Shown in pieces: positions 1 to 64,000 of a stretch of 64,000 bases of DNA (position 1 is its first letter; each line of letters begins with the position of its first letter). The stretch comes from Jiangella alba. Its GTDB lineage: Bacteria > Actinomycetota > Actinomycetes > Jiangellales > Jiangellaceae. The notes under the pieces are model-generated. The model worked only from the letters and a program-made list of their open reading frames with translations. It ran no database searches and was not told where the DNA came from. Location: contig NZ_FNUC01000004.1 of assembly GCF_900106035.1 (NCBI RefSeq), forward strand, positions 1,860,001-1,924,000, read 5' to 3'. A program made the position numbers and the translations under genes.

Positions 1-666
1 GCGACGCCGGAGGACCTGGCCGAGACGGTCAGCGAGGTCGAGGCGCTGGACCGCCGCATCGTCGCCGCCGAGGCCGACGTCCGCGACCGCGACGGGCTGC
101 AGGCCGCCTTCGACGCCGGCGTCGCGCAGCTGGGCGGCGTGGACATCGTGCTGGCCAACGCGGGCATCGCGCCGATGGGCGTCGCCGTGCGGCCGAACGA
201 GTGGGACGACGTCGTGGCGGTCAACCTCACCGGCGTCTACAACACCGTCGAGGTGGCCAAGCAGTCGCTGATCGAGCGCGGCGGCGGCGCGATCGTGCTG
301 ACCAGCTCGACGGCCGGCATCAACGGCATCGGCGGCAGCCAGCCCGGCGGCCTCGGCTACACCGCGTCGAAGCACGGCGTCGTGGGCCTGATGCGCTCGT
401 ACGCGAACGTGCTGGCCGAGCACTCGATCCGGGTGAACACCGTCCACCCGACCGGCGTCAACACGCCGATGGTCGTCAACGACGTCATGCAGGAGTTCCT
501 GGCGCAGGACCCGAGCCTGTCCAACGCGATGGCGAACGCGCTGCCGGTGCCGATGGTCGAGGCCGTCGACATCTCCAACGCGATCCTGTGGCTGGTCTCC
601 GACGACGCCCGCTACGTCACCGGCGTCACGCTGCCCGTCGACGCCGGCTTCACGAACAAGAAGTGA
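1..666 (+). CDS. Mycofactocin-coupled SDR oxidoreductase, 5' truncated by window edge
   Basis: The frame is open from base 1, so the start codon and the Gly-rich nucleotide motif lie outside the window. What is visible is the C-terminal 221 residues of a classical short-chain dehydrogenase: the LANAG motif, a serine in VLTSSTAG, the catalytic pair YTASKHG, and an ending typical of the family (DAGFTNKK). The early segment with ETVSEVEALDRRIVA matches the insert that marks SDRs predicted to use mycofactocin and a non-exchangeable NAD cofactor. Its next neighbour is a paralogue, and mftE and mftF follow in the same operon, which supports that assignment. The substrate, probably an alcohol, is unknown. 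Confidence 0.9.
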   Translation, partial: ATPEDLAETVSEVEALDRRIVAAEADVRDRDGLQAAFDAGVAQLGGVDIVLANAGIAPMGVAVRPNEWDDVVAVNLTGVYNTVEVAKQSLIERGGGAIVLTSSTAGINGIGGSQPGGLGYTASKHGVVGLMRSYANVLAEHSIRVNTVHPTGVNTPMVVNDVMQEFLAQDPSLSNAMANALPVPMVEAVDISNAILWLVSDDARYVTGVTLPVDAGFTNKK

Positions 667-675
667 GGCGCTGAC

Positions 676-1512
676 ATGGCCGGACGGGTCGAGGGCAAGG
701 TCGCGTTCATCACCGGTGCGGCGCGTGGCCAGGGCCGCAGCCACGCGGTGCGGCTGGCGCAGGAGGGCGCCGACATCATCGCCGTCGACATCTGCGACGA
801 CGTGCCCGGACTGCCCTACCCGCCGGCCACCGAGGCGGACCTCGCCGAGACGGTGGCGCAGGTCGAGGCGCTGGACCGGCGCATCGTCGCGTCCAGGACG
901 GACGTGCGCGACCTCGCCGCGCTCCAGGCGGCCGTCGACGACGGCGTCGCGCAGCTGGGCCGGCTGGACATCGTCAGCGCGAACGCGGGCATCGGCACCC
1001 AGCCGCACCCGACGCACGAGCTGACCGAGGACCTCTGGCGCGACATGATCGACATCAACCTCACCGGGGTGTGGCACACCACCAAGGTGGCGATCCCGCG
1101 GATGGTCGAGCAGGGCGACGGCGGGTCGATCGTGCTGACCAGTTCCGCCGCCGGGCTGCAGGCGTACCAGAACATCGCCCACTACGTGTCGGCCAAGCAC
1201 GGCGTCGTCGGGCTGATGCGGACGCTGGCGCTGGAGCTGGCGCCGCACTCGATCCGCGTCAACAGCATCCATCCGACGCAGGTCGACACGTTGATGATCC
1301 AGAACGAGGGCACCTACCGGCTGTTCATGCCGGACGTGGAGAACCCGACCCGCGACGACTTCGCGCCGGCGTCGCAGGCGATGAACGCCCTGCCGATCCC
1401 GTGGGTCGAGCCGGTGGACATCAGCAACGCGCTGCTGTTCCTGGCGTCGGACGAGGCGCGCTACATCACCGGGGTGGCGCTGCCGGTCGACGCCGGCGCC
1501 GTCATCAAGTAG
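676..1512 (+). CDS. Mycofactocin-coupled SDR oxidoreductase
   Basis: Complete 278-aa SDR. It has the nucleotide-binding motif TGAARGQG near residue 15, NAG at about residue 105, SSAAG, and the catalytic YVSAKHG. The long insert after the second beta-alpha unit, ending EALDRRIVASRTDVRD, is the signature of the mycofactocin-dependent SDR subfamily, whose tightly bound NAD is thought to be reoxidised by mycofactocin. It starts at ATG 9 bp after the previous SDR stop, with a GAGGCG Shine-Dalgarno. The two SDRs share long identical stretches and are tandem duplicates. A MoxR gene follows 8 bp downstream. The substrate cannot be read from sequence. Confidence 0.93.
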   Translation: MAGRVEGKVAFITGAARGQGRSHAVRLAQEGADIIAVDICDDVPGLPYPPATEADLAETVAQVEALDRRIVASRTDVRDLAALQAAVDDGVAQLGRLDIVSANAGIGTQPHPTHELTEDLWRDMIDINLTGVWHTTKVAIPRMVEQGDGGSIVLTSSAAGLQAYQNIAHYVSAKHGVVGLMRTLALELAPHSIRVNSIHPTQVDTLMIQNEGTYRLFMPDVENPTRDDFAPASQAMNALPIPWVEPVDISNALLFLASDEARYITGVALPVDAGAVIK

Positions 1513-1520
1513 GAGGTCAC

Positions 1521-2435
1521 ATGACGGCACTGACGCAGGTCCGCGACCGGGTCCGCACCCACCTGGTGGGCCGCGACCGCGAGCTGGACCTCGTCCTGGC
1601 CGCCGTGGCCGCCGGGCGCGACCTCCTGCTGGAGGGCCCGCCCGGCACCAGCAAGAGCACGCTGCTGCGGGCCATCACCGCCGAGTGGGGCATCCCGCTG
1701 GTGTTCGTCGAGGGCAACGCCGACCTCACGCCGGCCAAGCTGGTCGGCCACCACAACCCGGCCCGGGTGCTGCGCGAGGACTACAGCCCGGAGAACTTCG
1801 TCGACGGGCCGCTGCTGGAGGCCATGCGCGGCGGCGGCTTCCTGTACGTCGAGGAGTTCAACCGGGCGCCCGAGGACACGCTGAACACGCTGCTCACGGC
1901 GATGGCGGAGCGCGAGATCGCGGTGCCGCGGGTGGGCCGCGTGGCGGCGCTGCCGACGTTCCGCGTGGTCGCGTCGATGAACCCGTTCGACAACGTCGGC
2001 ACCACCCGGCTGTCGACCAGCGTGCACGACCGGCTGTGCCGGCTGGCGGTCGGCTACCAGGACGACGAGGCCGAGCGCGGCATCGTCGCTCTGCGGGCGC
2101 CGCTGCATGGCGTCGACCCGCTGCTGTACACGCGGCTGGTCGCCGACGCCGTCGCCGTCACCCGGGCCACGCGCACCCACGACGACCTGCGCCAGGGGAG
2201 CAGCGTCCGCGGGGCGATCGACCTCACGCTGGTGGCCGGGCAACTGCTCGGCCTGGCCAGGGTGACGTCGTCAGCGGACCCGGGCTACCCCGACGTCGTG
2301 TTCGACGCGATGGTCGTGGCGCTGTCCGGGCGGATCTTCCTCGACGAGACCGTCGAGACGACGCCGGAGCGGGTGCTGCGCACGATCTGGGAGGACCACT
2401 TCGTGCTGCAGCCGGCCGCCGCGGCCCCTGGTTGA
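1521..2435 (+). CDS. MoxR-type AAA+ ATPase
   Basis: 304-aa AAA+ protein started by ATG with an AGGAGG Shine-Dalgarno 4 bp upstream. Walker A reads GPPGTSKS, with Ser where most relatives have Gly, and Walker B/sensor context is FLYVEEFNRAPEDTL. ASMNPFDNVG is the sensor-1 region. This layout is that of MoxR proteins, chaperone-like ATPases that mature or activate metalloenzymes together with a VWA partner. The VWA gene follows after 24 bp. Its position between mycofactocin-coupled dehydrogenases and mftE suggests, by inference, that it matures a mycofactocin-linked enzyme. That role has no direct evidence here. Confidence 0.88.
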   Translation: MTALTQVRDRVRTHLVGRDRELDLVLAAVAAGRDLLLEGPPGTSKSTLLRAITAEWGIPLVFVEGNADLTPAKLVGHHNPARVLREDYSPENFVDGPLLEAMRGGGFLYVEEFNRAPEDTLNTLLTAMAEREIAVPRVGRVAALPTFRVVASMNPFDNVGTTRLSTSVHDRLCRLAVGYQDDEAERGIVALRAPLHGVDPLLYTRLVADAVAVTRATRTHDDLRQGSSVRGAIDLTLVAGQLLGLARVTSSADPGYPDVVFDAMVVALSGRIFLDETVETTPERVLRTIWEDHFVLQPAAAAPG

Positions 2436-2459
2436 AGGACGGTCGAGGCGTCGTCGCCG

Positions 2460-3419
2460 GTGCGGCGGCGGGCCTCGGCGCCGTCGCCGAACGGGCTGCG
2501 TCCGCTGCGGCGGCGGCCCAAGCAGCTCGACGACGACCCCGTCCTGCACGACGTCTCGGCTTCCGGCGGCGGGGGTGCGGTGCTGCCGGGCGGGCCCCGG
2601 CCGGCGGGGCCGCGTCGGGTGCCGCCGGGCTCGGGCGCGCCCGGGACGACGGACGAGGCGGCGACGCTGCTCGCGGCCGTCCCCGACGAGGCCGAGCCCG
2701 ATCCCGAGGTGCTGCGGCGAGCCCGCCAGATCGCCGCGCGGCTGGCGGTGCCGCGGCCGCGTCGCGACCTCACGGCGCGGCGCGGCGCCGGCGAGCTGGC
2801 CAGCGTCCGGTACCGCGGCGGCTCCGACGACATCGACCTCGACCGGACCCTGGAGCAGCTGGTCGAGCACCCCGTGCCGGAGGACGACGACGTCATCGTG
2901 CGCGAGCGGGTGCGCGCGCGGCGGGCGGTCGCGCTGCTGGTGGACGTGTCCGGCTCGATGCGCGGCGAGCGGGTGCGTACGGCGGCGGCCGCCCTGGGCG
3001 CGCTCGCCGCGGAGCTGTCCGCCGACGACGTCGCGGCCATCGCGTTCTGGTCCGACGCCGCCGTGCTGGCGCACCTGGGCGAGCGGGTGTCGCCGCAGCG
3101 GCTGCTGGACACGCTGCTGCGGATCCCCGCCAAAGGGCTCACCAACGTCGCGTTCCCGCTGCAGGTGGCCGCGCGCGAGCTGGCCCGGGCGCCGGCGCGC
3201 GACGCCCGGGTGCTGCTGCTGTCCGACTGCGTGCACAACGCCGGTCCGGACCCGCGGCCGTTCGCCGCCCGGCTGCCCCGGCTCGACGTCCTGCTGGACA
3301 CGTCCGGCGAGCACGACGCCGACCTCGGCCGCGACCTCGCCCGGCTCGGCCGCGGCCGGCTGTTCCGGATCGGCGGCTATCGTGAGGTCGCACCGGCACT
3401 CGGAGAGGTGTTTGCGTGA
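2460..3419 (+). CDS. VWA-domain protein (MoxR partner)
   Basis: 319 aa. The first ~100 residues are Pro/Arg-rich and low in complexity. The C-terminal ~190 residues form a von Willebrand A domain with a complete MIDAS: DVSGSM, the Thr in KGLTNV, and the Asp in LLLSDC. MoxR-VWA pairs such as CoxD/CoxE, RavA/ViaA and NorQ/NorD act together in cofactor or metal insertion. GTG at 2460 is the first start in frame and has no clear Shine-Dalgarno, so the true N-terminus may be further in. The stop overlaps the mftE start (GTGA), so the two are translationally coupled, tying this pair to the mycofactocin operon. Confidence 0.82.
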   Translation: MRRRASAPSPNGLRPLRRRPKQLDDDPVLHDVSASGGGGAVLPGGPRPAGPRRVPPGSGAPGTTDEAATLLAAVPDEAEPDPEVLRRARQIAARLAVPRPRRDLTARRGAGELASVRYRGGSDDIDLDRTLEQLVEHPVPEDDDVIVRERVRARRAVALLVDVSGSMRGERVRTAAAALGALAAELSADDVAAIAFWSDAAVLAHLGERVSPQRLLDTLLRIPAKGLTNVAFPLQVAARELARAPARDARVLLLSDCVHNAGPDPRPFAARLPRLDVLLDTSGEHDADLGRDLARLGRGRLFRIGGYREVAPALGEVFA

Positions 3420-4087
3420 GCTTGGGCGATCTGCGGTGGCCGGTGGTCCCGCGCGAGTCGGTGCTGGCGCTGCCGCTGGGGTCGACCGAGCAGCATGGCC
3501 CGCACCTGCCGCTCTCGACCGACACCGACGTCGCGGTGGCGCTGTGCGCGGCGCTGGCGGCGGCGCGGCCGGACGTCGTGGTGGCGCCGGTGCTGCCGTA
3601 CGGCGCGAGCGGCGAGCACCAGGACTTCCCCGGCACGGTCTCCATCGGCACGCAGGCGCTGACGCACGTGCTGGTCGAGCTCGGCCGGTCGGCGTCGGAG
3701 ACGTTCCCGCGGCTGCTGGTGGTGTCCGGGCACGGCGGCAACCTGGCCGCCGTCCGGACGGCGCTGGCCACCCTGACGGCGGAGTCGCGCGACGTGCTGG
3801 CGTGGTTCCCGCGCTGGGACGGCGACGCGCACGCCGGGTTCGTCGAGACGTCGCTGCAGCTGTACCTCTCCGCGTCGCGGGTGGCGCTGTCCTCGGCCGA
3901 GGCCGGCGCCGTCGCGCCGCTGGCGGAGCTGCTGCCGGCGCTGCGCTCCGGCGGGGTGAGGTCGGTCAGTCCGAACGGCGTGCTCGGCGACCCGGCCGGC
4001 GCGTCGGCGGAGGCGGGCCGGGAGATCTTCGACGGCCTGGCCGCCGACCTCGTCACCGCCGTGGCCGCCTGGCTGGCCGCCTCGTGA
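3416..4087 (+). CDS. mftE: Mycofactocin peptidase MftE (creatininase family)
   Basis: 223-aa creatininase-family amidohydrolase. It shows the metal-site motifs GSTEQHGPHLPLSTDTD near the N-terminus and SGHGGN around residue 100. In mycofactocin biosynthesis MftE cuts the MftC-modified precursor peptide to release the Val-Tyr-derived AHDP core. It begins with GTG overlapping the VWA stop and its own stop overlaps the mftF start. It is slightly shorter than typical MftE (~240-250 aa). The adjacent MftF and MftD make this identification firm over a generic creatininase. Confidence 0.9.
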   Translation: MSLGDLRWPVVPRESVLALPLGSTEQHGPHLPLSTDTDVAVALCAALAAARPDVVVAPVLPYGASGEHQDFPGTVSIGTQALTHVLVELGRSASETFPRLLVVSGHGGNLAAVRTALATLTAESRDVLAWFPRWDGDAHAGFVETSLQLYLSASRVALSSAEAGAVAPLAELLPALRSGGVRSVSPNGVLGDPAGASAEAGREIFDGLAADLVTAVAAWLAAS

Positions 4088-5508
4088 GCCGTGGGCTGCC
4101 GGCCGGGTTCGGGGTGGTGCTGGACCGGCAGACGCGCATGCTCGACGGCGGCCGGGTGCTGCTCGGCGGGTCGCCGCGGCGGGCGCTGAAGCTGTCGCCG
4201 GCCGGCGTCGCGGCGTTCCGGCGGCTGCTGGCCGACGGCTCAGTGACGGACGAGCGGACCGGCCGGCTGGCCCGCCGGCTGGTCGACGCGGGGGTGGCGC
4301 ACCCACGCCCGCCGGTCCGGGTCGGCGCCGACGTGACGGTGATCGTGCCGGTCCGCGACCGTGCCGAGTCGCTGTCGCGGTGCCTGGCCGCGCTGGCCGG
4401 TGCGTCCGTGCTGGTGGTGGACGACGGCTCGGTGGACCCGGCGTCGGTGGCCGCCGTCGCCGCCCGGCACGGCGCCCGGCTGCTCCAGCGCCCGGTCTGC
4501 GGCGGGCCGGCCGCCGCCCGGAACACCGGCCTCGCCGCCCTGCCCCCCGCCGCCCACCAACTCGGGCAGGTGAGGCTGGTGGCGTTCGTCGACAGCGACT
4601 GCGTACCGTCGCCGGGCTGGCTGGACCGGCTGGCCGGCCACTTCGCCGACCCCGCCGTCGTGGCCGTGGCGCCGCGGATCGTGCCGATCGCCGCACCGAG
4701 CGCGGGCCGGGTGCTCAGCGCGTTCGCGACGGCCCGGTCACCGCTGGATCTCGGGCCGGACGAGGCGCTCGTGCGGCCCGGCGGCCGGGTGTCGTACGTG
4801 CCGACGGCGGCGCTGGTGGTCCGGCGGGCGGCGCTGGACGGGTTCGACGAGGCGCTGCGCTACGGCGAGGACGTCGACGCGGTGTGGCGGCTGGTCGCGG
4901 CGGGTGGCGTGGTCCGCTACGACCCGGCGGTCACCGTCGCGCACGCCGAGCCGGCGACGTGGCCGGCCTGGCTGCGGCGCCGTCACCAGTACGGGACGTC
5001 GGCGGGGCCGCTGGCGCGGCGGCACCCGGACCGGCTCGCCCCGCTGGTGCTCTCGCCCTGGCCGGCCGCGGTGACGGCGCTGCTGCTCGCCCGGCGCCCG
5101 GTGCCGGCGACGGCGGCCGGTGCGGTCGCGGCGGCCCGCCTGGCGTCGAAGCTGCGCGCCGACGACCTCCCGCCGTCGATCGCCGTGCCGATGATCGCCG
5201 AGGCCACCGCGGCGACGCTGACCGCTACCGGCCGCGCCGTCACGCAGCTGGGGCTGCCGGCCGCGGTCGCACTGACCGCGCGCCGCCCCCGCCGGCTGGC
5301 GACGCTGGCGGCCGTGGTCGCCGCCCCGGCCGTGCGCGACTGGCTGCGCCTGCGCCCGTCACTCGACCCGGTCCGCTGGACCCTCGCCAGCATCGCCGAC
5401 GACCTCGCCTACGGCACCGGCGTCTGGCGTGGCGCCGTGCGTGCCCGCACGGCCCGGCCGCTCCTGCCGACTACGCCCCGAAGGTCCGGTGGAAGCCCGG
5501 CGGGATGA
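4084..5508 (+). CDS. mftF: Mycofactocin glycosyltransferase MftF
   Basis: 474 aa. Residues ~1-80 are the small N-terminal domain of MftF. A family-2 glycosyltransferase domain follows (TVIVPVRDRAESL, VVDDGS, FVDSDC, and an EDVD motif in the acceptor region). The C-terminus is hydrophobic and Ala-rich and may touch the membrane. MftF adds the beta-1,4-glucose chain to pre-mycofactocin. The start overlaps the mftE stop (GTGA). Its last 38 bp overlap the end of mftD on the other strand, so the two transcripts collide. Confidence 0.9.
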   Translation: MSRGLPAGFGVVLDRQTRMLDGGRVLLGGSPRRALKLSPAGVAAFRRLLADGSVTDERTGRLARRLVDAGVAHPRPPVRVGADVTVIVPVRDRAESLSRCLAALAGASVLVVDDGSVDPASVAAVAARHGARLLQRPVCGGPAAARNTGLAALPPAAHQLGQVRLVAFVDSDCVPSPGWLDRLAGHFADPAVVAVAPRIVPIAAPSAGRVLSAFATARSPLDLGPDEALVRPGGRVSYVPTAALVVRRAALDGFDEALRYGEDVDAVWRLVAAGGVVRYDPAVTVAHAEPATWPAWLRRRHQYGTSAGPLARRHPDRLAPLVLSPWPAAVTALLLARRPVPATAAGAVAAARLASKLRADDLPPSIAVPMIAEATAATLTATGRAVTQLGLPAAVALTARRPRRLATLAAVVAAPAVRDWLRLRPSLDPVRWTLASIADDLAYGTGVWRGAVRARTARPLLPTTPRRSGGSPAG

Positions 5509-6649
5509 CGAGGTCGTCGGGGGTGAGGTCGAGGACCGACGCCTTGCCGAGGCCGCGCAGGGCGGAGTCGATGCCGCCGCTGAGGATGTCGAGGACGTTC
5601 TCGACGCCGGCCTGGCCGTTGGCGGCCAGTCCCCAGAGGTAGGCGCGGCCGATCATGACGGCCTTGGCGCCCAGCGCGAGCGACTTGACGACGTCGCTGC
5701 CGCGCCGGATGCCGCCGTCCTGGACGACGTCGATCTCGGAGCCGACCGCGTCAACGACGGAGCGGAGGGAGCGGACGGCGGCCGGGGTGCCGTCGAGGTT
5801 GTTGCCGCCGTGGTTGGAGACCGAGATGGCGCTGACCCCGGCGTCGACGGCGCGCTTGGCGTCGTCGACGCGCATGATGCCCTTGAGCATGAACGGGCCG
5901 TCCCACTGCGACCGCAGCCAGGCGACGTCGTCCCAGGTGGCGGGCGGTGTCTGCAGCCACTGGCCGTAGGCGCCGAAGAAGGTGGGCGCGACGCCGTCGG
6001 CGCCCTCGAGGTTGGGGGTGGTGAGGTCGGGCAGGGTCCCGGCCCGCAGGTAGCGCAGCAGCCAGGCCGGGTGCGGCAGCACCTGCGGCGCGAACCGGAC
6101 CATGGTCTTGAGGTCGAGCCGGTCCGGGATGCTCGGGCTGCCCCAGTCGCGGCCGTGGCTGAACGACCAGTCCAGCGTGAGGATCACTCCGGCGGCGCCG
6201 GCCCGGCGGGCGCGGTCGAGGAGGCGCACCATCTCGTCGCGGCTGCCCAGCCAGTAGATCTGGAAGAACGCCTTGGGGTTGGCCGCGACGACGTCCTCGA
6301 TGGAGCGGCTGGCGAACGAGCTGAGCCCCATGGCGGTGCCGCGGTTGGCGCCGGCCCGGGCGACGGCGACCTCGCCCTCGGGGTGGACGGCCTGGACGCC
6401 GGTCGGCGAGAGGATGACCGGCAGCGCGATGTCCTGGCCCATGACGTGGGTGGAGAGGTCGCGCTCACCGGGCGTCGCGGCGACGTGCGGCGCGAACCCG
6501 AGCTCGGTGAACGCGGCGAGGTTGTCGCGCAGCGTCAGCCCCTTCTCGGAGCCGGCCACCAGCGCCCCGTACACCGACGACGGCAGCTGGCGGCGGGCCC
6601 GCCGCTCGGCCTCGGCCACGGTCTCGAACCACTTGCTCCTGCCGAACAT
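5471..6649 (-). CDS. mftD: Pre-mycofactocin synthase MftD (FMN-dependent)
   Basis: 392-aa alpha-hydroxyacid oxidase-like TIM-barrel flavoprotein. The motifs LSPTGVQAVHPEGE, SNHGGNNLDGTPA, DGGIRRGSDVVK and GRAYLWGLAANGQ match mycobacterial MftD closely. MftD oxidatively deaminates AHDP to pre-mycofactocin, the redox-active form. ATG at 6649 has a good AGAGGTGA Shine-Dalgarno; longer in-frame starts upstream lack one. In mycobacteria mftD sits between mftC and mftE on the same strand. Here it is inverted and converges on mftF. Confidence 0.93.
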   Translation of the reverse strand: MFGRSKWFETVAEAERRARRQLPSSVYGALVAGSEKGLTLRDNLAAFTELGFAPHVAATPGERDLSTHVMGQDIALPVILSPTGVQAVHPEGEVAVARAGANRGTAMGLSSFASRSIEDVVAANPKAFFQIYWLGSRDEMVRLLDRARRAGAAGVILTLDWSFSHGRDWGSPSIPDRLDLKTMVRFAPQVLPHPAWLLRYLRAGTLPDLTTPNLEGADGVAPTFFGAYGQWLQTPPATWDDVAWLRSQWDGPFMLKGIMRVDDAKRAVDAGVSAISVSNHGGNNLDGTPAAVRSLRSVVDAVGSEIDVVQDGGIRRGSDVVKSLALGAKAVMIGRAYLWGLAANGQAGVENVLDILSGGIDSALRGLGKASVLDLTPDDLVIPPGFHRTFGA

Positions 6650-6745
6650 CGTCACCTCTGAGGTCGCCGGTCGTGCCGTCCACCACAGAATAATGGCACT
6701 GAGGGCCAAAAAGAAGCCACCATCGGGTTCGGGAAACAGGCCTGG

Positions 6746-6778
6746 TACGCTAGGTGAACAGAAGGTGAACAACACCTA
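6746..6778 (+). promoter_or_regulatory. Promoter with repeated AGGTGAACA operator
   Basis: A -10-like TACGCT (6746-6751) is followed at once by two copies of AGGTGAACA (6752-6760 and 6763-6771, one helical turn apart). TAGGTG and CACCTA (6751-6756, 6773-6778) form an enclosing inverted repeat. The repeat covers the expected start of transcription of the 45-aa gene at 6809, so a bound protein would block it. The cognate regulator is unknown. The same 159-bp region (6650-6808) must hold the mftD promoter in the other direction. Confidence 0.45.
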
Positions 6779-6808
6779 ACTCATGAGTGGCCGAAAGGAG
6801 CGGACAAG

Positions 6809-6946
6809 GTGACGACGACACAGGTCCAGCGCCCCACGCTCGTGGCCCGCTGGGTGACGGTGACCGACATCTCCGGCCGTTCGCGGACGGAGCAGCGCTG
6901 GGTCCCCGCCCAGGACGTCCAGCCCGCGGACGTGCGGGCGGCCTGA
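6809..6946 (+). CDS. Small conserved-looking protein, 45 aa
   Basis: GTG start with an AAAGGAGCGG Shine-Dalgarno 5-8 bp upstream. The encoded 45-residue protein has the core TLVARWVTVTDISG followed by EQRWVP: basic and Trp-rich, with no membrane segment or signal. It has its own promoter with operator-like repeats. Short actinobacterial proteins with an ARWV...TD...RW pattern exist, but I know no function for them. It is not MftA, because it lacks the C-terminal IDGxCGVY core. Divergent from mftD. Confidence 0.65.
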   Translation: MTTTQVQRPTLVARWVTVTDISGRSRTEQRWVPAQDVQPADVRAA

Positions 6947-6960
6947 GCGGCGCGACCGGC

Positions 6961-7332
6961 CTAGAGCGCGCCGAGCGGCGCCACCGGCCGGCCGGTCTCC
7001 TCACACACCCACTGCGGATCGGGCCCGAGTTCGGGCTCGATCCGCAGTTCGTGCGGCTCGTCGTCGTCGCACGACCGGCACGACGGCCACCGGCCCACCC
7101 CGGCGTCGAGCAGGCGGTCCTGCACGTCCTGCGCCAGCTGCCCGGCCACGAACGCCGCGCCGTCGGGCCACTGCTCCACCCACCAGCGGCGTTCGGTCAG
7201 CGCGGCGTCCAGCACGTCGACGGCGGCGGCGACGTCGAGGCGGCGCGCGCCGAGGTCGCGCAGGACCATCGCCCGCGCCACGATCATCACGTCGTCGACC
7301 ACGGCACTGATGGTGCCATCTTGCTGGCACAC
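6961..7332 (-). CDS. Hypothetical protein with C-terminal Cys motif
   Basis: Up to 123 aa. Codon use and a coherent amphipathic sequence (LDVAAAVDVLDAALTERRWWVEQW) look protein-like. The second half carries CRSC and a later WVC, possibly a small metal site. Several GTG/ATG starts compete between 7332 and about 7268. The first one nearly touches the divergent cutC start at 7341, so a later start such as the GTG near 7302 is possible. I do not recognise the family. Confidence 0.55.
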   Translation of the reverse strand: MCQQDGTISAVVDDVMIVARAMVLRDLGARRLDVAAAVDVLDAALTERRWWVEQWPDGAAFVAGQLAQDVQDRLLDAGVGRWPSCRSCDDDEPHELRIEPELGPDPQWVCEETGRPVAPLGAL

Positions 7333-7340
7333 TGATCCAC

Positions 7341-8045
7341 GTGCGTCCGCTGCTGGAGGTCATCGCCCTGGGTCCTGGTGACGTGCCCGGCGCCGTCGAG
7401 GGCGGCGCCGACCGCCTCGAGGTCGTCGCCGACATGGACGCCGACGGCCTCACCCCGTCCCTCGACATCGTCCGCGACCTCAAACGCGCCTGCGACCTGC
7501 CGCTGCGGGTCATGCTGCGGTCCAACGACGGCTTCTCCACCAGCGGCTCGGAGCTGGCCCGGCTGCGCATCGCCGCCCACCAGCTGGCGAACGCCGGCGC
7601 CGACGGCTTCGTGCTCGGCTTCCTCGGCCTCAACGCCGAGATCGACGTCGAGGCGACGCTGGCGCTGGCCGACGAGCTGGACGGGCGGCCGTGGACGTTC
7701 CACCGCGCCATCGACCACTGCCTCGACCTCGACGACGCGTGGGCGGTCGTGCCCGGGCTGCCCGGCCTCGACGCCGTCCTGACCGCCGGCTCGGCGCGCG
7801 GCGTCGGCTCCGGCCTGGACGAGTTGTGCACGCGCGCGACCGGCTCGCCGGCAGCGGCCGACGTCATCATGGCCGGCGGCGGCCTCGAGCCCGACCACGT
7901 GCCGTGGCTGGCCCGGGCCGGCGTCCGCCAGTTCCACGTGGGCAGCCGGGTCCGTCCGGGCGGCTCGTGGAAGGCCTACATCGACGCCGGGCTGGTGCGG
8001 TCGTGGCGCGTCCTCATCGACGACGCCGTGGCGGCGGCGCTGTGA
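7341..8045 (+). CDS. cutC: CutC family protein
   Basis: 234-aa TIM-barrel protein of the CutC family: LLEVIALGPGDVPGAVEGGAD at the start, IMAGGGLEPDHV and FHVGSRVR near the end. Historically this family was linked to copper homeostasis; the enzymatic role is still unclear. GTG start at 7341 with no Shine-Dalgarno, so probably leaderless or nearly so. The stop overlaps the DUF4031 start by 4 bp (GTGA), so the two genes are coupled. Confidence 0.85.
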   Translation: MRPLLEVIALGPGDVPGAVEGGADRLEVVADMDADGLTPSLDIVRDLKRACDLPLRVMLRSNDGFSTSGSELARLRIAAHQLANAGADGFVLGFLGLNAEIDVEATLALADELDGRPWTFHRAIDHCLDLDDAWAVVPGLPGLDAVLTAGSARGVGSGLDELCTRATGSPAAADVIMAGGGLEPDHVPWLARAGVRQFHVGSRVRPGGSWKAYIDAGLVRSWRVLIDDAVAAAL

Positions 8046-8311
8046 CGATCCTGGTCGACCCGCCGGCCTGGCCCGGCCACGGCCGCCTGTGGTCGCACCT
8101 CGCGTCGGACGAGTCGTTCGAAGAGCTGCACGCGTTCGCGGCGCGGCTGGGGCTGCCCGCCCGCGGCTTCGACGGCGACCACTACGACCTGATGGAGTCG
8201 GACTACCAGCGCGCCATCGACGCCGGTGCGGCCCCTATCAGCAGCCGCGAGCTGGTCACCCGGCTGACCAGAGCCGGGCTGCGCCGCCGCAAGCAGCGCC
8301 GGCGGCCCTGA
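8042..8311 (+). CDS. DUF4031 domain protein
   Basis: 89-aa protein of the DUF4031 family, recognisable from the TILVDPPAWPGHGRLWSHL opening, the central ELHAFAARLG and GFDGDHYDL, and a basic C-terminus (RRRKQRRRP). Function unknown; in actinobacteria it often follows unrelated housekeeping genes. The GTG start overlaps the cutC stop, so its translation depends on cutC. The following 164 bp to the end of the HD gene contain only a weak hairpin (CCGAGG...CCTCGG near 8314-8333) that could end this transcript. Confidence 0.85.
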   Translation: MTILVDPPAWPGHGRLWSHLASDESFEELHAFAARLGLPARGFDGDHYDLMESDYQRAIDAGAAPISSRELVTRLTRAGLRRRKQRRRP

Positions 8312-8475
8312 CCCGAGGCCGCCTGCCCTCGGCGGCGGCGCGGCGTTGGCGCCGATGCCGACAACCGTTCCGGTCGGGTGACGCGGGTGCCAAGAGTTGG
8401 CGCTGGTGTCACCTGGTCCGATGGAGGGTGCGACGATCCGCGCCACGGGCCGGCGGCCGGCTCGTTCCGACGACG

Positions 8476-9102
8476 TCACGTGCCGAAGGCGCGGAGCAGG
8501 ACGAGCTCGGTCCGCAGGTTGTGCCGGGCCCGGGCCTCCCAGCGGCGTCGGCCGTCGTCGGTGTGGAACAGCGCCGGACGGTCCAGCAGACCGGCCAGCA
8601 CGTCGGCCCGGCCGGCGGCGAAGTCGGCGTCGGACACGTGCGCGTAGTCGGCCCGGACGGCGGACGCGTAGGCCGCGTAGTCGGACGGTGTGCCCGCCAG
8701 CACGGCGAGGTCGGCGTCGCAGAGCACCGCGCCGTTGCCGTCGCCGGGCGCGGGGTCGTGGCCGGCGGTGAGCAGCACCAGCCGCTCGACCTCGTCGACC
8801 TGCGTTACCGGCCGGCCGAGCGACGTCAGCACCTCGCGGGCCAGCCGTGCGCTGGCCGCTTCGTCGTCGCCCGGGCGGCCGTCGTAGACGGCGTCGTGGA
8901 ACCAGGCGGCGAACCGGACGGCGTCGGGGTCGGCCGCGGCGCCGGCGAGCTCGTCGACCGCGGCCAGGACGGCGGCGAGGTGGCCGGTCGCGTGGTAGTG
9001 ACGGTGCGGCTCGCTCCAGCGGGCCAGCAGGGCGGTCCCCGCCTCGGCCGCCGCGGGGGAGTCGCCGGCCAGCGTGGCCCAGCGCCGCTCGAGATCGTCC
9101 AT
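8476..9102 (-). CDS. Predicted HD-superfamily metal-dependent phosphohydrolase
   Basis: 208 aa, COG4339-like. Ligand motifs are visible: HYHATGH in the N-terminal third, then AAWFHDAVYDG (the HD pair) and a later LLTAGHDP and CDADLA. The substrate is unknown; the family is thought to act on nucleotide-like phosphates. The start is taken at ATG 9102, because the reading frame upstream runs into the promoter region of the divergent MFS gene. It is monocistronic. Confidence 0.82.
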   Translation of the reverse strand: MDDLERRWATLAGDSPAAAEAGTALLARWSEPHRHYHATGHLAAVLAAVDELAGAAADPDAVRFAAWFHDAVYDGRPGDDEAASARLAREVLTSLGRPVTQVDEVERLVLLTAGHDPAPGDGNGAVLCDADLAVLAGTPSDYAAYASAVRADYAHVSDADFAAGRADVLAGLLDRPALFHTDDGRRRWEARARHNLRTELVLLRAFGT

Positions 9103-9198
9103 GGATCCATTCTCGTTGTAGAATGTGCGAAGCACAGGGTTCCGTGCGCGACCTGGTGGTGGGGAGGCGCGCCGCCGAAGCGTTCCTCCGGAGTCCCT

Positions 9199-10446
9199 GT
9201 GTCCCCTCTCGCCTCGTACCGCCGGCTGCTCTCGCTGGCCGGCATTGGGTACGTCGTCGTCGCCTTCCTCGGCCGGCTGCCGCTGGCCATGAGCCAGATG
9301 GGCACGCTGCTGCTGGTGTCCGACGCCACCGGCCGGTACGCCGCCGGTGGCCTGGCCGCCGGCGCGCTGGCCGTCGCCAACGCCGTCGGGGCCCCGCTGG
9401 CCGGTGGCATCGCCGACCGCGTCGGGCAGCGGCCGGTCGTGCTGGCCCAGTCGCTGACGGCGGGCGTCGCGCTCGCCGCGCTGGTCGCGGCCGTGCAGTC
9501 CGACGCGAGCATCCCGGTGCTGGTCGGCGCGGCCGCCGTCGCCGGGTTCACCATGCCGCAGGTCGGCCCGCTGGCCCGGGTGCGCTGGCGGCCCATCACG
9601 CACCGCACCGGCGCCGCGCAGCCGCGGCTGGTCGACGCCGCGTTCTCCTACGAGGGCGCCGCCGACGAGGCGTCGTTCGTGCTCGGACCGGCGCTGGTCG
9701 GCCTCGGCGCCGTGGCGCTGAGCCCGAGCGGCGCGCTGCTGGCCGCGGCCGGCCTGCTGGTGGTGTTCGGCTCCTGGTTCGCGTTGCACTCGACCGCCCG
9801 GCTGACGCACGCGCTGCGGGCGTCGGCGGCCGCGCACGGCACGGCGTTCGTCACCGTGGCCTTCCTGACCCTGTGCCTGGCGCAGCTGCTCATCGGCGTG
9901 ATCTTCGGCGCCACCCAGACCGGTACGACGGCGCTGGCCACGGCCGCGGGCACGCCCGGGATGGCCGGCCTGGTGCACTCCCTGCTCGGCGTGGGCAGCG
10001 TGCTGGCCGGGCTGGCGACCGCCGCGCTGCCGGCGCGGTTCGGCTACGACAAGCGGATCCTGGTGTTCGCCACCGGGCTGGTGGTGCTGTCGGCGCCGCT
10101 GCTGCTGGCTGGGTCGCTGGCCGCACTCGTGCCGGTCGTGCTGGTGCTGGGCCTGGCCGTCGCGCCGTACATGATCAGCGTGTTCGCCGCCGCCGAGCGG
10201 ACGGTGCCGGCCGCCCGCGTCGGCGCCGCGATGACGCTGCTGGCCGGCGCCACGGGCATCGGTTACGCCGTCGGGTCCGGCATCGCGGGCCGGCTGGCCG
10301 ACCTCGGCGGGCACCGGCCCGCGTTCGCCGTCACGGTCACCGCCGCGGCGCTCGCGGTGCTGCTGGCCGTCGTCCGGCTGCGCACCCAGCGCCCGGCGGG
10401 GGACGTCACCACTCCCGATGGGCTGGCAGCAGCGTCCCAGGGTTGA
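9199..10446 (+). CDS. MFS transporter
   Basis: 415-aa membrane protein with about 12 hydrophobic helices. The loop GGIADRVGQRPVV between helices 2 and 3 is the MFS signature. GTG at 9199 is preceded by TCCGGAG; the open frame upstream overlaps the HD gene promoter and is not protein-like. The substrate is unknown, perhaps drug efflux. The 3' end overlaps the convergent alkyl-DHAP-synthase-like gene by 41 bp. Confidence 0.85.
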   Translation: MSPLASYRRLLSLAGIGYVVVAFLGRLPLAMSQMGTLLLVSDATGRYAAGGLAAGALAVANAVGAPLAGGIADRVGQRPVVLAQSLTAGVALAALVAAVQSDASIPVLVGAAAVAGFTMPQVGPLARVRWRPITHRTGAAQPRLVDAAFSYEGAADEASFVLGPALVGLGAVALSPSGALLAAAGLLVVFGSWFALHSTARLTHALRASAAAHGTAFVTVAFLTLCLAQLLIGVIFGATQTGTTALATAAGTPGMAGLVHSLLGVGSVLAGLATAALPARFGYDKRILVFATGLVVLSAPLLLAGSLAALVPVVLVLGLAVAPYMISVFAAAERTVPAARVGAAMTLLAGATGIGYAVGSGIAGRLADLGGHRPAFAVTVTAAALAVLLAVVRLRTQRPAGDVTTPDGLAAASQG

Positions 10447-12094
10447 GGTTGCGGCCGGGGTCGACGGCCTCCAGCAGCCCGGCCATGACGTCGACGCCGG
10501 CCGGGGAGATGTCGTCCTCGAGCCAGTGCGCGTGGTCGGTGCCGACGCCGTGGTGGTGCGAGATGGTCGCCTCGTTGTCGATGAACGACTGCTGGATGGC
10601 CTTCTTCACCACCCAGTACTGCTCGATCTGCTCCGCCGCCACGTCGGTGCTGGGCGGGAACGCGAAGGTGAAGTACAGGCACGCGCCGGAGTGGTAGCTG
10701 TGCGACAGGTGGCACATCGCGAAGCCCGTCACGCCCAGCTCGGCGTAGGCCTCGTTGGCCGCCCGGATGGTGTTGGCGTACAGGTTCATCAGCTTCGACC
10801 ACGGCGCCGCGGTCTCGGACACGTCGCCGAGCGCGCCGATGTCGAGCAGGAAGTCGCGGATGTACGGGGTGTCGAACTTCTTCTGGTCGTACAGCGAGCC
10901 CGGGCCCTTGCCCAGTTTGATGCCGCCGTGCTTCTTCACGATCTTGCCGACGATGGCCTTCTCGTGCTTGAGGTGCGACTCGGCGCCCTCGTAGCCGATG
11001 TAGGACAGGCAGGCGGCGGAGAGGTCCCAGCCGCGCCGCTCCAGCACGTTGAACAGGATCGGCCCGGCCTTCGCCGCCAGCCCCTTCGACGGCTTCTGCA
11101 TGGACAGCGAGAACGCGGTCTCGTTGGCGTCGGACACGCGGGTGACCGTCGGCGACGCGTCGGACTCGGAGATCTCGTGCATCGCCGCGACGCCGGCCGC
11201 CCACGTCGGGAACAGGTACGCGATGATCTCGCGGTTCTCCGGCAGCCGGTGCACGTTGACCCACGCCTCGGTGATGATGCCGAGCCGGCCCTCGGAGCCG
11301 AGGATCATCTCGCGCACGCTCGGCCCGGACGACGTGCTGGGCAGCGGCCGCAGCACGATGACCTTGCCCGGCAGCACGACCCGCAGGCCGCGGGTGATGT
11401 CGGCGATGTCGCCGTACTTGTCCGACTGCATGCCCGAGCTGCGGGTGGCGATCCAGCCGCCGAGCGTCGAGTGTTTGAAGCTGTCGGGCTGGTGCCCCAT
11501 GGTCCAGCCGCGGGCGTTGAGCTGGTCCTCGAGATCCGGGCCGAGCGCGCCGGCCTGGATGCGGGCCAGCCCCGCCGCCTCGTCGACCTCCAGCACCCGG
11601 CTCAGCCGGCCGAGGTCGAGCGACACGACGACGCGCTGCTCGTCTGCCTGCGGGGTCAGCGAGCCGGAGATGTTGGAGCCGCCGCCGAACGGGATGACGA
11701 CGCCGTCGGCCGCGACCACGGCGTCGACGACCTGGCGCAGCTGGTCCTCGTCGGCCGGGTAGACCACGACGTCCGGGACGCGCGGGAGATCGCCGGCGCG
11801 GACGCGCACGAGGTCGACCAGCCCCTTGCCGTAGGTGTGCACGACGCGGTTGAGGTCGCCGGTGTCGACGTACTGCTCGCCCACGGCGTCGCGCAGCTTG
11901 GTGCCGAGGTCGTCCTGGAGCTGGGAGGCCGGCACCTCGAGGTCGTCGAACGCGGGCGGCGGCGTGCCGGGCGCGTTGAGGTCGAGGCCGATCTTCTCCA
12001 TGACGAACGGAGCCAGCCTGGGCTTGTCGTCGTGGGTGAAGCTGATGCCCTCGACTCCCCAGCCCCACCACTTCTGGTGCTTGACACCGGTCAC
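10406..12094 (-). CDS. Alkyldihydroxyacetonephosphate synthase-like FAD enzyme
   Basis: 562-aa FAD_binding_4 flavoprotein. The VAO-type FAD motif is PFGGGSNISGS, then SFKHSTLGGWIATRSSGMQSDKY, and near the C-terminus the catalytic-type HHHGVGTDHAHW. These match alkyl-DHAP synthase (AGPS), which swaps the acyl chain of acyl-DHAP for a fatty alcohol to create the ether bond. The N-terminal KHQKWWGWG is also typical of AGPS relatives. The GTG start overlaps the acyltransferase stop by 4 bp. It is the last gene of an operon encoding a fatty acyl reductase, SDR and acyltransferase, the full tool set for ether lipids. Other FAD_binding_4 oxidases are possible but fit less well. Confidence 0.85.
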   Translation of the reverse strand: MTGVKHQKWWGWGVEGISFTHDDKPRLAPFVMEKIGLDLNAPGTPPPAFDDLEVPASQLQDDLGTKLRDAVGEQYVDTGDLNRVVHTYGKGLVDLVRVRAGDLPRVPDVVVYPADEDQLRQVVDAVVAADGVVIPFGGGSNISGSLTPQADEQRVVVSLDLGRLSRVLEVDEAAGLARIQAGALGPDLEDQLNARGWTMGHQPDSFKHSTLGGWIATRSSGMQSDKYGDIADITRGLRVVLPGKVIVLRPLPSTSSGPSVREMILGSEGRLGIITEAWVNVHRLPENREIIAYLFPTWAAGVAAMHEISESDASPTVTRVSDANETAFSLSMQKPSKGLAAKAGPILFNVLERRGWDLSAACLSYIGYEGAESHLKHEKAIVGKIVKKHGGIKLGKGPGSLYDQKKFDTPYIRDFLLDIGALGDVSETAAPWSKLMNLYANTIRAANEAYAELGVTGFAMCHLSHSYHSGACLYFTFAFPPSTDVAAEQIEQYWVVKKAIQQSFIDNEATISHHHGVGTDHAHWLEDDISPAGVDVMAGLLEAVDPGRNLNPGTLLPAHREW

Positions 12095-12861
12095 GACGCC
12101 TCCTCCTTCTGGGCGTGGTCGCTCGCCTGCTCCGCCGGATGCTCCGGCGAGGCGGCGTCGCGCAGCGGTTTCCCCTCGGCGTCGGGGTCGCCGGTGGCGA
12201 CCATGGCCGCCACCTTCGCCTCGAGCCGCTCGGTCAGATCGCGGGTGCGTTCCCCCGCCTCCGGGTGGATCGGCGCGCCGATGACCACCGTCACCGGCGG
12301 CCGGCCCGGCTTCGGCCAGAAGTGCCCGACCGGCATGGCGTCGGAGGTGCCGATGATCGCCACCGGCACGCACGGCACGCCCTGCGCGATGCTCAGCGCG
12401 GCCGCGCCCGGCTTGAACCGCTTGACGCCGCTCTCGGTGTTGCGCCGGGTGCCCTCGGGGAACACGACGACGGGGACGTCCTCGCTCAGCAGCCGGTTGG
12501 CCAGGCCGCGGCCCTTGCCCATGTCGGCGTTGGTGCGGCTCACCGGATAGGTGTTGAAGAACAACGACGTCGCGGCCTTCATCCACCACCAGCGGTAGAA
12601 GTAGTCGGCGGCGGCGTTGACGGCCAAGGTGCGGGTGTAGCGACGTGGCAACTCGGTCACCAGCAGCGGCGCGTCGAGGTGGCTGCTGTGGTTGGCGACG
12701 ACGATGAACGGGGCGTCGAGGTCGTCGAGGTTCTCGGCCCCGAGCACCGACACCTTCGTCGTCAGGTGCACGACGGGCCGCAGGAGCACGCGCTGCGCCA
12801 CGAACCGGGCCCAGCGGTGCCAGGCCGCGTGGTACCTCTTCGTACTCGCCAGTTCGCTCAT
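12091..12861 (-). CDS. PlsC-like 1-acylglycerol-3-phosphate acyltransferase
   Basis: 256 aa. The LPLAT motifs are complete: NHSSHLDA (NHx4D catalytic), FFNTYPVSR, FPEGTRR, and PVAIIGTSDAMP. It would transfer an acyl chain to a glycerol-phosphate-type acceptor at the membrane. In this operon it could be the DHAP acyltransferase feeding AGPS, or the sn-2 acyltransferase acting after it. Start and stop both overlap neighbours by 4 bp. The last ~25 residues are acidic and probably disordered. Confidence 0.9.
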   Translation of the reverse strand: MSELASTKRYHAAWHRWARFVAQRVLLRPVVHLTTKVSVLGAENLDDLDAPFIVVANHSSHLDAPLLVTELPRRYTRTLAVNAAADYFYRWWWMKAATSLFFNTYPVSRTNADMGKGRGLANRLLSEDVPVVVFPEGTRRNTESGVKRFKPGAAALSIAQGVPCVPVAIIGTSDAMPVGHFWPKPGRPPVTVVIGAPIHPEAGERTRDLTERLEAKVAAMVATGDPDAEGKPLRDAASPEHPAEQASDHAQKEEAS

Positions 12862-13643
12862 CGTCGTCCGCTCAGCAGTCGCGCCGTGACCTTGCGCACC
12901 GCCGCCCGGGGGGCGTGTTCGGCCAGCAAGGCCAGGACCTTGAACCGTGCTGACGGTACCGAACGGACCCGCCTCTTCTCGACATCGGCCAGGCAATCGG
13001 CCACGACGCGGTCGGCGTCGAGCCACAGCGACGACGGGATCGAGCCGGTGCGGATGCCGGCCCGGTCGTGGAACTCGGTGCGCACCCAGCCCGGCAGCAG
13101 CGCCGTGACCTGCACACCCGTGCCGGCCAGCTCCAGTGACAGGCTCTCGGAGTAGATGCGGACGAACGACTTGATCGCCGCGTAGCCGCCCTGCGGGTTG
13201 AAGCCGGCCACCGACGACACGTTGACGATGACGCCGTGGCCGCGATCACGCATGGTGCGGGCGGCGGCCGCGCCGAGCACCACGACCGCGGTGATCATGA
13301 GGTCGATGGCGTGCTCGTGCTCGCGGGTGTCGTCGGTGGCGAGCTTGGCGTGCACGCCCTTGCCGGCGTTGTTGACGAACACCTCGACCGGAGCGCCGGC
13401 GTCGGTGAGCCGGGCGACGACGGCGTCGACCTGCGCGCGGTCGGCGAGGTCGGCCGGCAGCACCTCGACGTCGACGTCGTAGCGGCGGCGCAGCTCGTCG
13501 GCGGTGCTCTTCAGCCGGTCCTCGTCGCGGGCCACCAGGACGAGGTCGCAGCCGCGTGCCGCCAGGGCCCGGGCGAACGCGAGGCCGATGCCGGACGTCC
13601 CGCCGGTGACCAGGGCCCGGCCGGTGAGCAGCGGCGCGGTCAT
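12858..13643 (-). CDS. SDR reductase, candidate acyl/alkyl-DHAP reductase
   Basis: 261-aa classical SDR: TGGTSGIG nucleotide motif, NNAGKG, a Ser in VNVSSVAGF, then GYAAIKSF as the Tyr-x3-Lys pair. The C-terminal third is hydrophobic, as in membrane-associated DHRS7-like reductases. In the operon context the natural role is NADPH reduction of 1-alkyl- or acyl-DHAP to the glycerol-3-phosphate form, as PexRAP/DHRS7B does in animals. That role is inferred from neighbours, not from sequence alone. ATGA overlaps at both ends. Confidence 0.85.
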   Translation of the reverse strand: MTAPLLTGRALVTGGTSGIGLAFARALAARGCDLVLVARDEDRLKSTADELRRRYDVDVEVLPADLADRAQVDAVVARLTDAGAPVEVFVNNAGKGVHAKLATDDTREHEHAIDLMITAVVVLGAAAARTMRDRGHGVIVNVSSVAGFNPQGGYAAIKSFVRIYSESLSLELAGTGVQVTALLPGWVRTEFHDRAGIRTGSIPSSLWLDADRVVADCLADVEKRRVRSVPSARFKVLALLAEHAPRAAVRKVTARLLSGRR

Positions 13644-15934
13644 GCCCGTCGTGCTCCCCGCACGCTGCGCACGACCGGCGACAGCCGGCCCTCGGCGGTG
13701 GTGGTCCAGGTGTGCACCGGCCAGCGCTTGGACTTGGCGTACCGGTACAGGCTGGCGTCGGGGTTGACGGCGTTCGGGTGGCCGACGACCTCCAGCCAGG
13801 AGCGGTCGGCGTAGCTGTCGCCGTAGGCGTACGAGCCGGTGAGGTCGAGCCCCTCGGACCGCGCGTACCGGCGCAGCCAGGCCGCCCGAGCTTCGCCGAC
13901 CAGAGGCGGCGTGGCCAGGTGCCCCGTCCAGCGGCCGGACTCGTCGGACTCCATCTTGCCGGCCACCATGACGTCGAACAGCGGCGCCAGCGGCTCGACG
14001 AACACGTCGATCTCGCCGGTCAGCAGGACGGTGCGGTGCCCGGCAGCACGGTGCGCCTTGATGCGCTCGAGCGCCTGCTCGAACAGGCCGCGGTGCAGCG
14101 ACACCGTCACCTCGTCGGCGATGACCTTGCGCAGCTCGTTCTCGTTGACGCCCTCGTAGCGGCGCATGAACGTGCGGATGAAGTCGCCGCGGTCGCGCCG
14201 CTCGGCCTGCAGGTAGCGCGGGCCCAGCGCGACCAGGTTGCTCAGCACGACCGGCCACCGCGACAGCGGCTTGGCGGCCAGCTCGATCCACACGTAGTGC
14301 TCGACCAGCGTGGCCGCGGCGACCGTCTTCTGCAGGTCGAAGACGGCGACGACGTCGGTGCGCCGAGGCAGCTCGAGCGGCGCCGGGCCGGAGGCCGAGC
14401 CGTCGCCGCCGCTGCCGCGGGTGAGACCGGGCACGCCGGGGATGTGGATCTTCTGCAGGTAGTGCGCCCAGTCGATCTCGGTGACGTCGAAGCCGTGCTC
14501 GGCCTTGCGGTCGTCGGGCAGCGACGCGTGCAGCTCGCGCAGGCGGGCGTCGTCGAAGATGACCTCGGTCTCGGTGTACGGCTGGTACAGCGAGGTGAAC
14601 TTGCGCAGGGTGTCGAGGTCGCGGCGGGCGCGGTAGATGGTGGAGATCCACTTGCGCGACCGCTCGCTCGGCGGCAGGCGGTCGACGGCCTTGTCGGCGA
14701 GGTCGACGACCCGCTCGCGGCGGCGCAGCGCCCGCTCGACCACGCCGCGGTGCGGGAACGACCACGACGGGACCGCGACGTGCCCCTTGGCGTCCTGCAG
14801 CGGGTTGGCCTCGAAGTACTCATGCACCAGCCGCAGCAGCCGCCCGAACGGCAGCGGGTTGGTGATGCCGGAGCTGACCTGGAAGTACTGCGCCTCGCCG
14901 GCCGGTGGCGGCGCGGCGGCCGCGGCCAGCGCGGCGTTGACGACGAAGTCGACCGGGATGACGTCGAGCACGGTGTCGGCCAGCGCCGGGAACTCGGGCA
15001 GCAGGCCGCGTCCGTACGCCGCGATGAGCGGGTCGGCGACCTTGAAGCCGTCGATCCAGCCGGGGAACGGGTGCTTGAGCGACGACTCGATGATGGTCGG
15101 CCGGACGACGGTCAGCCGGTGGCCGGCGCCGGCCCAGAGGTCCTCGGCGACCCGTTCGCCCAGTGCCTTGGTGAAGGTGTAGACGTCGGGCCAGCCCAGG
15201 CTCTGCGCCCGGGTGCGGCCGGCCTCGACCAGCTCGTCGCGGACCCACTCCTGGCGGGCCTGCTCGGCGGCGTCGGTGACGACGCGCGCGCCGGCCCGGC
15301 CGTGGTCGGCCTGCGCCTGCGTGAGCAGCCGCTGCAGCAGCCGCGGGTTGCGCGACAGCCGCTCGACGTCGGGGCGGGCGGCCTGGGCGTAGGCGAGCTC
15401 GGCGACGCGGTCGACCTCGTGTTCGAGGCTGCGCTCCTCGGCGATGCCCTTGCGCAGCCCGGCGACGTAGCCGGTGGAGACGTGGACGACGTGCGGGTCG
15501 GTGCCGCCCGCGAGCAGCGCGCGGTACAGCGACTCGGGACCGGACACGTTGGAGTCGAACGCCTCGTCGATGGGCAGGTCGAAGGAGACCGTCGACGCGG
15601 AGTGGATGACGACGTCGACGTCGGCGGGCAGCGGCGGCAGGGCGCCGAGGTCGCCTTCGAGGACGGTGACCCGCGCGCGGTACTGCCGCTCGGCCTCGTC
15701 CTCGCCGACGGCCTTGCGCCACGTGCCGAAGACGGGTTTGCGGAACAGCCGGTCGATGCGGTCCTGTGCGCTGAGCGCGCCGCGTGGCCGGACGATGAGG
15801 CTGACCCGGGTGTCGGGGTAGCTGGACAGCAGCTTCTCGAGCAGAGCCTGTCCGACGAACCCGGTCGCGCCGGTGAGGAGAACGTGTGCGCCGTGCAAGA
15901 TCGAGGTTCCTCCGCTGGCCGTGTCGGCGCTCAC
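13640..15934 (-). CDS. Fatty acyl-CoA reductase fused to HAD-IB domain
   Basis: 764 aa. Residues ~10-360 form an extended SDR of the fatty-acyl reductase/thioester-reductase type (LLTGATGFVG, VIHSASTVSFD, YTFTKALGE). A FAR-C-like region follows to ~480, then a linker. Residues ~525-740 are a HAD-IB domain: motif I is FDLQKTV with nucleophile Asp533, motif II is VLLTGE, and the motif IV region is YGDSYADRSWLE. The second Asp of motif I is Gln535, so normal phosphatase chemistry is doubtful. The expected product is a fatty alcohol, the substrate of the AGPS-like enzyme downstream. GTG at 15934 overlaps the stop of a 19-codon leader ORF. Confidence 0.85.
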   Translation of the reverse strand: MSADTASGGTSILHGAHVLLTGATGFVGQALLEKLLSSYPDTRVSLIVRPRGALSAQDRIDRLFRKPVFGTWRKAVGEDEAERQYRARVTVLEGDLGALPPLPADVDVVIHSASTVSFDLPIDEAFDSNVSGPESLYRALLAGGTDPHVVHVSTGYVAGLRKGIAEERSLEHEVDRVAELAYAQAARPDVERLSRNPRLLQRLLTQAQADHGRAGARVVTDAAEQARQEWVRDELVEAGRTRAQSLGWPDVYTFTKALGERVAEDLWAGAGHRLTVVRPTIIESSLKHPFPGWIDGFKVADPLIAAYGRGLLPEFPALADTVLDVIPVDFVVNAALAAAAAPPPAGEAQYFQVSSGITNPLPFGRLLRLVHEYFEANPLQDAKGHVAVPSWSFPHRGVVERALRRRERVVDLADKAVDRLPPSERSRKWISTIYRARRDLDTLRKFTSLYQPYTETEVIFDDARLRELHASLPDDRKAEHGFDVTEIDWAHYLQKIHIPGVPGLTRGSGGDGSASGPAPLELPRRTDVVAVFDLQKTVAAATLVEHYVWIELAAKPLSRWPVVLSNLVALGPRYLQAERRDRGDFIRTFMRRYEGVNENELRKVIADEVTVSLHRGLFEQALERIKAHRAAGHRTVLLTGEIDVFVEPLAPLFDVMVAGKMESDESGRWTGHLATPPLVGEARAAWLRRYARSEGLDLTGSYAYGDSYADRSWLEVVGHPNAVNPDASLYRYAKSKRWPVHTWTTTAEGRLSPVVRSVRGARRA

Positions 15935-15990
15935 CGGCGGATTCCCGAGGCACCGCGTCCGGCCTGTGCCAGGTCGAAGTCAGATGCCAT
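15931..15990 (-). CDS. 19-aa leader ORF coupled to the ether-lipid operon
   Basis: ATG at 15990 has a strong GGGGAGG Shine-Dalgarno 5 bp upstream and encodes MASDFDLAQAGRGASGIRR. Its TGA overlaps the GTG start of the reductase (GTGA). The reductase itself has only a weak Shine-Dalgarno, so ribosomes probably reach it by finishing this ORF. The peptide has no runs of rare or single amino acids that would suggest classical attenuation. It may serve only for coupling, or it may be an unrecognised small protein. About 120 bp of promoter region lies between it and the end of helR. Confidence 0.5.
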   Translation of the reverse strand: MASDFDLAQAGRGASGIRR

Positions 15991-16112
15991 GCGCCCTCCC
16001 CAGGCAGGTGCCGCCGCTCGGTCGAGCGATGTTTCGGGGGGTGCCGATGACCCCATACGCCGTGCAGACAATACACAGAATGTAGCCCTTGGCGGGCATC
16101 GCCATCGTATCG

Positions 16113-18107
16113 CTACTGGTGAATCAGCGGATCGGGCAGCGGCTCGCGGTGCACGACGGTGAGCGACGACACCGCGCGGGTGAGCACGACGTAGAGGCGG
16201 CGCAGCCCGGCCGGCTCGGCGGCGACGATGGCGGCCGGCTCGGCGACGATCACGTGGTCGTACTCCAGACCCTTGGCCAACGTGGCCGGGACCAGCGTGA
16301 TTCGGGCGTCGTCGGCCAGCCGTCCGACCGGCAGGCCGGCGGCGTCGAGGGCGGCCGCGGCCGCGTCGGCGGCGTCGTCGGCGACGATGATGCCGAGCGA
16401 CCCCTCGCGGGCGGCGACGTCGCGCGCGGCGTCGACGACGGCCGCCACGAGCTCGCCGCCGGTGCGCGTGACGTCGAGGCGCCCCGGGTTGGACCGGACC
16501 GGCTCCGGCGGCGCCACGCCCGGCGCGATGACGGGCAGCAGCTGTCCGGCGAACTCGACGACGGCGGCCGGGACGCGGTAGCCCTTGCGCAGCACCTCGA
16601 GGTGGGCGTCGTCGTGGGCGAGGTGGCGCAGCGCCTCCGGCCAGGACGGCGTCGCCCACGGGGTGGTGCCCTGGGCGATGTCGCCGAGGACGGTGAGCGA
16701 GCCGGTGGCGGCGCGGCGGCCGACGGCGCGCAGTTCCATGGGGGACAGGTCCTGCGCCTCGTCCAGCACGACGTGGCCGACGCCGGAGATCCGCTCCAGT
16801 GCCGCGGCCGCCTCGTCGACGAGGACGGCGTCGGCGTGCGACCACGGCGCCGTCTTGGGGCCGCGGGCCGGCTTGTGCCACAGCAGCCGCTGCTGCTCGT
16901 CGGCGTCGAGAATGCCTTCGGCGGCCGCGGCCAGCAGCTCCGGGTCGCTGAGCAGCCGCATGACCAGCTTCACCGGGTCCAGCGCCGGCCACAGCTCGTC
17001 GACGTACGCCTTCACCGGCCGGGACCGGGCGACGGCGTTCTGGACGCGGTCGTCGGTGATCTCGCCGGCCGCCTCCATGCGCAGCAGGACGCGGTGCGCC
17101 AGCCGCTGGCCGAGCAGCGCGCGGGCCGTCGTGTAGCCGTCGCCGCGCTCGCGCAGCGTGCGGATCGCGTCGGCGGCCTCGTGCACCGGCACCCGCCAGC
17201 GCCGGGTGCCGCGGGCGACGTAGAGCGTCTCGGCGGGCTCCCCGAGGTGCGACCAGATGGCGTTGCGCAGCACCTCGGCCATGCGGGCGTCGCCCTTGAG
17301 CGTCGCCGTCTCCGGGTCGTCGGCGGCGCGGACCGGGACGCTCTCGACCAGTCCGGCGACGGTGACCTGGCGGACGTCCACCTCACCGAGCGTCGGCAGC
17401 ACCTGGGCGATGTAGTGCAGGAACGCCTGGTTCGGGCCGATGACCAGCACGCCGGTGCGGGCCAGCCGCTCGCGGTAGGTGTGCAGCAGGAACGCCGCCC
17501 GGTGCAGCCCGACGGCGGTCTTCCCGGTGCCCGGCGCGCCCTGCACACAAACCGTCCGGTCCAGGCTCGCCCGCACCACCTCGTCCTGCTCGGGCTGGAT
17601 GGTGGCGACGATGTCGCGCATCGGGCCGACGCGCGGCCGCTCGATCTCCTCGGTGAGGATGCGGCTGGTGACGTCGGCCTCGCCGGGGTCGAGCAGGTGC
17701 TCGTCCTCGTACGACGTGAGGTCGCCGCCGGCGAACCCGTAGCGGCGGCGCAGCGTGACGCCGTGCGGGTCGTCGCGGGTGGCCCGGTAGAACGCCCGTG
17801 CCACGTCCGCCCGCCAGTCGATCACCATCGGGTCGCCGTTGCCGTCCATGACGTGCCGGCGCCCGATGTGAAAGGTGTCGTCGCCGTCGTCCGCGGTGCG
17901 GTCGATGCGGCCGAAGAATAGCGGCAGCGACGGGTCGTCCTCGAGCGCCTTGGCCCGGCGGTACAGCGAGGCCTTCAGGTACTCCGTCGAGACGTGGTCC
18001 GCGCTCTGCGCCGTCAGCGACAGCGTGTGCTCGCGCATGGCGGCGAGGTCGGCGCGTGAGCGGCGCAGATGCTCGCGCTCGGAGCGCAGGACGGGGTCGG
18101 TGGACAC
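16113..18107 (-). CDS. helR: HelD-family RNA polymerase recycling ATPase (HelR-like)
   Basis: 664-aa UvrD-like superfamily-1 ATPase. The N-terminal ~70 residues form a charged coiled coil, as in HelD. Walker A is GAPGTGKT, Walker B is LDEAQDLS, and the C-terminal motifs are AKGLEYDHVIV and LYVVLTRA. In actinomycetes HelR strips stalled RNA polymerase from DNA and can displace rifamycins. GTG at 18107 is chosen because AGGAGG lies 6 bp upstream. I looked upstream for the rifamycin-associated element and did not see it. Monocistronic. Confidence 0.85.
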   Translation of the reverse strand: MSTDPVLRSEREHLRRSRADLAAMREHTLSLTAQSADHVSTEYLKASLYRRAKALEDDPSLPLFFGRIDRTADDGDDTFHIGRRHVMDGNGDPMVIDWRADVARAFYRATRDDPHGVTLRRRYGFAGGDLTSYEDEHLLDPGEADVTSRILTEEIERPRVGPMRDIVATIQPEQDEVVRASLDRTVCVQGAPGTGKTAVGLHRAAFLLHTYRERLARTGVLVIGPNQAFLHYIAQVLPTLGEVDVRQVTVAGLVESVPVRAADDPETATLKGDARMAEVLRNAIWSHLGEPAETLYVARGTRRWRVPVHEAADAIRTLRERGDGYTTARALLGQRLAHRVLLRMEAAGEITDDRVQNAVARSRPVKAYVDELWPALDPVKLVMRLLSDPELLAAAAEGILDADEQQRLLWHKPARGPKTAPWSHADAVLVDEAAAALERISGVGHVVLDEAQDLSPMELRAVGRRAATGSLTVLGDIAQGTTPWATPSWPEALRHLAHDDAHLEVLRKGYRVPAAVVEFAGQLLPVIAPGVAPPEPVRSNPGRLDVTRTGGELVAAVVDAARDVAAREGSLGIIVADDAADAAAAALDAAGLPVGRLADDARITLVPATLAKGLEYDHVIVAEPAAIVAAEPAGLRRLYVVLTRAVSSLTVVHREPLPDPLIHQ

Positions 18108-18221
18108 AGAGGGCCTCCTAGGGCTCGGCGGAAGATGAGACATTTCCGACGGCCCGGTGTCCCGGTCCGGTCGCGAAGGGCATCGGAGCTTAGTTCGCGC
18201 CGGCCCGGGGTGTCCACCGAT

Positions 18222-18536
18222 TTATGGCGCCAGGATGACCCACAGGAGCGACGCGCCGACGACACCCACGGCGATGCCCACCACCGAGACGAGCAGTCCC
18301 CGGCGCACGTTGTCGGGCTGGAAGCCGCCCAGCACGCTGAAGCACAGCCACAGCCCGTGGCCGAGACCGAGCAGCCCCAGGGTGAGCAGGGTGAGCGCGC
18401 CGAAGATGGCGTCCCACTGCCCGGCGAAGGCGTCCTTCAGGTGACCCGGCCGCCGCTGGGCGACGAGGTAGCCGATGGCCGTGATCAGCACGGCGGGACC
18501 GACGGTGAGGCCCACCGCGGTGGCGAGGCGCCTCAC
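18222..18536 (-). CDS. Small membrane protein, third gene of GTPase operon
   Basis: 104 aa with three strong hydrophobic stretches (residues ~5-25, ~42-68 and ~80-102) and short polar loops. No recognised domain. Its ATG overlaps the stop of the previous gene (ATGA), so it is translated with the upstream membrane protein and the GTPase. The role is unknown; a membrane platform or partner for the GTPase is a reasonable guess. Confidence 0.75.
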   Translation of the reverse strand: MRRLATAVGLTVGPAVLITAIGYLVAQRRPGHLKDAFAGQWDAIFGALTLLTLGLLGLGHGLWLCFSVLGGFQPDNVRRGLLVSVVGIAVGVVGASLLWVILAP

Positions 18537-18964
18537 GCCGCCTCGCTTCCGCGGCCGGAGCGAAGGGGGAACGCGGACAGCCGCCGCCGGACCGACCGGA
18601 TCCGGTCGTCGTCCCAGCCCTCGCGGCGGGCGAAGTGGGCGAGCACCTCACGCAAGCGGTTCACATCCTCGATCACCTGGTGTTGGTCGGCGGACAGGCG
18701 GCGGGCGGCGGGCCGCTCGGCGAAGATCCACGTCGCGAGCGCGACCAGGGCGGCGCCCGCCGAGGCGACCAGCCAGACGGCCCGGCCCGGCTCGGGGTCG
18801 GCGACCCACGTCGATCCGGCGGTGGCGAGTGCGGCCAGGGCCAGCACCGCGACGGCCGACCGCAGCAGGCGCACGCCGAGGCGTCGTCTCCTGACCTGGG
18901 CGATCCGCCGTTCGCAGCGTTCGAGAAGCGCGAAGAAGGCCGCACCGCTGACGAGGTCCGTCAT
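18533..18964 (-). CDS. Membrane protein with cytoplasmic tail, second gene of GTPase operon
   Basis: 143 aa. A basic N-terminal helix (~20-30, RRRRLGVRLLR), two transmembrane helices (~32-50, ~60-80), then a charged ~60-residue C-terminal tail (QHQVIEDVNRLREVLAHFARREG) likely to be helical. Start and stop overlap both neighbours by 4 nt. Family not recognised. The arrangement suggests a membrane anchor that presents a helical segment to the GTPase-like protein encoded just before it. Confidence 0.75.
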   Translation of the reverse strand: MTDLVSGAAFFALLERCERRIAQVRRRRLGVRLLRSAVAVLALAALATAGSTWVADPEPGRAVWLVASAGAALVALATWIFAERPAARRLSADQHQVIEDVNRLREVLAHFARREGWDDDRIRSVRRRLSAFPLRSGRGSEAA

Positions 18965-19839
18965 CGACGTTCGTCCCCTCCGGTGTCGATGAAGTCTCTG
19001 AGCGTCCGGCTGAAATGACCCCGGAGCACGCCGAGCTGCGAGTCGTCCAGCTGCGACGTCTGGGCGGGCAGCCCGGGCAGGAACTGGTGCCGGATCAGCC
19101 GCGAGCCCATGGGCAGGACGGCCAGGTTCAGCGACGTGTCGACCTCGAGGTCACGCAGGAGCTCCCCGAACGGCGACTGCCTGCCGCCCGGTCGCGGGAG
19201 GTAGTAGTCGCGCGCCTCGTCGATGCGGTTCCAGTAGAGGTCGGCCTTGGAGACGACGACGATGAGCCAGCGCAGCCGCGTCGCCACTTGCTGGTCGATG
19301 AGGTCGCGCACCAACGTCCGGAAGTCCAGCAGCTCCTTGTCGAGGTGCCATGCGCGCACCTCGTCCGGGTCGACGTGGCGCGTGCCCGTGGTCAGCCGCG
19401 CCGCCACCTCGCGCTGGTCGGTGCGCTGCCAGATCCGGTTGTGCCCCCAGCAGGCGACGTAGACGAGGCCGTGCGGCGACGCGTCGCCGCGCATGGTGTC
19501 GTCCATGGCCTCGTCGCGTTCGAGGGAGTCCTGGCCGGGGATGACGGTGACGACGGCGCGCGTGCGCCGCCGGCCGGACCCGAACTGGGCCGTGTGCTTC
19601 TCGATGCGCGGGCTGCGCCTGCTGTCCGGGTCGCCACTTCGGATCAGCTGGGCCAGCGCTCCGTACAGCACCGTCTTGCCGGCGCCGGGCGGTCCGCAGA
19701 TGACGATCGGGTTGGTCGCGACGCCGAGCGTGCCCGCCCTGGCGACGGCGGCCGGCGGACGGTGGCCGTCGTCGCCGTGGTCGACCGCGTGCCGGATGCT
19801 CTCCCATCGTGCGTGTATGCCGTCCCAGAGATCGGACAC
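18961..19839 (-). CDS. P-loop GTPase-like protein
   Basis: 292 aa. P-loop GPPGAGKT near residue 50, a switch-like VTVIPGQDS where a G3 motif belongs, and VVVSKADLY at about residue 195 in the place of the NKxD/TKxD base-recognition motif. These together suggest a small GTPase of the Era/Ras-like class rather than an ABC or AAA ATPase. GTG start with a GGAGG Shine-Dalgarno 5 bp upstream. First gene of a three-gene operon with two membrane proteins. Function not known; bacterial relatives include polarity or trafficking GTPases and GTPases of conflict systems. Confidence 0.75.
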   Translation of the reverse strand: MSDLWDGIHARWESIRHAVDHGDDGHRPPAAVARAGTLGVATNPIVICGPPGAGKTVLYGALAQLIRSGDPDSRRSPRIEKHTAQFGSGRRRTRAVVTVIPGQDSLERDEAMDDTMRGDASPHGLVYVACWGHNRIWQRTDQREVAARLTTGTRHVDPDEVRAWHLDKELLDFRTLVRDLIDQQVATRLRWLIVVVSKADLYWNRIDEARDYYLPRPGGRQSPFGELLRDLEVDTSLNLAVLPMGSRLIRHQFLPGLPAQTSQLDDSQLGVLRGHFSRTLRDFIDTGGDERR

Positions 19840-19900
19840 ACGTCCTCCGCGCGACTGGTTGCCGAGCCAGCATCGTAGCGATCATCGGCCCGGACCGGAA

Positions 19901-21547
19901 TCAGCCCTCGCGCAGGAGGTCCTCGGCGTCGGCGATCTGGTAGGCGTAGCCCTGCTCGGCGAGGAAGCGCTGCCGGTGCTGGGCGTAGTCCTGGTCGACG
20001 GTGTCGCGGACGATGACGGAGTAGAAGCGGGCCGTGCGGCCGTCGGCCTTGGGACGCAGGATGCGGCCGAGCCGCTGCGCCTCCTCCTGCCGCGAGCCGA
20101 ACGTGCCGGACACCTGGATGGCGATGCTGGCCTCGGGGAGGTCGATGGAGAAGTTCGCCACCTTGCTGACGACCAGCGTGCCGATCTCGCCGGTGCGGAA
20201 CGCGTCGAACAGCCGTTGCCGCTCGCGCACCGTGGTCTCGCCCTTGACGACCGGGGCGCCGAGGCGTTCGCCGATCTCGTCGAGCTGCTCGAGGTACTGG
20301 CCGATGACCAAGGTGGGCTCGCCCGCGTGCCGCTTCACCAGGCCCTCGACGACGCGGGTCTTGGCGTCGGTGCACGACGCCAGCCGGTAGCGCTCGTCGG
20401 GCTCGGCGGTGGCGTAGGCGAGCCGTTCGCCGTCGGTCAGGGTGACGCGGACCTCGACGCAGTCGGCGGGGGCGATCCAGCCCTGGTTCTCGATCTCCTT
20501 CCAGGGCGCGTCGTAGCGCTTCGGGCCGATCAGCGTGAACACGTCGTCCTCGCGGCCGTCCTCGCGCACCAGCGTGGCCGTGAGCCCGAGCCGGCGCCGG
20601 GCCTGCAGGTTCGCCGTCATGCGGAAGATCGGCGCCGGCAGCAGGTGCACCTCGTCGTACACGATGAGGCCCCAGTCGCGGGCGTCGAGCAGCTCGAGGT
20701 GCGGGTAGACGCCCTTCCGCCGGGTGGTCAGCACCTGGTAGGTGGCGATGGTGACCGGGCGGACCTCCTTCTTGGCGCCGGAGTACTCGCCGATCTCGTC
20801 CTCGGTGAGCGACGTGCGCTTGATCAGCTCGTCGCGCCACTGCCGGGCCGCGACGGTGTTCGTCACCAGGATCAGCGTGGTGGCGCCGGCCCGGGCCATG
20901 GCGGCCGCGCCGACCAGCGTCTTGCCGGCGCCGCACGGCAGCACGACCACGCCGGAGCCGCCGTGCCAGAAGCCGTCGGCGGCCTCGCGCTGGTACGGCC
21001 GCAGCGCCCAGCCGTCCTCGGCCAGCTCGATGGGGTGCGCCTCGCCGTCGACGTAGCCCGCGCTGTCGTCGGCCGGCCAGCCCAGCTTGACCAGCGCCTG
21101 CTTGAGGTTGCCGCGCTCGGACGGGTGCACGACGACGGTGTCGGGGTCGAGCCGGGCGCCGACGAGCGGGCTGACCCGCTTGGACCGCAGCACCTCCTCG
21201 AGCACCGCGCGGTCGGTGCTGACCAGCACCAGTCCGTGGACCGGGTGGCTCTCCAGCCGCAGCCGCCCGTACCGGGCCATCGTCTCGGCGACGTCGACCA
21301 GCAGGGCGTGCGGCACGGGGTAGCGGGAGTACTTGAGCAGGGTGTCGACGACCTGCTCGGCGTCGTGACCGGCGGCCCGGGCGTTCCACAGGCCGAGCGG
21401 GGTCAGACGATAGGTGTGCACGTGTTCGGGAGCCCGCTCCAGCTCGGCGAACGGCGCGATGGCGCGGCGGCAGTCGTCGGCGTGGTCGTGGTCGACCTCG
21501 AGGAGCAGGGTCTTGTCACTCTGGACGATGAGGGGTCCGTCGTTCAC
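19901..21547 (-). CDS. DNA repair helicase, XPB/ERCC3-type
   Basis: 548-aa superfamily-2 helicase. An N-terminal XPB-type damage-recognition region (~1-170) is followed by LRPYQREA, Walker A LPCGAGKT, Walker B IVYDEVHLL, LTATLVREDG, and motif VI QRLGRILRPK. It unwinds DNA 3'-5' and is thought to act in repair. GTG at 21547 is chosen; the longer open frame beyond it is antisense to other genes. It is divergent from a GNAT gene only 27 bp away. In mycobacteria the next gene is its helicase-associated partner; here that partner lies at 44478-46859. Confidence 0.9.
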   Translation of the reverse strand: MNDGPLIVQSDKTLLLEVDHDHADDCRRAIAPFAELERAPEHVHTYRLTPLGLWNARAAGHDAEQVVDTLLKYSRYPVPHALLVDVAETMARYGRLRLESHPVHGLVLVSTDRAVLEEVLRSKRVSPLVGARLDPDTVVVHPSERGNLKQALVKLGWPADDSAGYVDGEAHPIELAEDGWALRPYQREAADGFWHGGSGVVVLPCGAGKTLVGAAAMARAGATTLILVTNTVAARQWRDELIKRTSLTEDEIGEYSGAKKEVRPVTIATYQVLTTRRKGVYPHLELLDARDWGLIVYDEVHLLPAPIFRMTANLQARRRLGLTATLVREDGREDDVFTLIGPKRYDAPWKEIENQGWIAPADCVEVRVTLTDGERLAYATAEPDERYRLASCTDAKTRVVEGLVKRHAGEPTLVIGQYLEQLDEIGERLGAPVVKGETTVRERQRLFDAFRTGEIGTLVVSKVANFSIDLPEASIAIQVSGTFGSRQEEAQRLGRILRPKADGRTARFYSVIVRDTVDQDYAQHRQRFLAEQGYAYQIADAEDLLREG

Positions 21548-21574
21548 CGCCCCATTGTCCCGTACCGTCGGCCT

Positions 21575-22090
21575 GTGAGTGAAATGGTCGAGCGGGTCAC
21601 CGAGATCGGCGACGACTTGGCCGCCTGGCTGCTGACCTGCTGGGTCGACGTGTCGAACGCGGGCGGTGCGGTCGGCTTCCTGCCGCCGGCGACGGCCGCC
21701 GACGTGCGGCCCGCGCTGGACGACCACCTCGCCGGCGTCCGCGCCGGTGCGGGATTCCTCGCCGTGCTGCGGGTCGACGGCGAGCGGGCCGGGTTCGCGT
21801 TCGTCATCGGCTCCACCCAGCCGCTGTTCCGGCACTGGGCGACGGTGCTGCGGCTGCAGGTGCACCCGCGGTTCCAGGGCCGCGGCGCCGGCCGGGCCCT
21901 GCTCGACGGCCTGACCGACCTCGCCCGCGCCGACGGGCTGGAGTTCCTGCACCTGACCTATCGCGACGGCATGAGGCTGGACCGGTTCTACGAGTCGTGC
22001 GGGTTCGCCGAGGTGGGCCGGATCCCGGGCGCGATCAGGGTCGCGCCGGGCGACGACCGCGACTCCGTGCTCATGATCCGGAAGCTGTGA
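21575..22090 (+). CDS. GNAT acetyltransferase
   Basis: 171 aa. Acetyl-CoA motif A is visible as LQVHPRFQGRGAGRALL, followed by DRFYESCGFAEVGR. GTG at 21575 has no Shine-Dalgarno, but TACCGT, a -10-like hexamer, lies 6 bp upstream, which suits a leaderless transcript. ATG at 21584 is an alternative start. The substrate is unknown. It shares a 27-bp intergenic region with XPB. Confidence 0.83.
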   Translation: MSEMVERVTEIGDDLAAWLLTCWVDVSNAGGAVGFLPPATAADVRPALDDHLAGVRAGAGFLAVLRVDGERAGFAFVIGSTQPLFRHWATVLRLQVHPRFQGRGAGRALLDGLTDLARADGLEFLHLTYRDGMRLDRFYESCGFAEVGRIPGAIRVAPGDDRDSVLMIRKL

Positions 22091-22222
22091 ATCGGGACAG
22101 GCCGGGCACGCCGGGAACGCGGGTGCGTCGGTGGGAGTTCGACACGTGAGGCACAATGTCCGGCGACCCATCGGCAGCACGTCCCGACCTGGTGAGGAGG
22201 CAGCCCGCGCAGGGGCACGCGT

Positions 22223-23917
22223 GTGGCGGCGGCATCGATGAGCAGCGACGAGACGGTCGGCCGACGAGCTCGGGGGCGACGCACCAACGTCAGCCCGGCC
22301 GAGTTCCGCCGCTTCCTGCGCCAGGTCGGTGTCGGCACGCTCGTTCCGGGCGCCGGGCTCATCTCGGCCGGGCGGAAGAAGCTGGGCTGGACGGTCCTCG
22401 TCGCGTTCGTGCTGCTCGCCGCCGGAGCCGTGGTCGCCGTGGTGCGCAGCGGGCGGTCCGGCCTGGTCGACGCCGGCACCGACACCGACACGCTGAACCT
22501 CATCACCGCCGGCCTCGCCGCGGTGGCCGTCGCCTGGCTGCTGACCGCGCTGGTCAGCCTGTACCTGTTGCAGCCGCGCGGCCTGCGGGGCCCGCAGCGG
22601 CTGCTGTCGGCGCTCGTCGTCGTGGTGGTCGCCTCGCTGGTGGTCAGCCCGCTCAGCCTCGGCAGCCGGTACGCGTACACCCAGCGCGACCTCATCGGCA
22701 GCGTGTTCGCCGACGACGACCAGCCCAGCCTCACCATCCCCGACTCGTCCGACGAGGACCCGTGGGCCGGCCAGCAGCGGGTCAACGTGCTCATCCTCGG
22801 CTCCGACGCCGGGCCCGGGCGCGACGAGACCCGCACCGACACCGTCATGGTCGCCAGCATCAACACCGAGACCGGCGACACCGCGCTCTTCTCGCTGCCG
22901 CGCAACCTGCTCAACCTGCCGATGCCGCCGAACACCCCGCTCGCCGAGGCCTACCCGGACGGCTGGGAAGGCCCCGAGGAGGACGCCTACTACTGGCTGT
23001 CGGCGGTGTACCGGTTCGTGCCGTACGAGTTCCCGGAGTTCTTCGAGGGCATCCCCGATCCCGGCGCCGAGGCGGCCAAGCTCATCGTCGGCGAGGCGCT
23101 CGGGCTCGACATCTCCTACTACGTCATGGTCAACCTGCGCGGCTTCCAGTACCTGGTCGACGCGTTCGGCGGCATCGACATCGACGTGCCCTACCGCATC
23201 CCGATCGGCACCAAGGAGCAGTGGGGCCGCTGCACGGAGCCGTCGGGCTGGATCGAGCCGGGCAAGAACCAGCACCTCGACGGCTACCGCGCGCTCTGGT
23301 TCGCGCGGGCTCGCTGCGGCCCCGGCCCGGTCTCCGACGACTACGAGCGCATGCGCCGGCAGCGCTGCGTCATCGGCGCCATCACCGAGCAGGCCAACCC
23401 GACGACGCTGCTGCGCCGCTACCAGCAGCTCGCGTCGGCCGCCGAGAACACCATGTCGACGGACATCACGCAGTCGCGGCTGTCCGACTTCGCCGAGCTG
23501 GCGCTCAAGGTGCAGGAGTCCGGCGGGCTGCGCAGCCTGCCGTTCACCAACGACATCATCGAGTACCACAACCCCGACTACGACGTCATCCGCGAGTACG
23601 TCCAGGAGTCGCTCGACCCCGCCGCCACGCCGCCCGCCGAAGAGGAGCCGACGGGGGAGCCGGCGGACGACCCGACCGGTGCGGAGGAGCCGCCGGCCAC
23701 CGAGGAGCCGGCCGACCCGCCCACCGGCGAGGAGGAGCCGCCGGCCACCGAGGAGCCGGCCGACCCGCCCACCGGCGAGGAGGAGCCGCCGGCCGAGGGC
23801 GAGGAGGAGCCGCCGGCCGAGGGCGAGGAGGAGCCGCCGGCCGAGGGCGAGACGCCGGGCGGCACCGAGACGCCGAACGACGCCGACGGCGCCGTCAACG
23901 TCGACGACGTCTGCTGA
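22223..23917 (+). CDS. LytR-CpsA-Psr (LCP) family cell-wall ligase
   Basis: 564 aa. A basic cytoplasmic N-terminus and three transmembrane helices (~55-75, ~90-112, ~128-150) precede an extracellular LCP domain (~188-420; motifs ILGSDAG, RTDTVM, SLPRN and YRALWFARAR). LCP proteins move undecaprenyl-linked glycopolymers onto peptidoglycan. The final ~110 residues are a Pro/Glu repeat tail, longer than usual. Start uncertain: GTG 22223, or ATG 22238 (MSSDET); a GAGGAGG lies somewhat far upstream (22193). Confidence 0.87.
   Translation: MAAASMSSDETVGRRARGRRTNVSPAEFRRFLRQVGVGTLVPGAGLISAGRKKLGWTVLVAFVLLAAGAVVAVVRSGRSGLVDAGTDTDTLNLITAGLAAVAVAWLLTALVSLYLLQPRGLRGPQRLLSALVVVVVASLVVSPLSLGSRYAYTQRDLIGSVFADDDQPSLTIPDSSDEDPWAGQQRVNVLILGSDAGPGRDETRTDTVMVASINTETGDTALFSLPRNLLNLPMPPNTPLAEAYPDGWEGPEEDAYYWLSAVYRFVPYEFPEFFEGIPDPGAEAAKLIVGEALGLDISYYVMVNLRGFQYLVDAFGGIDIDVPYRIPIGTKEQWGRCTEPSGWIEPGKNQHLDGYRALWFARARCGPGPVSDDYERMRRQRCVIGAITEQANPTTLLRRYQQLASAAENTMSTDITQSRLSDFAELALKVQESGGLRSLPFTNDIIEYHNPDYDVIREYVQESLDPAATPPAEEEPTGEPADDPTGAEEPPATEEPADPPTGEEEPPATEEPADPPTGEEEPPAEGEEEPPAEGEEEPPAEGETPGGTETPNDADGAVNVDDVC
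23690..23851 (+). repeat. In-frame tandem repeats in LCP tail
   Basis: Two near-identical 48-bp units (23690-23785) encode 16-residue blocks of the type PPATEEPADPPTGEEE. They run into a 24-bp unit (PPAEGEEE) present two and three-quarter times from 23786. All units are multiples of three, so copy number can change without a frameshift. The result is an acidic, extended Pro-rich stalk outside the membrane. Confidence 0.85.
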
Positions 23918-23968
23918 CGAGGACTGGCACCTGGGCGACGGATCCGTGCGGCGCGTGTCGCGCCCCGC

Positions 23969-23990
23969 TTTCCGGCTCACGCCCCGGAAA
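23969..23990. terminator. Possible terminator hairpin between LCP gene and DeoR gene
   Basis: A perfect 7-bp inverted repeat, TTTCCGG...CCGGAAA with an 8-base loop, lies between the convergent ends of the LCP gene (23917) and the DeoR gene (24047). There is no T run, as is common in high-GC genomes. The stem is short, so this is tentative. Confidence 0.35.
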
Positions 23991-24046
23991 CCGGCGCTTG
24001 CCGAGTTGAACTGGGCGCCATCCGCCGGATTCCGGGGCGTCAGCGG

Positions 24047-24883
24047 TCAGACGAGGTGCACCTCGACGCCCGCGGTGCGCAGGGCGGTCAGCTCGTCCTC
24101 GGGGGCGCTGGGGTCGGTGACCAGCACGTCGACCTGGTCGACGTCGCAGATGCGGGCGAACGCGCGGTGGCCGATCTTCTCGCCGGTCCCGGCGACGACG
24201 ACGCGGCTGGCCCGCTGCACCATGAGCGCGTTGATGCCGGCCTCGCCGACGTGCCGGCAGGACGCCCCGCCGGCCGCCGTCAGCCCGTCGATGCCGAGGA
24301 TGAGCACGTCCAGCCACAGCTCGTTGAGCACCAGCGTGGCCAGCGGGCCGGTCATCTCGTAGGACTGCGGCCGGGCCACCCCGCCGAGCGAGACGGTGCG
24401 GATGTGCGGGCGCAGCACCATCTCGGTGGCGATGTTCAGCGCGTTGGTGACGACGGTCAGCGCGTGCTCGCCGGAGTGCGGGCCGTGCTCGATGCGGGCG
24501 GCCAGCCGCCGCGCCGTCGCCGACGTGGTGGTGCCGCCGTTGAACCCGACCACCATGCCGGGCTCGACGAGGTCGGCGGCGAGCGCGGCGATGCGTTCCT
24601 TCGCGTCGCTGCCCGACGACGCGCGGTAGCGGGCCGGGAGGTCGTAGGCGACCGCCGTCGCCAGCACACCGCCGTGGGTGCGGGTGACCAGCTGCTGGCG
24701 GGCCAGCTCGGTGAAGTCGCGGCGGACGGTCGCCTCGGACACCGACAGCGCCGACGCGGTCTCGGTGACACTGAGGCGGCCCCGCTCGGCCAGCAGGTCG
24801 AGCATCTGCCGCCAGCGACGGGCGCGGTCGGGCGCCTGCCCGTCCAGGTCGGTGCCGGCTTCCCCGGCCGGCTGGTCGGTCAC
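24047..24883 (-). CDS. DeoR-family regulator of the amino-sugar locus
   Basis: 278 aa. An N-terminal HTH (RLSVTETASALSVSEATVRRD) is followed by the sugar-phosphate sensing domain (VVGFNGGTTTSATA, TVVTNALNIA, ILGIDGL) typical of AgaR/GlpR-type repressors. It probably senses a phosphorylated intermediate such as GalN-6-P or tagatose-6-P. It starts 13 bp after the last ABC permease gene, with AGGGGGA upstream, so it is the distal gene of the importer operon. This would give autoregulation. Likely operators are the repeats at 27977-28016. Confidence 0.87.
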   Translation of the reverse strand: MTDQPAGEAGTDLDGQAPDRARRWRQMLDLLAERGRLSVTETASALSVSEATVRRDFTELARQQLVTRTHGGVLATAVAYDLPARYRASSGSDAKERIAALAADLVEPGMVVGFNGGTTTSATARRLAARIEHGPHSGEHALTVVTNALNIATEMVLRPHIRTVSLGGVARPQSYEMTGPLATLVLNELWLDVLILGIDGLTAAGGASCRHVGEAGINALMVQRASRVVVAGTGEKIGHRAFARICDVDQVDVLVTDPSAPEDELTALRTAGVEVHLV

Positions 24884-24896
24884 GACGGCGTCCCCC

Positions 24897-25760
24897 TCAC
24901 TTGACCGCCCCGGCGGTCAACCCCGCCACCAGTCTCTTCTCGATCAGCGCGAACAGCACGACCACCGGCACGATACCGACGATCGACACCCCGAACACAT
25001 ACTGCCAGGCCGACTCGTACTGCCCGACGAACTTGGTCAACGCGACGGACAGCGGCTGGTTCTCGGCCGTGGTCAGGATGACGAGGCTGGCGGCGAACTC
25101 GTTCCAGCAGGCGACGAACGTGAAGATGATCGCGGTGACCACACCGGGCCACACCAGCGGCATCGTCACCCGGCGCAGGATCTGCAGCCGCGACGCGCCG
25201 TCGAGCGCGGCCGCCTCGTCCAGCTCGCGCGGGATGGCGGCGAAGAAGCTGTGCATGATCCACACCGCGAACGACAGGTTGAACGCGCTGTTGACCAGGA
25301 TCATCGCCAGCCAGGTGTCGTTGATGCCGAGCGTGACGAACTGCCGGAACAGCCCGGTGGCCAGCACCGTCGGCTGCAGCATCTGCGTCACCAGCACGAG
25401 CAGCAGGAACACCAGCCGGCCCGGGAACCGGTACCGCGCCGTGTAGTACGCGGCCGGCGCGGCCACCACCAGCACCAGCAGCGTCGCACACACCGAGATG
25501 ACGATCGTCGAGACGAGGTTGTACGGCAGCGGCGTCTCCGGCGTCGACCACATGTCGACGTAGTTCGACGGCAGCCATTCCTCGGGCAGGTACGTCGGCG
25601 GCACCCGCAGGATCTCCGACCGCGACTTGAACGACCCGATCAGCATGATCAGGTACGGCAGGACGAAGACCAGCGCGATGAGGGCGCCGGCGACGGCCAT
25701 CAGGGTCCGGCGCGGGCTCCGGGCGCTGTGCGGGCCTCGGGTGCGGACGGCGGCGGCCAC
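24897..25760 (-). CDS. Carbohydrate ABC transporter permease (MalG-type)
   Basis: 287 aa with six transmembrane helices and the inner-membrane-component signature EAAALDGASRLQILRRV, where the ATPase docks. MalG-like CUT1 permease. It starts 3 bp after the MalF-type permease and precedes the DeoR gene. No ATPase gene is present, as is usual for CUT1 systems in actinomycetes that share MsiK. Confidence 0.9.
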   Translation of the reverse strand: MAAAVRTRGPHSARSPRRTLMAVAGALIALVFVLPYLIMLIGSFKSRSEILRVPPTYLPEEWLPSNYVDMWSTPETPLPYNLVSTIVISVCATLLVLVVAAPAAYYTARYRFPGRLVFLLLVLVTQMLQPTVLATGLFRQFVTLGINDTWLAMILVNSAFNLSFAVWIMHSFFAAIPRELDEAAALDGASRLQILRRVTMPLVWPGVVTAIIFTFVACWNEFAASLVILTTAENQPLSVALTKFVGQYESAWQYVFGVSIVGIVPVVVLFALIEKRLVAGLTAGAVK

Positions 25761-25763
25761 GGC

Positions 25764-26699
25764 TCAGTCCTCCCTCATCGGCTTGACGACCTTCAGGTAC
25801 ACGAGGATCACGGCGAGCACGATGAGGAAGTTGACGATGCTCAGCGCGCTGGCGGTGTCGATCTGCCGGTCGGCCCGGATGAACTTGAAGATCAGCGTGG
25901 TCGTGGTGTCGGCGTTGTAGCCGGGGATCGACCCGGTGATGACCTGCAGGATCGGCAGTGAGTTGAACACGTTGATGATGTTGATGATGGTGGCGACGGC
26001 GAGCGCGGGACGCAGCAGCGGCAGGATGATCCGCCGGTACGTCGCCCACGGCCCGGCGCCGTCCATGGCCGCGGCCTCGCGCACGTCCGACGGGATCGTC
26101 TGCAACCCGGCCAGCAGCGTGTACGTGGTGAACGGCAGCGACACGAACACCGCGATGCCCATGGCCGTCAGGAACGCCGGGACCGCGTTGCGGGTGAACC
26201 CGTACGGCTGGTCCAGCAGCCCGACGTCGACGAGGAACGCGTTGATGATGCCGTAGAACGGGTCCAGCCCGTAGTAGACGACGGTGGTGGTCATGACGAC
26301 GCTGGCCGCCCACGGGATGATGATCGCGAGCCGGACGAAGCGCCGTCCCGGGAACGCCTTGTCCAGGAACTGCGCCAGCCCCAGCGACAGCAGCACCGTC
26401 ACCACCACCACGCCGACCACCCAGACGACGGTGTTCAGCAGCACCCGCGGCAGCGCGGTGAACTCCAGCAGCCGCGAGTAGTTGTCCAGCCCGGCCGGCC
26501 CGTTGTCGATGCCGAACTGGCTCAGGTCGCGAAACGACGTCCACGCCATGTAGCCGGCCGGGAAGAACACCACGCCGGCGACGAGCAGCAGCGTCGGCCC
26601 GAGCCAGGGCAGGGCGCGGGCCGTCGCGGCCCAGCGGGAGCGGCCGCCCCGCGCCCGGTCGGAGGACCGGGTCGCGGGGCGGGTCGCGGTGGTCGTCAT
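25764..26699 (-). CDS. Carbohydrate ABC transporter permease (MalF-type)
   Basis: 311 aa with six predicted membrane helices after a basic N-terminus. The signature EAAAMDGAGPWATYRRI is present. MalF-like CUT1 permease, partner of the next gene. Its ATG overlaps the stop of the solute-binding protein gene (ATGA). By context it imports an amino sugar or a short GalNAc-containing glycan. Confidence 0.9.
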   Translation of the reverse strand: MTTTATRPATRSSDRARGGRSRWAATARALPWLGPTLLLVAGVVFFPAGYMAWTSFRDLSQFGIDNGPAGLDNYSRLLEFTALPRVLLNTVVWVVGVVVVTVLLSLGLAQFLDKAFPGRRFVRLAIIIPWAASVVMTTTVVYYGLDPFYGIINAFLVDVGLLDQPYGFTRNAVPAFLTAMGIAVFVSLPFTTYTLLAGLQTIPSDVREAAAMDGAGPWATYRRIILPLLRPALAVATIINIINVFNSLPILQVITGSIPGYNADTTTTLIFKFIRADRQIDTASALSIVNFLIVLAVILVYLKVVKPMRED

Positions 26700-27946
26700 G
26701 CGTTGTCGGCGCTGGCCTGGATCTGCTGCAGCACGGACGCGGCGTCCTGGGTCTGGATCTGGCCGACCAGGCTCTGCAGCGCGCCCTGCGTGGCCGCCCA
26801 CGCCTCGTTGGTGCTCGGGTAGAACTGCGCGTCGGGCAGCAGCGCGAGGAAGTCGGCGAAGCGCTCCGCGTTGGCGGTGCCCTCGGCGCCGGACTTCGTG
26901 GTGGGCAGGAAGCCCTCGGTGTCGACGAAGCTCAGGTACACGTCGGTGCTGAAGAAGTGGTCGAGGAAGGCCGTGATGGCCTCCTGCTTGTCGTCGTCGT
27001 TGCGGAACGCCATCAGGTGGTCGGCCACGCCGAGCGTCACCGGCGAGCCGTCCTGCGTGGGCACCGGAGCGATGCCGTAGTTGAGCTCCGGGTTGCGCTC
27101 CTCGATCTGCCCGATGGTCGGCGGCAGGCCGACGGCCATCGCGATGCTGCCCTGGATGAACACGTCGAGCATCGGGGTGCGGTCGGTGGCGCCCGGGTCG
27201 GGCTGGGTGGCGCCGGCGTCGATCAGCTGCTTCATGAACTCGACGGCAGCGAGGTTCTCCGGGGTGTCGACGGTGATGGCGTCGCCGTCGGTCCACGTCC
27301 CGCCGCCGCCGAAGGTCCAGATCGACGTCTCGGCCTGCGCCTCCTCGCTGCCCAGCGGCATGCCGTAGCCGAATACGCCGGTGCCCAGCCCGGCGATGGC
27401 GGTGCCGGCGGCCAGGAGGTCGTCCCAGGTGGCCGGCGGCTCGGTGATGCCGGCCTGGGCGAGCACGTCCTCGTTGTAGAACAGCGCCCGCGCCGACGCG
27501 ATCATCGGCAGGCCGTAGACGGTGCCGTCGAGGGAGGCGTTCTCGACGAACGACTCCTGGAAGTCGCCGAAGGTGTCCTCGGAGACGACCTCGTCGGCCG
27601 CGTACAGCAGGTCGTCCTTGGCGAAGCCGCTGAACGCGTCGATGTTCAGGATGTCGGGCGCCTCACCGGCCTGCACCTTGGTGCGGATGACGTCGTTGAT
27701 GTTGTCCCACGACTGCACCTCGAGGTTCACGGTGACGTCGGGGTTCGCGTCCTCGAACGAGGCGATGATCTCTTCCCACAGCGCCGTGGTGCCGTCGCTG
27801 TACTGGGGGACGAGCAGGTCGAGCGTGGTCGAGCCGCCGCTCGCGGACCCGCCGCCACCGCCGTCGTCGTCACCACCGAACCCGCACGCCGTGAGCACCA
27901 GGCCCGCCGCCACCGCCGTCGCCGTCAACGACACCAGTCGTCTCAT
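26696..27946 (-). CDS. Sugar ABC transporter solute-binding lipoprotein
   Basis: 416 aa. A type II signal peptide ends in the lipobox LTAC (Cys ~21), followed by a Gly/Asp-rich linker and an SBP_bac_1 fold (FEDANPDVTVNLEVQSWD, GLPMIASARALFYNEDVL). ATG at 27946 has GGAGGG 8 bp upstream. It is the first gene of the importer operon, divergent from agaS across a 241-bp regulatory region. The likely ligand is GalNAc or a GalNAc-containing sugar, inferred from the enzymes nearby. Confidence 0.9.
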   Translation of the reverse strand: MRRLVSLTATAVAAGLVLTACGFGGDDDGGGGGSASGGSTTLDLLVPQYSDGTTALWEEIIASFEDANPDVTVNLEVQSWDNINDVIRTKVQAGEAPDILNIDAFSGFAKDDLLYAADEVVSEDTFGDFQESFVENASLDGTVYGLPMIASARALFYNEDVLAQAGITEPPATWDDLLAAGTAIAGLGTGVFGYGMPLGSEEAQAETSIWTFGGGGTWTDGDAITVDTPENLAAVEFMKQLIDAGATQPDPGATDRTPMLDVFIQGSIAMAVGLPPTIGQIEERNPELNYGIAPVPTQDGSPVTLGVADHLMAFRNDDDKQEAITAFLDHFFSTDVYLSFVDTEGFLPTTKSGAEGTANAERFADFLALLPDAQFYPSTNEAWAATQGALQSLVGQIQTQDAASVLQQIQASADNA

Positions 27947-27976
27947 GTCCCGCCCTCCAGGTCCGCTCACTGCGAT

Positions 27977-28016
27977 GATTGTTTGTATGCGTTTCATGCA
28001 CGTTTCGCGCACAATC
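27977..28016. promoter_or_regulatory. Candidate DeoR operator between importer and agaS operons
   Basis: GATTGT and ACAATC (27977-27982, 28011-28016) form an inverted repeat. Between and overlapping them GTTT-type repeats occur three times at 27981, 27991 and 28002 (GTTTGTATGC, GTTTCATGCA, GTTTCGCGCA), spaced by about one helical turn. TTTC-type direct repeats are typical of DeoR/AgaR-family sites. It lies 31-70 bp upstream of the binding-protein start and could control both directions. Confidence 0.5.
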
Positions 28017-28187
28017 TGTCGATGCGGGTACCCATCGTGGCGGCCGGGAGAAACGCTGTCAACAGGTCGTGACTGGACCGCAACCTTGATCGTATGTGAC
28101 GGGGCACGACTGAGTCTGCTCGATTAGTGGATGATTCGATCGATATGATGCAGACGATCCGGGCCGCGCGAGAGGGGACACACATCG

Positions 28188-29081
28188 ATGAGCGAACACG
28201 TCAGGGCGGAGATCGCCAGTCAGCCGGCCTGCTGGGTCCGCGCCGCCGACCTGCTCGACGACGCCGGCCGGGCGCTCCCGGCGGCGGGTGAGCGGGTCGC
28301 CGTCGTGGGCTGCGGCACGTCGTGGTTCGTGGCCATGGCCTACGCGGCGCTGCGCGAGCAGGCCGGGCTGGGTGAGACCGACGCGTTCGCCGCGTCCGAG
28401 GCGCCGACCGGCCGCGGCTACGACAGCGTCGTCGCCATCACCCGGTCGGGCACGACGACCGAGGTGCTCGACCTGCTGGCGACGGTCGCCGCCAGGCCCG
28501 GCGCGCCGCGCACCGTGGCGCTGACCGCCACCGCCGGCTCACCGGTGACCGAGGCGGCCGGGCAGTCGGTCGTGCTCGACTTCGCCGACGAGCGCGCGGT
28601 CGTGCAGACCCGGTTCGCCACCAGCACGCTGGCGCTGCTGCGTGCGCACCTCGGCGACGACCTCGGGCCGGTGGCCGCTGACGCGGAGAAGGCGCTGGCC
28701 GAGCCGCTCGACGACCTCGTCGGGGCCGAGCAGGCGACGTTCGTCGGACGCGGCTGGACCGTCGGGCTGGCGCACGAGGCGGCGCTGAAGCTGCGCGAGT
28801 CGGCGCAGTTCTGGGCCGAGGCGTACCCCGCCATGGACTACCGCCACGGCCCCATCTCCATCGCCCAGCCGGGGCGGCTGGTGTGGTCGTTCGGGCCGCC
28901 GCCGGACGGGCTGGCCGACGAGGTCGCCGCCACCGGCGCGACGTTCGTCACCAGCGAGCTCGATCCGCTGGCGCAGCTGGTGGTGGCGCAGCGGCTCGCG
29001 GTCGCGCTGGCCGAGGCGCGCGGTCTCGACGCCGACCGGCCGCGGCACCTCACCCGCTCCGTCGTGCTGCCGGGCGGCTGA
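28188..29081 (+). CDS. agaS: SIS-domain sugar isomerase/deaminase, AgaS-like
   Basis: 297 aa with tandem SIS folds: VAVVGCGTSWFVAMAY, ITRSGTTTEVLDL, and HEAALKLRESAQFWAEAYPA followed by RHGP. These match the isomerase half of GlmS and AgaS, which converts galactosamine-6-phosphate to tagatose-6-phosphate with loss of ammonia. Glucosamine-6-phosphate is the alternative substrate. The neighbouring PfkB kinase and class II aldolase favour the tagatose route. First gene of a four-gene operon; the next gene starts one base after its stop. Confidence 0.85.
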   Translation: MSEHVRAEIASQPACWVRAADLLDDAGRALPAAGERVAVVGCGTSWFVAMAYAALREQAGLGETDAFAASEAPTGRGYDSVVAITRSGTTTEVLDLLATVAARPGAPRTVALTATAGSPVTEAAGQSVVLDFADERAVVQTRFATSTLALLRAHLGDDLGPVAADAEKALAEPLDDLVGAEQATFVGRGWTVGLAHEAALKLRESAQFWAEAYPAMDYRHGPISIAQPGRLVWSFGPPPDGLADEVAATGATFVTSELDPLAQLVVAQRLAVALAEARGLDADRPRHLTRSVVLPGG

Positions 29082-29082
29082 G

Positions 29083-29991
29083 ATGACGGGCTCCGGCGCC
29101 GGGCCGGTGGTCGCCGTCGACGTCGGCGGCACCTCGATCAAGGCCGGTGTGCTCGGCGCCTCCGGCCGGCTGTCCGACGTCGACCGCACCGCCACGCCGG
29201 CGGCCGGGTCCGACGGCGCGGCGGTGCTGGACGCCGTCGAGGCGATCGTCCGGCGCCTCGCCGGCGGCGCGCGGCCGGCCGCCGTGGGCGTCGTCGTGCC
29301 GGGCATCGTCGACGACGCCACCGGGGTCGCGGTGCACGCCGAGAACCTCGGCTGGGCGGACGTGCCGCTGCGCGACCTGCTGGCGAAGCGGCTGGGCTGT
29401 CCGGTCGCGGTCGGCCACGACGTGCGGGCGGGCGGGTTGGCCGAGCACCGGGCCGGCGCGCTGCGCGGGGCGTCGGACGGCGTGTTCCTGCCGGTCGGGA
29501 CGGGCATCGCGGCGGCGCTGATCCTCGACGGCCGGGTGTACGCGGCCGACGGCTACGCCGGCGAGATCGGCCACGTGTCCGTCGGACACGACCTGCCGTG
29601 CGCGTGCGGCGGGCGCGGCTGCCTCGAGGCCATCGCGTCGGCCGCCGCCGTGGCCCGCCGCTACGCCGCCGCCACCGGCACCACCGTCGCCGGCAGCCGC
29701 GACGTCGCCGACCTGGTCCGCCGCGGCGACCCCGCCGCCGTCGCCGTCTGGGACGACGCGCTGGACGCGCTGGCCTACGGGCTGTCGATGCTCACCGGCC
29801 TGCTGGCGCCGTCGGTGGTGGCGATCGGCGGCGGGCTGGGGGAGTCGGCCGACCTCGTGCTGCGTCCGCTGGCCGGCCGGCTGGCCGCGCGGCTGACCTT
29901 CCAGCGTCCGCCCCGCATCGTCGCCGCGGAACTGGGTGACCGGGCCGGGTGCGTCGGCGCCGGACTGCTGGCGCGGGAGCTGGTCGCGTGA
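29083..29991 (+). CDS. ROK-family sugar kinase (candidate GalNAc kinase)
   Basis: 302 aa. An N-terminal phosphate-binding DVGGTSIKAGV, EIGHVSVGHD, and the zinc motif CACGGRGCLE that defines ROK proteins. No N-terminal HTH, so it is a kinase rather than a repressor. By context it phosphorylates imported GalNAc (AgaK-like). Strictly, ROK kinases for GlcNAc, glucose or ManNAc look the same. One base separates its ATG from the agaS stop, and its stop overlaps the PfkB gene start. Confidence 0.87.
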   Translation: MTGSGAGPVVAVDVGGTSIKAGVLGASGRLSDVDRTATPAAGSDGAAVLDAVEAIVRRLAGGARPAAVGVVVPGIVDDATGVAVHAENLGWADVPLRDLLAKRLGCPVAVGHDVRAGGLAEHRAGALRGASDGVFLPVGTGIAAALILDGRVYAADGYAGEIGHVSVGHDLPCACGGRGCLEAIASAAAVARRYAAATGTTVAGSRDVADLVRRGDPAAVAVWDDALDALAYGLSMLTGLLAPSVVAIGGGLGESADLVLRPLAGRLAARLTFQRPPRIVAAELGDRAGCVGAGLLARELVA

Positions 29992-30911
29992 CCCGGGTCG
30001 TCTGCGTCACGCCGAACCCGGCGGTCGACGTGACGTACCGGGTGCCGGTGGTCGAGCCCGGCGCCAGTCACCGCGTCGCCGACGTGCTGGAACGGCCCGG
30101 CGGCAAGGGCGTCAACGTCGCCCGGGTGCTGCAGGCGCTCGGCGTCCCCGCGGACGTGGTCGCGCCGCTGGGCGGGCCGGGCGGGCACTGGCTGGCCGGC
30201 GCGCTGGCCGAGGGCGGGCTCGCGGTGCGGGCGGTCCCCGTCGCCGCCGCGACCCGCCGCACCGTCACCGTCGTCGACGACTCCGGTGCGGCCACCGCGT
30301 TCAACGAGCCCGGCCGCCCGCTGTCCGCCGCGGAGTGGGCCTCCGTCGTCGCGGCCGTGACCGAGGAAGTGCGCGGCGCGGACGCGCTGGTGGTGTCCGG
30401 CAGCCTGCCCGCCGGCGCGCCGGACGACCTGCTGCCGCGGCTCATCTCGGCCGCTCGTGCCGCCGGCGTCCCCGCCGTCGCCGACACTTCCGGGCCGGCC
30501 CTGCTGTCCGCGGCCGGGGCCGGCCCGGCGCTGCTCAAGCCCAACGCCGAGGAACTGGCCGCCGCCGTCCCCGGGCTCGAACCCGCCGACGCCGCCCGGC
30601 GGCTGCTCGCGCTCGGCGCCGGCCACGTGGTCGTCTCGCAGGGCGCCGACGGCCTGCTCGGGCTGACGGGCGACGGCGCGGCCTGGCGGGTCGCGGCGGT
30701 CCCCGGCGTCGGCGGCAACCCGACCGGCGCCGGCGACGCCACCGTCGCCGCGCTGGTCCGCGGCCTGGTCACCGGTGCGCCTTGGCCCGACGTCCTCGCC
30801 GATGCCGCCGCGCTGGGGGCGGCGGCGGTGCTCGAAGCGGCCGCCGGCGAGGTCGACCTCGCCGCCTACGCACGGTTCCTGCCCACGTTGAACACGGAGC
30901 GACTCGCATGA
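29988..30911 (+). CDS. PfkB-family tagatose-6-phosphate/1-phosphofructokinase
   Basis: 307 aa. Motifs: TPNPAVDVTY at the N-terminus, PGGKGVNVARVL (substrate and oxyanion region), and NPTGAGDATVAAL with the catalytic Asp. This is the LacC/FruK branch, acting on tagatose-6-P or fructose-1-P. Between an AgaS-like enzyme and a class II aldolase, tagatose-6-P is the likely substrate. GTG at 29988 overlaps the ROK stop (GTGA); its own stop overlaps the aldolase ATG. Confidence 0.87.
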   Translation: MTRVVCVTPNPAVDVTYRVPVVEPGASHRVADVLERPGGKGVNVARVLQALGVPADVVAPLGGPGGHWLAGALAEGGLAVRAVPVAAATRRTVTVVDDSGAATAFNEPGRPLSAAEWASVVAAVTEEVRGADALVVSGSLPAGAPDDLLPRLISAARAAGVPAVADTSGPALLSAAGAGPALLKPNAEELAAAVPGLEPADAARRLLALGAGHVVVSQGADGLLGLTGDGAAWRVAAVPGVGGNPTGAGDATVAALVRGLVTGAPWPDVLADAAALGAAAVLEAAAGEVDLAAYARFLPTLNTERLA

Positions 30912-31747
30912 CGCTGACCCCGATGCCCACCCTCCTCGCCGCGGCCGCCGCCCGCTCCGGCGGCGTCGGCGCGTTCAACGTGATCCTGCTCGAGCACGCC
31001 GAAGGGCTGGTCGCCGGCGCGGAACAGGCCGGCGCGCCCGTCGTGCTGCAGATCAGCGAGAACTGCGTGCGCTACCACGGCGCCCTGGCCCCGATCGCCG
31101 CCGCGACGCTGGCCGTCGCCGAGGCCGCGGCCGTCCCCGTCGTCGTGCACCTGGACCACGCCGAGAACCCCGAGCTCGTCCACGAGGCGGTGCGGCTCGG
31201 CGTCGGCAGCGTCATGTTCGACGCGTCGAAGCTGCCGTACGACGACAACGTCGCCGCCACGCGCGCCGTCGTCGAGCACTGCCACGCCCACGGCGTCGCC
31301 GTCGAGGCCGAGCTGGGCGAGGTGGGCGGCAAGGACGGCGTGCACGCGCCCGGCGCGCGCACCGACCCCGCCGAGGCGGCCGCGTTCGCCGCCGCGACCG
31401 GCGTCGACGCCCTCGCCGTCGCCGTCGGCACCTCGCACGCCATGCGCACCCGCGACGCCGTCGTCGACCACGAGCTGATCGCGAAGCTGCGCGCCGCGGT
31501 GCCCGTCCCGCTGGTGCTGCACGGCTCGTCGGGCGTGCCCGACGCCGAGCTGACCAGGGCGGTCGAGGCGGGGATGACGAAGGTGAACATCTCCACCCAC
31601 CTCAACGCGGTGTTCACCGGTGCGGTCCGGGATCGGCTGGCCGGTGACCCGGACCTGGTCGACCCGCGCCGCTACGTCGCCGCCGGGCGGGAGGCGCTGG
31701 CGGCCGAGACGGCCCGGCTGCTGGGGGTGCTGCGGGCCGGCCGATGA
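30908..31747 (+). CDS. Class II tagatose/fructose-bisphosphate aldolase (KbaY/GatY-like)
   Basis: 279 aa. Zinc and catalytic motifs: VHLDHAENPE, VEAELGEVGG, VGTSHAMRT and LVLHGSSGVPD. It cleaves tagatose- or fructose-1,6-bisphosphate to DHAP and glyceraldehyde-3-phosphate, completing the amino-sugar route. Last gene of the agaS operon by spacing; ATGA overlap with the kinase. About 80 bp separate it from the GH89-like gene. Confidence 0.88.
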   Translation: MTLTPMPTLLAAAAARSGGVGAFNVILLEHAEGLVAGAEQAGAPVVLQISENCVRYHGALAPIAAATLAVAEAAAVPVVVHLDHAENPELVHEAVRLGVGSVMFDASKLPYDDNVAATRAVVEHCHAHGVAVEAELGEVGGKDGVHAPGARTDPAEAAAFAAATGVDALAVAVGTSHAMRTRDAVVDHELIAKLRAAVPVPLVLHGSSGVPDAELTRAVEAGMTKVNISTHLNAVFTGAVRDRLAGDPDLVDPRRYVAAGREALAAETARLLGVLRAGR

Positions 31748-31826
31748 CCGGACGGCCCTTGGCATAGTGCGTGAATCTGGCTATTCTCCGGGCAATTCGA
31801 TCACAATCGATCGCTAGGGGTAGCCG

Positions 31827-34800
31827 ATGGCCCTCCGTCCAGCCCGCTTCGTGGTCATCCTCGCTCTGGTTGCGGCGGCGTTCCCGGCCGCGGCCGTGCC
31901 GTCGTCGGGCACCGAGCCGGAGGGGTACCGGGCCGCGGACTGGAGCGTGCGGCCGGCCGTCGAGGCGGCCCGGCGGCTGCTGCCCGACCACGCCCGCCGC
32001 ATCCGGTTCGTCGCCGAGCAGCCCGGACCGGACGGCGCCGACCACTACCGCGTCGGCGCCCGCAACGGCCGGGTCGAGATCGGCGGCACCAGCCCGGCGG
32101 TGCTGCTGACCGGCCTGAACGCCTACCTCGGCGAGGTCGCCGACGCGAACGTCTCGTGGACCGGTGAGCAGCTGGACCTGCCCGCCCGGCTGCCGCTGCC
32201 CGGCGACGAGATCGTCCGCCCGGCCACCGTCACGCACCGGTTCGCGCTCAACGACACCGACGACGGCTACACCGGGCCGTACCGCGACTGGGCCGACTGG
32301 GAGCGGCTGATCGACGTGCTCGCGCTGCACGGTGTCAACGAGGTGTTCGTGCCGGTCGGCGCCGAGGCGGTGTACTACGACACGTTCCAGCGCTTCGGCT
32401 ACACCGCCGACGAGCTGCGCGGCTGGATCCCGCCGCCGGCGCACCAGCCGTGGTGGCTGTTGCAGAACATGTGCTGCTTCCCGAGCCCGGTCTCGGCGGC
32501 GCTGATCGAGGAGCGGGCCGAGCTGGGCCGGCGCATCGCCGACCGGCTGCGCGACCTGGGCATGACGCCGGTGCTGCCGGGCTACTTCGGGACGGTGCCG
32601 GCCGGCTTCGCGGCGCGCAACCCGGGCGCGAACGTGGTGCCGCAGGGCGACTGGGTCGGGTTCGAGCGGCCCGGCTGGCTCGACCCCACCGGCGCACACT
32701 TCCCGCAGGTCGCGGCGGAGTTCTACCGCAGCTCGCGGGCCCGGTTCGGCGACTCCGCGATGTACAAGATGGACCTGCTGCACGAGGGCGGCGTCGCCGG
32801 CGACGTCGACGTGGCCGCGGCCAGCGTCGCGGTCGAGGACGCGCTGCAGGCGGCGCGGCCGGGCGCGATCTGGGCGATCCTCGGCTGGCAGAACAACCCG
32901 CGGCCCGAGACGCTGGCCGCCGTCGACCGGTCGAAGATGCTGATCGTCGACGGGCTGTCCGACCGCTACGACGGGCTGGACCGCGACGCGTCGTGGCAGG
33001 GCACGCCGTACGCGTTCGGGTCGATCTGGAACTTCGGCGGGCACACCACGATGGGCGCCAACGCCGGCGTCTGGAACGAGCGGTTCTTCGACTGGCGCGA
33101 CCGTGCGGGGAGCGCCCTCGACGGCATCGCCGTGCTGCCCGAGGCGGGCGCCAGCAACCCCGCCGCCCTCGACCTGCTGACGTCGCTGGCCTGGCGCGAC
33201 AGGCCGGTCGACCTCGACGCGTGGTTCGCGGACTGGGCCGACCGGCGCTACGGCGGGCCGTCGCCGTCCGCGCGGGCGGCGTGGCAGACGCTCGGCCGCA
33301 CGGCGTACGCGATGCCGTCGGGCACCTGGTCGGAGGCGCAGGACGGGCTGTTCGGCGCCGAGCCCAGCCTCACCGCCGACCGTGCCGCCGAGTGGTCGCC
33401 GGCCGCCCTGCGGTACGACGCGGCGGCGTTCGCGGCCGCGCTGCCGGCGCTGCTGGACGTGCCGCCGGCGCTGCGGTCGTCGTCGGCGTACGCGTACGAC
33501 CTCGCCGACGTCGCGCGGCAGGCGGTGGCGAACCGCAGCCGGCTGCTGCTGCCTTCGGTGCGGGCCGCGTACGAGTCCGGTGACCTCGCCGCGTTCCGCG
33601 AGCTGGCCGACGAGTGGATGACGCTGCTGGCGCTGGTCGACGAGGTCGCGGCCACCAACCCGGACTGGCTGCTCGGCCGCTGGCTGGCCGACGCGCGGTC
33701 GTGGGGCGCCGACGCGGCCGAGGCGGACCGGCTGGAGCACGACGCGCGGACGCTGCTGTCGGTCTGGGGGACGCGATCCGGCGCACAGGCCGGGCTGACG
33801 GACTACGCCAATCGCGAGTGGTCCGGCCTGGTGTCGACGTACTACGCGCCGCGCTGGCGGGCGTACTTCTCCTCGCTGGAGGCGGCGCTGGTCTCGGGCA
33901 CCGCGCCGGCGCCGATCGACTGGTACGCCGTCGGCGCGGCGTGGGCCGCACGCACCGACCCGCTGCCGGTGACGCCGTCGGGGGACGTGCACGAGGTGGC
34001 CGGGCGGGTGCTGGAGCACCTGACGGACCACCCGCTCGCGCTGGCCGCGTCGTCGTCGGCGTCGCGGCCCGTGGTGACGCCGTCGGAGCCGGCCCGGGTG
34101 GTCGTCACGGTGACGAACCCGAACGAGTTCGCCACCGCGGCGAACGTCGCCGTCGAGGTCGTGACGCCGGCCGGCATGACCGCGACCCCGGTGGGCGACG
34201 TCCCGCCGCTGCCACCCGGCGGGTCGGCGCGGCTGGAGGTGGACGTCGCCCTGACGGCGCCGCCGGACGACCTGGTCGTACGCCTGCCGGTGCGGGTGAC
34301 GGCGGACGGCGTGCCCGCGGGCGGTGCGTCGGCCGGGTCGGTGCGGCTGCTCACGGACGACACCGTCGAGGCGCCGTACGCGTCGGTGTCGTTCAACGAC
34401 GCGACCTTCGGGCAGCAGGGCGACCGGTTCGCGATCGTCGGCGGTGGCGGCGACCTGTGGGGCGGCACGAACGAGTTCGGCGCCGTCTACCGCGACGGCG
34501 CACTGGCCGACGGCGGCTCCGTCAGCGCGACCGTCGTCGCGCAGGATCCGACCTGGCCGTGGGCCCGGGCCGGCCTGATCGCCCGCGACGACCTCGCCGT
34601 CCAGGGAACGGCCGGGTACGCCAACATCGCCGTCACGCCCGGCAACGGCTGCGTCTTCTCCTGGGACGCGAACGGGGACGGCCGGCTGGACTCGACCCGT
34701 CAGGCGCCGTCGTTCACCGTGCCCGTGCACCTGCGCCTGACCCGGCGCGGCTCGACGTTCGCCGGCGAGTGCAGCGCCGACGGCGTCACGTGGACGGAGG

Positions 34801-34958
34801 TCGGCTCCGCGGCGCTGCCCGCCGCTGCCGCCGTCGACGCCGGGGTGTTCATGAGCGCCGTGAACGTGGTCAGCGGCGCCACCGGGCTCGCCGAGTTCGA
34901 CGGGTTCCGGATCGAGCCGGTTTCACCCCTTGCGGGCGGTTCCGGCTCTGCTCGATAA
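31827..34958 (+). CDS. Secreted GH89-family (alpha-N-acetylglucosaminidase-like) glycosidase
   Basis: 1043 aa with a Sec signal peptide (residues 1 to ~24, ending PAAAV). Then come a small N-terminal domain, a catalytic barrel (~130-450), a helical C-terminal domain to ~700, a NEW3-type beta domain (~740-830) and a C-terminal lectin-like domain (~850-1035). The two GH89 catalytic Glu residues fit at Glu320 (LLHEGG) and Glu439 (LPEAGASN). The usual WGGP substrate motif is replaced by NMCCFPSPV at ~214-222, so the substrate may not be alpha-GlcNAc. ATG at 31827 with a GGGGTAG Shine-Dalgarno-like element. Confidence 0.85.
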   Translation: MALRPARFVVILALVAAAFPAAAVPSSGTEPEGYRAADWSVRPAVEAARRLLPDHARRIRFVAEQPGPDGADHYRVGARNGRVEIGGTSPAVLLTGLNAYLGEVADANVSWTGEQLDLPARLPLPGDEIVRPATVTHRFALNDTDDGYTGPYRDWADWERLIDVLALHGVNEVFVPVGAEAVYYDTFQRFGYTADELRGWIPPPAHQPWWLLQNMCCFPSPVSAALIEERAELGRRIADRLRDLGMTPVLPGYFGTVPAGFAARNPGANVVPQGDWVGFERPGWLDPTGAHFPQVAAEFYRSSRARFGDSAMYKMDLLHEGGVAGDVDVAAASVAVEDALQAARPGAIWAILGWQNNPRPETLAAVDRSKMLIVDGLSDRYDGLDRDASWQGTPYAFGSIWNFGGHTTMGANAGVWNERFFDWRDRAGSALDGIAVLPEAGASNPAALDLLTSLAWRDRPVDLDAWFADWADRRYGGPSPSARAAWQTLGRTAYAMPSGTWSEAQDGLFGAEPSLTADRAAEWSPAALRYDAAAFAAALPALLDVPPALRSSSAYAYDLADVARQAVANRSRLLLPSVRAAYESGDLAAFRELADEWMTLLALVDEVAATNPDWLLGRWLADARSWGADAAEADRLEHDARTLLSVWGTRSGAQAGLTDYANREWSGLVSTYYAPRWRAYFSSLEAALVSGTAPAPIDWYAVGAAWAARTDPLPVTPSGDVHEVAGRVLEHLTDHPLALAASSSASRPVVTPSEPARVVVTVTNPNEFATAANVAVEVVTPAGMTATPVGDVPPLPPGGSARLEVDVALTAPPDDLVVRLPVRVTADGVPAGGASAGSVRLLTDDTVEAPYASVSFNDATFGQQGDRFAIVGGGGDLWGGTNEFGAVYRDGALADGGSVSATVVAQDPTWPWARAGLIARDDLAVQGTAGYANIAVTPGNGCVFSWDANGDGRLDSTRQAPSFTVPVHLRLTRRGSTFAGECSADGVTWTEVGSAALPAAAAVDAGVFMSAVNVVSGATGLAEFDGFRIEPVSPLAGGSGSAR

Positions 34959-34994
34959 TGCTCGTTACTCGATTGAAAAGTGCAGTTTCGATCA
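34949..34994 (+). promoter_or_regulatory. Repeated TGCTCGAT/TTCGATC elements before the GH109 gene
   Basis: TGCTCGAT (34949) and TGCTCGTT (34959) are spaced by exactly 10 bp, followed by CTCGATTG (34968) and TTTCGATCAG (about 34986-34995), just upstream of the GH109 Shine-Dalgarno. The first copy overlaps the end of the GH89 gene. Similar CTCGAT/TTCGATC words lie upstream of agaS, GH89 and GH31. Possible operator of the local regulator. Confidence 0.35.
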
Positions 34995-35008
34995 GAGGAG
35001 TGATTCGC

Positions 35009-36469
35009 GTGGCCCTTCCGCACAGGTATCGACCCTCCCGCCGCGACGTCATCAGGACCGGTGCCGCCCTGGGCGCGGCCGCCGGGCTCGGTGGTGCCGC
35101 CACCGGCGCGGCCGCCGCCGCAGACGTCGCCGACGACACCCGCCGTGAGCCACCGCGCATCAAGGGGCGCGAGCGGTCCATGGCCGAAGTGCCGTTCGAG
35201 GGCTTCGAGCAGGTCCGTGTGGGCCTCATCGGAGTCGGCCAGCGCGGCGGCGGCCAGGACGTCCGCTGGGGCGCCGTCTCGACCGTCACCGCCGTCTGCG
35301 ACATCCGGCCGGACCGCGTCAGCCGCACCATCGGGCGCATCATGGCCCAGGGCTTCCAGGACGTCGAACCGGTCGGCTACTCCAACGGCGAGGAGGACTT
35401 CCTCAACCTCGTCAAGCGCGACGACATCGACCTCATCTACGTCGCGACCCCCTGGGAGTGGCACTACCCGCAGGCCAAGGCCGCCATGGAGCACGGCAAG
35501 CACGTCGCCGTCGAGCTGCCGATCTCGCCCCACCTCGACGAGATCTGGGACCTCGTGCGCACGTCGGAGCGCACCGGCAAGCACTGCATGCTGCTGGAGA
35601 ACGTCAACTACTTCCGGCCCGAGCTGCGGATGTTCAACATGGCCAAGGCCGGCGTGTTCGGCGAGCTGCAGCACGCGTCCGGCGGGTACGTGCACGACCT
35701 GCGCTGGCCGTACTTCTTCGGCGGCGCGTACTACCCGGAGTACTGGCGGCGGCACTGGCAGACCCGGATGAACGCGCTGCACTACCCGATGCACGGCCTC
35801 GGCCCGGTCTCGGCCGCCCTGGACATCAACCGCGGCGACCGCTTCTCCGAACTGGTCGCCGTCTCGTCGCCGCCGATGAACCTCGCTCTGTTCCGCGAGA
35901 ACGACCCCCGGGTCGGCCCCGACCACTCCTCGTGGGACGACGACGAGTACATCTCCGGCGACCGCCACACCGCGCTGATCAAGACCGTGAACGGCCGCAT
36001 GATCCGGGTCGAGCACGACGTCAACTCGCCGCACCCGTACAGCCGCGAGACCACCCTCACCGGCAGCGGCGGGGTCGTCGAACTGGACAACGCGCGCATC
36101 TACCTGGAGTCGCTCGGGCACGACAACCACGCCTGGCGCACCGGCAACGCGTACAACACGATCATGGCCGAGCACGACCACTGGCTCTGGCCGGCCCTCG
36201 AGGACCTCGCCGACCAGTACGGCGGCCACGGCGGCGGCGACTTCATCGCGATCTTCCGCCTGGTGCAGCTCATGCGCCTCGGCATGACCCCCGACATCGA
36301 CGTCTACGACTCGGCCGCCTGGTGCTCGGTCGTCCCCCTCAGCCACGACTCGATGAAGGGCGGCCGCATCAAGTCCGTCAAGGTGCCCGACTTCACCCGC
36401 GGCTACTGGGAGGACCCGCGGCCCACCTTCGACCGCGAACGGCCCGAAGACCCCTGGCTGGACGGCTGA
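35009..36469 (+). CDS. GH109 alpha-N-acetylgalactosaminidase (NAD-dependent, Tat-exported)
   Basis: 486 aa. A twin-arginine signal (RRDVIRTGAALGAAAGLGG) is followed by a Gfo/Idh/MocA fold with VGLIGVGQRGGGQ as the NAD motif. The rest follows the founding GH109 enzyme of Elizabethkingia: PWEWHYPQ, LLENVNYFRPELRMFNMAKAG, YPMHGLGP (Tyr259, His262) and DINRGDR, then YDSAAWCSVVPLS and PDFTRGYW. GH109 removes terminal alpha-GalNAc by an oxidation-elimination mechanism on bound NAD. GTG at 35009 after AGAGGAG. A strong hairpin follows the stop. A plain dehydrogenase is the alternative but matches less well. Confidence 0.9.
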   Translation: MALPHRYRPSRRDVIRTGAALGAAAGLGGAATGAAAAADVADDTRREPPRIKGRERSMAEVPFEGFEQVRVGLIGVGQRGGGQDVRWGAVSTVTAVCDIRPDRVSRTIGRIMAQGFQDVEPVGYSNGEEDFLNLVKRDDIDLIYVATPWEWHYPQAKAAMEHGKHVAVELPISPHLDEIWDLVRTSERTGKHCMLLENVNYFRPELRMFNMAKAGVFGELQHASGGYVHDLRWPYFFGGAYYPEYWRRHWQTRMNALHYPMHGLGPVSAALDINRGDRFSELVAVSSPPMNLALFRENDPRVGPDHSSWDDDEYISGDRHTALIKTVNGRMIRVEHDVNSPHPYSRETTLTGSGGVVELDNARIYLESLGHDNHAWRTGNAYNTIMAEHDHWLWPALEDLADQYGGHGGGDFIAIFRLVQLMRLGMTPDIDVYDSAAWCSVVPLSHDSMKGGRIKSVKVPDFTRGYWEDPRPTFDRERPEDPWLDG

Positions 36470-36485
36470 CCGTCCGCTCGGACCG

Positions 36486-36527
36486 GTGGCGGGGTGGGCG
36501 GGATGCCGGTCCCGCCCACCCCGCCAC
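36486..36527. terminator. Strong hairpin after GH109 gene
   Basis: A perfect 18-bp inverted repeat (left arm GTGGCGGGGTGGGCGGGA) with a 6-base loop starts 17 bp after the GH109 stop. No T tract. The stem strength and position indicate the transcription terminator of the glycosidase genes, and it marks the left edge of the lower-GC segment. Confidence 0.75.
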
Positions 36528-36578
36528 TGTCGATTCTCAGCCGGGTGTGTGCCTACGCGCGAGTCGTAGTCTCGAGGA

Positions 36579-37199
36579 GTGCCCATCATCGACGACGCAC
36601 GTGTCCTTGCGCAGGAGCTTCTGGCAGACGAGTGGCCGAGGCGTTGGCGGCACGTTGTGGCGGTGGCAGAGCGCGCGGAGTCGCTCGCGGAGTCGCTTGC
36701 GGCGACGACGCGCGACGATCGCCGAGCCCTCGTCGGTGCGGCGTGGCTGCATGACATCGGGTACTCGGCGGCCCTGGCCGACACCGGGTTCCACCCGCTG
36801 GACGGCGCGCGACACCTTCGACGCATCGGTTTCGACCCTCGAGTGACGGCCCTCGTCGCCCACCACTCGTGTGCAGAGGCCGAGGCCAAGCTCCGCGGAC
36901 TCGGTGCGGAGCTCAGGAGCGAGTTCCCCCGTGAACGCACGATCGTCGCCGATGCCCTCTGCATGTGCGATTTCACGACGGGCCCGGACGGCGAGCCGTT
37001 GTCGGTCACCGAGCGGCTCGACGAGATTCGGGCCCGCTACGGCGACGGTCATGTGGTGACCAGATTCAGTGAGATCGCCGAGGGTGACCTACGCGCGGCC
37101 GTCGCCCGCGTGACGACCCACCCGGACGCCGTGGCGGCTGCCGTGAAAAAGACGATCGAGGTTCAGCCGATGTACGGTCGGTCCCGGCCTTCGAGATAG
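36579..37199 (+). CDS. HD-domain phosphohydrolase
   Basis: 206 aa. Metal-binding HD motif: RHVVAVAERAES (first His), WLHDIGYS (HD pair), VAHHSCAEAEA, then a later Asp region. GTG at 36579 overlaps a GAGGAG-like Shine-Dalgarno context. Base composition is visibly less GC-rich than before 36.5 kb. Its 3' end overlaps the Nudix gene on the other strand by 37 bp. The substrate is unknown; HD plus Nudix neighbours suggest nucleotide clean-up or signalling. Confidence 0.8.
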   Translation: MPIIDDARVLAQELLADEWPRRWRHVVAVAERAESLAESLAATTRDDRRALVGAAWLHDIGYSAALADTGFHPLDGARHLRRIGFDPRVTALVAHHSCAEAEAKLRGLGAELRSEFPRERTIVADALCMCDFTTGPDGEPLSVTERLDEIRARYGDGHVVTRFSEIAEGDLRAAVARVTTHPDAVAAAVKKTIEVQPMYGRSRPSR

Positions 37200-37642
37200 T
37201 GATCGATACGCTGGCGCATGGAGGGGTGCATGGCGTAGTGATGCAGGCTGCCCGCGCCGACCCAGCGCACCTCCGATGATTCCGAGCTTGGTGTCGGCTC
37301 CCCTCCTACAGCCCGTGCGCGGAAGACGATCGAGAATTCCTGGCGGATCTCTCCGTTGCTGGTGTACTGGAGAACGTGGCCTGGGTTCGTGTAGATCCCC
37401 ACGAGTCCCGTGATCTCGCAGGTGATACCGGTCTCCTCTCTGACCTCACGTACGGCGGTTTCGCCGATCCGTTCTCCGATGTCCATCGCGCCGCCTGGCA
37501 GCGACCAGTTGCCGTTGTCCGTGCGACGAATCAGCAGGATCTCCCCCGGATCGTTGACCACGACGGCATTCGCCGAGGGCACGAGGCTGTTCGCCGGCGG
37601 CGCAGCTGGATCGTCCAGATAGTCGATGCGCTTCAACCTCAT
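37163..37642 (-). CDS. Nudix hydrolase
   Basis: 159 aa. A complete Nudix box GAMDIGERIGETAVREVREE followed by TGI (residues ~50-72) fits G-x5-E-x7-REUxEExGU. It would hydrolyse a nucleoside diphosphate linked to another group. Its ATG overlaps the stop of the XRE regulator gene by 4 nt, so the two form one operon. Convergent overlap with the HD gene. Confidence 0.9.
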   Translation of the reverse strand: MRLKRIDYLDDPAAPPANSLVPSANAVVVNDPGEILLIRRTDNGNWSLPGGAMDIGERIGETAVREVREETGITCEITGLVGIYTNPGHVLQYTSNGEIRQEFSIVFRARAVGGEPTPSSESSEVRWVGAGSLHHYAMHPSMRQRIDHYLEGRDRPYIG

Positions 37643-38397
37643 GCTCCTACCTGCTGTTCCTCCACCGGTGCTGCTCCGGCCCAGACCCGGTCGAAGCTGT
37701 TCAGGTAGTGATCGAATACGCGTCCGCCGGGTGTGCGGCGCAGGTGGAGGACCGGGTTGTGGGGTGCTGGCGACCCGTACATGTGAACGTTGGCCAGCAA
37801 CTCGTCGTCGAATCGATAGATCGAGTTGTACAAGATGGTCTGGTGAAAGCGGATCTCCACACCGGGCTCATGACGTAGCTCTCGCAAATAACTCAAGCTG
37901 ATACGGATCCTTGCCGGCAACCCTTCACCGATACCCTCCTCGTGACCGCGTTGCCTGACGGCCTCTGACGACGGGTCACCGAACAGCAGGCGAACCCTGG
38001 CCCCGTCGTTGGCTCTCTCGGCGATCACTCGCGGCAGGTCCGGATTCGCGTCCATGAGGAACAGGCCGGCGTAGACGAGCATGTCGAAGCCGTCCTGTAC
38101 GTCACGCAACAACGTGGTCCACAGGTACTGAGGTACCGCGCCCCGATGCGGAAAGAACTCGACGAACTCGGTATCACCCGCCGATCGGACCCTGGACTCA
38201 TCGGCGATCGACGGCCAGAGATAGTCCTCATCCGATTCGAGCAGCGTCGAAGTGGCCTGGCGGTGTCGTCGATGCGGCACGCGGTCGGTGGTGATCCAGC
38301 GTTCGACGGTTTTCGGGTCGACCCCGACCTGCATTGCGAGATCGTCGAGCGTCAGGCCGGCTGCGGTGATACGGCTGCGCAAACGCTCGTTGGGCAT
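37639..38397 (-). CDS. XRE-family regulator with phospholipase D-like effector region
   Basis: 252 aa. Residues ~5-60 are a helix-turn-helix (LTLDDLAMQVGVDPKTVERWI). The rest resembles the DUF5919/PLD-like domain seen on some actinobacterial XRE proteins (LLRDVQDGFDMLVYAGLFL, ANDGARVRLLFGD and a late FDHYLNSFDRVW). ATG at 38397 is chosen for the GGAGTG Shine-Dalgarno; a longer start at 38448 lacks one. Upstream of it is a perfect inverted repeat, a likely autoregulatory operator. Operon with the Nudix gene. Confidence 0.82.
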   Translation of the reverse strand: MPNERLRSRITAAGLTLDDLAMQVGVDPKTVERWITTDRVPHRRHRQATSTLLESDEDYLWPSIADESRVRSAGDTEFVEFFPHRGAVPQYLWTTLLRDVQDGFDMLVYAGLFLMDANPDLPRVIAERANDGARVRLLFGDPSSEAVRQRGHEEGIGEGLPARIRISLSYLRELRHEPGVEIRFHQTILYNSIYRFDDELLANVHMYGSPAPHNPVLHLRRTPGGRVFDHYLNSFDRVWAGAAPVEEQQVGA

Positions 38398-38431
38398 GCG
38401 GGCACTCCGTTGACGGGACGTTCCATCGTAG

Positions 38432-38455
38432 TCAAGACGTCTCGGCATGTCTTGA
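38432..38455. promoter_or_regulatory. Inverted repeat, likely XRE operator
   Basis: TCAAGAC and GTCTTGA (7 bp, perfect) are separated by 10 bp, with AGACGTCT nested inside. It lies 35-58 bp upstream of the XRE start and about 290 bp upstream of the hisS2 start, so it could control both divergent units. Confidence 0.5.
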
Positions 38456-38744
38456 ATTCGTGGTGTCGACGTCCGCCATCGAGACGGTTTTCTGGACTTG
38501 CGTGACGAACGTGCCGGGTGGCGATGTGCAGGTCGGCCGGAGGTGTTCCTTCGGCAGTTGCCGTCGTCCGGACCTCGAGGAGACCCTCATGCTCAGCGCG
38601 GTGAAGCCACTTGCCTGCTGGGCGCCCTTGCCTGGCGTGGCGGCTGGTGCGGCCGATGCGGCCCCGGCCGCCACGCCTGTTCGACCGGCCCTGACCGATA
38701 GTGGGGTGTTCTCGTTGTCGCGCGGTGAGCCCATCGGAGAGGCT
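38456..38744 (+). other. Long leader before the second hisS gene
   Basis: 289 bp between the operator-like repeat and the hisS2 ATG. An in-frame ATG at 38589 has its own GAGGAG Shine-Dalgarno and would add a 52-residue Ala-rich extension (MLSAVKPLACWAPLPGV...) to the synthetase. A compact GC hairpin (GCGGCC...GGCCGC) lies near 38657-38672. I saw no T-box sequence, His-codon run or tRNA-like element. The leader may contain the promoter plus an alternative start. Confidence 0.4.
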
Positions 38745-40061
38745 ATGGCGGTGGCAACTTCCAACAACCTCACACCAGCGTCCGGAACACGTGACTTTCT
38801 CGCCGCCGAGGTTCGGCAGCGGCATGCGGCCTTCGCCACGATCCGAGAGGTCTTCGACCGGTATGGCTTCGAGCCACTCGAGACGCCAGCGTTCGAACGT
38901 CTGGAGGTGCTGACGGGCAAGTACGGGGATGAGGGCGACAAGCTCATCTTCAAGATCCTCCGCCGCGGGATGCACGAGGGCTCCGGCGAGGCCGACCTGG
39001 CTCTGAGGTACGACCTGACCGTCCCGTTGACTCGTGTCGTCGCCGCCTACGGGAGTCAGCTCCCGAACCCGTACAAGCGCTACGCGATCGCACCGGTATG
39101 GCGGGCGGACCGGCCGGGGCGCGGTCGATTCCGCGAGTTCTACCAGTGTGACCTCGATGTCGTCGGCTCCAGCTCACCGTTGGCAGATGCCGAGACGGTA
39201 TCGGCGCTGAGCGATGCCCTCACCGCTCTGGGCGTGCCTGATTTCCGATTCCTCGTGAATTCCCGGAACACGCTCCATGGGCTGCTGGAGGGCTACGAGG
39301 TTCCAGCAGCGATCAGCGGCCGGGTTCTGATCGTCTTGGACAAACTCGACAAGCTCACACCCGACGACGTGACAGTCGAGCTGCGCGGGGTCGGCCTCGA
39401 CGATGCGACAGCCAAGTCGGTCATCGCTGACCTCACGGCCGAGGATGCTCAGGAACGGATCCGTCACCGGCTCATCGGCACCGAGATCGGTCGCGCCGGT
39501 ATGGCGGAGATCGATCAACTCCTGCACCTGGTGTCCGGGCAGATCGCGCGGATCTCGTTCACCCCCTCGTTGGTTCGCGGGCTCGACTACTACACAGGCG
39601 TCATCTACGAGGTCACGGCACCCGGCATGCCGGGCTCGATCGCGTCCGGAGGCCGCTACGACGGACTGGTCGCCAAGCTCGGCGGTCCGGACCTTCCTGC
39701 GTGCGGTGGCTCGCTCGGCATCGAACGGATCCTGCCGCTCATCGAAGCCGAGGACGCAGGCGCCACCGGAGCGGATGTCGCCGTGACCGTCATCGACGAT
39801 CAGACCGCGGCCGATCTGTTCGCCCTGGTCGCCGGCCTTCGCGCGGCACGTCTGCGCGTGGCCGTCTATCTCGGGAGCAGCGGAAAGCTCTCCCGTCAGA
39901 TGAAGTGGGCGAACGATCAGCGTGCCAAGTTCTGCCTCATCTACGGCCGGGCGGAGAAGTCGGCAGGTGAGGTGACCGTTCGGGAGATGGCCACGGGTGA
40001 CCAGGTCCGCGTGCCCGACGGGCAGATCGCCTCGTACCTCACGGAGAGGTGCGGGTTGTAG
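38745..40061 (+). CDS. hisS: Histidyl-tRNA synthetase, second copy, eukaryote-like type
   Basis: 438 aa class II synthetase. Motif 2 appears as FREFYQCDLDVVG, the histidine motifs as RGLDYYTGVIYE and SGGRYDGL, and a C-terminal anticodon-binding domain is present (VAVTVIDDQTAADLFALV). The N-terminal GKYGDEGDKLIFKI and LRYDLTVPLTR resemble cytosolic eukaryotic HisRS more than the usual actinobacterial enzyme, so this is probably an acquired second copy. All active-site motifs look intact. ATG 38745 has CGGAGAGG upstream. Followed closely by an orphan gene. Confidence 0.88.
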   Translation: MAVATSNNLTPASGTRDFLAAEVRQRHAAFATIREVFDRYGFEPLETPAFERLEVLTGKYGDEGDKLIFKILRRGMHEGSGEADLALRYDLTVPLTRVVAAYGSQLPNPYKRYAIAPVWRADRPGRGRFREFYQCDLDVVGSSSPLADAETVSALSDALTALGVPDFRFLVNSRNTLHGLLEGYEVPAAISGRVLIVLDKLDKLTPDDVTVELRGVGLDDATAKSVIADLTAEDAQERIRHRLIGTEIGRAGMAEIDQLLHLVSGQIARISFTPSLVRGLDYYTGVIYEVTAPGMPGSIASGGRYDGLVAKLGGPDLPACGGSLGIERILPLIEAEDAGATGADVAVTVIDDQTAADLFALVAGLRAARLRVAVYLGSSGKLSRQMKWANDQRAKFCLIYGRAEKSAGEVTVREMATGDQVRVPDGQIASYLTERCGL

Positions 40062-40081
40062 CAGCTGGGAGGTTGCGCACC

Positions 40082-40693
40082 ATGGGTCAGCAGGGACGCA
40101 CGATCTTCGAAACCACCAACGAACGCGGCATCCCCGAGCCGTGGCTGTCGTTCGGCGACTGCTTGTGTCGAGAATCGGCACACGCGACCGAGCTGAAGCG
40201 CGTCATCGAGATCGCCCGCAAGGAACAGGACGCCGAGAGCTTGACCGCGGTGAGCCGTGAGTTCGCGGCGAAGACCGCCAACCTTGCCACCGCTGCCGGC
40301 ATCCTCGACCAGGTTCGCGACGACTACGACGTGTCCGGCGAGTGGGAACGTCTCGACGCCTTGGCCGCTCGACTCGACATCGACGACGTGTCGGAGACGT
40401 GGGCGGACGTCCTGGCCGTGCATCCATTGCCGCTCGTCTTGACCTCCCTGAGGTTCAACTGGCGGTACATGAAGGAGCACGGTGTGCGCGGCTTCTACAC
40501 CATGTGTTCTGACTACGTAGCCGCGCTGCGTACGAACACGCAGCGATGGCAAGAGGCGTGGGATCGTGAGGTCGACACCGGCGTCGTGGATCAGTTGACC
40601 ACCATCCAGTGCGATCTCGTGTCGATCGAGGCGCCGTTGCACTGCGACGTCTGCAACAAGACGATCACCGCGTTGCTCTATCTCGACGGCTGA
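40082..40693 (+). CDS. Hypothetical protein, 203 aa, downstream of hisS2
   Basis: Soluble, mostly helical protein with no recognised domain. Notable features are SFGDCLCRES near the N-terminus and a C-terminal CDVCNKTITALLYLDG, two Cys pairs that could bind metal. GGGAGG lies 9 bp before the ATG. A GTG at 40049 overlapping the hisS stop is an alternative start. The tight spacing (20 bp) makes it part of the hisS2 transcript. It shares the lower GC of this island. Confidence 0.7.
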   Translation: MGQQGRTIFETTNERGIPEPWLSFGDCLCRESAHATELKRVIEIARKEQDAESLTAVSREFAAKTANLATAAGILDQVRDDYDVSGEWERLDALAARLDIDDVSETWADVLAVHPLPLVLTSLRFNWRYMKEHGVRGFYTMCSDYVAALRTNTQRWQEAWDREVDTGVVDQLTTIQCDLVSIEAPLHCDVCNKTITALLYLDG

Positions 40694-40711
40694 CACCGAG
40701 GTGGTGGAGCG

Positions 40712-43700
40712 TCAGCTGCAGGTGAGGCGGGCGCTGGCCCAGTCGGCGTGGTCGCCACCGACGCCGTCACCGGCGCCGTCGACGACGAGGTCGAGGTAGT
40801 GGACGCCAGTGAGGTCGACGTCGAGGGGAACGGGGTCGGAGAGGCCGGTGAGGACGTCCGACCGGTGCAGCAGCCCGCCGTCGCCCACGACGGAGAAGCG
40901 GACGGAGCCGTAGTCGGGGATCTCGTCGTCCACGCCCACGACGGCGGTCAGCCGGGTGCACGCGCCGCCCAGGTAGTACGACACCCGGGAGTCGGCGTGG
41001 ACGCCGAGGCCCTTCTCGTGGGTCACCCCGCCGACGGACAACGCGCGGCCGTCGCCGGGGGCGTCCTCGCCGTTGCTGGTGTCGCGTTCGACCGGACCCC
41101 AGCCGTTCGTCGCCGACAGCCAGTCGACGTCGCTCACCCAGGCGTCGCCGGTGGGCGGCGACGGCAGTGAGCGGGTCGTGAACGCGGCCGCGAACAGGGT
41201 GATCTCCGGCCGGTCCGGCAGTCGCACCGACACGACCTCCTTGCCGGGCAGCAGCCGCAGTTCGTTGTGGAACACCCGGTACGCCGTGCCGTGGTTCGCC
41301 GGCCCGGCCTGCGTGTTCCGGTAGTTCGTGGTCACGGCGATGGTCGATCCGCCGACGTCGGTGGGCAGGCAGCACCAGTTCGGCAGCCGCAGGCTCTGCG
41401 TGTCGACGGTGCCGTCGGCGTAGCGGATCTCGAACTCACCGTCGACCTGGCCGGCCTCGGCGCCGAGCACGGCGAGGTGCGTCCCCTGCCCGCGCAGCGC
41501 GACGGTCTGCCCGGCGGTCCGCAGCCCGTTGGGCGTGCCCGGCGCGGCGGACGGCCAGGTGAACGCGACGTCGCGGCTGGTCACGGTCGAACCGGGGGTG
41601 ACGCCGGCGGCGGCCAGCGCCTGTGCGGAGTACGAGTTGCCGCCGCGGTCGAAGTCGCCGGCCGTGGTGGCGGTGTCGTCCGTGACGGCGACGACGTTGA
41701 AGGCCTCGGCGAGCGAGCCGTACGGGACGGTGACGGTGGCGCCGGCGCGCGCGTCGTACGTTCGCGGGCCCGTGTTCCACGAGGCCACGGCGGTGATCGT
41801 GGACCGCCCGGCCGAACCCGACGACGGCGGCGTGACGGGCACCGTGCGGGTCACGGTCTCGTCCGGACCGACGACGCCCAGGGCGGCGGACCCGGCGGTC
41901 CAGCCGTCCGGCACGTCGACGCTCAGCGCCGCCCGCGGGATGGCCCGCCCGGTGCCGTTGGTGAACGACACCTCGACGTCGGACGGCTCGCCCGGCAGCA
42001 GCTCCGGCGCGGCCGCCACCGACACCGTCCCCGCCGCCTCGGACGGGTGCGCGCCGCCGACGGAGCTGGTGCCGGCCAGCCGCACCGTCAGCCCGTCGCC
42101 CGACGCGACCGGCGCGGTCTTCACCGACACCACGGACCCGTCGAAGAACCACCCGGCCGACGCCGCGTCGTACTCCGCCCGCGACGGCAGCTGCGCCAGC
42201 CGCGACCCGCCCGCCGTCACGGCACCCGGGGCGGTGCCCGTGTGCGCCGTGATCTCGTACGGCCGCTCCGCCGCCATCTCGTCGTACGACCCGGACCGCG
42301 CGCCGATCTCCATCACCACGTCGCCCCGCCCGCCCGACGGCGCCGTGACGGAGAACGTCTGCGTCGCCGACTCGCCGGCCGCGTACGCCCGGGTGACCCC
42401 GTCGTCCTCGTACAGGTCGAACGACCCGGACCCCCACGGGTAGACGTCCAGCGTGAGCCGTGAGTCCGGCGCGACGTCGGCGTGGTTGTTCACGCCGGCC
42501 GGCCACATCGGGACCACCGACCCGGCCTTGACGAACAGCGGCAGCCGGTCGAGCGGCGCCGCGTACCCGTCCACCGTCGCCGGGCCGGTGTAGAGCCGCC
42601 CGGTCCAGTAGTCGACCCAGGTGCCCTCGGGCAGGTAGATGCCGTCGCGCACCTCGCTGTCCTCGTACACCGGTGCCACCAGGAACTCGCGACCGGCGAG
42701 GAACTGGTGCGCCGTGGTGTCGTCCCAGGTGTTCGGGTCGTCCGGGTACTCGAGGACGAGGGACCGCGCCACCGGGGCGCCGCTGCGGTGCGCCTCGGCG
42801 GCGTAGCTGTAGAAGTACGGCAGCAGCCGCTCGCGCAGCTTCAGGTAGTCGCGGTTGATCGACGTGTACGGCTCGCCGCGGGTCCACGGCTGCTTGTCGA
42901 ACCCGGCCCAGCCGCTCATCGTCATGAGCGCCGGCGTGAACACCTTCCATTGCAGGTCACGGACGTACGACTCGGCGCTGCCGCCGAAGATGCCGTCGAT
43001 GTCGCCGGCGGTGAACGCGAGTCCGGAGTTGCCGGAGCCGTGGATCGCGGGGATCTGCCAGCGGATGGAGTCGAGCGTGCCGGAGTGGTCGCCGGTCCAC
43101 TGGACGCCGCAGCGCTGCGCTCCCGCCCAGCCCTCCACCATCCAGACGTACCCGCGCGCGGCGCTGTTGTCCTCGATACCGGAGTAGGCGTCCTCGCAGG
43201 CGGACAGCGCGTGCCGGTAGCCGGCGCCGACCCACGCGACGTCGAGCTTGCGGACCCGCACGCCGGCGGCGCCGACCTCGTACTCCTGCTCGGTGAGGCC
43301 GCGCTCGGTCCACAGGCCCAGCTCGATGTCGTGGTCGCGCAGGCCGTCGCCGGTCTGCTCGAGGTCGACGTACTCGCAGCCGTAGCCGTCGTTGACCAGC
43401 ATCCAGCCGCGCGGCATGTCGTGCTCGTCGTACGCCTCGGCGACCCGGACCGCGTCCGGCGTGACGAGCTTGCCGGGCTTGGGGTCGCCGGAGTACGTCG
43501 GGCTGCTGGTGTTGTAGCAGTCGGCATCGCCCAGTTCGAGACCGTAGATCGGCGGCAGCATCGGCCGGCCGGTCAGCTCGGTGTAGCCGTCCAGCGCGCG
43601 GTAGGCGTCGCCGAGCACGTAGTACGCGTCGAACCGGCTCTCCTGGTGCGTGGCCTGCACGGGCTCGCCGAACGCGTAGCTGCCCGGCGCGAACGTGTTG

Positions 43701-44359
43701 CGCAGCACCCCGTACCCGGCCGTGCTGAGGTACCAGGGGACGGCGTTGGGGTAGCCGTCGTCGTCCCAGTCGAAGTTTCGCTCGATCCGGATCGTCTGGT
43801 CGCGGTGCGAGAACCGCCCGTTCTGCATGCCGCCGCCGAGGAACTGCTCGGTCGCGGCGCGCGCCAGCGTCTGCGTCGTCGCGCCGCCGTCCCACGCCAG
43901 CGGCGCGGTCTCGGCGAACAGGGTGCGCCCGTCCGGCGTGGCCGCGGAGAGCAGGATCGGGTCCTTGCCGACGGTGACGACGGCGCCGTCGGTGCGCAGC
44001 TCCCAGGCGTCGGCGGTCTCGACGAGCTCCGGCTCCGGGCCGGCGCCGTCGTCACCGATGACGATGCGCGCGTCTGGCGCCGAGGGGTCCGACGGCGGCG
44101 TGCCGGCGGGGTCGGTGAACGTCCCGTCGGGCGCGAGCTCGACCCGGAACACGTCGTCGTCGAGGAACGTGACACGTAGCCGGGCGTCGCCGGAGGCGAA
44201 GGTGGTCGCCGCGCCGTCGGCGGTGACGTCGTCGACGGCGCCGAGCCGTTCGGACGCCGCCGGGGCCGCGGCGGTCGCGGGCGCGAGTCCGGCGAGGGGG
44301 AGGACGAGGGCAGCGACGGCCGCGAGGGCGGACGCGGAGCGGCGAGTGTCGGGGGCCAC
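40712..44359 (-). CDS. Secreted GH31 glycosidase with NEW3 and NPCBM domains
   Basis: 1215 aa. Signal peptide (~1-31), N-terminal beta domain, and a GH31 catalytic barrel (~265-600) with probable nucleophile Asp373 (KLDVAWVG) and acid/base Asp424 (WTGDHSG). GH31 C-domains follow, then a NEW3 domain (~775-870), another beta region, and a C-terminal NPCBM galactose-binding-like module (~1070-1215). GH31 with NPCBM is the layout of the alpha-N-acetylgalactosaminidase subgroup, which would fit the GalNAc locus; alpha-glucosidase or alpha-galactosidase activity is not excluded. GTG start after AGGAGTC. Confidence 0.83.
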   Translation of the reverse strand: MAPDTRRSASALAAVAALVLPLAGLAPATAAAPAASERLGAVDDVTADGAATTFASGDARLRVTFLDDDVFRVELAPDGTFTDPAGTPPSDPSAPDARIVIGDDGAGPEPELVETADAWELRTDGAVVTVGKDPILLSAATPDGRTLFAETAPLAWDGGATTQTLARAATEQFLGGGMQNGRFSHRDQTIRIERNFDWDDDGYPNAVPWYLSTAGYGVLRNTFAPGSYAFGEPVQATHQESRFDAYYVLGDAYRALDGYTELTGRPMLPPIYGLELGDADCYNTSSPTYSGDPKPGKLVTPDAVRVAEAYDEHDMPRGWMLVNDGYGCEYVDLEQTGDGLRDHDIELGLWTERGLTEQEYEVGAAGVRVRKLDVAWVGAGYRHALSACEDAYSGIEDNSAARGYVWMVEGWAGAQRCGVQWTGDHSGTLDSIRWQIPAIHGSGNSGLAFTAGDIDGIFGGSAESYVRDLQWKVFTPALMTMSGWAGFDKQPWTRGEPYTSINRDYLKLRERLLPYFYSYAAEAHRSGAPVARSLVLEYPDDPNTWDDTTAHQFLAGREFLVAPVYEDSEVRDGIYLPEGTWVDYWTGRLYTGPATVDGYAAPLDRLPLFVKAGSVVPMWPAGVNNHADVAPDSRLTLDVYPWGSGSFDLYEDDGVTRAYAAGESATQTFSVTAPSGGRGDVVMEIGARSGSYDEMAAERPYEITAHTGTAPGAVTAGGSRLAQLPSRAEYDAASAGWFFDGSVVSVKTAPVASGDGLTVRLAGTSSVGGAHPSEAAGTVSVAAAPELLPGEPSDVEVSFTNGTGRAIPRAALSVDVPDGWTAGSAALGVVGPDETVTRTVPVTPPSSGSAGRSTITAVASWNTGPRTYDARAGATVTVPYGSLAEAFNVVAVTDDTATTAGDFDRGGNSYSAQALAAAGVTPGSTVTSRDVAFTWPSAAPGTPNGLRTAGQTVALRGQGTHLAVLGAEAGQVDGEFEIRYADGTVDTQSLRLPNWCCLPTDVGGSTIAVTTNYRNTQAGPANHGTAYRVFHNELRLLPGKEVVSVRLPDRPEITLFAAAFTTRSLPSPPTGDAWVSDVDWLSATNGWGPVERDTSNGEDAPGDGRALSVGGVTHEKGLGVHADSRVSYYLGGACTRLTAVVGVDDEIPDYGSVRFSVVGDGGLLHRSDVLTGLSDPVPLDVDLTGVHYLDLVVDGAGDGVGGDHADWASARLTCS

Positions 44360-44368
44360 GGCGACTCC

Positions 44369-44393
44369 TGCTCGATCTAGAGCGAATTGAGCA
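44369..44393. promoter_or_regulatory. Inverted repeat upstream of GH31 gene
   Basis: TGCTCGAT and ATTGAGCA form an 8-bp inverted repeat with one mismatch and a 9-bp spacer, 10-34 bp upstream of the GH31 start. The TGCTCGAT word recurs upstream of agaS (28117) and GH109 (34949), so a common regulator is possible. Confidence 0.4.
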
Positions 44394-44477
44394 AAACTCG
44401 TTCATGTTCAAGCAACGTGGCATGACAATGGCGCGCCTGATCCGCGCTGTCAATAGGGGAAGGTGCCGGTGTGCCCG

Positions 44478-46859
44478 TCAGGCGGCGTCGACGGGCGCGA
44501 CGCCGCTGATGCGGTGGACGGCGAACGAGCGGACCTCGCCGCTGCGGTGGTCGAACGCCGACAGCCAGCCGCCGTCGATGCGGGCGGGGTCGACCAGACG
44601 CTCGGTGGTGGCGCCGTGTTGGTCGACGTAGCCGATCCAGACCGTCGTGCCGGTCTCGAGCGCCTCGCGCAGGTCGGCCAGCGTCGTGGCGGCCGTGGTG
44701 CGGCCGAGCCGTCCCGCGCGCCCGCCGTCGGCCGGACGCTCGGCCCGCGACCGGTCGCCGGCCCGCAGCGCCCGGACGGCGGCGCCGAGCAACGTCTCTT
44801 CGGGCGCGGCGAACTCGGCCGGCCCCGAGCGCGAGGCGAACCGGGCCGACGCCCGTCGCGGCTCTGACCGGCCGATGACGATGGACCCGTCGGCGGCCTC
44901 CGGCACCGGGCTGAACCCGAGCTGCCGCAACCGCTCGACCAGCGTGTTCGCCGCGATCGAGGACGCGAGCACCGTGGGCGCCAGCCGGCGCAGGCCCAGG
45001 CTGGACGAGCGCGGGTCGGCCACGATGGCGGCCAGCGTGGCTTCGTCGTCGCAGCGCACGAACGCCGACGCCGCGCCCACCCGCAGCTGCCCGTGCGTCC
45101 GCGCGACGTCGTCGACGAGGTACGTGAGCGGCTGCGGCACCGGGGTGCGCGAGATGGTCGCCAGGAACGCGTGCACGTCGGCGGCGGTGCGGCCGGCGTC
45201 GAGCGCCCGGCGCAGCGAGCCGGCCGTGAACCGGTGCACGGACGCGCCGCCGCGGCTCTCGACGTCGGAGAGCAGGCTCAGCTCGCGCTCGAGGTCGGCC
45301 CGCAGCGGGCCCGGCGCGATGGCCGTCAGGTCGGCCTGCAGCAGGACGTGGTCGAGCGGCTGCGGCAGGCTCGGCCGCACGGCGTCGGCCGCGGCCGCCA
45401 CGACCCGCTCGGCGCCGCGTCCCTCCAGGAACGGCCGGGCGAACGACGCGAACGCGCCCATGCCGGTGAGCCCGAGCTGCTCGGCCTCGCGCAGCGTCCA
45501 GCGGACGAGGTCGTCGCGGAACCGGCCGGCCCGGCGCGGACGGCGCCACTGCAGCGCCGCGAGCACACCGACGAGGTCGGGCGCCCAGCCGGCCGGCAGC
45601 GCGGCCAGCTCGGCCAGGGCCAGCCGGCGCAGCTCGGGCGCGGCGGGCCGTTCGAGGTCGCGGCCGAGCGGCGGAATGGGGCGGTCCTTCTCGTCGCGGC
45701 CGCCGGCCAGCCCGGCGACCCGGCTGGTGGTGAGCCACGCCTGGACGAGGACGGCCCAGCGGCGGGGCGGGTCGTCGCGCCGCCACGCGTCGAACTCGGG
45801 CGTCGGCAGCCACACCTCGTCGAGGTCGTCGCCGACCGCGACCAGACCGGCGGTGTACGCGACCTCCGCGATCAGCGCCGCGCCGGCCTCGTCGGTGTCG
45901 AGCAGTTCCGGCAGCCGGCGTAGATCGCGCACGCCCAGCCCGCCGGTGCGCAGGACCGGCGGCGGCTCGGCCGCCCAGGTGTCGAGCAGCAGCTCGACCT
46001 TCCGGGTGAGGTCGAACGCGCCCGCGCCCGCCGTGCGGTCGACGATGTCGGGCGTGCGCTCGGTGACCGATGGCGTCGGCGGCGCGAGCTGGAGGTCGGT
46101 GTGGACGCGGCCGCCGCGCAGGTGCAGCGCGACCTCCCGCGGCAGCACCACCGTGGTGGCGTCGACCGGCACCAGCAGCCCGACCGCGAGCAGCAGGTCG
46201 ATCGGCGTCCGCGCCGTGGCCCGGTGCACCTCGCGCAGCGCGTCGTCGATGCGGCCGGTCGGCGGGCCCGGCGTGAGGGCCGCGAGCGCCGACCGCGCGT
46301 CGTCGGTGAGGTCGTCGAGCAGCGCCGTCAGCGCGGCCGGGTCGGTGAGCACCCCCGCGACGGCGTCGACGTCGGCCGCGTGCGTGCCGGTGCGGCTGAG
46401 CCCGAGGCCGTCCATGATGGCCGCCAGCCGCGACGGCGACAGCGCGAGCAGCGCCTGGCGGGCGGGCGGCCCGAGCCCGGCCGGATGCGGACCGACGATC
46501 TCGTGCACGATGCGCGGCAGCCGCAGGTCGTCGTCGGGGCCCCACACCAGCGCCTGGGTGCGCAGCGTCGTCAGCGCCGCGTCGACGTCGGCGCCCAGGG
46601 CCTCGCGCAGGCCGGAGACGCTGACGGGAGCCGGTAAGATCATCAGGGCGTCGACGGTCTGGAGGGTGAACCGGTCGAGCCGGTCCAGCGCCCGCACGGC
46701 CGACGCCCGGGTGGTCGCCCGCGAGGCCAGTTGCGAGACGTCGGCGGGAACCGGCACCAGCAGGTCGGGCCGGGCACGCAGCAGCGCCGCCAGCTCGTCG
46801 TCGGCGCGGGCGCGCAGGTCGTCGGCAAGACTGCGCGGAGCCGAGTCGTTCCCGGTCAT
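44478..46859 (-). CDS. Helicase-associated (XPB partner) protein with WYL-like C-terminus
   Basis: 793 aa. The long N-terminal part is a series of helical/winged-helix repeats (LADDLRARADDELAALLRAR, RALDRLDRFTLQTVDAL, SVHRFTAGSLRRALDAGRT). The C-terminal ~70 residues (TTVWIGYVDQHGATTERLV, then GGWLSAFDHRSGEVRSFAVHRI) are a WYL-type ligand-binding fold. It matches the actinobacterial family next to XPB, for example Rv0862c beside Rv0861c. It probably works with the helicase in repair. Here it is 23 kb from XPB, on the same strand. Confidence 0.85.
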   Translation of the reverse strand: MTGNDSAPRSLADDLRARADDELAALLRARPDLLVPVPADVSQLASRATTRASAVRALDRLDRFTLQTVDALMILPAPVSVSGLREALGADVDAALTTLRTQALVWGPDDDLRLPRIVHEIVGPHPAGLGPPARQALLALSPSRLAAIMDGLGLSRTGTHAADVDAVAGVLTDPAALTALLDDLTDDARSALAALTPGPPTGRIDDALREVHRATARTPIDLLLAVGLLVPVDATTVVLPREVALHLRGGRVHTDLQLAPPTPSVTERTPDIVDRTAGAGAFDLTRKVELLLDTWAAEPPPVLRTGGLGVRDLRRLPELLDTDEAGAALIAEVAYTAGLVAVGDDLDEVWLPTPEFDAWRRDDPPRRWAVLVQAWLTTSRVAGLAGGRDEKDRPIPPLGRDLERPAAPELRRLALAELAALPAGWAPDLVGVLAALQWRRPRRAGRFRDDLVRWTLREAEQLGLTGMGAFASFARPFLEGRGAERVVAAAADAVRPSLPQPLDHVLLQADLTAIAPGPLRADLERELSLLSDVESRGGASVHRFTAGSLRRALDAGRTAADVHAFLATISRTPVPQPLTYLVDDVARTHGQLRVGAASAFVRCDDEATLAAIVADPRSSSLGLRRLAPTVLASSIAANTLVERLRQLGFSPVPEAADGSIVIGRSEPRRASARFASRSGPAEFAAPEETLLGAAVRALRAGDRSRAERPADGGRAGRLGRTTAATTLADLREALETGTTVWIGYVDQHGATTERLVDPARIDGGWLSAFDHRSGEVRSFAVHRISGVAPVDAA

Positions 46860-46897
46860 CCGCTCTACGGTACGGCGTGCGTCTGTCCGGCTGCGAA

Positions 46898-47071
46898 TCA
46901 GAGCTTGCGCAGGCGCTCCAGGAGCTCCGCACTTCTCTCGGCGGCTTCGACTCGCGCCTCGATGTCGGCGGCCTTCAGCTCCGCGGTGATGTCGGGATCT
47001 ACGGGAACCTCGAGGGGCTTGCGTCGTTCGACAGTCACATGCGCGACATTACCGGCCGGGTCGATCGCCAC
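46898..47071 (-). CDS. Small protein, about 57 aa, after the TetR gene
   Basis: A - strand frame starting at GTG 47071 encodes AIDPAGNVAHVTVERRKPLEVP followed by an acidic, Ala-rich amphipathic helix ending ERSAELLERLRKL. The charge pattern and codon use look protein-like. It lies in the same frame as the TetR gene just upstream, separated by the TetR stop (47096-47098). The Shine-Dalgarno is weak (GGGG). No family recognised; the helix could dimerise. Confidence 0.45.
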   Translation of the reverse strand: MAIDPAGNVAHVTVERRKPLEVPVDPDITAELKAADIEARVEAAERSAELLERLRKL

Positions 47072-47095
47072 CCAACCCCCGTCCCACGGTTCGGG

Positions 47096-47680
47096 TCAGC
47101 GCGCTGTGAGCGCGCGCAGGACGTCGTCGAGGTAGGCCTGTCGCTCCTCCGGCGCGGCCGGCAGGACCTCCGGCGTCGAGTGGGTCAGCTCGGCGTGGCC
47201 GAGGTACGCGCTGTAGGCGAGCAGGGCGCGGCGGGCGGCCGCGGCGGGTGGGAAGCCCATGTCCTCGAAGATCGAGACGATCAGGTCGATGCGGGTGCGC
47301 GTCACCCGGTCCAGCGCCGCCGCGACCCGCGGATGTCCGGCCGAGGCCAGCAGCGCCGGACCCACGGGGTCGCGCTCGGCCATGCCGGCGACCCGGGTGA
47401 CGAGCCGGCGCAGGCGCAGCTCGGGGTCGTCGGGGAGCGCCGTGATCTCGGCCGCGACGTCGGTGGTGGTGCGCTCCTCCCACCGGGCCAGCGCGGCGTC
47501 GAGCAGCGCGTCGCGGGTCGGGAAGTGCCAGTAGAAGCTGCCCTTGGTGGTCTGAAGCCGGGCCGCGAGCGGCTCGACCGCGACGGCGGCCAGCCCGCCC
47601 TCGGCGATGGCCGCCAGCGCCGCGTCGGCCCAGACGTCCTTGGAGAGCCGGCGGCGGGGCTTCTGCTCGGGCACCACCAT
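47096..47680 (-). CDS. TetR/AcrR-family transcriptional repressor
   Basis: 194 aa. The N-terminal TetR helix-turn-helix contains LQTTKGSFYWHFPTRDALL. The C-terminal ligand domain is variable. The ATG at 47680 lies inside one of two 18-bp palindromes, so it probably represses itself and the divergent FAD monooxygenase gene. The ligand is unknown, perhaps a substrate of the monooxygenase. Confidence 0.9.
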   Translation of the reverse strand: MVVPEQKPRRRLSKDVWADAALAAIAEGGLAAVAVEPLAARLQTTKGSFYWHFPTRDALLDAALARWEERTTTDVAAEITALPDDPELRLRRLVTRVAGMAERDPVGPALLASAGHPRVAAALDRVTRTRIDLIVSIFEDMGFPPAAAARRALLAYSAYLGHAELTHSTPEVLPAAPEERQAYLDDVLRALTAR

Positions 47681-47717
47681 ACGGTACCGTACGGACCCAC
47701 CATACGGTTGCGTATGG
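47677..47717. promoter_or_regulatory. Twin 18-bp TetR operators
   Basis: Two near-perfect palindromes, CCATACGGTACCGTACGG (47677-47694) and CCATACGGTTGCGTATGG (47700-47717), are spaced by 23 bp centre to centre. Their consensus CCATACGGTNNCGTAYGG is of the TetR type. They fill the gap between the TetR start and the Shine-Dalgarno (GGAGG, 47731) of the monooxygenase gene. Confidence 0.8.
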
Positions 47718-47740
47718 TTCGGTCGTGCCGGGAGGGTGCG

Positions 47741-48964
47741 ATGAGCTACGACGTGATCGTGGTCGGCGCCCGGGTGGCCGGTGCGGCGACGGCCCTGCTG
47801 CTGGCCCGCGCCGGCCTGCGCGTGCTCGCCGTCGACCGCGTGGCGTTCCCTTCCGACACCGTCTCCTCTCATCAGGTGCAGGTGCCCGCGGCCGCGCGGC
47901 TGGCTCGCTGGGGCGTGCTCGATCGCCTGGTCGCCGCGGGCACGCCGCCGGCCCGCGAGGTCCGGTTCGACTCCGGCCGGGTGGTGCTGACCGGCCGCTA
48001 CCCGTCCGTCGACGGCGTCGACGCGCTCTACAGCCCACGGCGCACGCTGCTCGACGCCGTCCTGGTCGACGCGGCGCGGTCGGCCGGCGCCGAGGTACGG
48101 GAGCGGTTCCGGCTGGAGGAGCTGGTGTGGCGGGACGGCATGGTGACGGGGATCCGCGGCCGGGGCGCACGCGGCCCGGCCGTCACCGAGAGGGCACGCC
48201 TGGTGATCGGCGCGGACGGCAAGCACTCGGCCGTCGCGGCCGCCGTCGGAGCGCGGGTGCGGTGGAGCGCGCCGGTCCGGACGTTCGCCAGCTACGGGTA
48301 CTGGTCGGGCGTGCCGCTGCCGTCGGCGGAGCTGTACCACCGCGACGGGCACGTGGTCGCCGCGTTCCCCACGGGCGACGGGCTGAGCGTGGTGTACGCG
48401 GCGACGCCGCTGGCGCGGTTCGCCGCCGCTCGACGCGACCTGACCGCGCACCACCTCACCGTCCTGGACCGCTGCGGCGACCTCGGCGCCCGGGTGCGGT
48501 CGGGCGTCCTGGCTGAACGGCTGCGCACCACGCCCGACCTGCCGAACGTCGTGCGCGCGTCGCACGGCCCCGGCTGGGCGCTGGCCGGTGACGCGGGCGC
48601 CGTCATGGACCCGGTCACCGCCCAGGGGATCTCGCACGCCCTCGCCGACGCCGAGTCGCTGGCCCGCGCCGTCGTGGCCGGGCTCGCGGGCGGGCGGCCC
48701 TTGGGCGCGGCGCTGGTCGCCTGGGAGCGCCGGCGCGACCGGCGCCTCCGCCCGATGTACGACCTCACCCTGCGCACGGCCGCGCTGCGTCCGCGTCGCA
48801 CCGACCACGCCCTCTTCGCGGCACTGGCCCGGCAGCCGGCGGAGGTCGGCCGGTTCCTCGGCGCCCTGGCCGGCATCGTCCCGGCGGACCGCTACTTCAC
48901 GCCGCGGGTGGTCCTGCCGCTCGTCGGGGCCGCTGCCCTGCGCCGGGCGATGTCCGGTGGGTGA
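47741..48964 (+). CDS. FAD-dependent monooxygenase (PHBH/geranylgeranyl reductase-like)
   Basis: 407 aa. A Rossmann FAD motif (DVIVVGARVAGAATALLLARAG), VIGADGKHSAVA (DG motif) and LAGDAGAVMDPVTAQGIS (GD motif) define the group A flavin monooxygenase fold. The substrate is unknown. ATG 47741 with GGAGG 6 bp upstream. Regulated with the divergent TetR gene through the twin operators. An MFS gene follows 33 bp downstream. Confidence 0.85.
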   Translation: MSYDVIVVGARVAGAATALLLARAGLRVLAVDRVAFPSDTVSSHQVQVPAAARLARWGVLDRLVAAGTPPAREVRFDSGRVVLTGRYPSVDGVDALYSPRRTLLDAVLVDAARSAGAEVRERFRLEELVWRDGMVTGIRGRGARGPAVTERARLVIGADGKHSAVAAAVGARVRWSAPVRTFASYGYWSGVPLPSAELYHRDGHVVAAFPTGDGLSVVYAATPLARFAAARRDLTAHHLTVLDRCGDLGARVRSGVLAERLRTTPDLPNVVRASHGPGWALAGDAGAVMDPVTAQGISHALADAESLARAVVAGLAGGRPLGAALVAWERRRDRRLRPMYDLTLRTAALRPRRTDHALFAALARQPAEVGRFLGALAGIVPADRYFTPRVVLPLVGAAALRRAMSGG

Positions 48965-48997
48965 CGTTGTGTCCCGACTTCGGGTCGGACAGGATGC

Positions 48998-50248
48998 ATG
49001 GCCATGACGCAGCTCGACGCCCGGCAGGCCCGGACGCGTTACCTCATCCTGCTGGCCCTGCGCTGGCTGCCGTCCGGCATGCTGCTCCCGGTCCTGACAC
49101 TGCTGCCGCTGGAGCGCGGGCTCACGCTATCCGAGCTCGGACTCGCCGCCGCGGCGCAGGGCCTCGTCGTGTTCCTGCTCGAGCTGCCCACCGGCGGGTT
49201 CTCCGACGCGCTCGGCCGGCGGCCGGTGATGGTGGCCTCCGGCCTGGTCAGCCTGGCCGGCTGCGCGTTGATCTTCGTCGCCGACTCGTTCGCGGTGTTC
49301 GCGCTGGCGTTCGGTGTGCAGGGCCTGTACCGGGCACTGGACAGCGGCCCGCTGGAGTCCTGGTACGTCGACACCGTCCAGGCCCGCGACCCGGACGCCG
49401 ACATCTCGGTCGGCCTGTCCCGCGGTGGCACCGTCACCGGCATCGCCGTCGGCGTGGGCGCCCTGCTGGCCGGCGGCCTGGTCGCGCTCGACCCGCTGTC
49501 GTCGGTCGAGGCGCTGGCGGTGCCGGTGCTGGTAGCGGCGGTCCTGCGCGCCGTCGCGGTCGTCGCCACCATCGGCCTGCTGGTCGAGGCGCGACCGCGG
49601 TCGGGCTGGCCGGCCCTGACGGCGGCCGTGCGGGAGGCGCCGGGCGTCATCCGCGGAAGCCTGCGGGTGGTGCGCGCCTCCGTGGTGCTGCAGGGGCTGA
49701 TCCTCATCGAGGTGGCCTGGGGGTTCGGGGCGACGGCGTACGAGTCGCTCACGCCGGTCCGGCTGGCCGAGGTGGTCGAGGACGCCGAACGGGCCGGCGC
49801 GATCATGGGTCCCGCGGCGGCCGCCGCCTGGTTCGCCTCGGCCGCCGGTGCGGCGCTGGCGCCACGCTTGGCTCAGCGCATCGGCATCACCGCCACCGCC
49901 GCCGTCACGCGGGTCGCCCAAGGCGTCTTCGTCGCCACGATGGGACTGTCGCTCGGCGCGGCCGGCGTGGTGGTGGCGTTCATCGCCTGCTACGTCATCC
50001 AGGGCGCGTCGAGCCCGATGCACATGACGCTGGTGCACCGCGAGGTCACCGAGGAGCACCGGGTCACGATCGTGTCGATCAGCTCGATGGTGTTCCAGCC
50101 CGCGGCCGCGCTCGGCCTGATCGCGCTGACGGCGGTCGGCGAGTCCACCTCGCTGGCGACAGCCATGGTTCTGGGCGGCGTGATCCTCGCCGCGGCGGCG
50201 GTGTTCTACCTTCCGGCGTACCGCGCGGAGCGGCGGCGGGCCGTCTAG
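48998..50248 (+). CDS. MFS transporter
   Basis: 416 aa with ~12 membrane helices. The loop GGFSDALGRRPVMV carries the MFS signature, and a longer loop after helix 6 includes AAVREAPGVIRGS. There is no Shine-Dalgarno before ATG 48998, but AGGATGC just upstream could be a leaderless promoter element; ATG 49004 is an alternative. It may export the product or substrate of the monooxygenase, an inference from proximity. Confidence 0.85.
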   Translation: MAMTQLDARQARTRYLILLALRWLPSGMLLPVLTLLPLERGLTLSELGLAAAAQGLVVFLLELPTGGFSDALGRRPVMVASGLVSLAGCALIFVADSFAVFALAFGVQGLYRALDSGPLESWYVDTVQARDPDADISVGLSRGGTVTGIAVGVGALLAGGLVALDPLSSVEALAVPVLVAAVLRAVAVVATIGLLVEARPRSGWPALTAAVREAPGVIRGSLRVVRASVVLQGLILIEVAWGFGATAYESLTPVRLAEVVEDAERAGAIMGPAAAAAWFASAAGAALAPRLAQRIGITATAAVTRVAQGVFVATMGLSLGAAGVVVAFIACYVIQGASSPMHMTLVHREVTEEHRVTIVSISSMVFQPAAALGLIALTAVGESTSLATAMVLGGVILAAAAVFYLPAYRAERRRAV

Positions 50249-50258
50249 CCTGCGGTCA

Positions 50259-50293
50259 GGTGGCGGGGGACAGGGTCCGGGCGCCCCGCCACC
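50259..50293. terminator. Bidirectional terminator between MFS and subtilisin genes
   Basis: A perfect 10-bp inverted repeat (GGTGGCGGGG...CCCCGCCACC) with a 15-base loop lies between two convergent genes, 10 bp after the MFS stop and 14 bp before the subtilisin stop. No T tract. The stem resembles that of the hairpin at 36486. Confidence 0.65.
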
Positions 50294-50307
50294 ACGACCG
50301 CGGGCAC

Positions 50308-51531
50308 TCAGACGATGAGTCGCGGGCCGGTGTGGTGCAGTGCGCCGATGGCGGCTTCCTGCAGCACGATGTGCCGTGCGACCGGCGCGGACACCTCGCG
50401 CTCGACCATGCGGCGGGCGATCAGCCCGGCCACGACCGGCGCCGCGAACGACGTCCCGGACCAGATCGCGTGCCCGTTGCTGAACCGGGCCGAGGTCTCG
50501 TCGATGTAGTCGTACCGGCCGTTCGGGTAGGGGATGACGGTGCTCTCGCCCGGCGTGTAGGCGTCGACCCAGTAGCCGAAGTTGCTCCACGGCGCCCGGT
50601 AGTCGCCACCGGTGGTGAGCGCGCCGACCGCCGTCACCCAGCTGTACGCCGCCGGCCAGAACGGGACGTCGGTGCCGTGGTTGCCCGCCGCGGCGACGAT
50701 GACCGTCTCCGGGTGCTTGCTCACGACGCGCCGGTAGAGCATGTCGAACGCCTTCGGTGTCGCGCCATGACGCGCGTAGAGACCGGCCTGCACGCTGACG
50801 ACGTCGACGCCCGCGCGGACGACCTTCTCGAGATCCTCCACGATCGCCAGCTCGTCGACCGCGCCGCCGATCAGGCAGTCGCGAACCTCGACCTGGACCG
50901 CCTCGGCGCCGGACACCGCCAGCAGCCGGGCCGTCGTCGCCGTGCCGTGACCCCCGTACGGCCGGATCTCGTCCGTGCCCGGCACGTAGACGTCGTCGTC
51001 GATCTCGTACTTCTTCACCGCCGAGAACCGGCCGAAGCCGGAGTCCTTGGCGACGACGGGCAGGTACCCGGTGTCGACGACGGCGACCTTCGGCCGGCCG
51101 GGACCGACCGGCTCACCGAGCACCGGGATCGGCCCGTAGGTGGGTACGGGCTCGGTGGCCGGGCACATCGACATGTGCACCTGAGCGTCGAGCACGTGGT
51201 TGGGCGCGACGATGCGCTCGTCGCCGAGGATGTCGGCCAGCTTGGCGGCGATCTCCGCCGCGTCGGTGTCCGGGACGTGCAGGACGGCCAGCCCGACCGG
51301 GCCCTCCGTCACCTCGGGGCGATCGATCCGGAGCTGGTCGAACGCCTCGAGCACGGTGTCGAGGTCGCGCTCGTCGCAGATCAGCTGGCCCTGGCGGTAC
51401 AGATACTCGATCGCCGTCTCGTCCCGGTTCCAGCGAGCGGCGAGTTCGAACCCCCGTTCCTTGGTGCGCCGAGCGCTGTTCTCCCGCAGCCGCTCGAACT
51501 CCTGGTGTAGCCGTTCGCGATCAGGTTGCAT
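50308..51531 (-). CDS. Intracellular subtilisin-like (S8) serine protease
   Basis: 407 aa with no signal peptide or membrane segment. The N-terminal ~125 residues are charged and partly helical, and may be a regulatory or adaptor region. Then comes an S8 domain with the full triad Asp153 (VVDTGY), His195 (GGHGTATT) and Ser361 (SGTSFAAP), and AAAGNHGTD around the oxyanion Asn. It is divergent from a TPR-CHAT gene with only 53 bp between starts, suggesting a joint proteolytic pathway. A target or activation partner is not visible. ATG 51531. Confidence 0.88.
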   Translation of the reverse strand: MQPDRERLHQEFERLRENSARRTKERGFELAARWNRDETAIEYLYRQGQLICDERDLDTVLEAFDQLRIDRPEVTEGPVGLAVLHVPDTDAAEIAAKLADILGDERIVAPNHVLDAQVHMSMCPATEPVPTYGPIPVLGEPVGPGRPKVAVVDTGYLPVVAKDSGFGRFSAVKKYEIDDDVYVPGTDEIRPYGGHGTATTARLLAVSGAEAVQVEVRDCLIGGAVDELAIVEDLEKVVRAGVDVVSVQAGLYARHGATPKAFDMLYRRVVSKHPETVIVAAAGNHGTDVPFWPAAYSWVTAVGALTTGGDYRAPWSNFGYWVDAYTPGESTVIPYPNGRYDYIDETSARFSNGHAIWSGTSFAAPVVAGLIARRMVEREVSAPVARHIVLQEAAIGALHHTGPRLIV

Positions 51532-51542
51532 CGGATTCCCCC

Positions 51543-51578
51543 AGACATGATTCGGGCAAACGACTACATGTCTAGCAT
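51543..51578. promoter_or_regulatory. Shared promoter/operator of the subtilisin-CHAT pair
   Basis: The 53-bp region between the two divergent starts holds a perfect 7-bp inverted repeat, AGACATG (51543-51549) and CATGTCT (51567-51573), with a 17-bp spacer. TAGCAT (51573-51578), 6 bp before the CHAT GTG, fits a -10 box for a leaderless mRNA. A dimeric regulator on the repeat would control both genes at once. No regulator is encoded next to them. Confidence 0.55.
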
Positions 51579-51584
51579 CAGGGC

Positions 51585-54191
51585 GTGACCTCGGGAAGCA
51601 CGTCGGCGGCGGTAGCCGCGGATCAGTTGCCCGGGCTGGCGATGTCGAGTCCCGACGAGGCGGCCCGGGCCGCTCGTGCCGTGCTGTCCGGAGCGGCGAC
51701 GCCGGTGGACGAGACGTACGCGTTGCAGGCGCTCGGCATCGTCCAGCGGGAGCGCGGCGAGGTGGGCCGCGCCCTCCGCTCGGTGCGTCGTGGCATCCGG
51801 GTGGGGCGCGAACACGGGCTCGGCGCTCGGGTCACCGATCTGGAGGCCAGTCTCGGCACGGTGCTCGCGCTGGCCGGACGGCGACGGCCGGCGTTCGCGG
51901 CTTTCGACAGCGCACTCGACGGTGCCGAGCCGGCCGAGCGGGCCCGGGTACTCGTGCGCCGAGCGGCGGTCTGCTTCTTCTTCCAGGACCTCGACGGCGC
52001 GCGCCGCGACAGCCACGAGGCGGCCGCGGTTCTGGAACGTCATGACGACCCGGCGTGGGAAGCGCGAGCTCGCAGCAATCTCGCCGGTGCGCTCCTGGGA
52101 CTCGGACGGTTCGCCGAGGCCGACCGCGAGTTCGCCCGCGCGCAGGAGCTGATCGAGTCGACCGGCGAGCGCTATCAAGCGACGATCATCGTGCAGAACA
52201 GGGGCGATTGCGCGCACCGGATGGGGGACCTGCCGCGGGCGCTGCGACTGCTCTATGACGCGCGCCGGCGATATGACGAGCTGGGCGTCGTTCCGCCGGA
52301 GGTGGTGCGCGACCTCGCGGTGGTGCAGTTGGCGGCCGGGCTGACGGAGGACGCGGCGGGGACGGCGGACGAGCTGGTGGCGGTGCTGGACGGCGCCAGG
52401 GACTCCGCGCTGCGCCGGTCCGACGGGTTCATCGCGGCCGCCATCGTGCACCTCGCGGCGGGCAACCCGAGCCGGGCCGCCGACCTGGCCAGAAAGGCGG
52501 CCCGGTCGAGCCGGCGGCAGGGGCACGACGACGCTGAGCGGCACGCGCGGGTGGTGGTGCTGCGGGCGCAGGCGGAGGCCGGCGCCGTCACGAAGCGGCA
52601 TGCCCGGGCGGCGGCCGCGCTGGCGGCGGAGCTGACCGACCGCTACGCCTCCGAGCGCCTCGACGCGCTGGTGCTGGCGGGCCGGCTGGCGTCGGCGACG
52701 GGGCTGCAGGAGCTGGCGGGTGAGGCGCTGCGGACGGCGGCGGCCGGACGCCGCGGCCGTGGGTCGGCGCTGCGCCGCGCCACCGGCTGGTACGCGCAGG
52801 CCCTGCTGGCCGAGTCCGCCGGCGACCGGCGGGCCATGCTGCGCGCCTGCGGCCGCGGCCTGGACGTCCTCGACACGCACGCGCTGTCGCTCGGCGCGAC
52901 GGAGCTGCGGGCCCGCGCGACGGTGCACGGCAGCGACCTCGCGGCGCTCGCGACGCGGCGGGTGGCGGTCGACGGGACGGCGCGAGAGCTGCTGCGGTGG
53001 ACGGAGCGCTGGCGCGGCACGCTGCACTCGCTGCCCTGGCCGGCGGCCCGCCACGACGCCGAGCTGGCCGCCGAGCTGGGCCGGCTGCGCGCCGTCGGCA
53101 GCCTCATCGGCAGCCACGCCGACGAGGCGGAGCGGCGGCGCATCGAGGAACGCATCCGCCGTCACGTGCACGGCCGGGAGACGGCCGGCCCGCGGACCAC
53201 CCGCCGCCGGCTCGACGTCGGCGAGCTGCTCGACGCGCTCGGCGACCGCACGCTGGTCAGCATCGTCGGGCTGCGCGGCGGCCGGTTCCATGCCGTCGTC
53301 GCGCGTGGGGGCCGGTTGAAGCACGTGGTCGCGGGCGACTCCGGCGCCGCGCTGGACGAGGTCGAGTACGCCAAGTTCGCGCTGCGCGGCGCCGCGGTGG
53401 CCGCCGACGCCGTCGCGGGCGTGCTGCTGGCCGCCGCCGAGCCCGGCCTGGCCCGGCTGCAGGAGACGATGCTCGGCCCGGTGGTCCGCGAACTGGGCGA
53501 CGGGCCGGTCGTGCTGGTGCCGCCGTCGACCATGCAGTCGGTGCCGTGGGGCGCGCTGCCCGCGCTGCGGGACCGGGACGTGACGGTGGCGCCGTCGGCG
53601 ACCGCCTGGCTGCGCGCCCGCACCAGCACACCGCCGCCCGACCGGAGCGTCGCGCTGATCGCCGGCGCCGACCTCGCGTCGTCGGGGGCGGAGGTCGGCG
53701 TGCTGGCCGGCGTCTACACCGACGCGACCGTGCTGACCGGCGACGACGCCACCGCCGACGCCGCGCTGGCCGCGTTGGATGGGTCGTGGCTGGCGCACAT
53801 CGGCGCGCACGGCCGCTACCGCGGCGACAACCCGATGTTCTCGTCGCTGGAGCTGGCCGACGGCCCGCTGACGGTGTTCGACATCGAGCGGCTGCAGTCG
53901 CCGCCGTACCGCCTGCTGCTGACGGCGTGCGAGTCCGGCGTCGGCTCGCCCACCGGCGCCGACGAGCTGCTGGGTCTGACGACGTCGCTGTCGGCGCTGG
54001 GCACGGCCGGGCTGCTGGCCACCGTCGTCCCGGTGAGCGACGCCGCGAGCGTCGACCTCAGCCTGGTCGTGCACGAGCGGCTGCGCACCGGCGACGATCT
54101 CGGCGCGGCGCTGCTCGCGGCGCGCCGGGCGGCGGCAGGCGCCCGGGACCGCGCCACCGCGTGGTCGTTCCTCGCCCTCGGCGGTGCATGA
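51585..54191 (+). CDS. TPR-CHAT caspase-like protease
   Basis: 868 aa. Residues ~20-440 are helical TPR-like repeats (AALGRFAEADREFARAQELIE-type units). The C-terminal ~300 residues are a CHAT domain with catalytic His742 (IGAHGRY) and Cys782 (LLLTACESG), preceded by a short linker. CHAT proteases are clan CD relatives of caspases and separase; examples are Csx29 of type III-E CRISPR and gasdermin-linked proteases. The TPR part probably senses or recruits a target. GTG 51585 appears leaderless. Divergent partner: the S8 protease. No gasdermin-like or CRISPR gene is near. Confidence 0.87.
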   Translation: MTSGSTSAAVAADQLPGLAMSSPDEAARAARAVLSGAATPVDETYALQALGIVQRERGEVGRALRSVRRGIRVGREHGLGARVTDLEASLGTVLALAGRRRPAFAAFDSALDGAEPAERARVLVRRAAVCFFFQDLDGARRDSHEAAAVLERHDDPAWEARARSNLAGALLGLGRFAEADREFARAQELIESTGERYQATIIVQNRGDCAHRMGDLPRALRLLYDARRRYDELGVVPPEVVRDLAVVQLAAGLTEDAAGTADELVAVLDGARDSALRRSDGFIAAAIVHLAAGNPSRAADLARKAARSSRRQGHDDAERHARVVVLRAQAEAGAVTKRHARAAAALAAELTDRYASERLDALVLAGRLASATGLQELAGEALRTAAAGRRGRGSALRRATGWYAQALLAESAGDRRAMLRACGRGLDVLDTHALSLGATELRARATVHGSDLAALATRRVAVDGTARELLRWTERWRGTLHSLPWPAARHDAELAAELGRLRAVGSLIGSHADEAERRRIEERIRRHVHGRETAGPRTTRRRLDVGELLDALGDRTLVSIVGLRGGRFHAVVARGGRLKHVVAGDSGAALDEVEYAKFALRGAAVAADAVAGVLLAAAEPGLARLQETMLGPVVRELGDGPVVLVPPSTMQSVPWGALPALRDRDVTVAPSATAWLRARTSTPPPDRSVALIAGADLASSGAEVGVLAGVYTDATVLTGDDATADAALAALDGSWLAHIGAHGRYRGDNPMFSSLELADGPLTVFDIERLQSPPYRLLLTACESGVGSPTGADELLGLTTSLSALGTAGLLATVVPVSDAASVDLSLVVHERLRTGDDLGAALLAARRAAAGARDRATAWSFLALGGA

Positions 54192-54236
54192 CCTGCGTCA
54201 CATCTCGACGGTCGACGACCGCGTATGGTGATCACC

Positions 54237-54848
54237 GTGCCCCTCACCATCGGTTTCGACCTCGATCTCACCCTCGTCGATTCCGCGGAGGGCATCACCG
54301 TCTCGATGACCGAGGCGTTCCGCCGGGTCGGCGTCGTCATCGAGCCGCACGACCTGCTGCCGATGATCGGCCTGCCGCTCGACACCACGCTGCGCGCCTT
54401 CGTCCCGGACGACCGCGTCGACGAAGCGCGCGTCATCTATCGCGAGCTCTACCCGACGCTGGGCATTCCGGGCACCAAGCCGCTGCCCGGCGCCATCGAG
54501 GCGGTCGACGCCATCCACGCCCACCACGGCACCGTGCTGGTCGTCAGCGCCAAGATCGAGTCCGCGGTCCGCGCCGTCCTCGCACACGTCGGCCTGGCTG
54601 TCGACGACGTCGTCGGTGAGCGGTATGCCGAGTCCAAGGGCGTCGCGCTGCGCGAACGCGGCGCCGACGTCTACGTGGGCGACCACCCCGGCGACATGGT
54701 CGGCGCCCGCACCGCCGGCGCCTACGCCATCGGCGTGACCACAGGCGGGCACGACGCGCTCGCGCTGCGCGAGGCCGGCGCCGACGTCGTCTTCGCCGAC
54801 CTGCTCGACTTCCCGTACTGGCTCGACGACTACGTCGCCCGGGCGTGA
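54237..54848 (+). CDS. HAD-superfamily phosphatase
   Basis: 203 aa. HAD motif I FDLDLTLVDS with both Asp residues, a cap domain, motif II VVSAKIE, Lys in ESKGVALR, and motif IV VYVGDHPGDMVGA. Phosphoglycolate-phosphatase-like; substrate not defined. TATGGT at 54224-54229 fits a -10 box for a leaderless GTG at 54237; ATG at 54225 is the alternative start. Monocistronic. Confidence 0.83.
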   Translation: MPLTIGFDLDLTLVDSAEGITVSMTEAFRRVGVVIEPHDLLPMIGLPLDTTLRAFVPDDRVDEARVIYRELYPTLGIPGTKPLPGAIEAVDAIHAHHGTVLVVSAKIESAVRAVLAHVGLAVDDVVGERYAESKGVALRERGADVYVGDHPGDMVGARTAGAYAIGVTTGGHDALALREAGADVVFADLLDFPYWLDDYVARA

Positions 54849-54888
54849 CGCGCTCGCCGTCCGCCGGCGGCACGTACACTGCGGGCGC

Positions 54889-55254
54889 ATGACCCCGATG
54901 ATCGTCCGCTATGCCCGACCGATGCCCGTCGCCGCGCTGGTCGTGGGCGTCCTGCTGCTGGCCCTCTCGCTGCTCGACGGGCGGTCGATCGGCATGTTCA
55001 CCGGGGTCGTCCTGACCCTGCTGGGCATCCTCCAGCTGGTCAACCCGATGCTGCGGATCGACGCCGGCGAGGTGCGGCTGTGCAACCCGCTCGGCATGAC
55101 GCTGCGGCGCTTCGCGGTGTCGTCGCCGGCCGACCTGACGATCGACGGCAAGGCGTTGCGGCACGTGCCGACCGGCAAGAAGATCGCGAGCCTCGGGTTC
55201 GGCGCCGACAAGTCCGACGTCGCCGCGCTCCGCTCCCAGCTGCAGCCGGCGTAG
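54889..55254 (+). CDS. Two-helix membrane protein with PH-like tail
   Basis: 121 aa. Two adjacent transmembrane helices (~14-30, ~37-53), then a ~65-residue soluble part (LRIDAGEVRLCNPLGMTLRRF...LTIDGKALRHV) with the strand pattern of a small beta domain. TACACT 8 bp upstream of the ATG suggests a leaderless promoter. Family and function not recognised. Confidence 0.7.
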   Translation: MTPMIVRYARPMPVAALVVGVLLLALSLLDGRSIGMFTGVVLTLLGILQLVNPMLRIDAGEVRLCNPLGMTLRRFAVSSPADLTIDGKALRHVPTGKKIASLGFGADKSDVAALRSQLQPA

Positions 55255-55266
55255 CGCGCCTCGGCC

Positions 55267-55641
55267 TCAGAGCACGAGCCGGCGCAGCAGCCGGTCCAGT
55301 TCCGCCGCGGGGTCGTCGGTGAGCCCGGCGTGCACCGGGCCCGGCTGGACGATCGTGCTGCGTGGCGCCGTCAGCCAGCGGAACCGCTCGCCGATCGCCG
55401 TGGCGCCGACCGGGCCGGCCGCCGCCGGGTCGTTGCAGGTGGCCGCGTACGCCTCGACCGCCGCCACGATGGCCGCGACGTCGGCGTCCGGGTCCAGCGC
55501 CCGCAGCCGGTCCGCGTCGACGTGGGTGGCGGCGGCCAGGTAGGCGGCCTTCTGGCTGTAGACGATGACGCCGGCGTTGACGAACTCGGCCCGCTCGACG
55601 CGGGGGACCACGCGCAGGACGGCGTACTCGAACGCGATCAT
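55267..55641 (-). CDS. DUF3037 protein
   Basis: 124 aa. FEYAVLRVVPRVERAEFVNAGV at the N-terminus is the hallmark of DUF3037. The function is unknown, but the family is regularly encoded directly after a HipA-like kinase, as here, where its ATG overlaps the kinase stop by 4 nt. It may be a partner or substrate of that kinase. Confidence 0.85.
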   Translation of the reverse strand: MIAFEYAVLRVVPRVERAEFVNAGVIVYSQKAAYLAAATHVDADRLRALDPDADVAAIVAAVEAYAATCNDPAAAGPVGATAIGERFRWLTAPRSTIVQPGPVHAGLTDDPAAELDRLLRRLVL

Positions 55642-56417
55642 GCGCCGGCCGCCGGCAGCCAGTCGGACGACGCCGCGGCGCGGGCCGCGAGGTGCTCGGC
55701 GTAGACGGCGCGGACGGCGTCGGGCCCGGCGCCGTCCAGCCCGGGGACCTCGGGCAGCCAGTCGTCCGGGACCAGCGCCAGGATCTCGGCCAGCAGCGAC
55801 GGCGTCACGCGCGGCGCCAACTCGGCGTCGACGGCCGGCAGCCGGTCGGCGGCGAACGCCAGCACATGGTCGTCGATCGGGTAGGGACGGACGGCGAACG
55901 CCGGCGCCCCGGGCCAGGTGTGCTGGAACAGCAGCGCCGCGCCGTGGTCGATCGCCCACAGCTGCCCGTGCCACGTCAGCAGGTTCGGGTTGCGCCAGCT
56001 CCGGTCGACGTTGACGGTGAGCGCGTCGAGCCACAGCACCTTCGCCGCGTCGTCGGGGCTCGCCTGCTTGCCGTGGCCGTCGTAGCCGAGCGAGCGGGGC
56101 AGGAAGTCCATGCCGAGGTTCACGCCGACGCTGGCCAGCAGCAGCGCCTGGATCTCCGGGTCGGGTTCGCGCCGCGCGATGGCGTCGTCGAGGTCGACGA
56201 GCACGAGGTCGGGCACCCGGATGTCCAGCCGCCGTGCCAGCTCGCCCACCACGATCTCCGCGACCAGCGTCTTCGGGCCCTGCCCGGCGCCGCGGAACTT
56301 GACGACGTAGGTGCCGAGGTCGTCGCCCTCGACCAGGCCGGGCAGCGACCCGCCCTCGCGCAGCGGCTCGACGTAGCGGACCGCGCGCACGACGGGCAGC
56401 CCCGTGTGCACCGTCAC
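55638..56417 (-). CDS. HipA-like kinase
   Basis: 259 aa. A short HipA-type kinase: YVVKFRGAGQGPK (ATP Lys and P-loop-like segment), LTVNVDRSWRNPNLL (catalytic loop) and LWAIDHGAAL (metal-binding DHG). It lacks the N-terminal HipA subdomain of toxin HipA, and no HipB antitoxin is present. It is paired with DUF3037, so it is probably a signalling kinase, not a classical toxin. GTG 56417; divergent from the cold-shock gene. Confidence 0.8.
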   Translation of the reverse strand: MTVHTGLPVVRAVRYVEPLREGGSLPGLVEGDDLGTYVVKFRGAGQGPKTLVAEIVVGELARRLDIRVPDLVLVDLDDAIARREPDPEIQALLLASVGVNLGMDFLPRSLGYDGHGKQASPDDAAKVLWLDALTVNVDRSWRNPNLLTWHGQLWAIDHGAALLFQHTWPGAPAFAVRPYPIDDHVLAFAADRLPAVDAELAPRVTPSLLAEILALVPDDWLPEVPGLDGAGPDAVRAVYAEHLAARAAASSDWLPAAGA

Positions 56418-56466
56418 CGCGGGAAACCATCCATGGGCGACGACGGTACGCGATCGGATTGATCAC

Positions 56467-56505
56467 CCCCTGGAGAGGCCTCAGGGGCTCCGTCGGCCTT
56501 AGGCT
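56467..56505 (+). promoter_or_regulatory. Cold-shock gene promoter region
   Basis: An inverted repeat CCCCTG...CAGGGG (56467-56487), with GAGGCCTC nested, lies just upstream of a -10-like TAGGCT (56500-56505). Transcription would start about 30 bp before the GTG of the cold-shock gene, leaving a short 5' UTR with an AGAGG Shine-Dalgarno. Confidence 0.35.
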
Positions 56506-56541
56506 TGAGAGGTCTGGTCCCCCGACACGAAGAGGTCCGCC

Positions 56542-56925
56542 GTGCCAACGGGCAAGGTCAAGTTTTTCGACACCGAGAAGGGCTTCGGCTTCCTCTCCAA
56601 GGACGACGGCGGCGACGTCTTCGTGCACTCCTCCGCGCTGCCCGCGGGCGTGTCCGCACTGAAGCCGGGCCAGCGGGTGGAGTTCGGTGTGGCCGAGGGC
56701 CGCCGGGGCGAGCAGGCGCTGTCGGTGCGCGTCCTCGACCCGCTGCCGTCGGTGTCGGCGGCCACCCGCAAGAAGCCCGACGACATGGTCACCATCGTCG
56801 AGGACCTCATCAAGCTGCTCGACGGCCTGTCGAACACCTACCGCCGCGGCCGGCACCCCGACCAGCGCACGGCGCGTCAGGTCGCCACCGTGCTGCGGGC
56901 CGTGGCCGACGACCTCGAGCTCTAG
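56542..56925 (+). CDS. Cold-shock domain protein, CspB-like with C-terminal extension
   Basis: 127 aa. Residues 1-67 form a cold-shock domain with RNP1 KGFGFLS and RNP2 VFVHSSAL. A ~60-residue helical extension follows (KKPDDMVTIVEDLIKLLDGL), as in mycobacterial CspB (Rv0871). It binds single-stranded nucleic acid. GTG start. The stop overlaps the end of the convergent MFS gene by 4 nt. Confidence 0.88.
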   Translation: MPTGKVKFFDTEKGFGFLSKDDGGDVFVHSSALPAGVSALKPGQRVEFGVAEGRRGEQALSVRVLDPLPSVSAATRKKPDDMVTIVEDLIKLLDGLSNTYRRGRHPDQRTARQVATVLRAVADDLEL

Positions 56926-58541
56926 GTTCCGCTCTCGGGCCGCTCCGGCGGCGGGGCCGGCGGTGACGGTGTGGGCGCGGGCGGGCGGACCCGCAGCGCG
57001 AACACCAGCCCGCCGGCCAGCACGAGGGTCGCGACCGTCATGCCCAGCCACGGGATCAGCGGCAGCACGATGCCTACGCCGCCGCCGACGACCCAGCCCA
57101 GCTGCAGCAGCGTCTCGGACCGCGCGAACGCGTTGGACCGGTTCTTCTCCGGCACGTCGCGCTGCACGATGGCGTCCAGCGACAGCCGGCCCAGCTGCTG
57201 GGCGAACCCGGCCGCGAGCCCGACCAGGATGACCGTCAGCAGGTTCCAGAACAGCGCCGTGACCAGCGTGCTGGCCGCGCCGAACGCGACCAGCGCCATG
57301 ACGGTGCGGTCGGGACTTCGCGCCTGCACGAGCGCCCCGACGGACGAGCCCAGGGTGCTGCCCACCCAGGCGGCGGCCGCGACGATGCCGAGCAGGACGA
57401 GGTCGTCGAGCCCGGCGACCGGCGCCTCGCGCAGCACGAACGCCATGAACATGGTCATGAAGCCGGACAGCCAGCGCAGCGTCGCGTTGGCCCGCAGGGC
57501 GCGCACGACCGAGGGCCCGACCCGGAACTTGCGCGGCTTGCCGCCGGCGGCGGACTCGTGGCCGTCGCCCTCGGTGAGCGACGCCGGCTCCTCGCCGATC
57601 GAGAGGTCGACCTTCTTCGGCAGCAGGATGGCCAGCACCGTGGTGCCGACGTAGGCGAAGAACGCCGCCCGCAGTGGCCAGTCGTCGCCGATCTGCGCCA
57701 GGCCCAGGCCCACGGGTGCGCCGAGCAGCGTGCCGAACGTGGCCGCCAGTTGCAGCCGTGAGTTCGCCGCCACCAGCGTCCAGCCGTCGGGCAGCAGCCG
57801 TGGCACCGCGGCCGCCCGCGCGACGGCGTACGCCTTCTGCCCGACCAGCACGCCCAGCGCCGCCGGATAGAGCCACACGCCACCGCCGATGACGGCGTCG
57901 GCCGCCACCCAGGCGAGGAAGCCGCGGCTGGCCGCGGTGAACCCGATGGCCCAGCGGCGGCCGTGGCTGAAGCGGTCGAGGAACGGGCCGAGCACCGGTG
58001 CGACCACCGCGAACGGCGCCATGGTGAGCAGCAGGTACAGCGCGACGTTGCCGCGCGCCTCGGTGGTGGAGGCGGAGAAGAACAGCGTGCCGGCCAGCGC
58101 GACCGTGACCAGCGCGTCGGCGAAGGCGCTGGCGGCGTTGAGCTCGATCAGCCGGGACAGGCCGGTCTGCCCGGCGCCCTTCGCCTCGGCGGCGCGGTGC
58201 AGGCGGTTGGCGCTGAACCGGGCGGCGCGGGAGGTGCCGGACGCGGCGGTCTTCGCCGCCCGGCCGGTGGCACCGGCGGCGCGGCGCATGCGCTCGCTCG
58301 CCCTGGGCGGCTCAGGCGGAGGCGGCGGCAGCGCCCGCGTGTGGTCGTCGTGGCCGGGCCCCGGACGGCCGTTCCCGGCGGCGTGGTCGTCGCCGGGCGA
58401 CCCGGACGACCCGTTGCCGGAGGGCCCGGATCGGGGCTGCCCGCCGCGGGCGAACGGCGACTCGTACGAGCCGTCGTCGCCGCGCGCGCCGCGGCCCCCG
58501 CCCTCACCGGGCGGGCCGGCCTGCGGATCGGTCTCAGCCAC
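56922..58541 (-). CDS. MFS-type membrane protein with long disordered N-terminus
   Basis: About 539 aa. The first ~130 residues are Gly/Pro/Ser-rich and disordered, then basic, followed by ~12 membrane helices (ALVTVALAGTLFF, PFAVVAPVLGPFLDRF and others) and a Pro-rich tail. This is the family next to cspB in mycobacteria (Rv0876c-like). GTG at 58541 is chosen; ATG at 58559 is an alternative. The transport substrate is unknown. Confidence 0.83.
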   Translation of the reverse strand: MAETDPQAGPPGEGGGRGARGDDGSYESPFARGGQPRSGPSGNGSSGSPGDDHAAGNGRPGPGHDDHTRALPPPPPEPPRASERMRRAAGATGRAAKTAASGTSRAARFSANRLHRAAEAKGAGQTGLSRLIELNAASAFADALVTVALAGTLFFSASTTEARGNVALYLLLTMAPFAVVAPVLGPFLDRFSHGRRWAIGFTAASRGFLAWVAADAVIGGGVWLYPAALGVLVGQKAYAVARAAAVPRLLPDGWTLVAANSRLQLAATFGTLLGAPVGLGLAQIGDDWPLRAAFFAYVGTTVLAILLPKKVDLSIGEEPASLTEGDGHESAAGGKPRKFRVGPSVVRALRANATLRWLSGFMTMFMAFVLREAPVAGLDDLVLLGIVAAAAWVGSTLGSSVGALVQARSPDRTVMALVAFGAASTLVTALFWNLLTVILVGLAAGFAQQLGRLSLDAIVQRDVPEKNRSNAFARSETLLQLGWVVGGGVGIVLPLIPWLGMTVATLVLAGGLVFALRVRPPAPTPSPPAPPPERPESGT

Positions 58542-58639
58542 ACACCCATCCAACCGCATCGGGCCGACAGGACCGGAAGATGTCCCCGGATCGGGCGCGA
58601 TGTGTCGATCATGGCGCGAGTTTGCGACAATGATTCGTT

Positions 58640-59413
58640 GTGACCCCCGCATCGTCGCGCACGCGCACCGTCAAGGCCGACTCCGTCCTCGTCAAGGCCG
58701 TCGAGGACGCCCGGGCCGCCGCCGTCGACGTCGGCAGCGAAGACGCCGTCGGCGCCCATCTCGGCCACGACGCCGAGGGCGAACGGGTCGTCACCCACTA
58801 CTTCGCCTGCGAGCTGGCCGGCTACGTCGGCTGGCGGTGGGCCGTCACCGTCACCCGGGCGTCGCGGTCCAAGCTGATCACGGTCAGCGAGTGCGTGCTG
58901 CTGCCCGGCGCCGACGCCGTCCTGGCCCCGGCGTGGGTGCCGTGGGACGAGCGGGTCAAGCCCGAGGACCTCGGCCCCGGCGACCTCCTGCCGGTCGCCG
59001 ACGACGACTACCGCCTCGAGCCCGGCTACGCCCTCGCCGAGGAGCAGGACGTCCTCGACGTGGTGCAGGAGCTGGGTCTCGGCCACGAGTGGGTGCTCTC
59101 GCGTGAGGGCCGCGACGACTCCGCGCAGCGCTGGTTCGAGGGCGACACCGGCCCGCACACCGACATCGCGAAGGCGGCGCCCGGACGCTGCGGCAGCTGC
59201 GGCTTCTCGGTGCTGCTGGCCGGCACGCTCGGCCACGCGTACGGCGTGTGCACGAACGAGCGCACCCCGTTCGACGGCAAGGTCGTCTCGCACGCCCACG
59301 GCTGCGGCGGTCACTCCGACGTCCGGCTGCCCGCGCCGTCCGAGGACGCCGCCGAGCCCGTCGTCGACACCCTGAGCTACGAGCTGGTCCCGCTGGAACT
59401 CGACGCGCCGTAA
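58640..59413 (+). CDS. DUF3027 protein
   Basis: 257 aa. DUF3027 core (THYFACELAGYVGWRWAVTV, LLPGADAVLAPAWVPW). A C-terminal Cys/His region (CGSCGF, then GVCTNE and HGCGGHSD) could bind zinc. Conserved in actinobacteria (Rv0883c-like); function unknown. GTG start with no Shine-Dalgarno, likely leaderless (GACAAT about 7 bp upstream). Ten bp separate it from the next gene. Confidence 0.87.
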   Translation: MTPASSRTRTVKADSVLVKAVEDARAAAVDVGSEDAVGAHLGHDAEGERVVTHYFACELAGYVGWRWAVTVTRASRSKLITVSECVLLPGADAVLAPAWVPWDERVKPEDLGPGDLLPVADDDYRLEPGYALAEEQDVLDVVQELGLGHEWVLSREGRDDSAQRWFEGDTGPHTDIAKAAPGRCGSCGFSVLLAGTLGHAYGVCTNERTPFDGKVVSHAHGCGGHSDVRLPAPSEDAAEPVVDTLSYELVPLELDAP

Positions 59414-59423
59414 CGTTCCGCGC

Positions 59424-62384
59424 GTGGACGTCTTCGACACCGCGGCGCTGCGCGCGCGGGTGCTCTCCGCGTGGTCCGCGTCGCCCGCCCGGTTCCGCGA
59501 GGACGCCAACGCCGAGGACGAGCTCGCCCGCGGCGCCTACCGCGACCGCGTGGTCGTCGAGCTGGCGCAGAACGCCGCCGACGCGGGCGCGCGGGCCGGG
59601 CGGCCGGTGCGGCTGCTGCTGCGGCTGACCGGGCCGACGCTGGTCGCCGCCAACACCGGCGCGGCGCTGGATGCCGCCGGTGTCGAGGGGTTGTCGACGC
59701 TGCGAGCGTCCACCAAGCGCGACGGTGGCGCCGTCGGGCGGTTCGGGGTCGGGTTCGCCGCCGTGCTGGCGGTCACCGACGAGCCGCGGGTGCTGACGGC
59801 GTCCGGCGGCGGCGTGCGGTGGTCGCGCGCCTCGGCGCTGGCGGAGGCCGGGTCGGTGCCGGGGCTGGCGGCCGAGCTGGCCCGGCGCGGTGAGGCGGTA
59901 CCGGTGCTGCGGCTGCCGTTCCCGGCGTCCGGCGTCGTGCCGGACGGCTACGACACCGCGGTCGAGCTGCCGCTGCGCGACGACGACGCGGTCCGGCTGG
60001 TGCGCCGGCAGCTCGGCGAGATCGACGACGCGCTGCTGCTGGCGCTGCCGTGGCTGGGCTCGCTCGTCGTCGACATCGACGGCGACGTGCGCGAGTTGTC
60101 CGCGGGCGAACCGTCCACGCTGGCCGACGGGCTGGCCGAGCGGCGCATCGGCGAGCGCACCTGGCGGCTGGCCACGCGCACCGGCGTCGCGCCCGACGAA
60201 CTGGTGGCGGACCGGCCGTTCGAGGAGCGGACCCGGCCGGGATGGACGGTGACGGTCGCGGTGCCGGTGCGCGACGACGCCGGGGTACGCGCGCCGGCCG
60301 CGTTGCCGCCGTCGCTGCCGGGTGTGGTGCACGCGCCGACGCCGACCGACGACCGCACCGACCTGCCGGCGCTGGTGATCGCCGGGCTGCCGCTGGACTC
60401 GTCGCGCCGCCGCGTGGTCCCGGGCCTGCTGCTGGACCACCTCGCGGAGCAGACCGGCGAGGTGTACGCGCGGCTGGTCGCGTCGTTCGGGCCCGCGGCG
60501 CCGGGCGCGGCCGTGCTGGCGCTGGTGCCGGGGCCACTCGGGCTGGAGGCCGTCGACGCCGTGCTGCACCGGGCGGTCCGGGCGGCGCTGGCGGCGACGC
60601 CGTTCGTGCCCGGCGCCGACGGCGAGCTGCTGCGTCCGGTCGAGGTCACGCTGGTCGACGGGCTGAGCCGCACCGGCGACCCGGCGGCGCTGGGCGGGGT
60701 CGTCCGCGGGCTGCCCGCGCGCGACTGGTGGCGGCCGGAGCCGCTGGCCGGGCTCGGCGCCACGGTGACGCCGCTGGCCGACGTCGTCGACGAGCTGGCC
60801 GGGGAGCGGCTGGCGCCGGCCGGGTGGCGGGCGGTGTACGACGCGCTGGACGGGTCGGACCACGAGTCGCTGGGCGCGCTGCCGGTGCCGCTGGCCGACG
60901 GCCGGCTGGTCCGCGGGCCGCGCGGGCTGCTGGTGCCCGGCGAGGTGCGCCCGGAGCTGCTGGCGCCGTTCGACCTGCGCGTGGTCGCGCCCGACGCCGT
61001 CCACCCGTTGCTCTACCGGCTCGGCGCCGTCGACGCCACGGCCGCCGCGGTGCTGCGCGACCCGCTGGTCCAGGGCGCCGTCGCCGACCTCGCCGAGAGC
61101 GACGACGATCCCGCGCCCGTCGCCGCGGCGGTGCTCGGCCTGCTCGCGGAGTCCGGCCTGGACGTCGCCGACGAGCCGTGGCTGGCCGGCCTGCCGCTGG
61201 CCGACGCGACCGGCGCCGCGGTGCCGGCGCGCGAGCTGCTGCTGCCCGGGTCGCCGCTGTTGGCCGTGCTGGACGCGGACCCGGCCGAGTTCACCGTCGC
61301 GCCGGACCTGGTGCACCGGTTCGGCCCGGCGGTGCTGCGGGCCGCCGGTGTGCGCGACGGGTTCGCCGTCGTCCGCGACGCCGACGTCACGCTGGAGCCG
61401 GACACCTGGCATGACCTCGACGACGAGGACGGCTGGGTCGACGACGTCCTCGCCGGCCTGCCGGCCCAGCCGGTACCGCCGCTGACCGGCGAGTTCGCCG
61501 CCGTCGCCGACCTCGACCTCGTCCGCGACGACGCCTGGCCGCGGGTGCTGGAATGGCTGGCCGCCGACGACGCCGCCCGTTCCGCCGTCGTGTCGCCGGT
61601 GCGGCTGACGCTGTACGACGGCGCGCAGCGGGAGGCGCCGTCGTACAGCGCGTGGTGGTTGCGGCGGCACGCCCGCATCGGCGGCCGGCCGCTGGGCGGC
61701 CTCGCGGTGCCCGGCGCCGACGCCGTGGTGCGGGCGCTGCTGCCGGTGGCCGACGTGCCGGTGGACGACGTGTTCGCGGCCGCCGTCGGGCTGGCGCGCT
61801 CGCCCGCCGACCTCGACCCCGGCGCCGTCCTCGACCGGCTGGCCGAGGACGACCTCGAGCTGCCGGCGGCGACGCTGGCGCGGGTGTACGCGGCGCTGGT
61901 GGCGCACGACCCGGCCGGCGTGGAGCCGCCGGACCGGGTCCGCGTCCCCGACGGCGTCGGCACCCGCGTCGTTCCCGCCGCCTCGGTCGTCGTCGGCGAC
62001 GGCCCGCACTGGCTGCAGCTCGGCCTGCCCGGCCTGCTGCCCGGACCGGCCGCCCTGGCCGATCTCCTCGACGTCGACCTCGCCGCCGAGGCGCACCCCG
62101 CGCCGGTCAGCGGCGGCGGCCGCCGTCAGCCGGTCCCGGACGTCGCCCGCGCCGTACTGGGCGACGCGCCGTCGGACTACGTGGAGCACGACGACCTGCG
62201 GGTCGGCGACACCTCCGTCGACTGGTGGCCACTCGGCGCCGACGTCCACGCCGCGACGCTCGACGGCCTGGCCCGCGGGCTGGCCTGGACGACCGGGCAG
62301 TGGGGGAAGCGGTGGGTGCTGGCGGAGGTGTTGGCGGATCCGGGTGCGCTGCCTGGCTTGCTGGCAGACGACGCGTTCTCCTGA
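59424..62384 (+). CDS. Sacsin/Hsp90-like GHKL ATPase protein
   Basis: 986 aa. The N-terminal ~250 residues are a GHKL ATPase fold: N box VVELAQNAADAGA and G box GRFGVGFAAVL, as in sacsin and Hsp90. The remaining ~700 residues are repetitive alpha/beta segments without a known domain. Bacterial relatives are called sacsin N-terminal-like chaperones; the client is unknown. GTG start 10 bp after DUF3027, so co-transcribed. The stop codon sits at the edge of a large hairpin element. Confidence 0.8.
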   Translation: MDVFDTAALRARVLSAWSASPARFREDANAEDELARGAYRDRVVVELAQNAADAGARAGRPVRLLLRLTGPTLVAANTGAALDAAGVEGLSTLRASTKRDGGAVGRFGVGFAAVLAVTDEPRVLTASGGGVRWSRASALAEAGSVPGLAAELARRGEAVPVLRLPFPASGVVPDGYDTAVELPLRDDDAVRLVRRQLGEIDDALLLALPWLGSLVVDIDGDVRELSAGEPSTLADGLAERRIGERTWRLATRTGVAPDELVADRPFEERTRPGWTVTVAVPVRDDAGVRAPAALPPSLPGVVHAPTPTDDRTDLPALVIAGLPLDSSRRRVVPGLLLDHLAEQTGEVYARLVASFGPAAPGAAVLALVPGPLGLEAVDAVLHRAVRAALAATPFVPGADGELLRPVEVTLVDGLSRTGDPAALGGVVRGLPARDWWRPEPLAGLGATVTPLADVVDELAGERLAPAGWRAVYDALDGSDHESLGALPVPLADGRLVRGPRGLLVPGEVRPELLAPFDLRVVAPDAVHPLLYRLGAVDATAAAVLRDPLVQGAVADLAESDDDPAPVAAAVLGLLAESGLDVADEPWLAGLPLADATGAAVPARELLLPGSPLLAVLDADPAEFTVAPDLVHRFGPAVLRAAGVRDGFAVVRDADVTLEPDTWHDLDDEDGWVDDVLAGLPAQPVPPLTGEFAAVADLDLVRDDAWPRVLEWLAADDAARSAVVSPVRLTLYDGAQREAPSYSAWWLRRHARIGGRPLGGLAVPGADAVVRALLPVADVPVDDVFAAAVGLARSPADLDPGAVLDRLAEDDLELPAATLARVYAALVAHDPAGVEPPDRVRVPDGVGTRVVPAASVVVGDGPHWLQLGLPGLLPGPAALADLLDVDLAAEAHPAPVSGGGRRQPVPDVARAVLGDAPSDYVEHDDLRVGDTSVDWWPLGADVHAATLDGLARGLAWTTGQWGKRWVLAEVLADPGALPGLLADDAFS

Positions 62385-62393
62385 GCCGGGCCC

Positions 62394-62487
62394 GCGGGGT
62401 TCGGGGGGACGCCGTCTCCGCCCGCCTCGCTCGTTCCTCGCTCGGACGCCCGCAGCCCACCCCTGACGGCGTCCCCCCGAACCCCGC
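62394..62487. repeat. Large 23-bp perfect inverted repeat element
   Basis: Two perfectly complementary 23-nt arms (62394-62416 and 62465-62487) flank a 48-nt loop that contains CGCTCG repeats. It lies between convergent genes, so it may stop transcription from both sides, but it is much larger than a normal terminator. CTGAGC also appears outside the left arm (62381-62386) and pairs with GCTCAG at the right end, implying a short insertion in the left flank. It looks like a REP-type palindromic element. Confidence 0.8.
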
Positions 62488-62546
62488 TCAGGTGGTGCCG
62501 CGGCTCGCCCGGGTGCCCGAGTCCGCCGTCTCCTGGGGGTGGCTGG

Positions 62547-63956
62547 TCAGAAGCGGCGGCCGCCGCCGGAACGCCGGGACGAGCGCCGGCTCGAGCCGCC
62601 GCCGAAGCTGCGTCGCCGGCTGCGTCCGCCGGACCCGCCACCCCAGCCGCCCGAACCGCCGGAGCCGTCGCCGGACGAGCTCATGGCGCTGCTGGCGGCC
62701 TTGCCCAGCGACCGGCCATAGCTCGCCAGGCGGGCACGGGGCCGCCGCGACTCCCAGCGGCTGCGCAGCCGGCTGCGCGCCACCGAGTGGTCGTTGTGCG
62801 GGAAGCGCCAGGTGCCGGCGGTGCCGTTCCAGTAGCCCTCGATGTAGGCGACGAGGTCTTCGCCGCCCTCCCAGTAGCTGCCGCGCCCCGCTTGCCGGGT
62901 CTGCGGCGCCTCGCCGGCGTCGAACCGGACGGTGCACTGGTCGCAGAGCGGCACGTCGCGGCTGACGCCGTGCTCGGGGGTCCACTGCCGCTCCTGCGTG
63001 CTGGGGCCGTGCCGCGGGTCGAAGAAGCACGGCGGCGTCGGTTCCGGCACCGGCCGGCCCTGCTGCAGCGCCGTGAGGCAGGCGATGCGGTAGCGCGCGC
63101 CGCCCAGCAACGACGTCACCGCCTGGACGTCGTCGTCGGTGGCGGCCTGGTCGAGCCGGTGCCGGGCCTTCTCGACGGTGTCGAGGATCTCCTTCGTCAG
63201 CTTCGCCTGCTCGATGTCGGACGTCGTCGGCAGGTCGGACACGCGGTCGGACAGCTCGATGACCTCTTCGGTCAGCAGCGGCCGGACGACGTCGAGGTGG
63301 CGCTGCTCCTCGGCCTGGCGGCGGCGCCGCGCGCTGAGCGTCGTGCCGCCCCACCAGACGCCGGCGATGCCGGCCGCGCCGCCCGCCCACGGCGCGACGT
63401 CGACGTAGAACGGGTGGTCGACGTCGGAGGCGCGGTCGATGAAGCGGTCGATCATGGGGCCGTAGTCGGGGGCGCAGCACTCGACCGCCTGGTCGATGGC
63501 GTCCTCGACGTAGTACGTCGGGCCCTCCTCGCTGTGCTGCACACCCCAGAGGCCGCGGCCGTCGTAGGAGCTGTCGGCCACCGACATGACGAGGTAGACG
63601 CCGTCGACGCCGACGCGGTCGTACAGCTGCGACGCCAGCTCCTCACCCTCGTAGAGCAGCTCGCGGCCCACCAGACGGTCCTGGCCCTCGGGGTCGAGCC
63701 GCCACGCCGGGACGACGGCGATGCGCATGCCGGTGGGGGCCGACGCGGCCGCCTCGTCGAGGTCGGCCGCTTCGGCCGAGCCCAGGGCGCCGGCGGCGTC
63801 GGGGTCGACCCACACGCCCGGCTCGGCCAGCTCGACGGCGACCTCGTCGAGGTAGCGGTCGACGTCGTCCTCGTCGGCCGCCGCGGGCAGCGTCGCCGCC
63901 CACAGGCCGGCGGCGGTCAGCGCGAGCGCGGCCGTGCCACGCAGGACGGGCCTCAT
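62547..63956 (-). CDS. TPM-domain membrane protein
   Basis: 469 aa. Signal peptide (~1-27), a TPM-like extracellular domain (~28-170; MRIAVVPAW, GVDGVYLVMSV), one transmembrane helix (~185-205) and a helical cytoplasmic region. Then come Cys residues (CFFDPRHGP, CDQCTVRF) and a Gly/Ser/Arg tail ending GGGRRF, as usual for TPM proteins. Function unknown; TPM proteins have been linked to photosystem repair in plants and to membrane quality control. ATG overlaps the stop of an upstream frame. Confidence 0.83.
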   Translation of the reverse strand: MRPVLRGTAALALTAAGLWAATLPAAADEDDVDRYLDEVAVELAEPGVWVDPDAAGALGSAEAADLDEAAASAPTGMRIAVVPAWRLDPEGQDRLVGRELLYEGEELASQLYDRVGVDGVYLVMSVADSSYDGRGLWGVQHSEEGPTYYVEDAIDQAVECCAPDYGPMIDRFIDRASDVDHPFYVDVAPWAGGAAGIAGVWWGGTTLSARRRRQAEEQRHLDVVRPLLTEEVIELSDRVSDLPTTSDIEQAKLTKEILDTVEKARHRLDQAATDDDVQAVTSLLGGARYRIACLTALQQGRPVPEPTPPCFFDPRHGPSTQERQWTPEHGVSRDVPLCDQCTVRFDAGEAPQTRQAGRGSYWEGGEDLVAYIEGYWNGTAGTWRFPHNDHSVARSRLRSRWESRRPRARLASYGRSLGKAASSAMSSSGDGSGGSGGWGGGSGGRSRRRSFGGGSSRRSSRRSGGGRRF

Positions 63957-64000
63957 CGGGCGGTCCCGGCCAGGCGGTCGCGGCAGCCGGCACAGACCGG
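63953..64000 (-). CDS. Possible C-terminus of upstream gene, cut by window edge
   Basis: A - strand frame entering from the window edge ends PVCAGCRDRLAGTAR with a TGA that overlaps the ATG of the TPM gene (ATGA). The CxxC pair and the 4-nt overlap, common in this genome, suggest the tail of a real gene. Too short to name. Confidence 0.35.
   Translation of the reverse strand, partial: PVCAGCRDRLAGTAR

Follow-up and report, generated by a model that had tools for sequence, protein, structure and literature searches.

The divergent proteases encoded in this stretch of Jiangella alba DNA (the window, 64,000 nt) are half of a four-gene set that is common to many actinobacteria and comprises an S8 (subtilisin-like) protease, a TPR-CHAT protease, an ECF sigma factor and a small anti-sigma-like protein, here called cl5. 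A preliminary description of the window saw the two proteases as a unit under a shared operator. The conserved two-protease unit, with both active sites kept, stands; the shared operator does not, and the sigma factor and its anti-sigma-like partner had been missed.

A divergent pair of intact proteases

Table 1. Features of the protease-pair region, with positions in the window.
Feature	Position	Strand	Remarks
S8 (subtilisin-like) protease gene	50308..51531	-	407 aa; Pfam, catalytic residues, predicted model
TPR-CHAT protease gene	51585..54191	+	868 aa; GTG start; Pfam, His742/Cys782 dyad
Divergent promoter region, 53 bp	51532..51584	.	between the S8 and CHAT genes; inverted repeat at 51543-51573
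TAGCAT, likely the -10 box for leaderless transcription of CHAT from the GTG at 51585	51573..51578	+

Both proteases are complete, and their coordinates, lengths, strands and catalytic residues (D153/H195/S361 in S8, H742/C782 in CHAT) are exactly those first reported. Pfam matches to the pair are Peptidase_S8 (E 2.6e-16), CHAT (E 4.3e-23) and TPR_12 (E 5.5e-10). The S8 protein has the Asp-His-Ser triad and subtilisin fold of peptidase family S8, and is laid out as an I9-like pro-domain (~41-115), a disordered junction containing C123-P-A-T-E-P128, and a catalytic domain (~132-407). Its predicted model aligns with unprocessed pro-subtilisins from residue 47 onward, and the protein looks like a pro-subtilisin-like zymogen. 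In the second protein, TPR repeats lie in the N-terminal half and are followed by a CHAT domain (623-865) with the His/Cys dyad, the layout of a TPR-CHAT protease. Among homologues, H742 and C782 of CHAT are kept in 89/89 and the S8 active site in 89/90, the sole exception being a broken second copy. As had been claimed, neither protein carries a signal-peptide-like hydrophobic stretch in a Kyte-Doolittle scan; judged by its sequence, S8 appears to be cytosolic in the Jiangella lineage.

The perfect repeat reported for the intergenic gap, AGACATG-N17-CATGTCT, is present as described, and dinucleotide shuffles put the chance expectation at 0.01 pairs of this kind per window. Across 12 genomes of the genus, the CHAT-side arm (CATGTCT, 51567-51573) is exact in 11, and the S8-side arm (AGACATG, 51543-51549) in only two (G000 and G004); hence, the repeat is not a conserved operator shared by the two genes. 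The conserved arm runs directly into the TAGCAT box, which ends 6 nt before the CHAT start codon, and this continuity suggests that the arm is part of a promoter. Inspection by eye revealed no promoter motif common to the two Jiangella loci (that of the protease pair and that of the sigma factor and cl5).

Conservation of the pair and its two partners

Relatives of CHAT gave 318 matches, of which the best 80 were examined as named loci. S8 is divergent from and adjoins CHAT in 78 of these 80 loci (Kribbella, Streptomyces, Actinoplanes and others), and contig ends interrupt the remaining two; chance therefore does not explain the pairing. By the preliminary description, adjacency that stopped at close relatives would have counted against its reading; it is kept far outside them. 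CHAT occurs in 12/12 members of the genus, as a single copy in 11, and its region is syntenic within the family; the window genome has one CHAT gene at E 1e-10 or better. In counting loci, sigma matches above E 1e-30, S8 matches below 60 bits and CHAT matches below 150 bits were dropped or kept apart. Twenty-four CHAT places in 60 genomes were at first not counted as copies of the module. At 21 of these, the fetched stretch has neither S8 nor cl5 nor a related sigma gene, and the other three (G013, G027:C123 and G057) are diverged or contig-cut copies.

Within flanks of up to 10 kb, the sigma factor gene was found in 65/80 named loci and the cl5 gene in 67/80, and the sigma stop codon overlaps the first available cl5 start by 4 bp in 54 of the 65. 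In 45/80 loci (Streptomyces and some others), S8, sigma and cl5 are co-directional and CHAT is transcribed divergently from them; in 15/80, the sigma and cl5 genes are instead found downstream of CHAT. In the window's own genome, sigma and cl5 stand in tandem on another contig, with a SepH gene ~5 kb off. This copy of the sigma factor has Sigma70 regions 2 and 4 without 1 and 3, as ECF sigma factors do, and passes the cut-off of TIGR02937 (E 1.4e-19); matches in the PDB are to ECF sigma factors (E 7e-13). An Amycolatopsis locus (L171) and one from a MAG (L155) have the protease pair with neither sigma nor cl5 in the flanks, and in two genomes (G236 and G288) with CHAT, sigma and cl5, S8 was not found around CHAT.

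A survey of 246 genomes across the phylum scored 19 as positive for cl5, 28 for CHAT and 30 for sigma; only the first candidates per genome (3 to 15) were scored, so that absences are soft. All 19 cl5-positive genomes have CHAT and sigma, and all 28 CHAT-positive genomes have sigma (Fisher p 6e-22 and 7e-35, with thresholds of our own setting and relatedness ignored). The nine CHAT-positive genomes with no cl5 match belong to one family (f43), and the fetched loci of all nine have a diverged cl5 adjoining sigma. Counting these, both sigma and cl5 are present in 28/28 CHAT-positive genomes. The sigma factor occurs without the module's TPR-CHAT in two genomes (G059 and G228), and a 75% complete genome (G014) has sigma and cl5 without a CHAT of the module's family.

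Variation within the four genes, in the loci seen, is mainly at the N-terminus of cl5 and at the N-terminus and junction of S8. No variable effector gene recurs beside the module across genera in the 80 named loci. An ABC-ATPase family near 11 loci of five genera, and a gene recurrent in 44 loci (43 members in Streptomyces, one in Streptosporangium), were not counted as parts of the module.

The predicted model of cl5 has helices at residues 2-17 and 23-51, a linker at 54-59 with pLDDT below 50, and then a beta-sandwich. Arg58, in the linker, is kept in 76/76 aligned sequences (66 of 120 listed homologues and 10 from loci; 666 of 7991 scored passed E 0.001), and the f43 forms have Arg at the matching position in 8/8. 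The N-terminal part of the f43 forms aligns with 14 NF052375 anti-sigma factors at an hhalign probability of 75% (E 2.5e-5), in a single comparison of shallow alignments, and with the sigma and S8 alignments at <1%. Direct NF052375 matches are weak and below cut-off (E 0.012-0.039 in 3/6). For the short cl5 forms found in Streptomyces and Jiangella, neither Pfam nor NCBIfam makes an anti-sigma call, and hhalign does not match their profile to the anti-sigma-like domain of the f43 forms (<1%). Hence, the anti-sigma reading of the short forms is drawn from the common C-terminal part and from gene position. In a Kyte-Doolittle scan, 1/76 short forms and 0/8 f43 forms exceed 1.8, with no clear membrane segment; likewise, no N-terminal or membrane-like stretch was seen in CHAT of nine distant loci or in cl5 of the eight f43 forms.

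Proposed release of a sigma factor by TPR-CHAT and its alternatives

How might the four proteins act together? We consider it somewhat probable that TPR-CHAT releases the sigma factor by cutting cl5. The N-terminal helices of cl5 would hold the sigma factor. The TPR superhelix would read a cytosolic signal and switch on the CHAT protease, which would cut cl5 within the disordered segment that joins the helices to the beta-sandwich, perhaps after the invariant Arg58. Once free, the sigma factor would transcribe its regulon, and S8, made as a zymogen, would serve the pathway either as its output or as a further protease. Conservation of Arg58 could have another cause, such as sigma binding.

An alternative, and to us unlikely, explanation is close to the original proposal of a two-protease cascade: CHAT activates the S8 zymogen at its pro-domain junction, or S8 activates CHAT, S8 then acts, and the sigma and anti-sigma proteins only control protease expression. 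The zymogen-like predicted model of S8 is consistent with this, as are the largely kept junction motif (C123 in 81/90, P128 in 86/90; disordered at 119-124) and the divergent promoter region common to both genes in 78/80 loci. However, S8 has a signal-peptide-like N-terminus in 9/9 distant loci examined, where CHAT is apparently cytosolic, which weakens the cascade as a general scheme; since S8 is cytosolic here and apparently exported there, a CHAT-S8 cascade is only one possibility. Moreover, the window S8 junction does not resemble the cl5 linker, hexapeptide repeats replace the junction motif in two S8 proteins of the f41 family, and subtilisins usually self-process. It is less likely again that S8 is the protease that destroys the anti-sigma factor, with CHAT targeting S8 or other proteins. 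The co-directional arrangement of S8, sigma and cl5 would suit such a role, and, in the class members examined, S8 seems to be cytosolic and could be the cutter. Against this, distant lineages that keep sigma, cl5 and CHAT have an S8 that looks exported, sigma and cl5 are also found downstream of CHAT, and G236 and G288 keep all but S8 at the CHAT locus.

CHAT proteins have defence roles in other systems, and a role in phage defence was among those first suggested for the pair. An anti-phage or cell-death system is in our judgement very doubtful; in it, CHAT and S8 would be executioners and the sigma factor would contribute a response at the level of transcription, a scheme put forward for some caspase-centred conflict systems. 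PADLOC gives a generic subtilase match for S8 (E 2.5e-6), and the gene of a HipA-like kinase is found 1.4 kb past CHAT. However, PADLOC has no model for the window CHAT, by Pfam most of the nine scanned window neighbours are ordinary genes of metabolism or regulation, and a pattern search of IMG/VR found no relative. Matches in mobile-element records are only partial (two plasmid records and one phage record). Together with the syntenic position, the single CHAT gene and the lack of a recurrent variable effector, these results lend the defence role no positive support. No gasdermin gene is among the nine neighbours, although bacterial gasdermins may escape Pfam.

Relation to known systems

Sigma factor release by TPR-CHAT would follow the same logic as the type III-E Craspase arm (Csx29 TPR-CHAT, Csx30 and CASP-sigma/RpoE), without CRISPR. 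The closest CHAT match among the PDB matches listed (60 of 165), and the sole CHAT-domain match there, is the type III-E CHAT protein (E 4e-5), which we take to be Csx29. Csx30 chains exist in the PDB; the cl5 profile had four matches there at E 5, none named Csx30, and the fold comparison covers the beta-sandwich alone. Two reports describe cleavage of the sigma-binding Csx30 by Csx29 (PMC10028731, PMC9729208). The module is not itself a Craspase, which has Cas7-11 and a CRISPR array beside TPR-CHAT: no Cas7-11, crRNA or array was seen beside it, its nine neighbours having unrelated Pfam domains or none, and window positions 40001-64000 contain no close direct-repeat array, only one imperfect two-copy repeat. 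It also differs in having S8 in place of Csx31, and in being chromosomal and widespread in Actinomycetota.

The EACC2 caspase conflict systems likewise combine a caspase-clan protease, an ECF sigma factor and a TPR domain in one neighbourhood but, as described by Kaur et al. 2021 (PMC8195603), they are accompanied by EACC2 and DUF1822 proteins whose C-terminal domains vary. Pfam listed no EACC2, TRADD-N or DUF1822 at E 1e-5 among the nine window neighbours. The overlap of the sigma gene with its partner recalls the RseA-DegS and RsiW pairs, in which release is proteolytic, as proposed here. RseA is a membrane protein that membrane proteases cleave (PMC8103513); cl5, in contrast, has no clear membrane segment and has a beta-sandwich. 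IteS, the NCBIfam S8 family anti-phage peptidase, is an S8 protease too, but the match is weak (E 0.0028, score 16 against a cut-off of 900). The known IteS system includes an ATPase partner, whereas none was seen among the module's conserved neighbours.

In the literature found, experimental evidence for a cytosolic, caspase-like route to a sigma factor comes only from the type III-E CRISPR systems, which are rare. We tentatively suggest, as a possibility that we would not yet call probable, that in Actinomycetota the module is a widespread equivalent of the Craspase arm, borne on the chromosome and working without CRISPR, in which TPR-CHAT, a cytosolic separase/caspase-like protease, cuts a soluble anti-sigma factor after an invariant Arg and frees an ECF sigma factor, and that type III-E CRISPR took over such a pathway, Cas7-11 replacing the native sensor. 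Arg58 of cl5 is the single-residue prediction of this proposal. If it is correct, Streptomyces and many relatives (318 CHAT relatives) would offer a tractable model, the module would hint at the origin of the type III-E signalling arm, and many genes whose present names are hypothetical, S8 family or CHAT domain protein would gain a pathway.

A conserved divergent protease pair

The coordinates, residues and repeat given in the preliminary description for the subtilisin-like (S8) and TPR-CHAT (CHAT) protease genes were confirmed. The window belongs to a Jiangella genome: the best named relatives are from this genus, with CHAT proteins at most 96% identical to that of the window. At E 1e-10 or better, the window's genome has a single CHAT gene; exactly one is present in 11 of 12 genus genomes, and two in the other (G010). 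The adjacency on which a joint function had been proposed is indeed conserved: among 60 relatives, the pair extends across the whole genus and several other families of the class. In 78 of 80 named loci from GTDB genomes, anchored on CHAT (the best 80 of 318 relatives), S8 adjoins CHAT on the opposite strand; in the other two (L154 and L181), the contig stops before the S8 position. We also fetched 3 to 19 kb around each of 24 CHAT places, in 60 genomes, that had not initially been taken for module copies. Within these distances, partner genes were not found at 21 places. The others are a complete diverged module (G013) and two contig ends, one with CHAT and S8 (G027:C123) and one with CHAT, an ECF sigma factor gene and cl5, a small-protein gene (G057).

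Second S8 copies occur at loci L075, L076 and L149-L150. Several Jiangella genomes carry such a paralogue in tandem with the first (52–56% identical); it is broken or a remnant in others, and absent from the window. Nonomuraea endophytica has an extra S8-sigma-cl5 set ~2 kb from the first module, with no second CHAT above 150 bits at that locus. In S8 genes of family f41 (L237 and L238), hexapeptide repeats, NPAYQA or NPGYQG, join the pro-domain to the catalytic domain; in L237 the unit is 18 nt, in 7.5 copies. In 44 of 80 loci, one more gene, which presumably encodes a LuxR-type ATPase regulator, follows CHAT convergently (43 Streptomyces, one Streptosporangium).

The repeat in the 53-bp gap had been read as a shared operator. 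Alignment of the gaps of 12 same-genus genomes does not bear this out: CATGTCT, the CHAT-proximal arm, is exact in 11, and AGACATG, the S8-proximal arm, in two. In another genus of the family (G018), the other strand carries a matching block, TGATGCTAGACAT. We infer that the conserved arm is CHAT's promoter end rather than half an operator.

Features and their coordinates
Feature	Sequence	Position	Strand
S8 gene	window	50308-51531	-
S8-proximal arm	window	51543-51549	
CHAT-proximal arm	window	51567-51573	+
CHAT gene	window	51585-54191	+
HipA-like kinase gene	window	55638-56417	-
tRNA-like gene	window	8294-8387	+
Sigma leader	G000:C3 (L136)	about 3141090-3141350 (about 9090-9350)	
Hexapeptide repeats	L237	5847-5981	
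Gene after CHAT	L170	12652-14397	-
Extra S8-sigma-cl5 set	L219	3400-5684	

In the same region as the protease pair, a cold-shock gene adjoins the gene for a HipA-like kinase (matched by Pfam HipA_2 at E 1.5e-10). Elsewhere in the window is the tRNA-like gene, called by ARAGORN with an undetermined two-base anticodon; no tRNA model of Rfam matches it at the gathering score.

A sigma factor and a putative anti-sigma factor

Of the 80 loci, 65 have sigma and 67 have cl5; the two genes share 4 bp in 54 of 65 loci. The arrangement is S8-sigma-cl5 in 45 loci, CHAT-sigma-cl5 in 15, and sigma-cl5 convergent to CHAT in six. The remaining 14 have no cl5 so placed; nine of these belong to Jiangella's family, where sigma and cl5 form a locus apart from the protease pair. 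In the window's genome, that locus is on another contig (C3), ~5 kb from a SepH gene (E 7e-77) that directly adjoins it in relatives such as G012. Upstream of sigma is a ~250-nt leader that hardly varies across 10 of the 12 genus genomes. It contains an inverted repeat (TGACGGG...CCCGTCA) and several runs of GGGGG; it has no Rfam match, and its fold energy is not unusual.

Among 246 genomes drawn evenly across the phylum (cut-offs: CHAT E 1e-30, sigma and S8 E 1e-25), 19 were positive for cl5, 28 for CHAT, 30 for sigma and 56 for S8. All 19 cl5-positive genomes have both CHAT and sigma, and all 28 CHAT-positive genomes have sigma. S8 matched in 25 of these 28, and that of G112 was added on inspection; none was seen around CHAT in G236 and G288. 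Our Fisher tests of co-occurrence ignore relatedness, yet the 19 cl5-positive genomes span 12 families. The nine CHAT-positive genomes without a cl5 match all belong to family f43. Eight have a single locus with sigma, a diverged cl5, CHAT and S8; the ninth (G205) has sigma and cl5 on one contig, and CHAT and S8 on another. Hence, counting these diverged forms, cl5 accompanies CHAT in 28 of 28 genomes.

There are at least 666 cl5 homologues, and most of 120 listed have no functional name. An AlphaFold2 model (pLDDT 86.9, pTM 0.59) predicts helices at residues 2-17 and 23-51, a linker (pLDDT below 50 at 54-59) and a beta-sandwich at 65-151; a carboxypeptidase-regulatory-like domain was matched in 53 of 76 cl5 proteins (Pfam, E 0.1). 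Linker Arg58 is kept in 76 of 76, and Arg occupies the matching place in all eight aligned f43 forms and, judged by eye, in G013. The f43 proteins have an additional N-terminal domain resembling anti-sigma factors, with which the short forms of, for example, Streptomyces and Jiangella do not align. We nonetheless call the short forms putative anti-sigma factors because of the homology of the remaining part, the overlap with sigma and the co-occurrence.

Relation to known systems

In type III-E CRISPR, an ECF sigma factor is bound and inhibited by Csx30, which is cut by Csx29 (PMC10028731, PMC9729208). The 60 PDB matches listed include no CHAT-domain protein other than that of type III-E. We saw no CRISPR array or cas-like neighbour around the pair in the window, and the module therefore does not count as type III-E. 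Kaur et al. predicted caspase systems that include ECF sigma factors; their partners differ from those of the four-gene module (PMC8195603). A full-text literature search found no description of the four-gene unit.

What was observed in the window is real and larger than first reported: the pair belongs to a four-gene protease-sigma module that is conserved. How the module is wired is hypothetical; it may work like the type III-E signalling arm.
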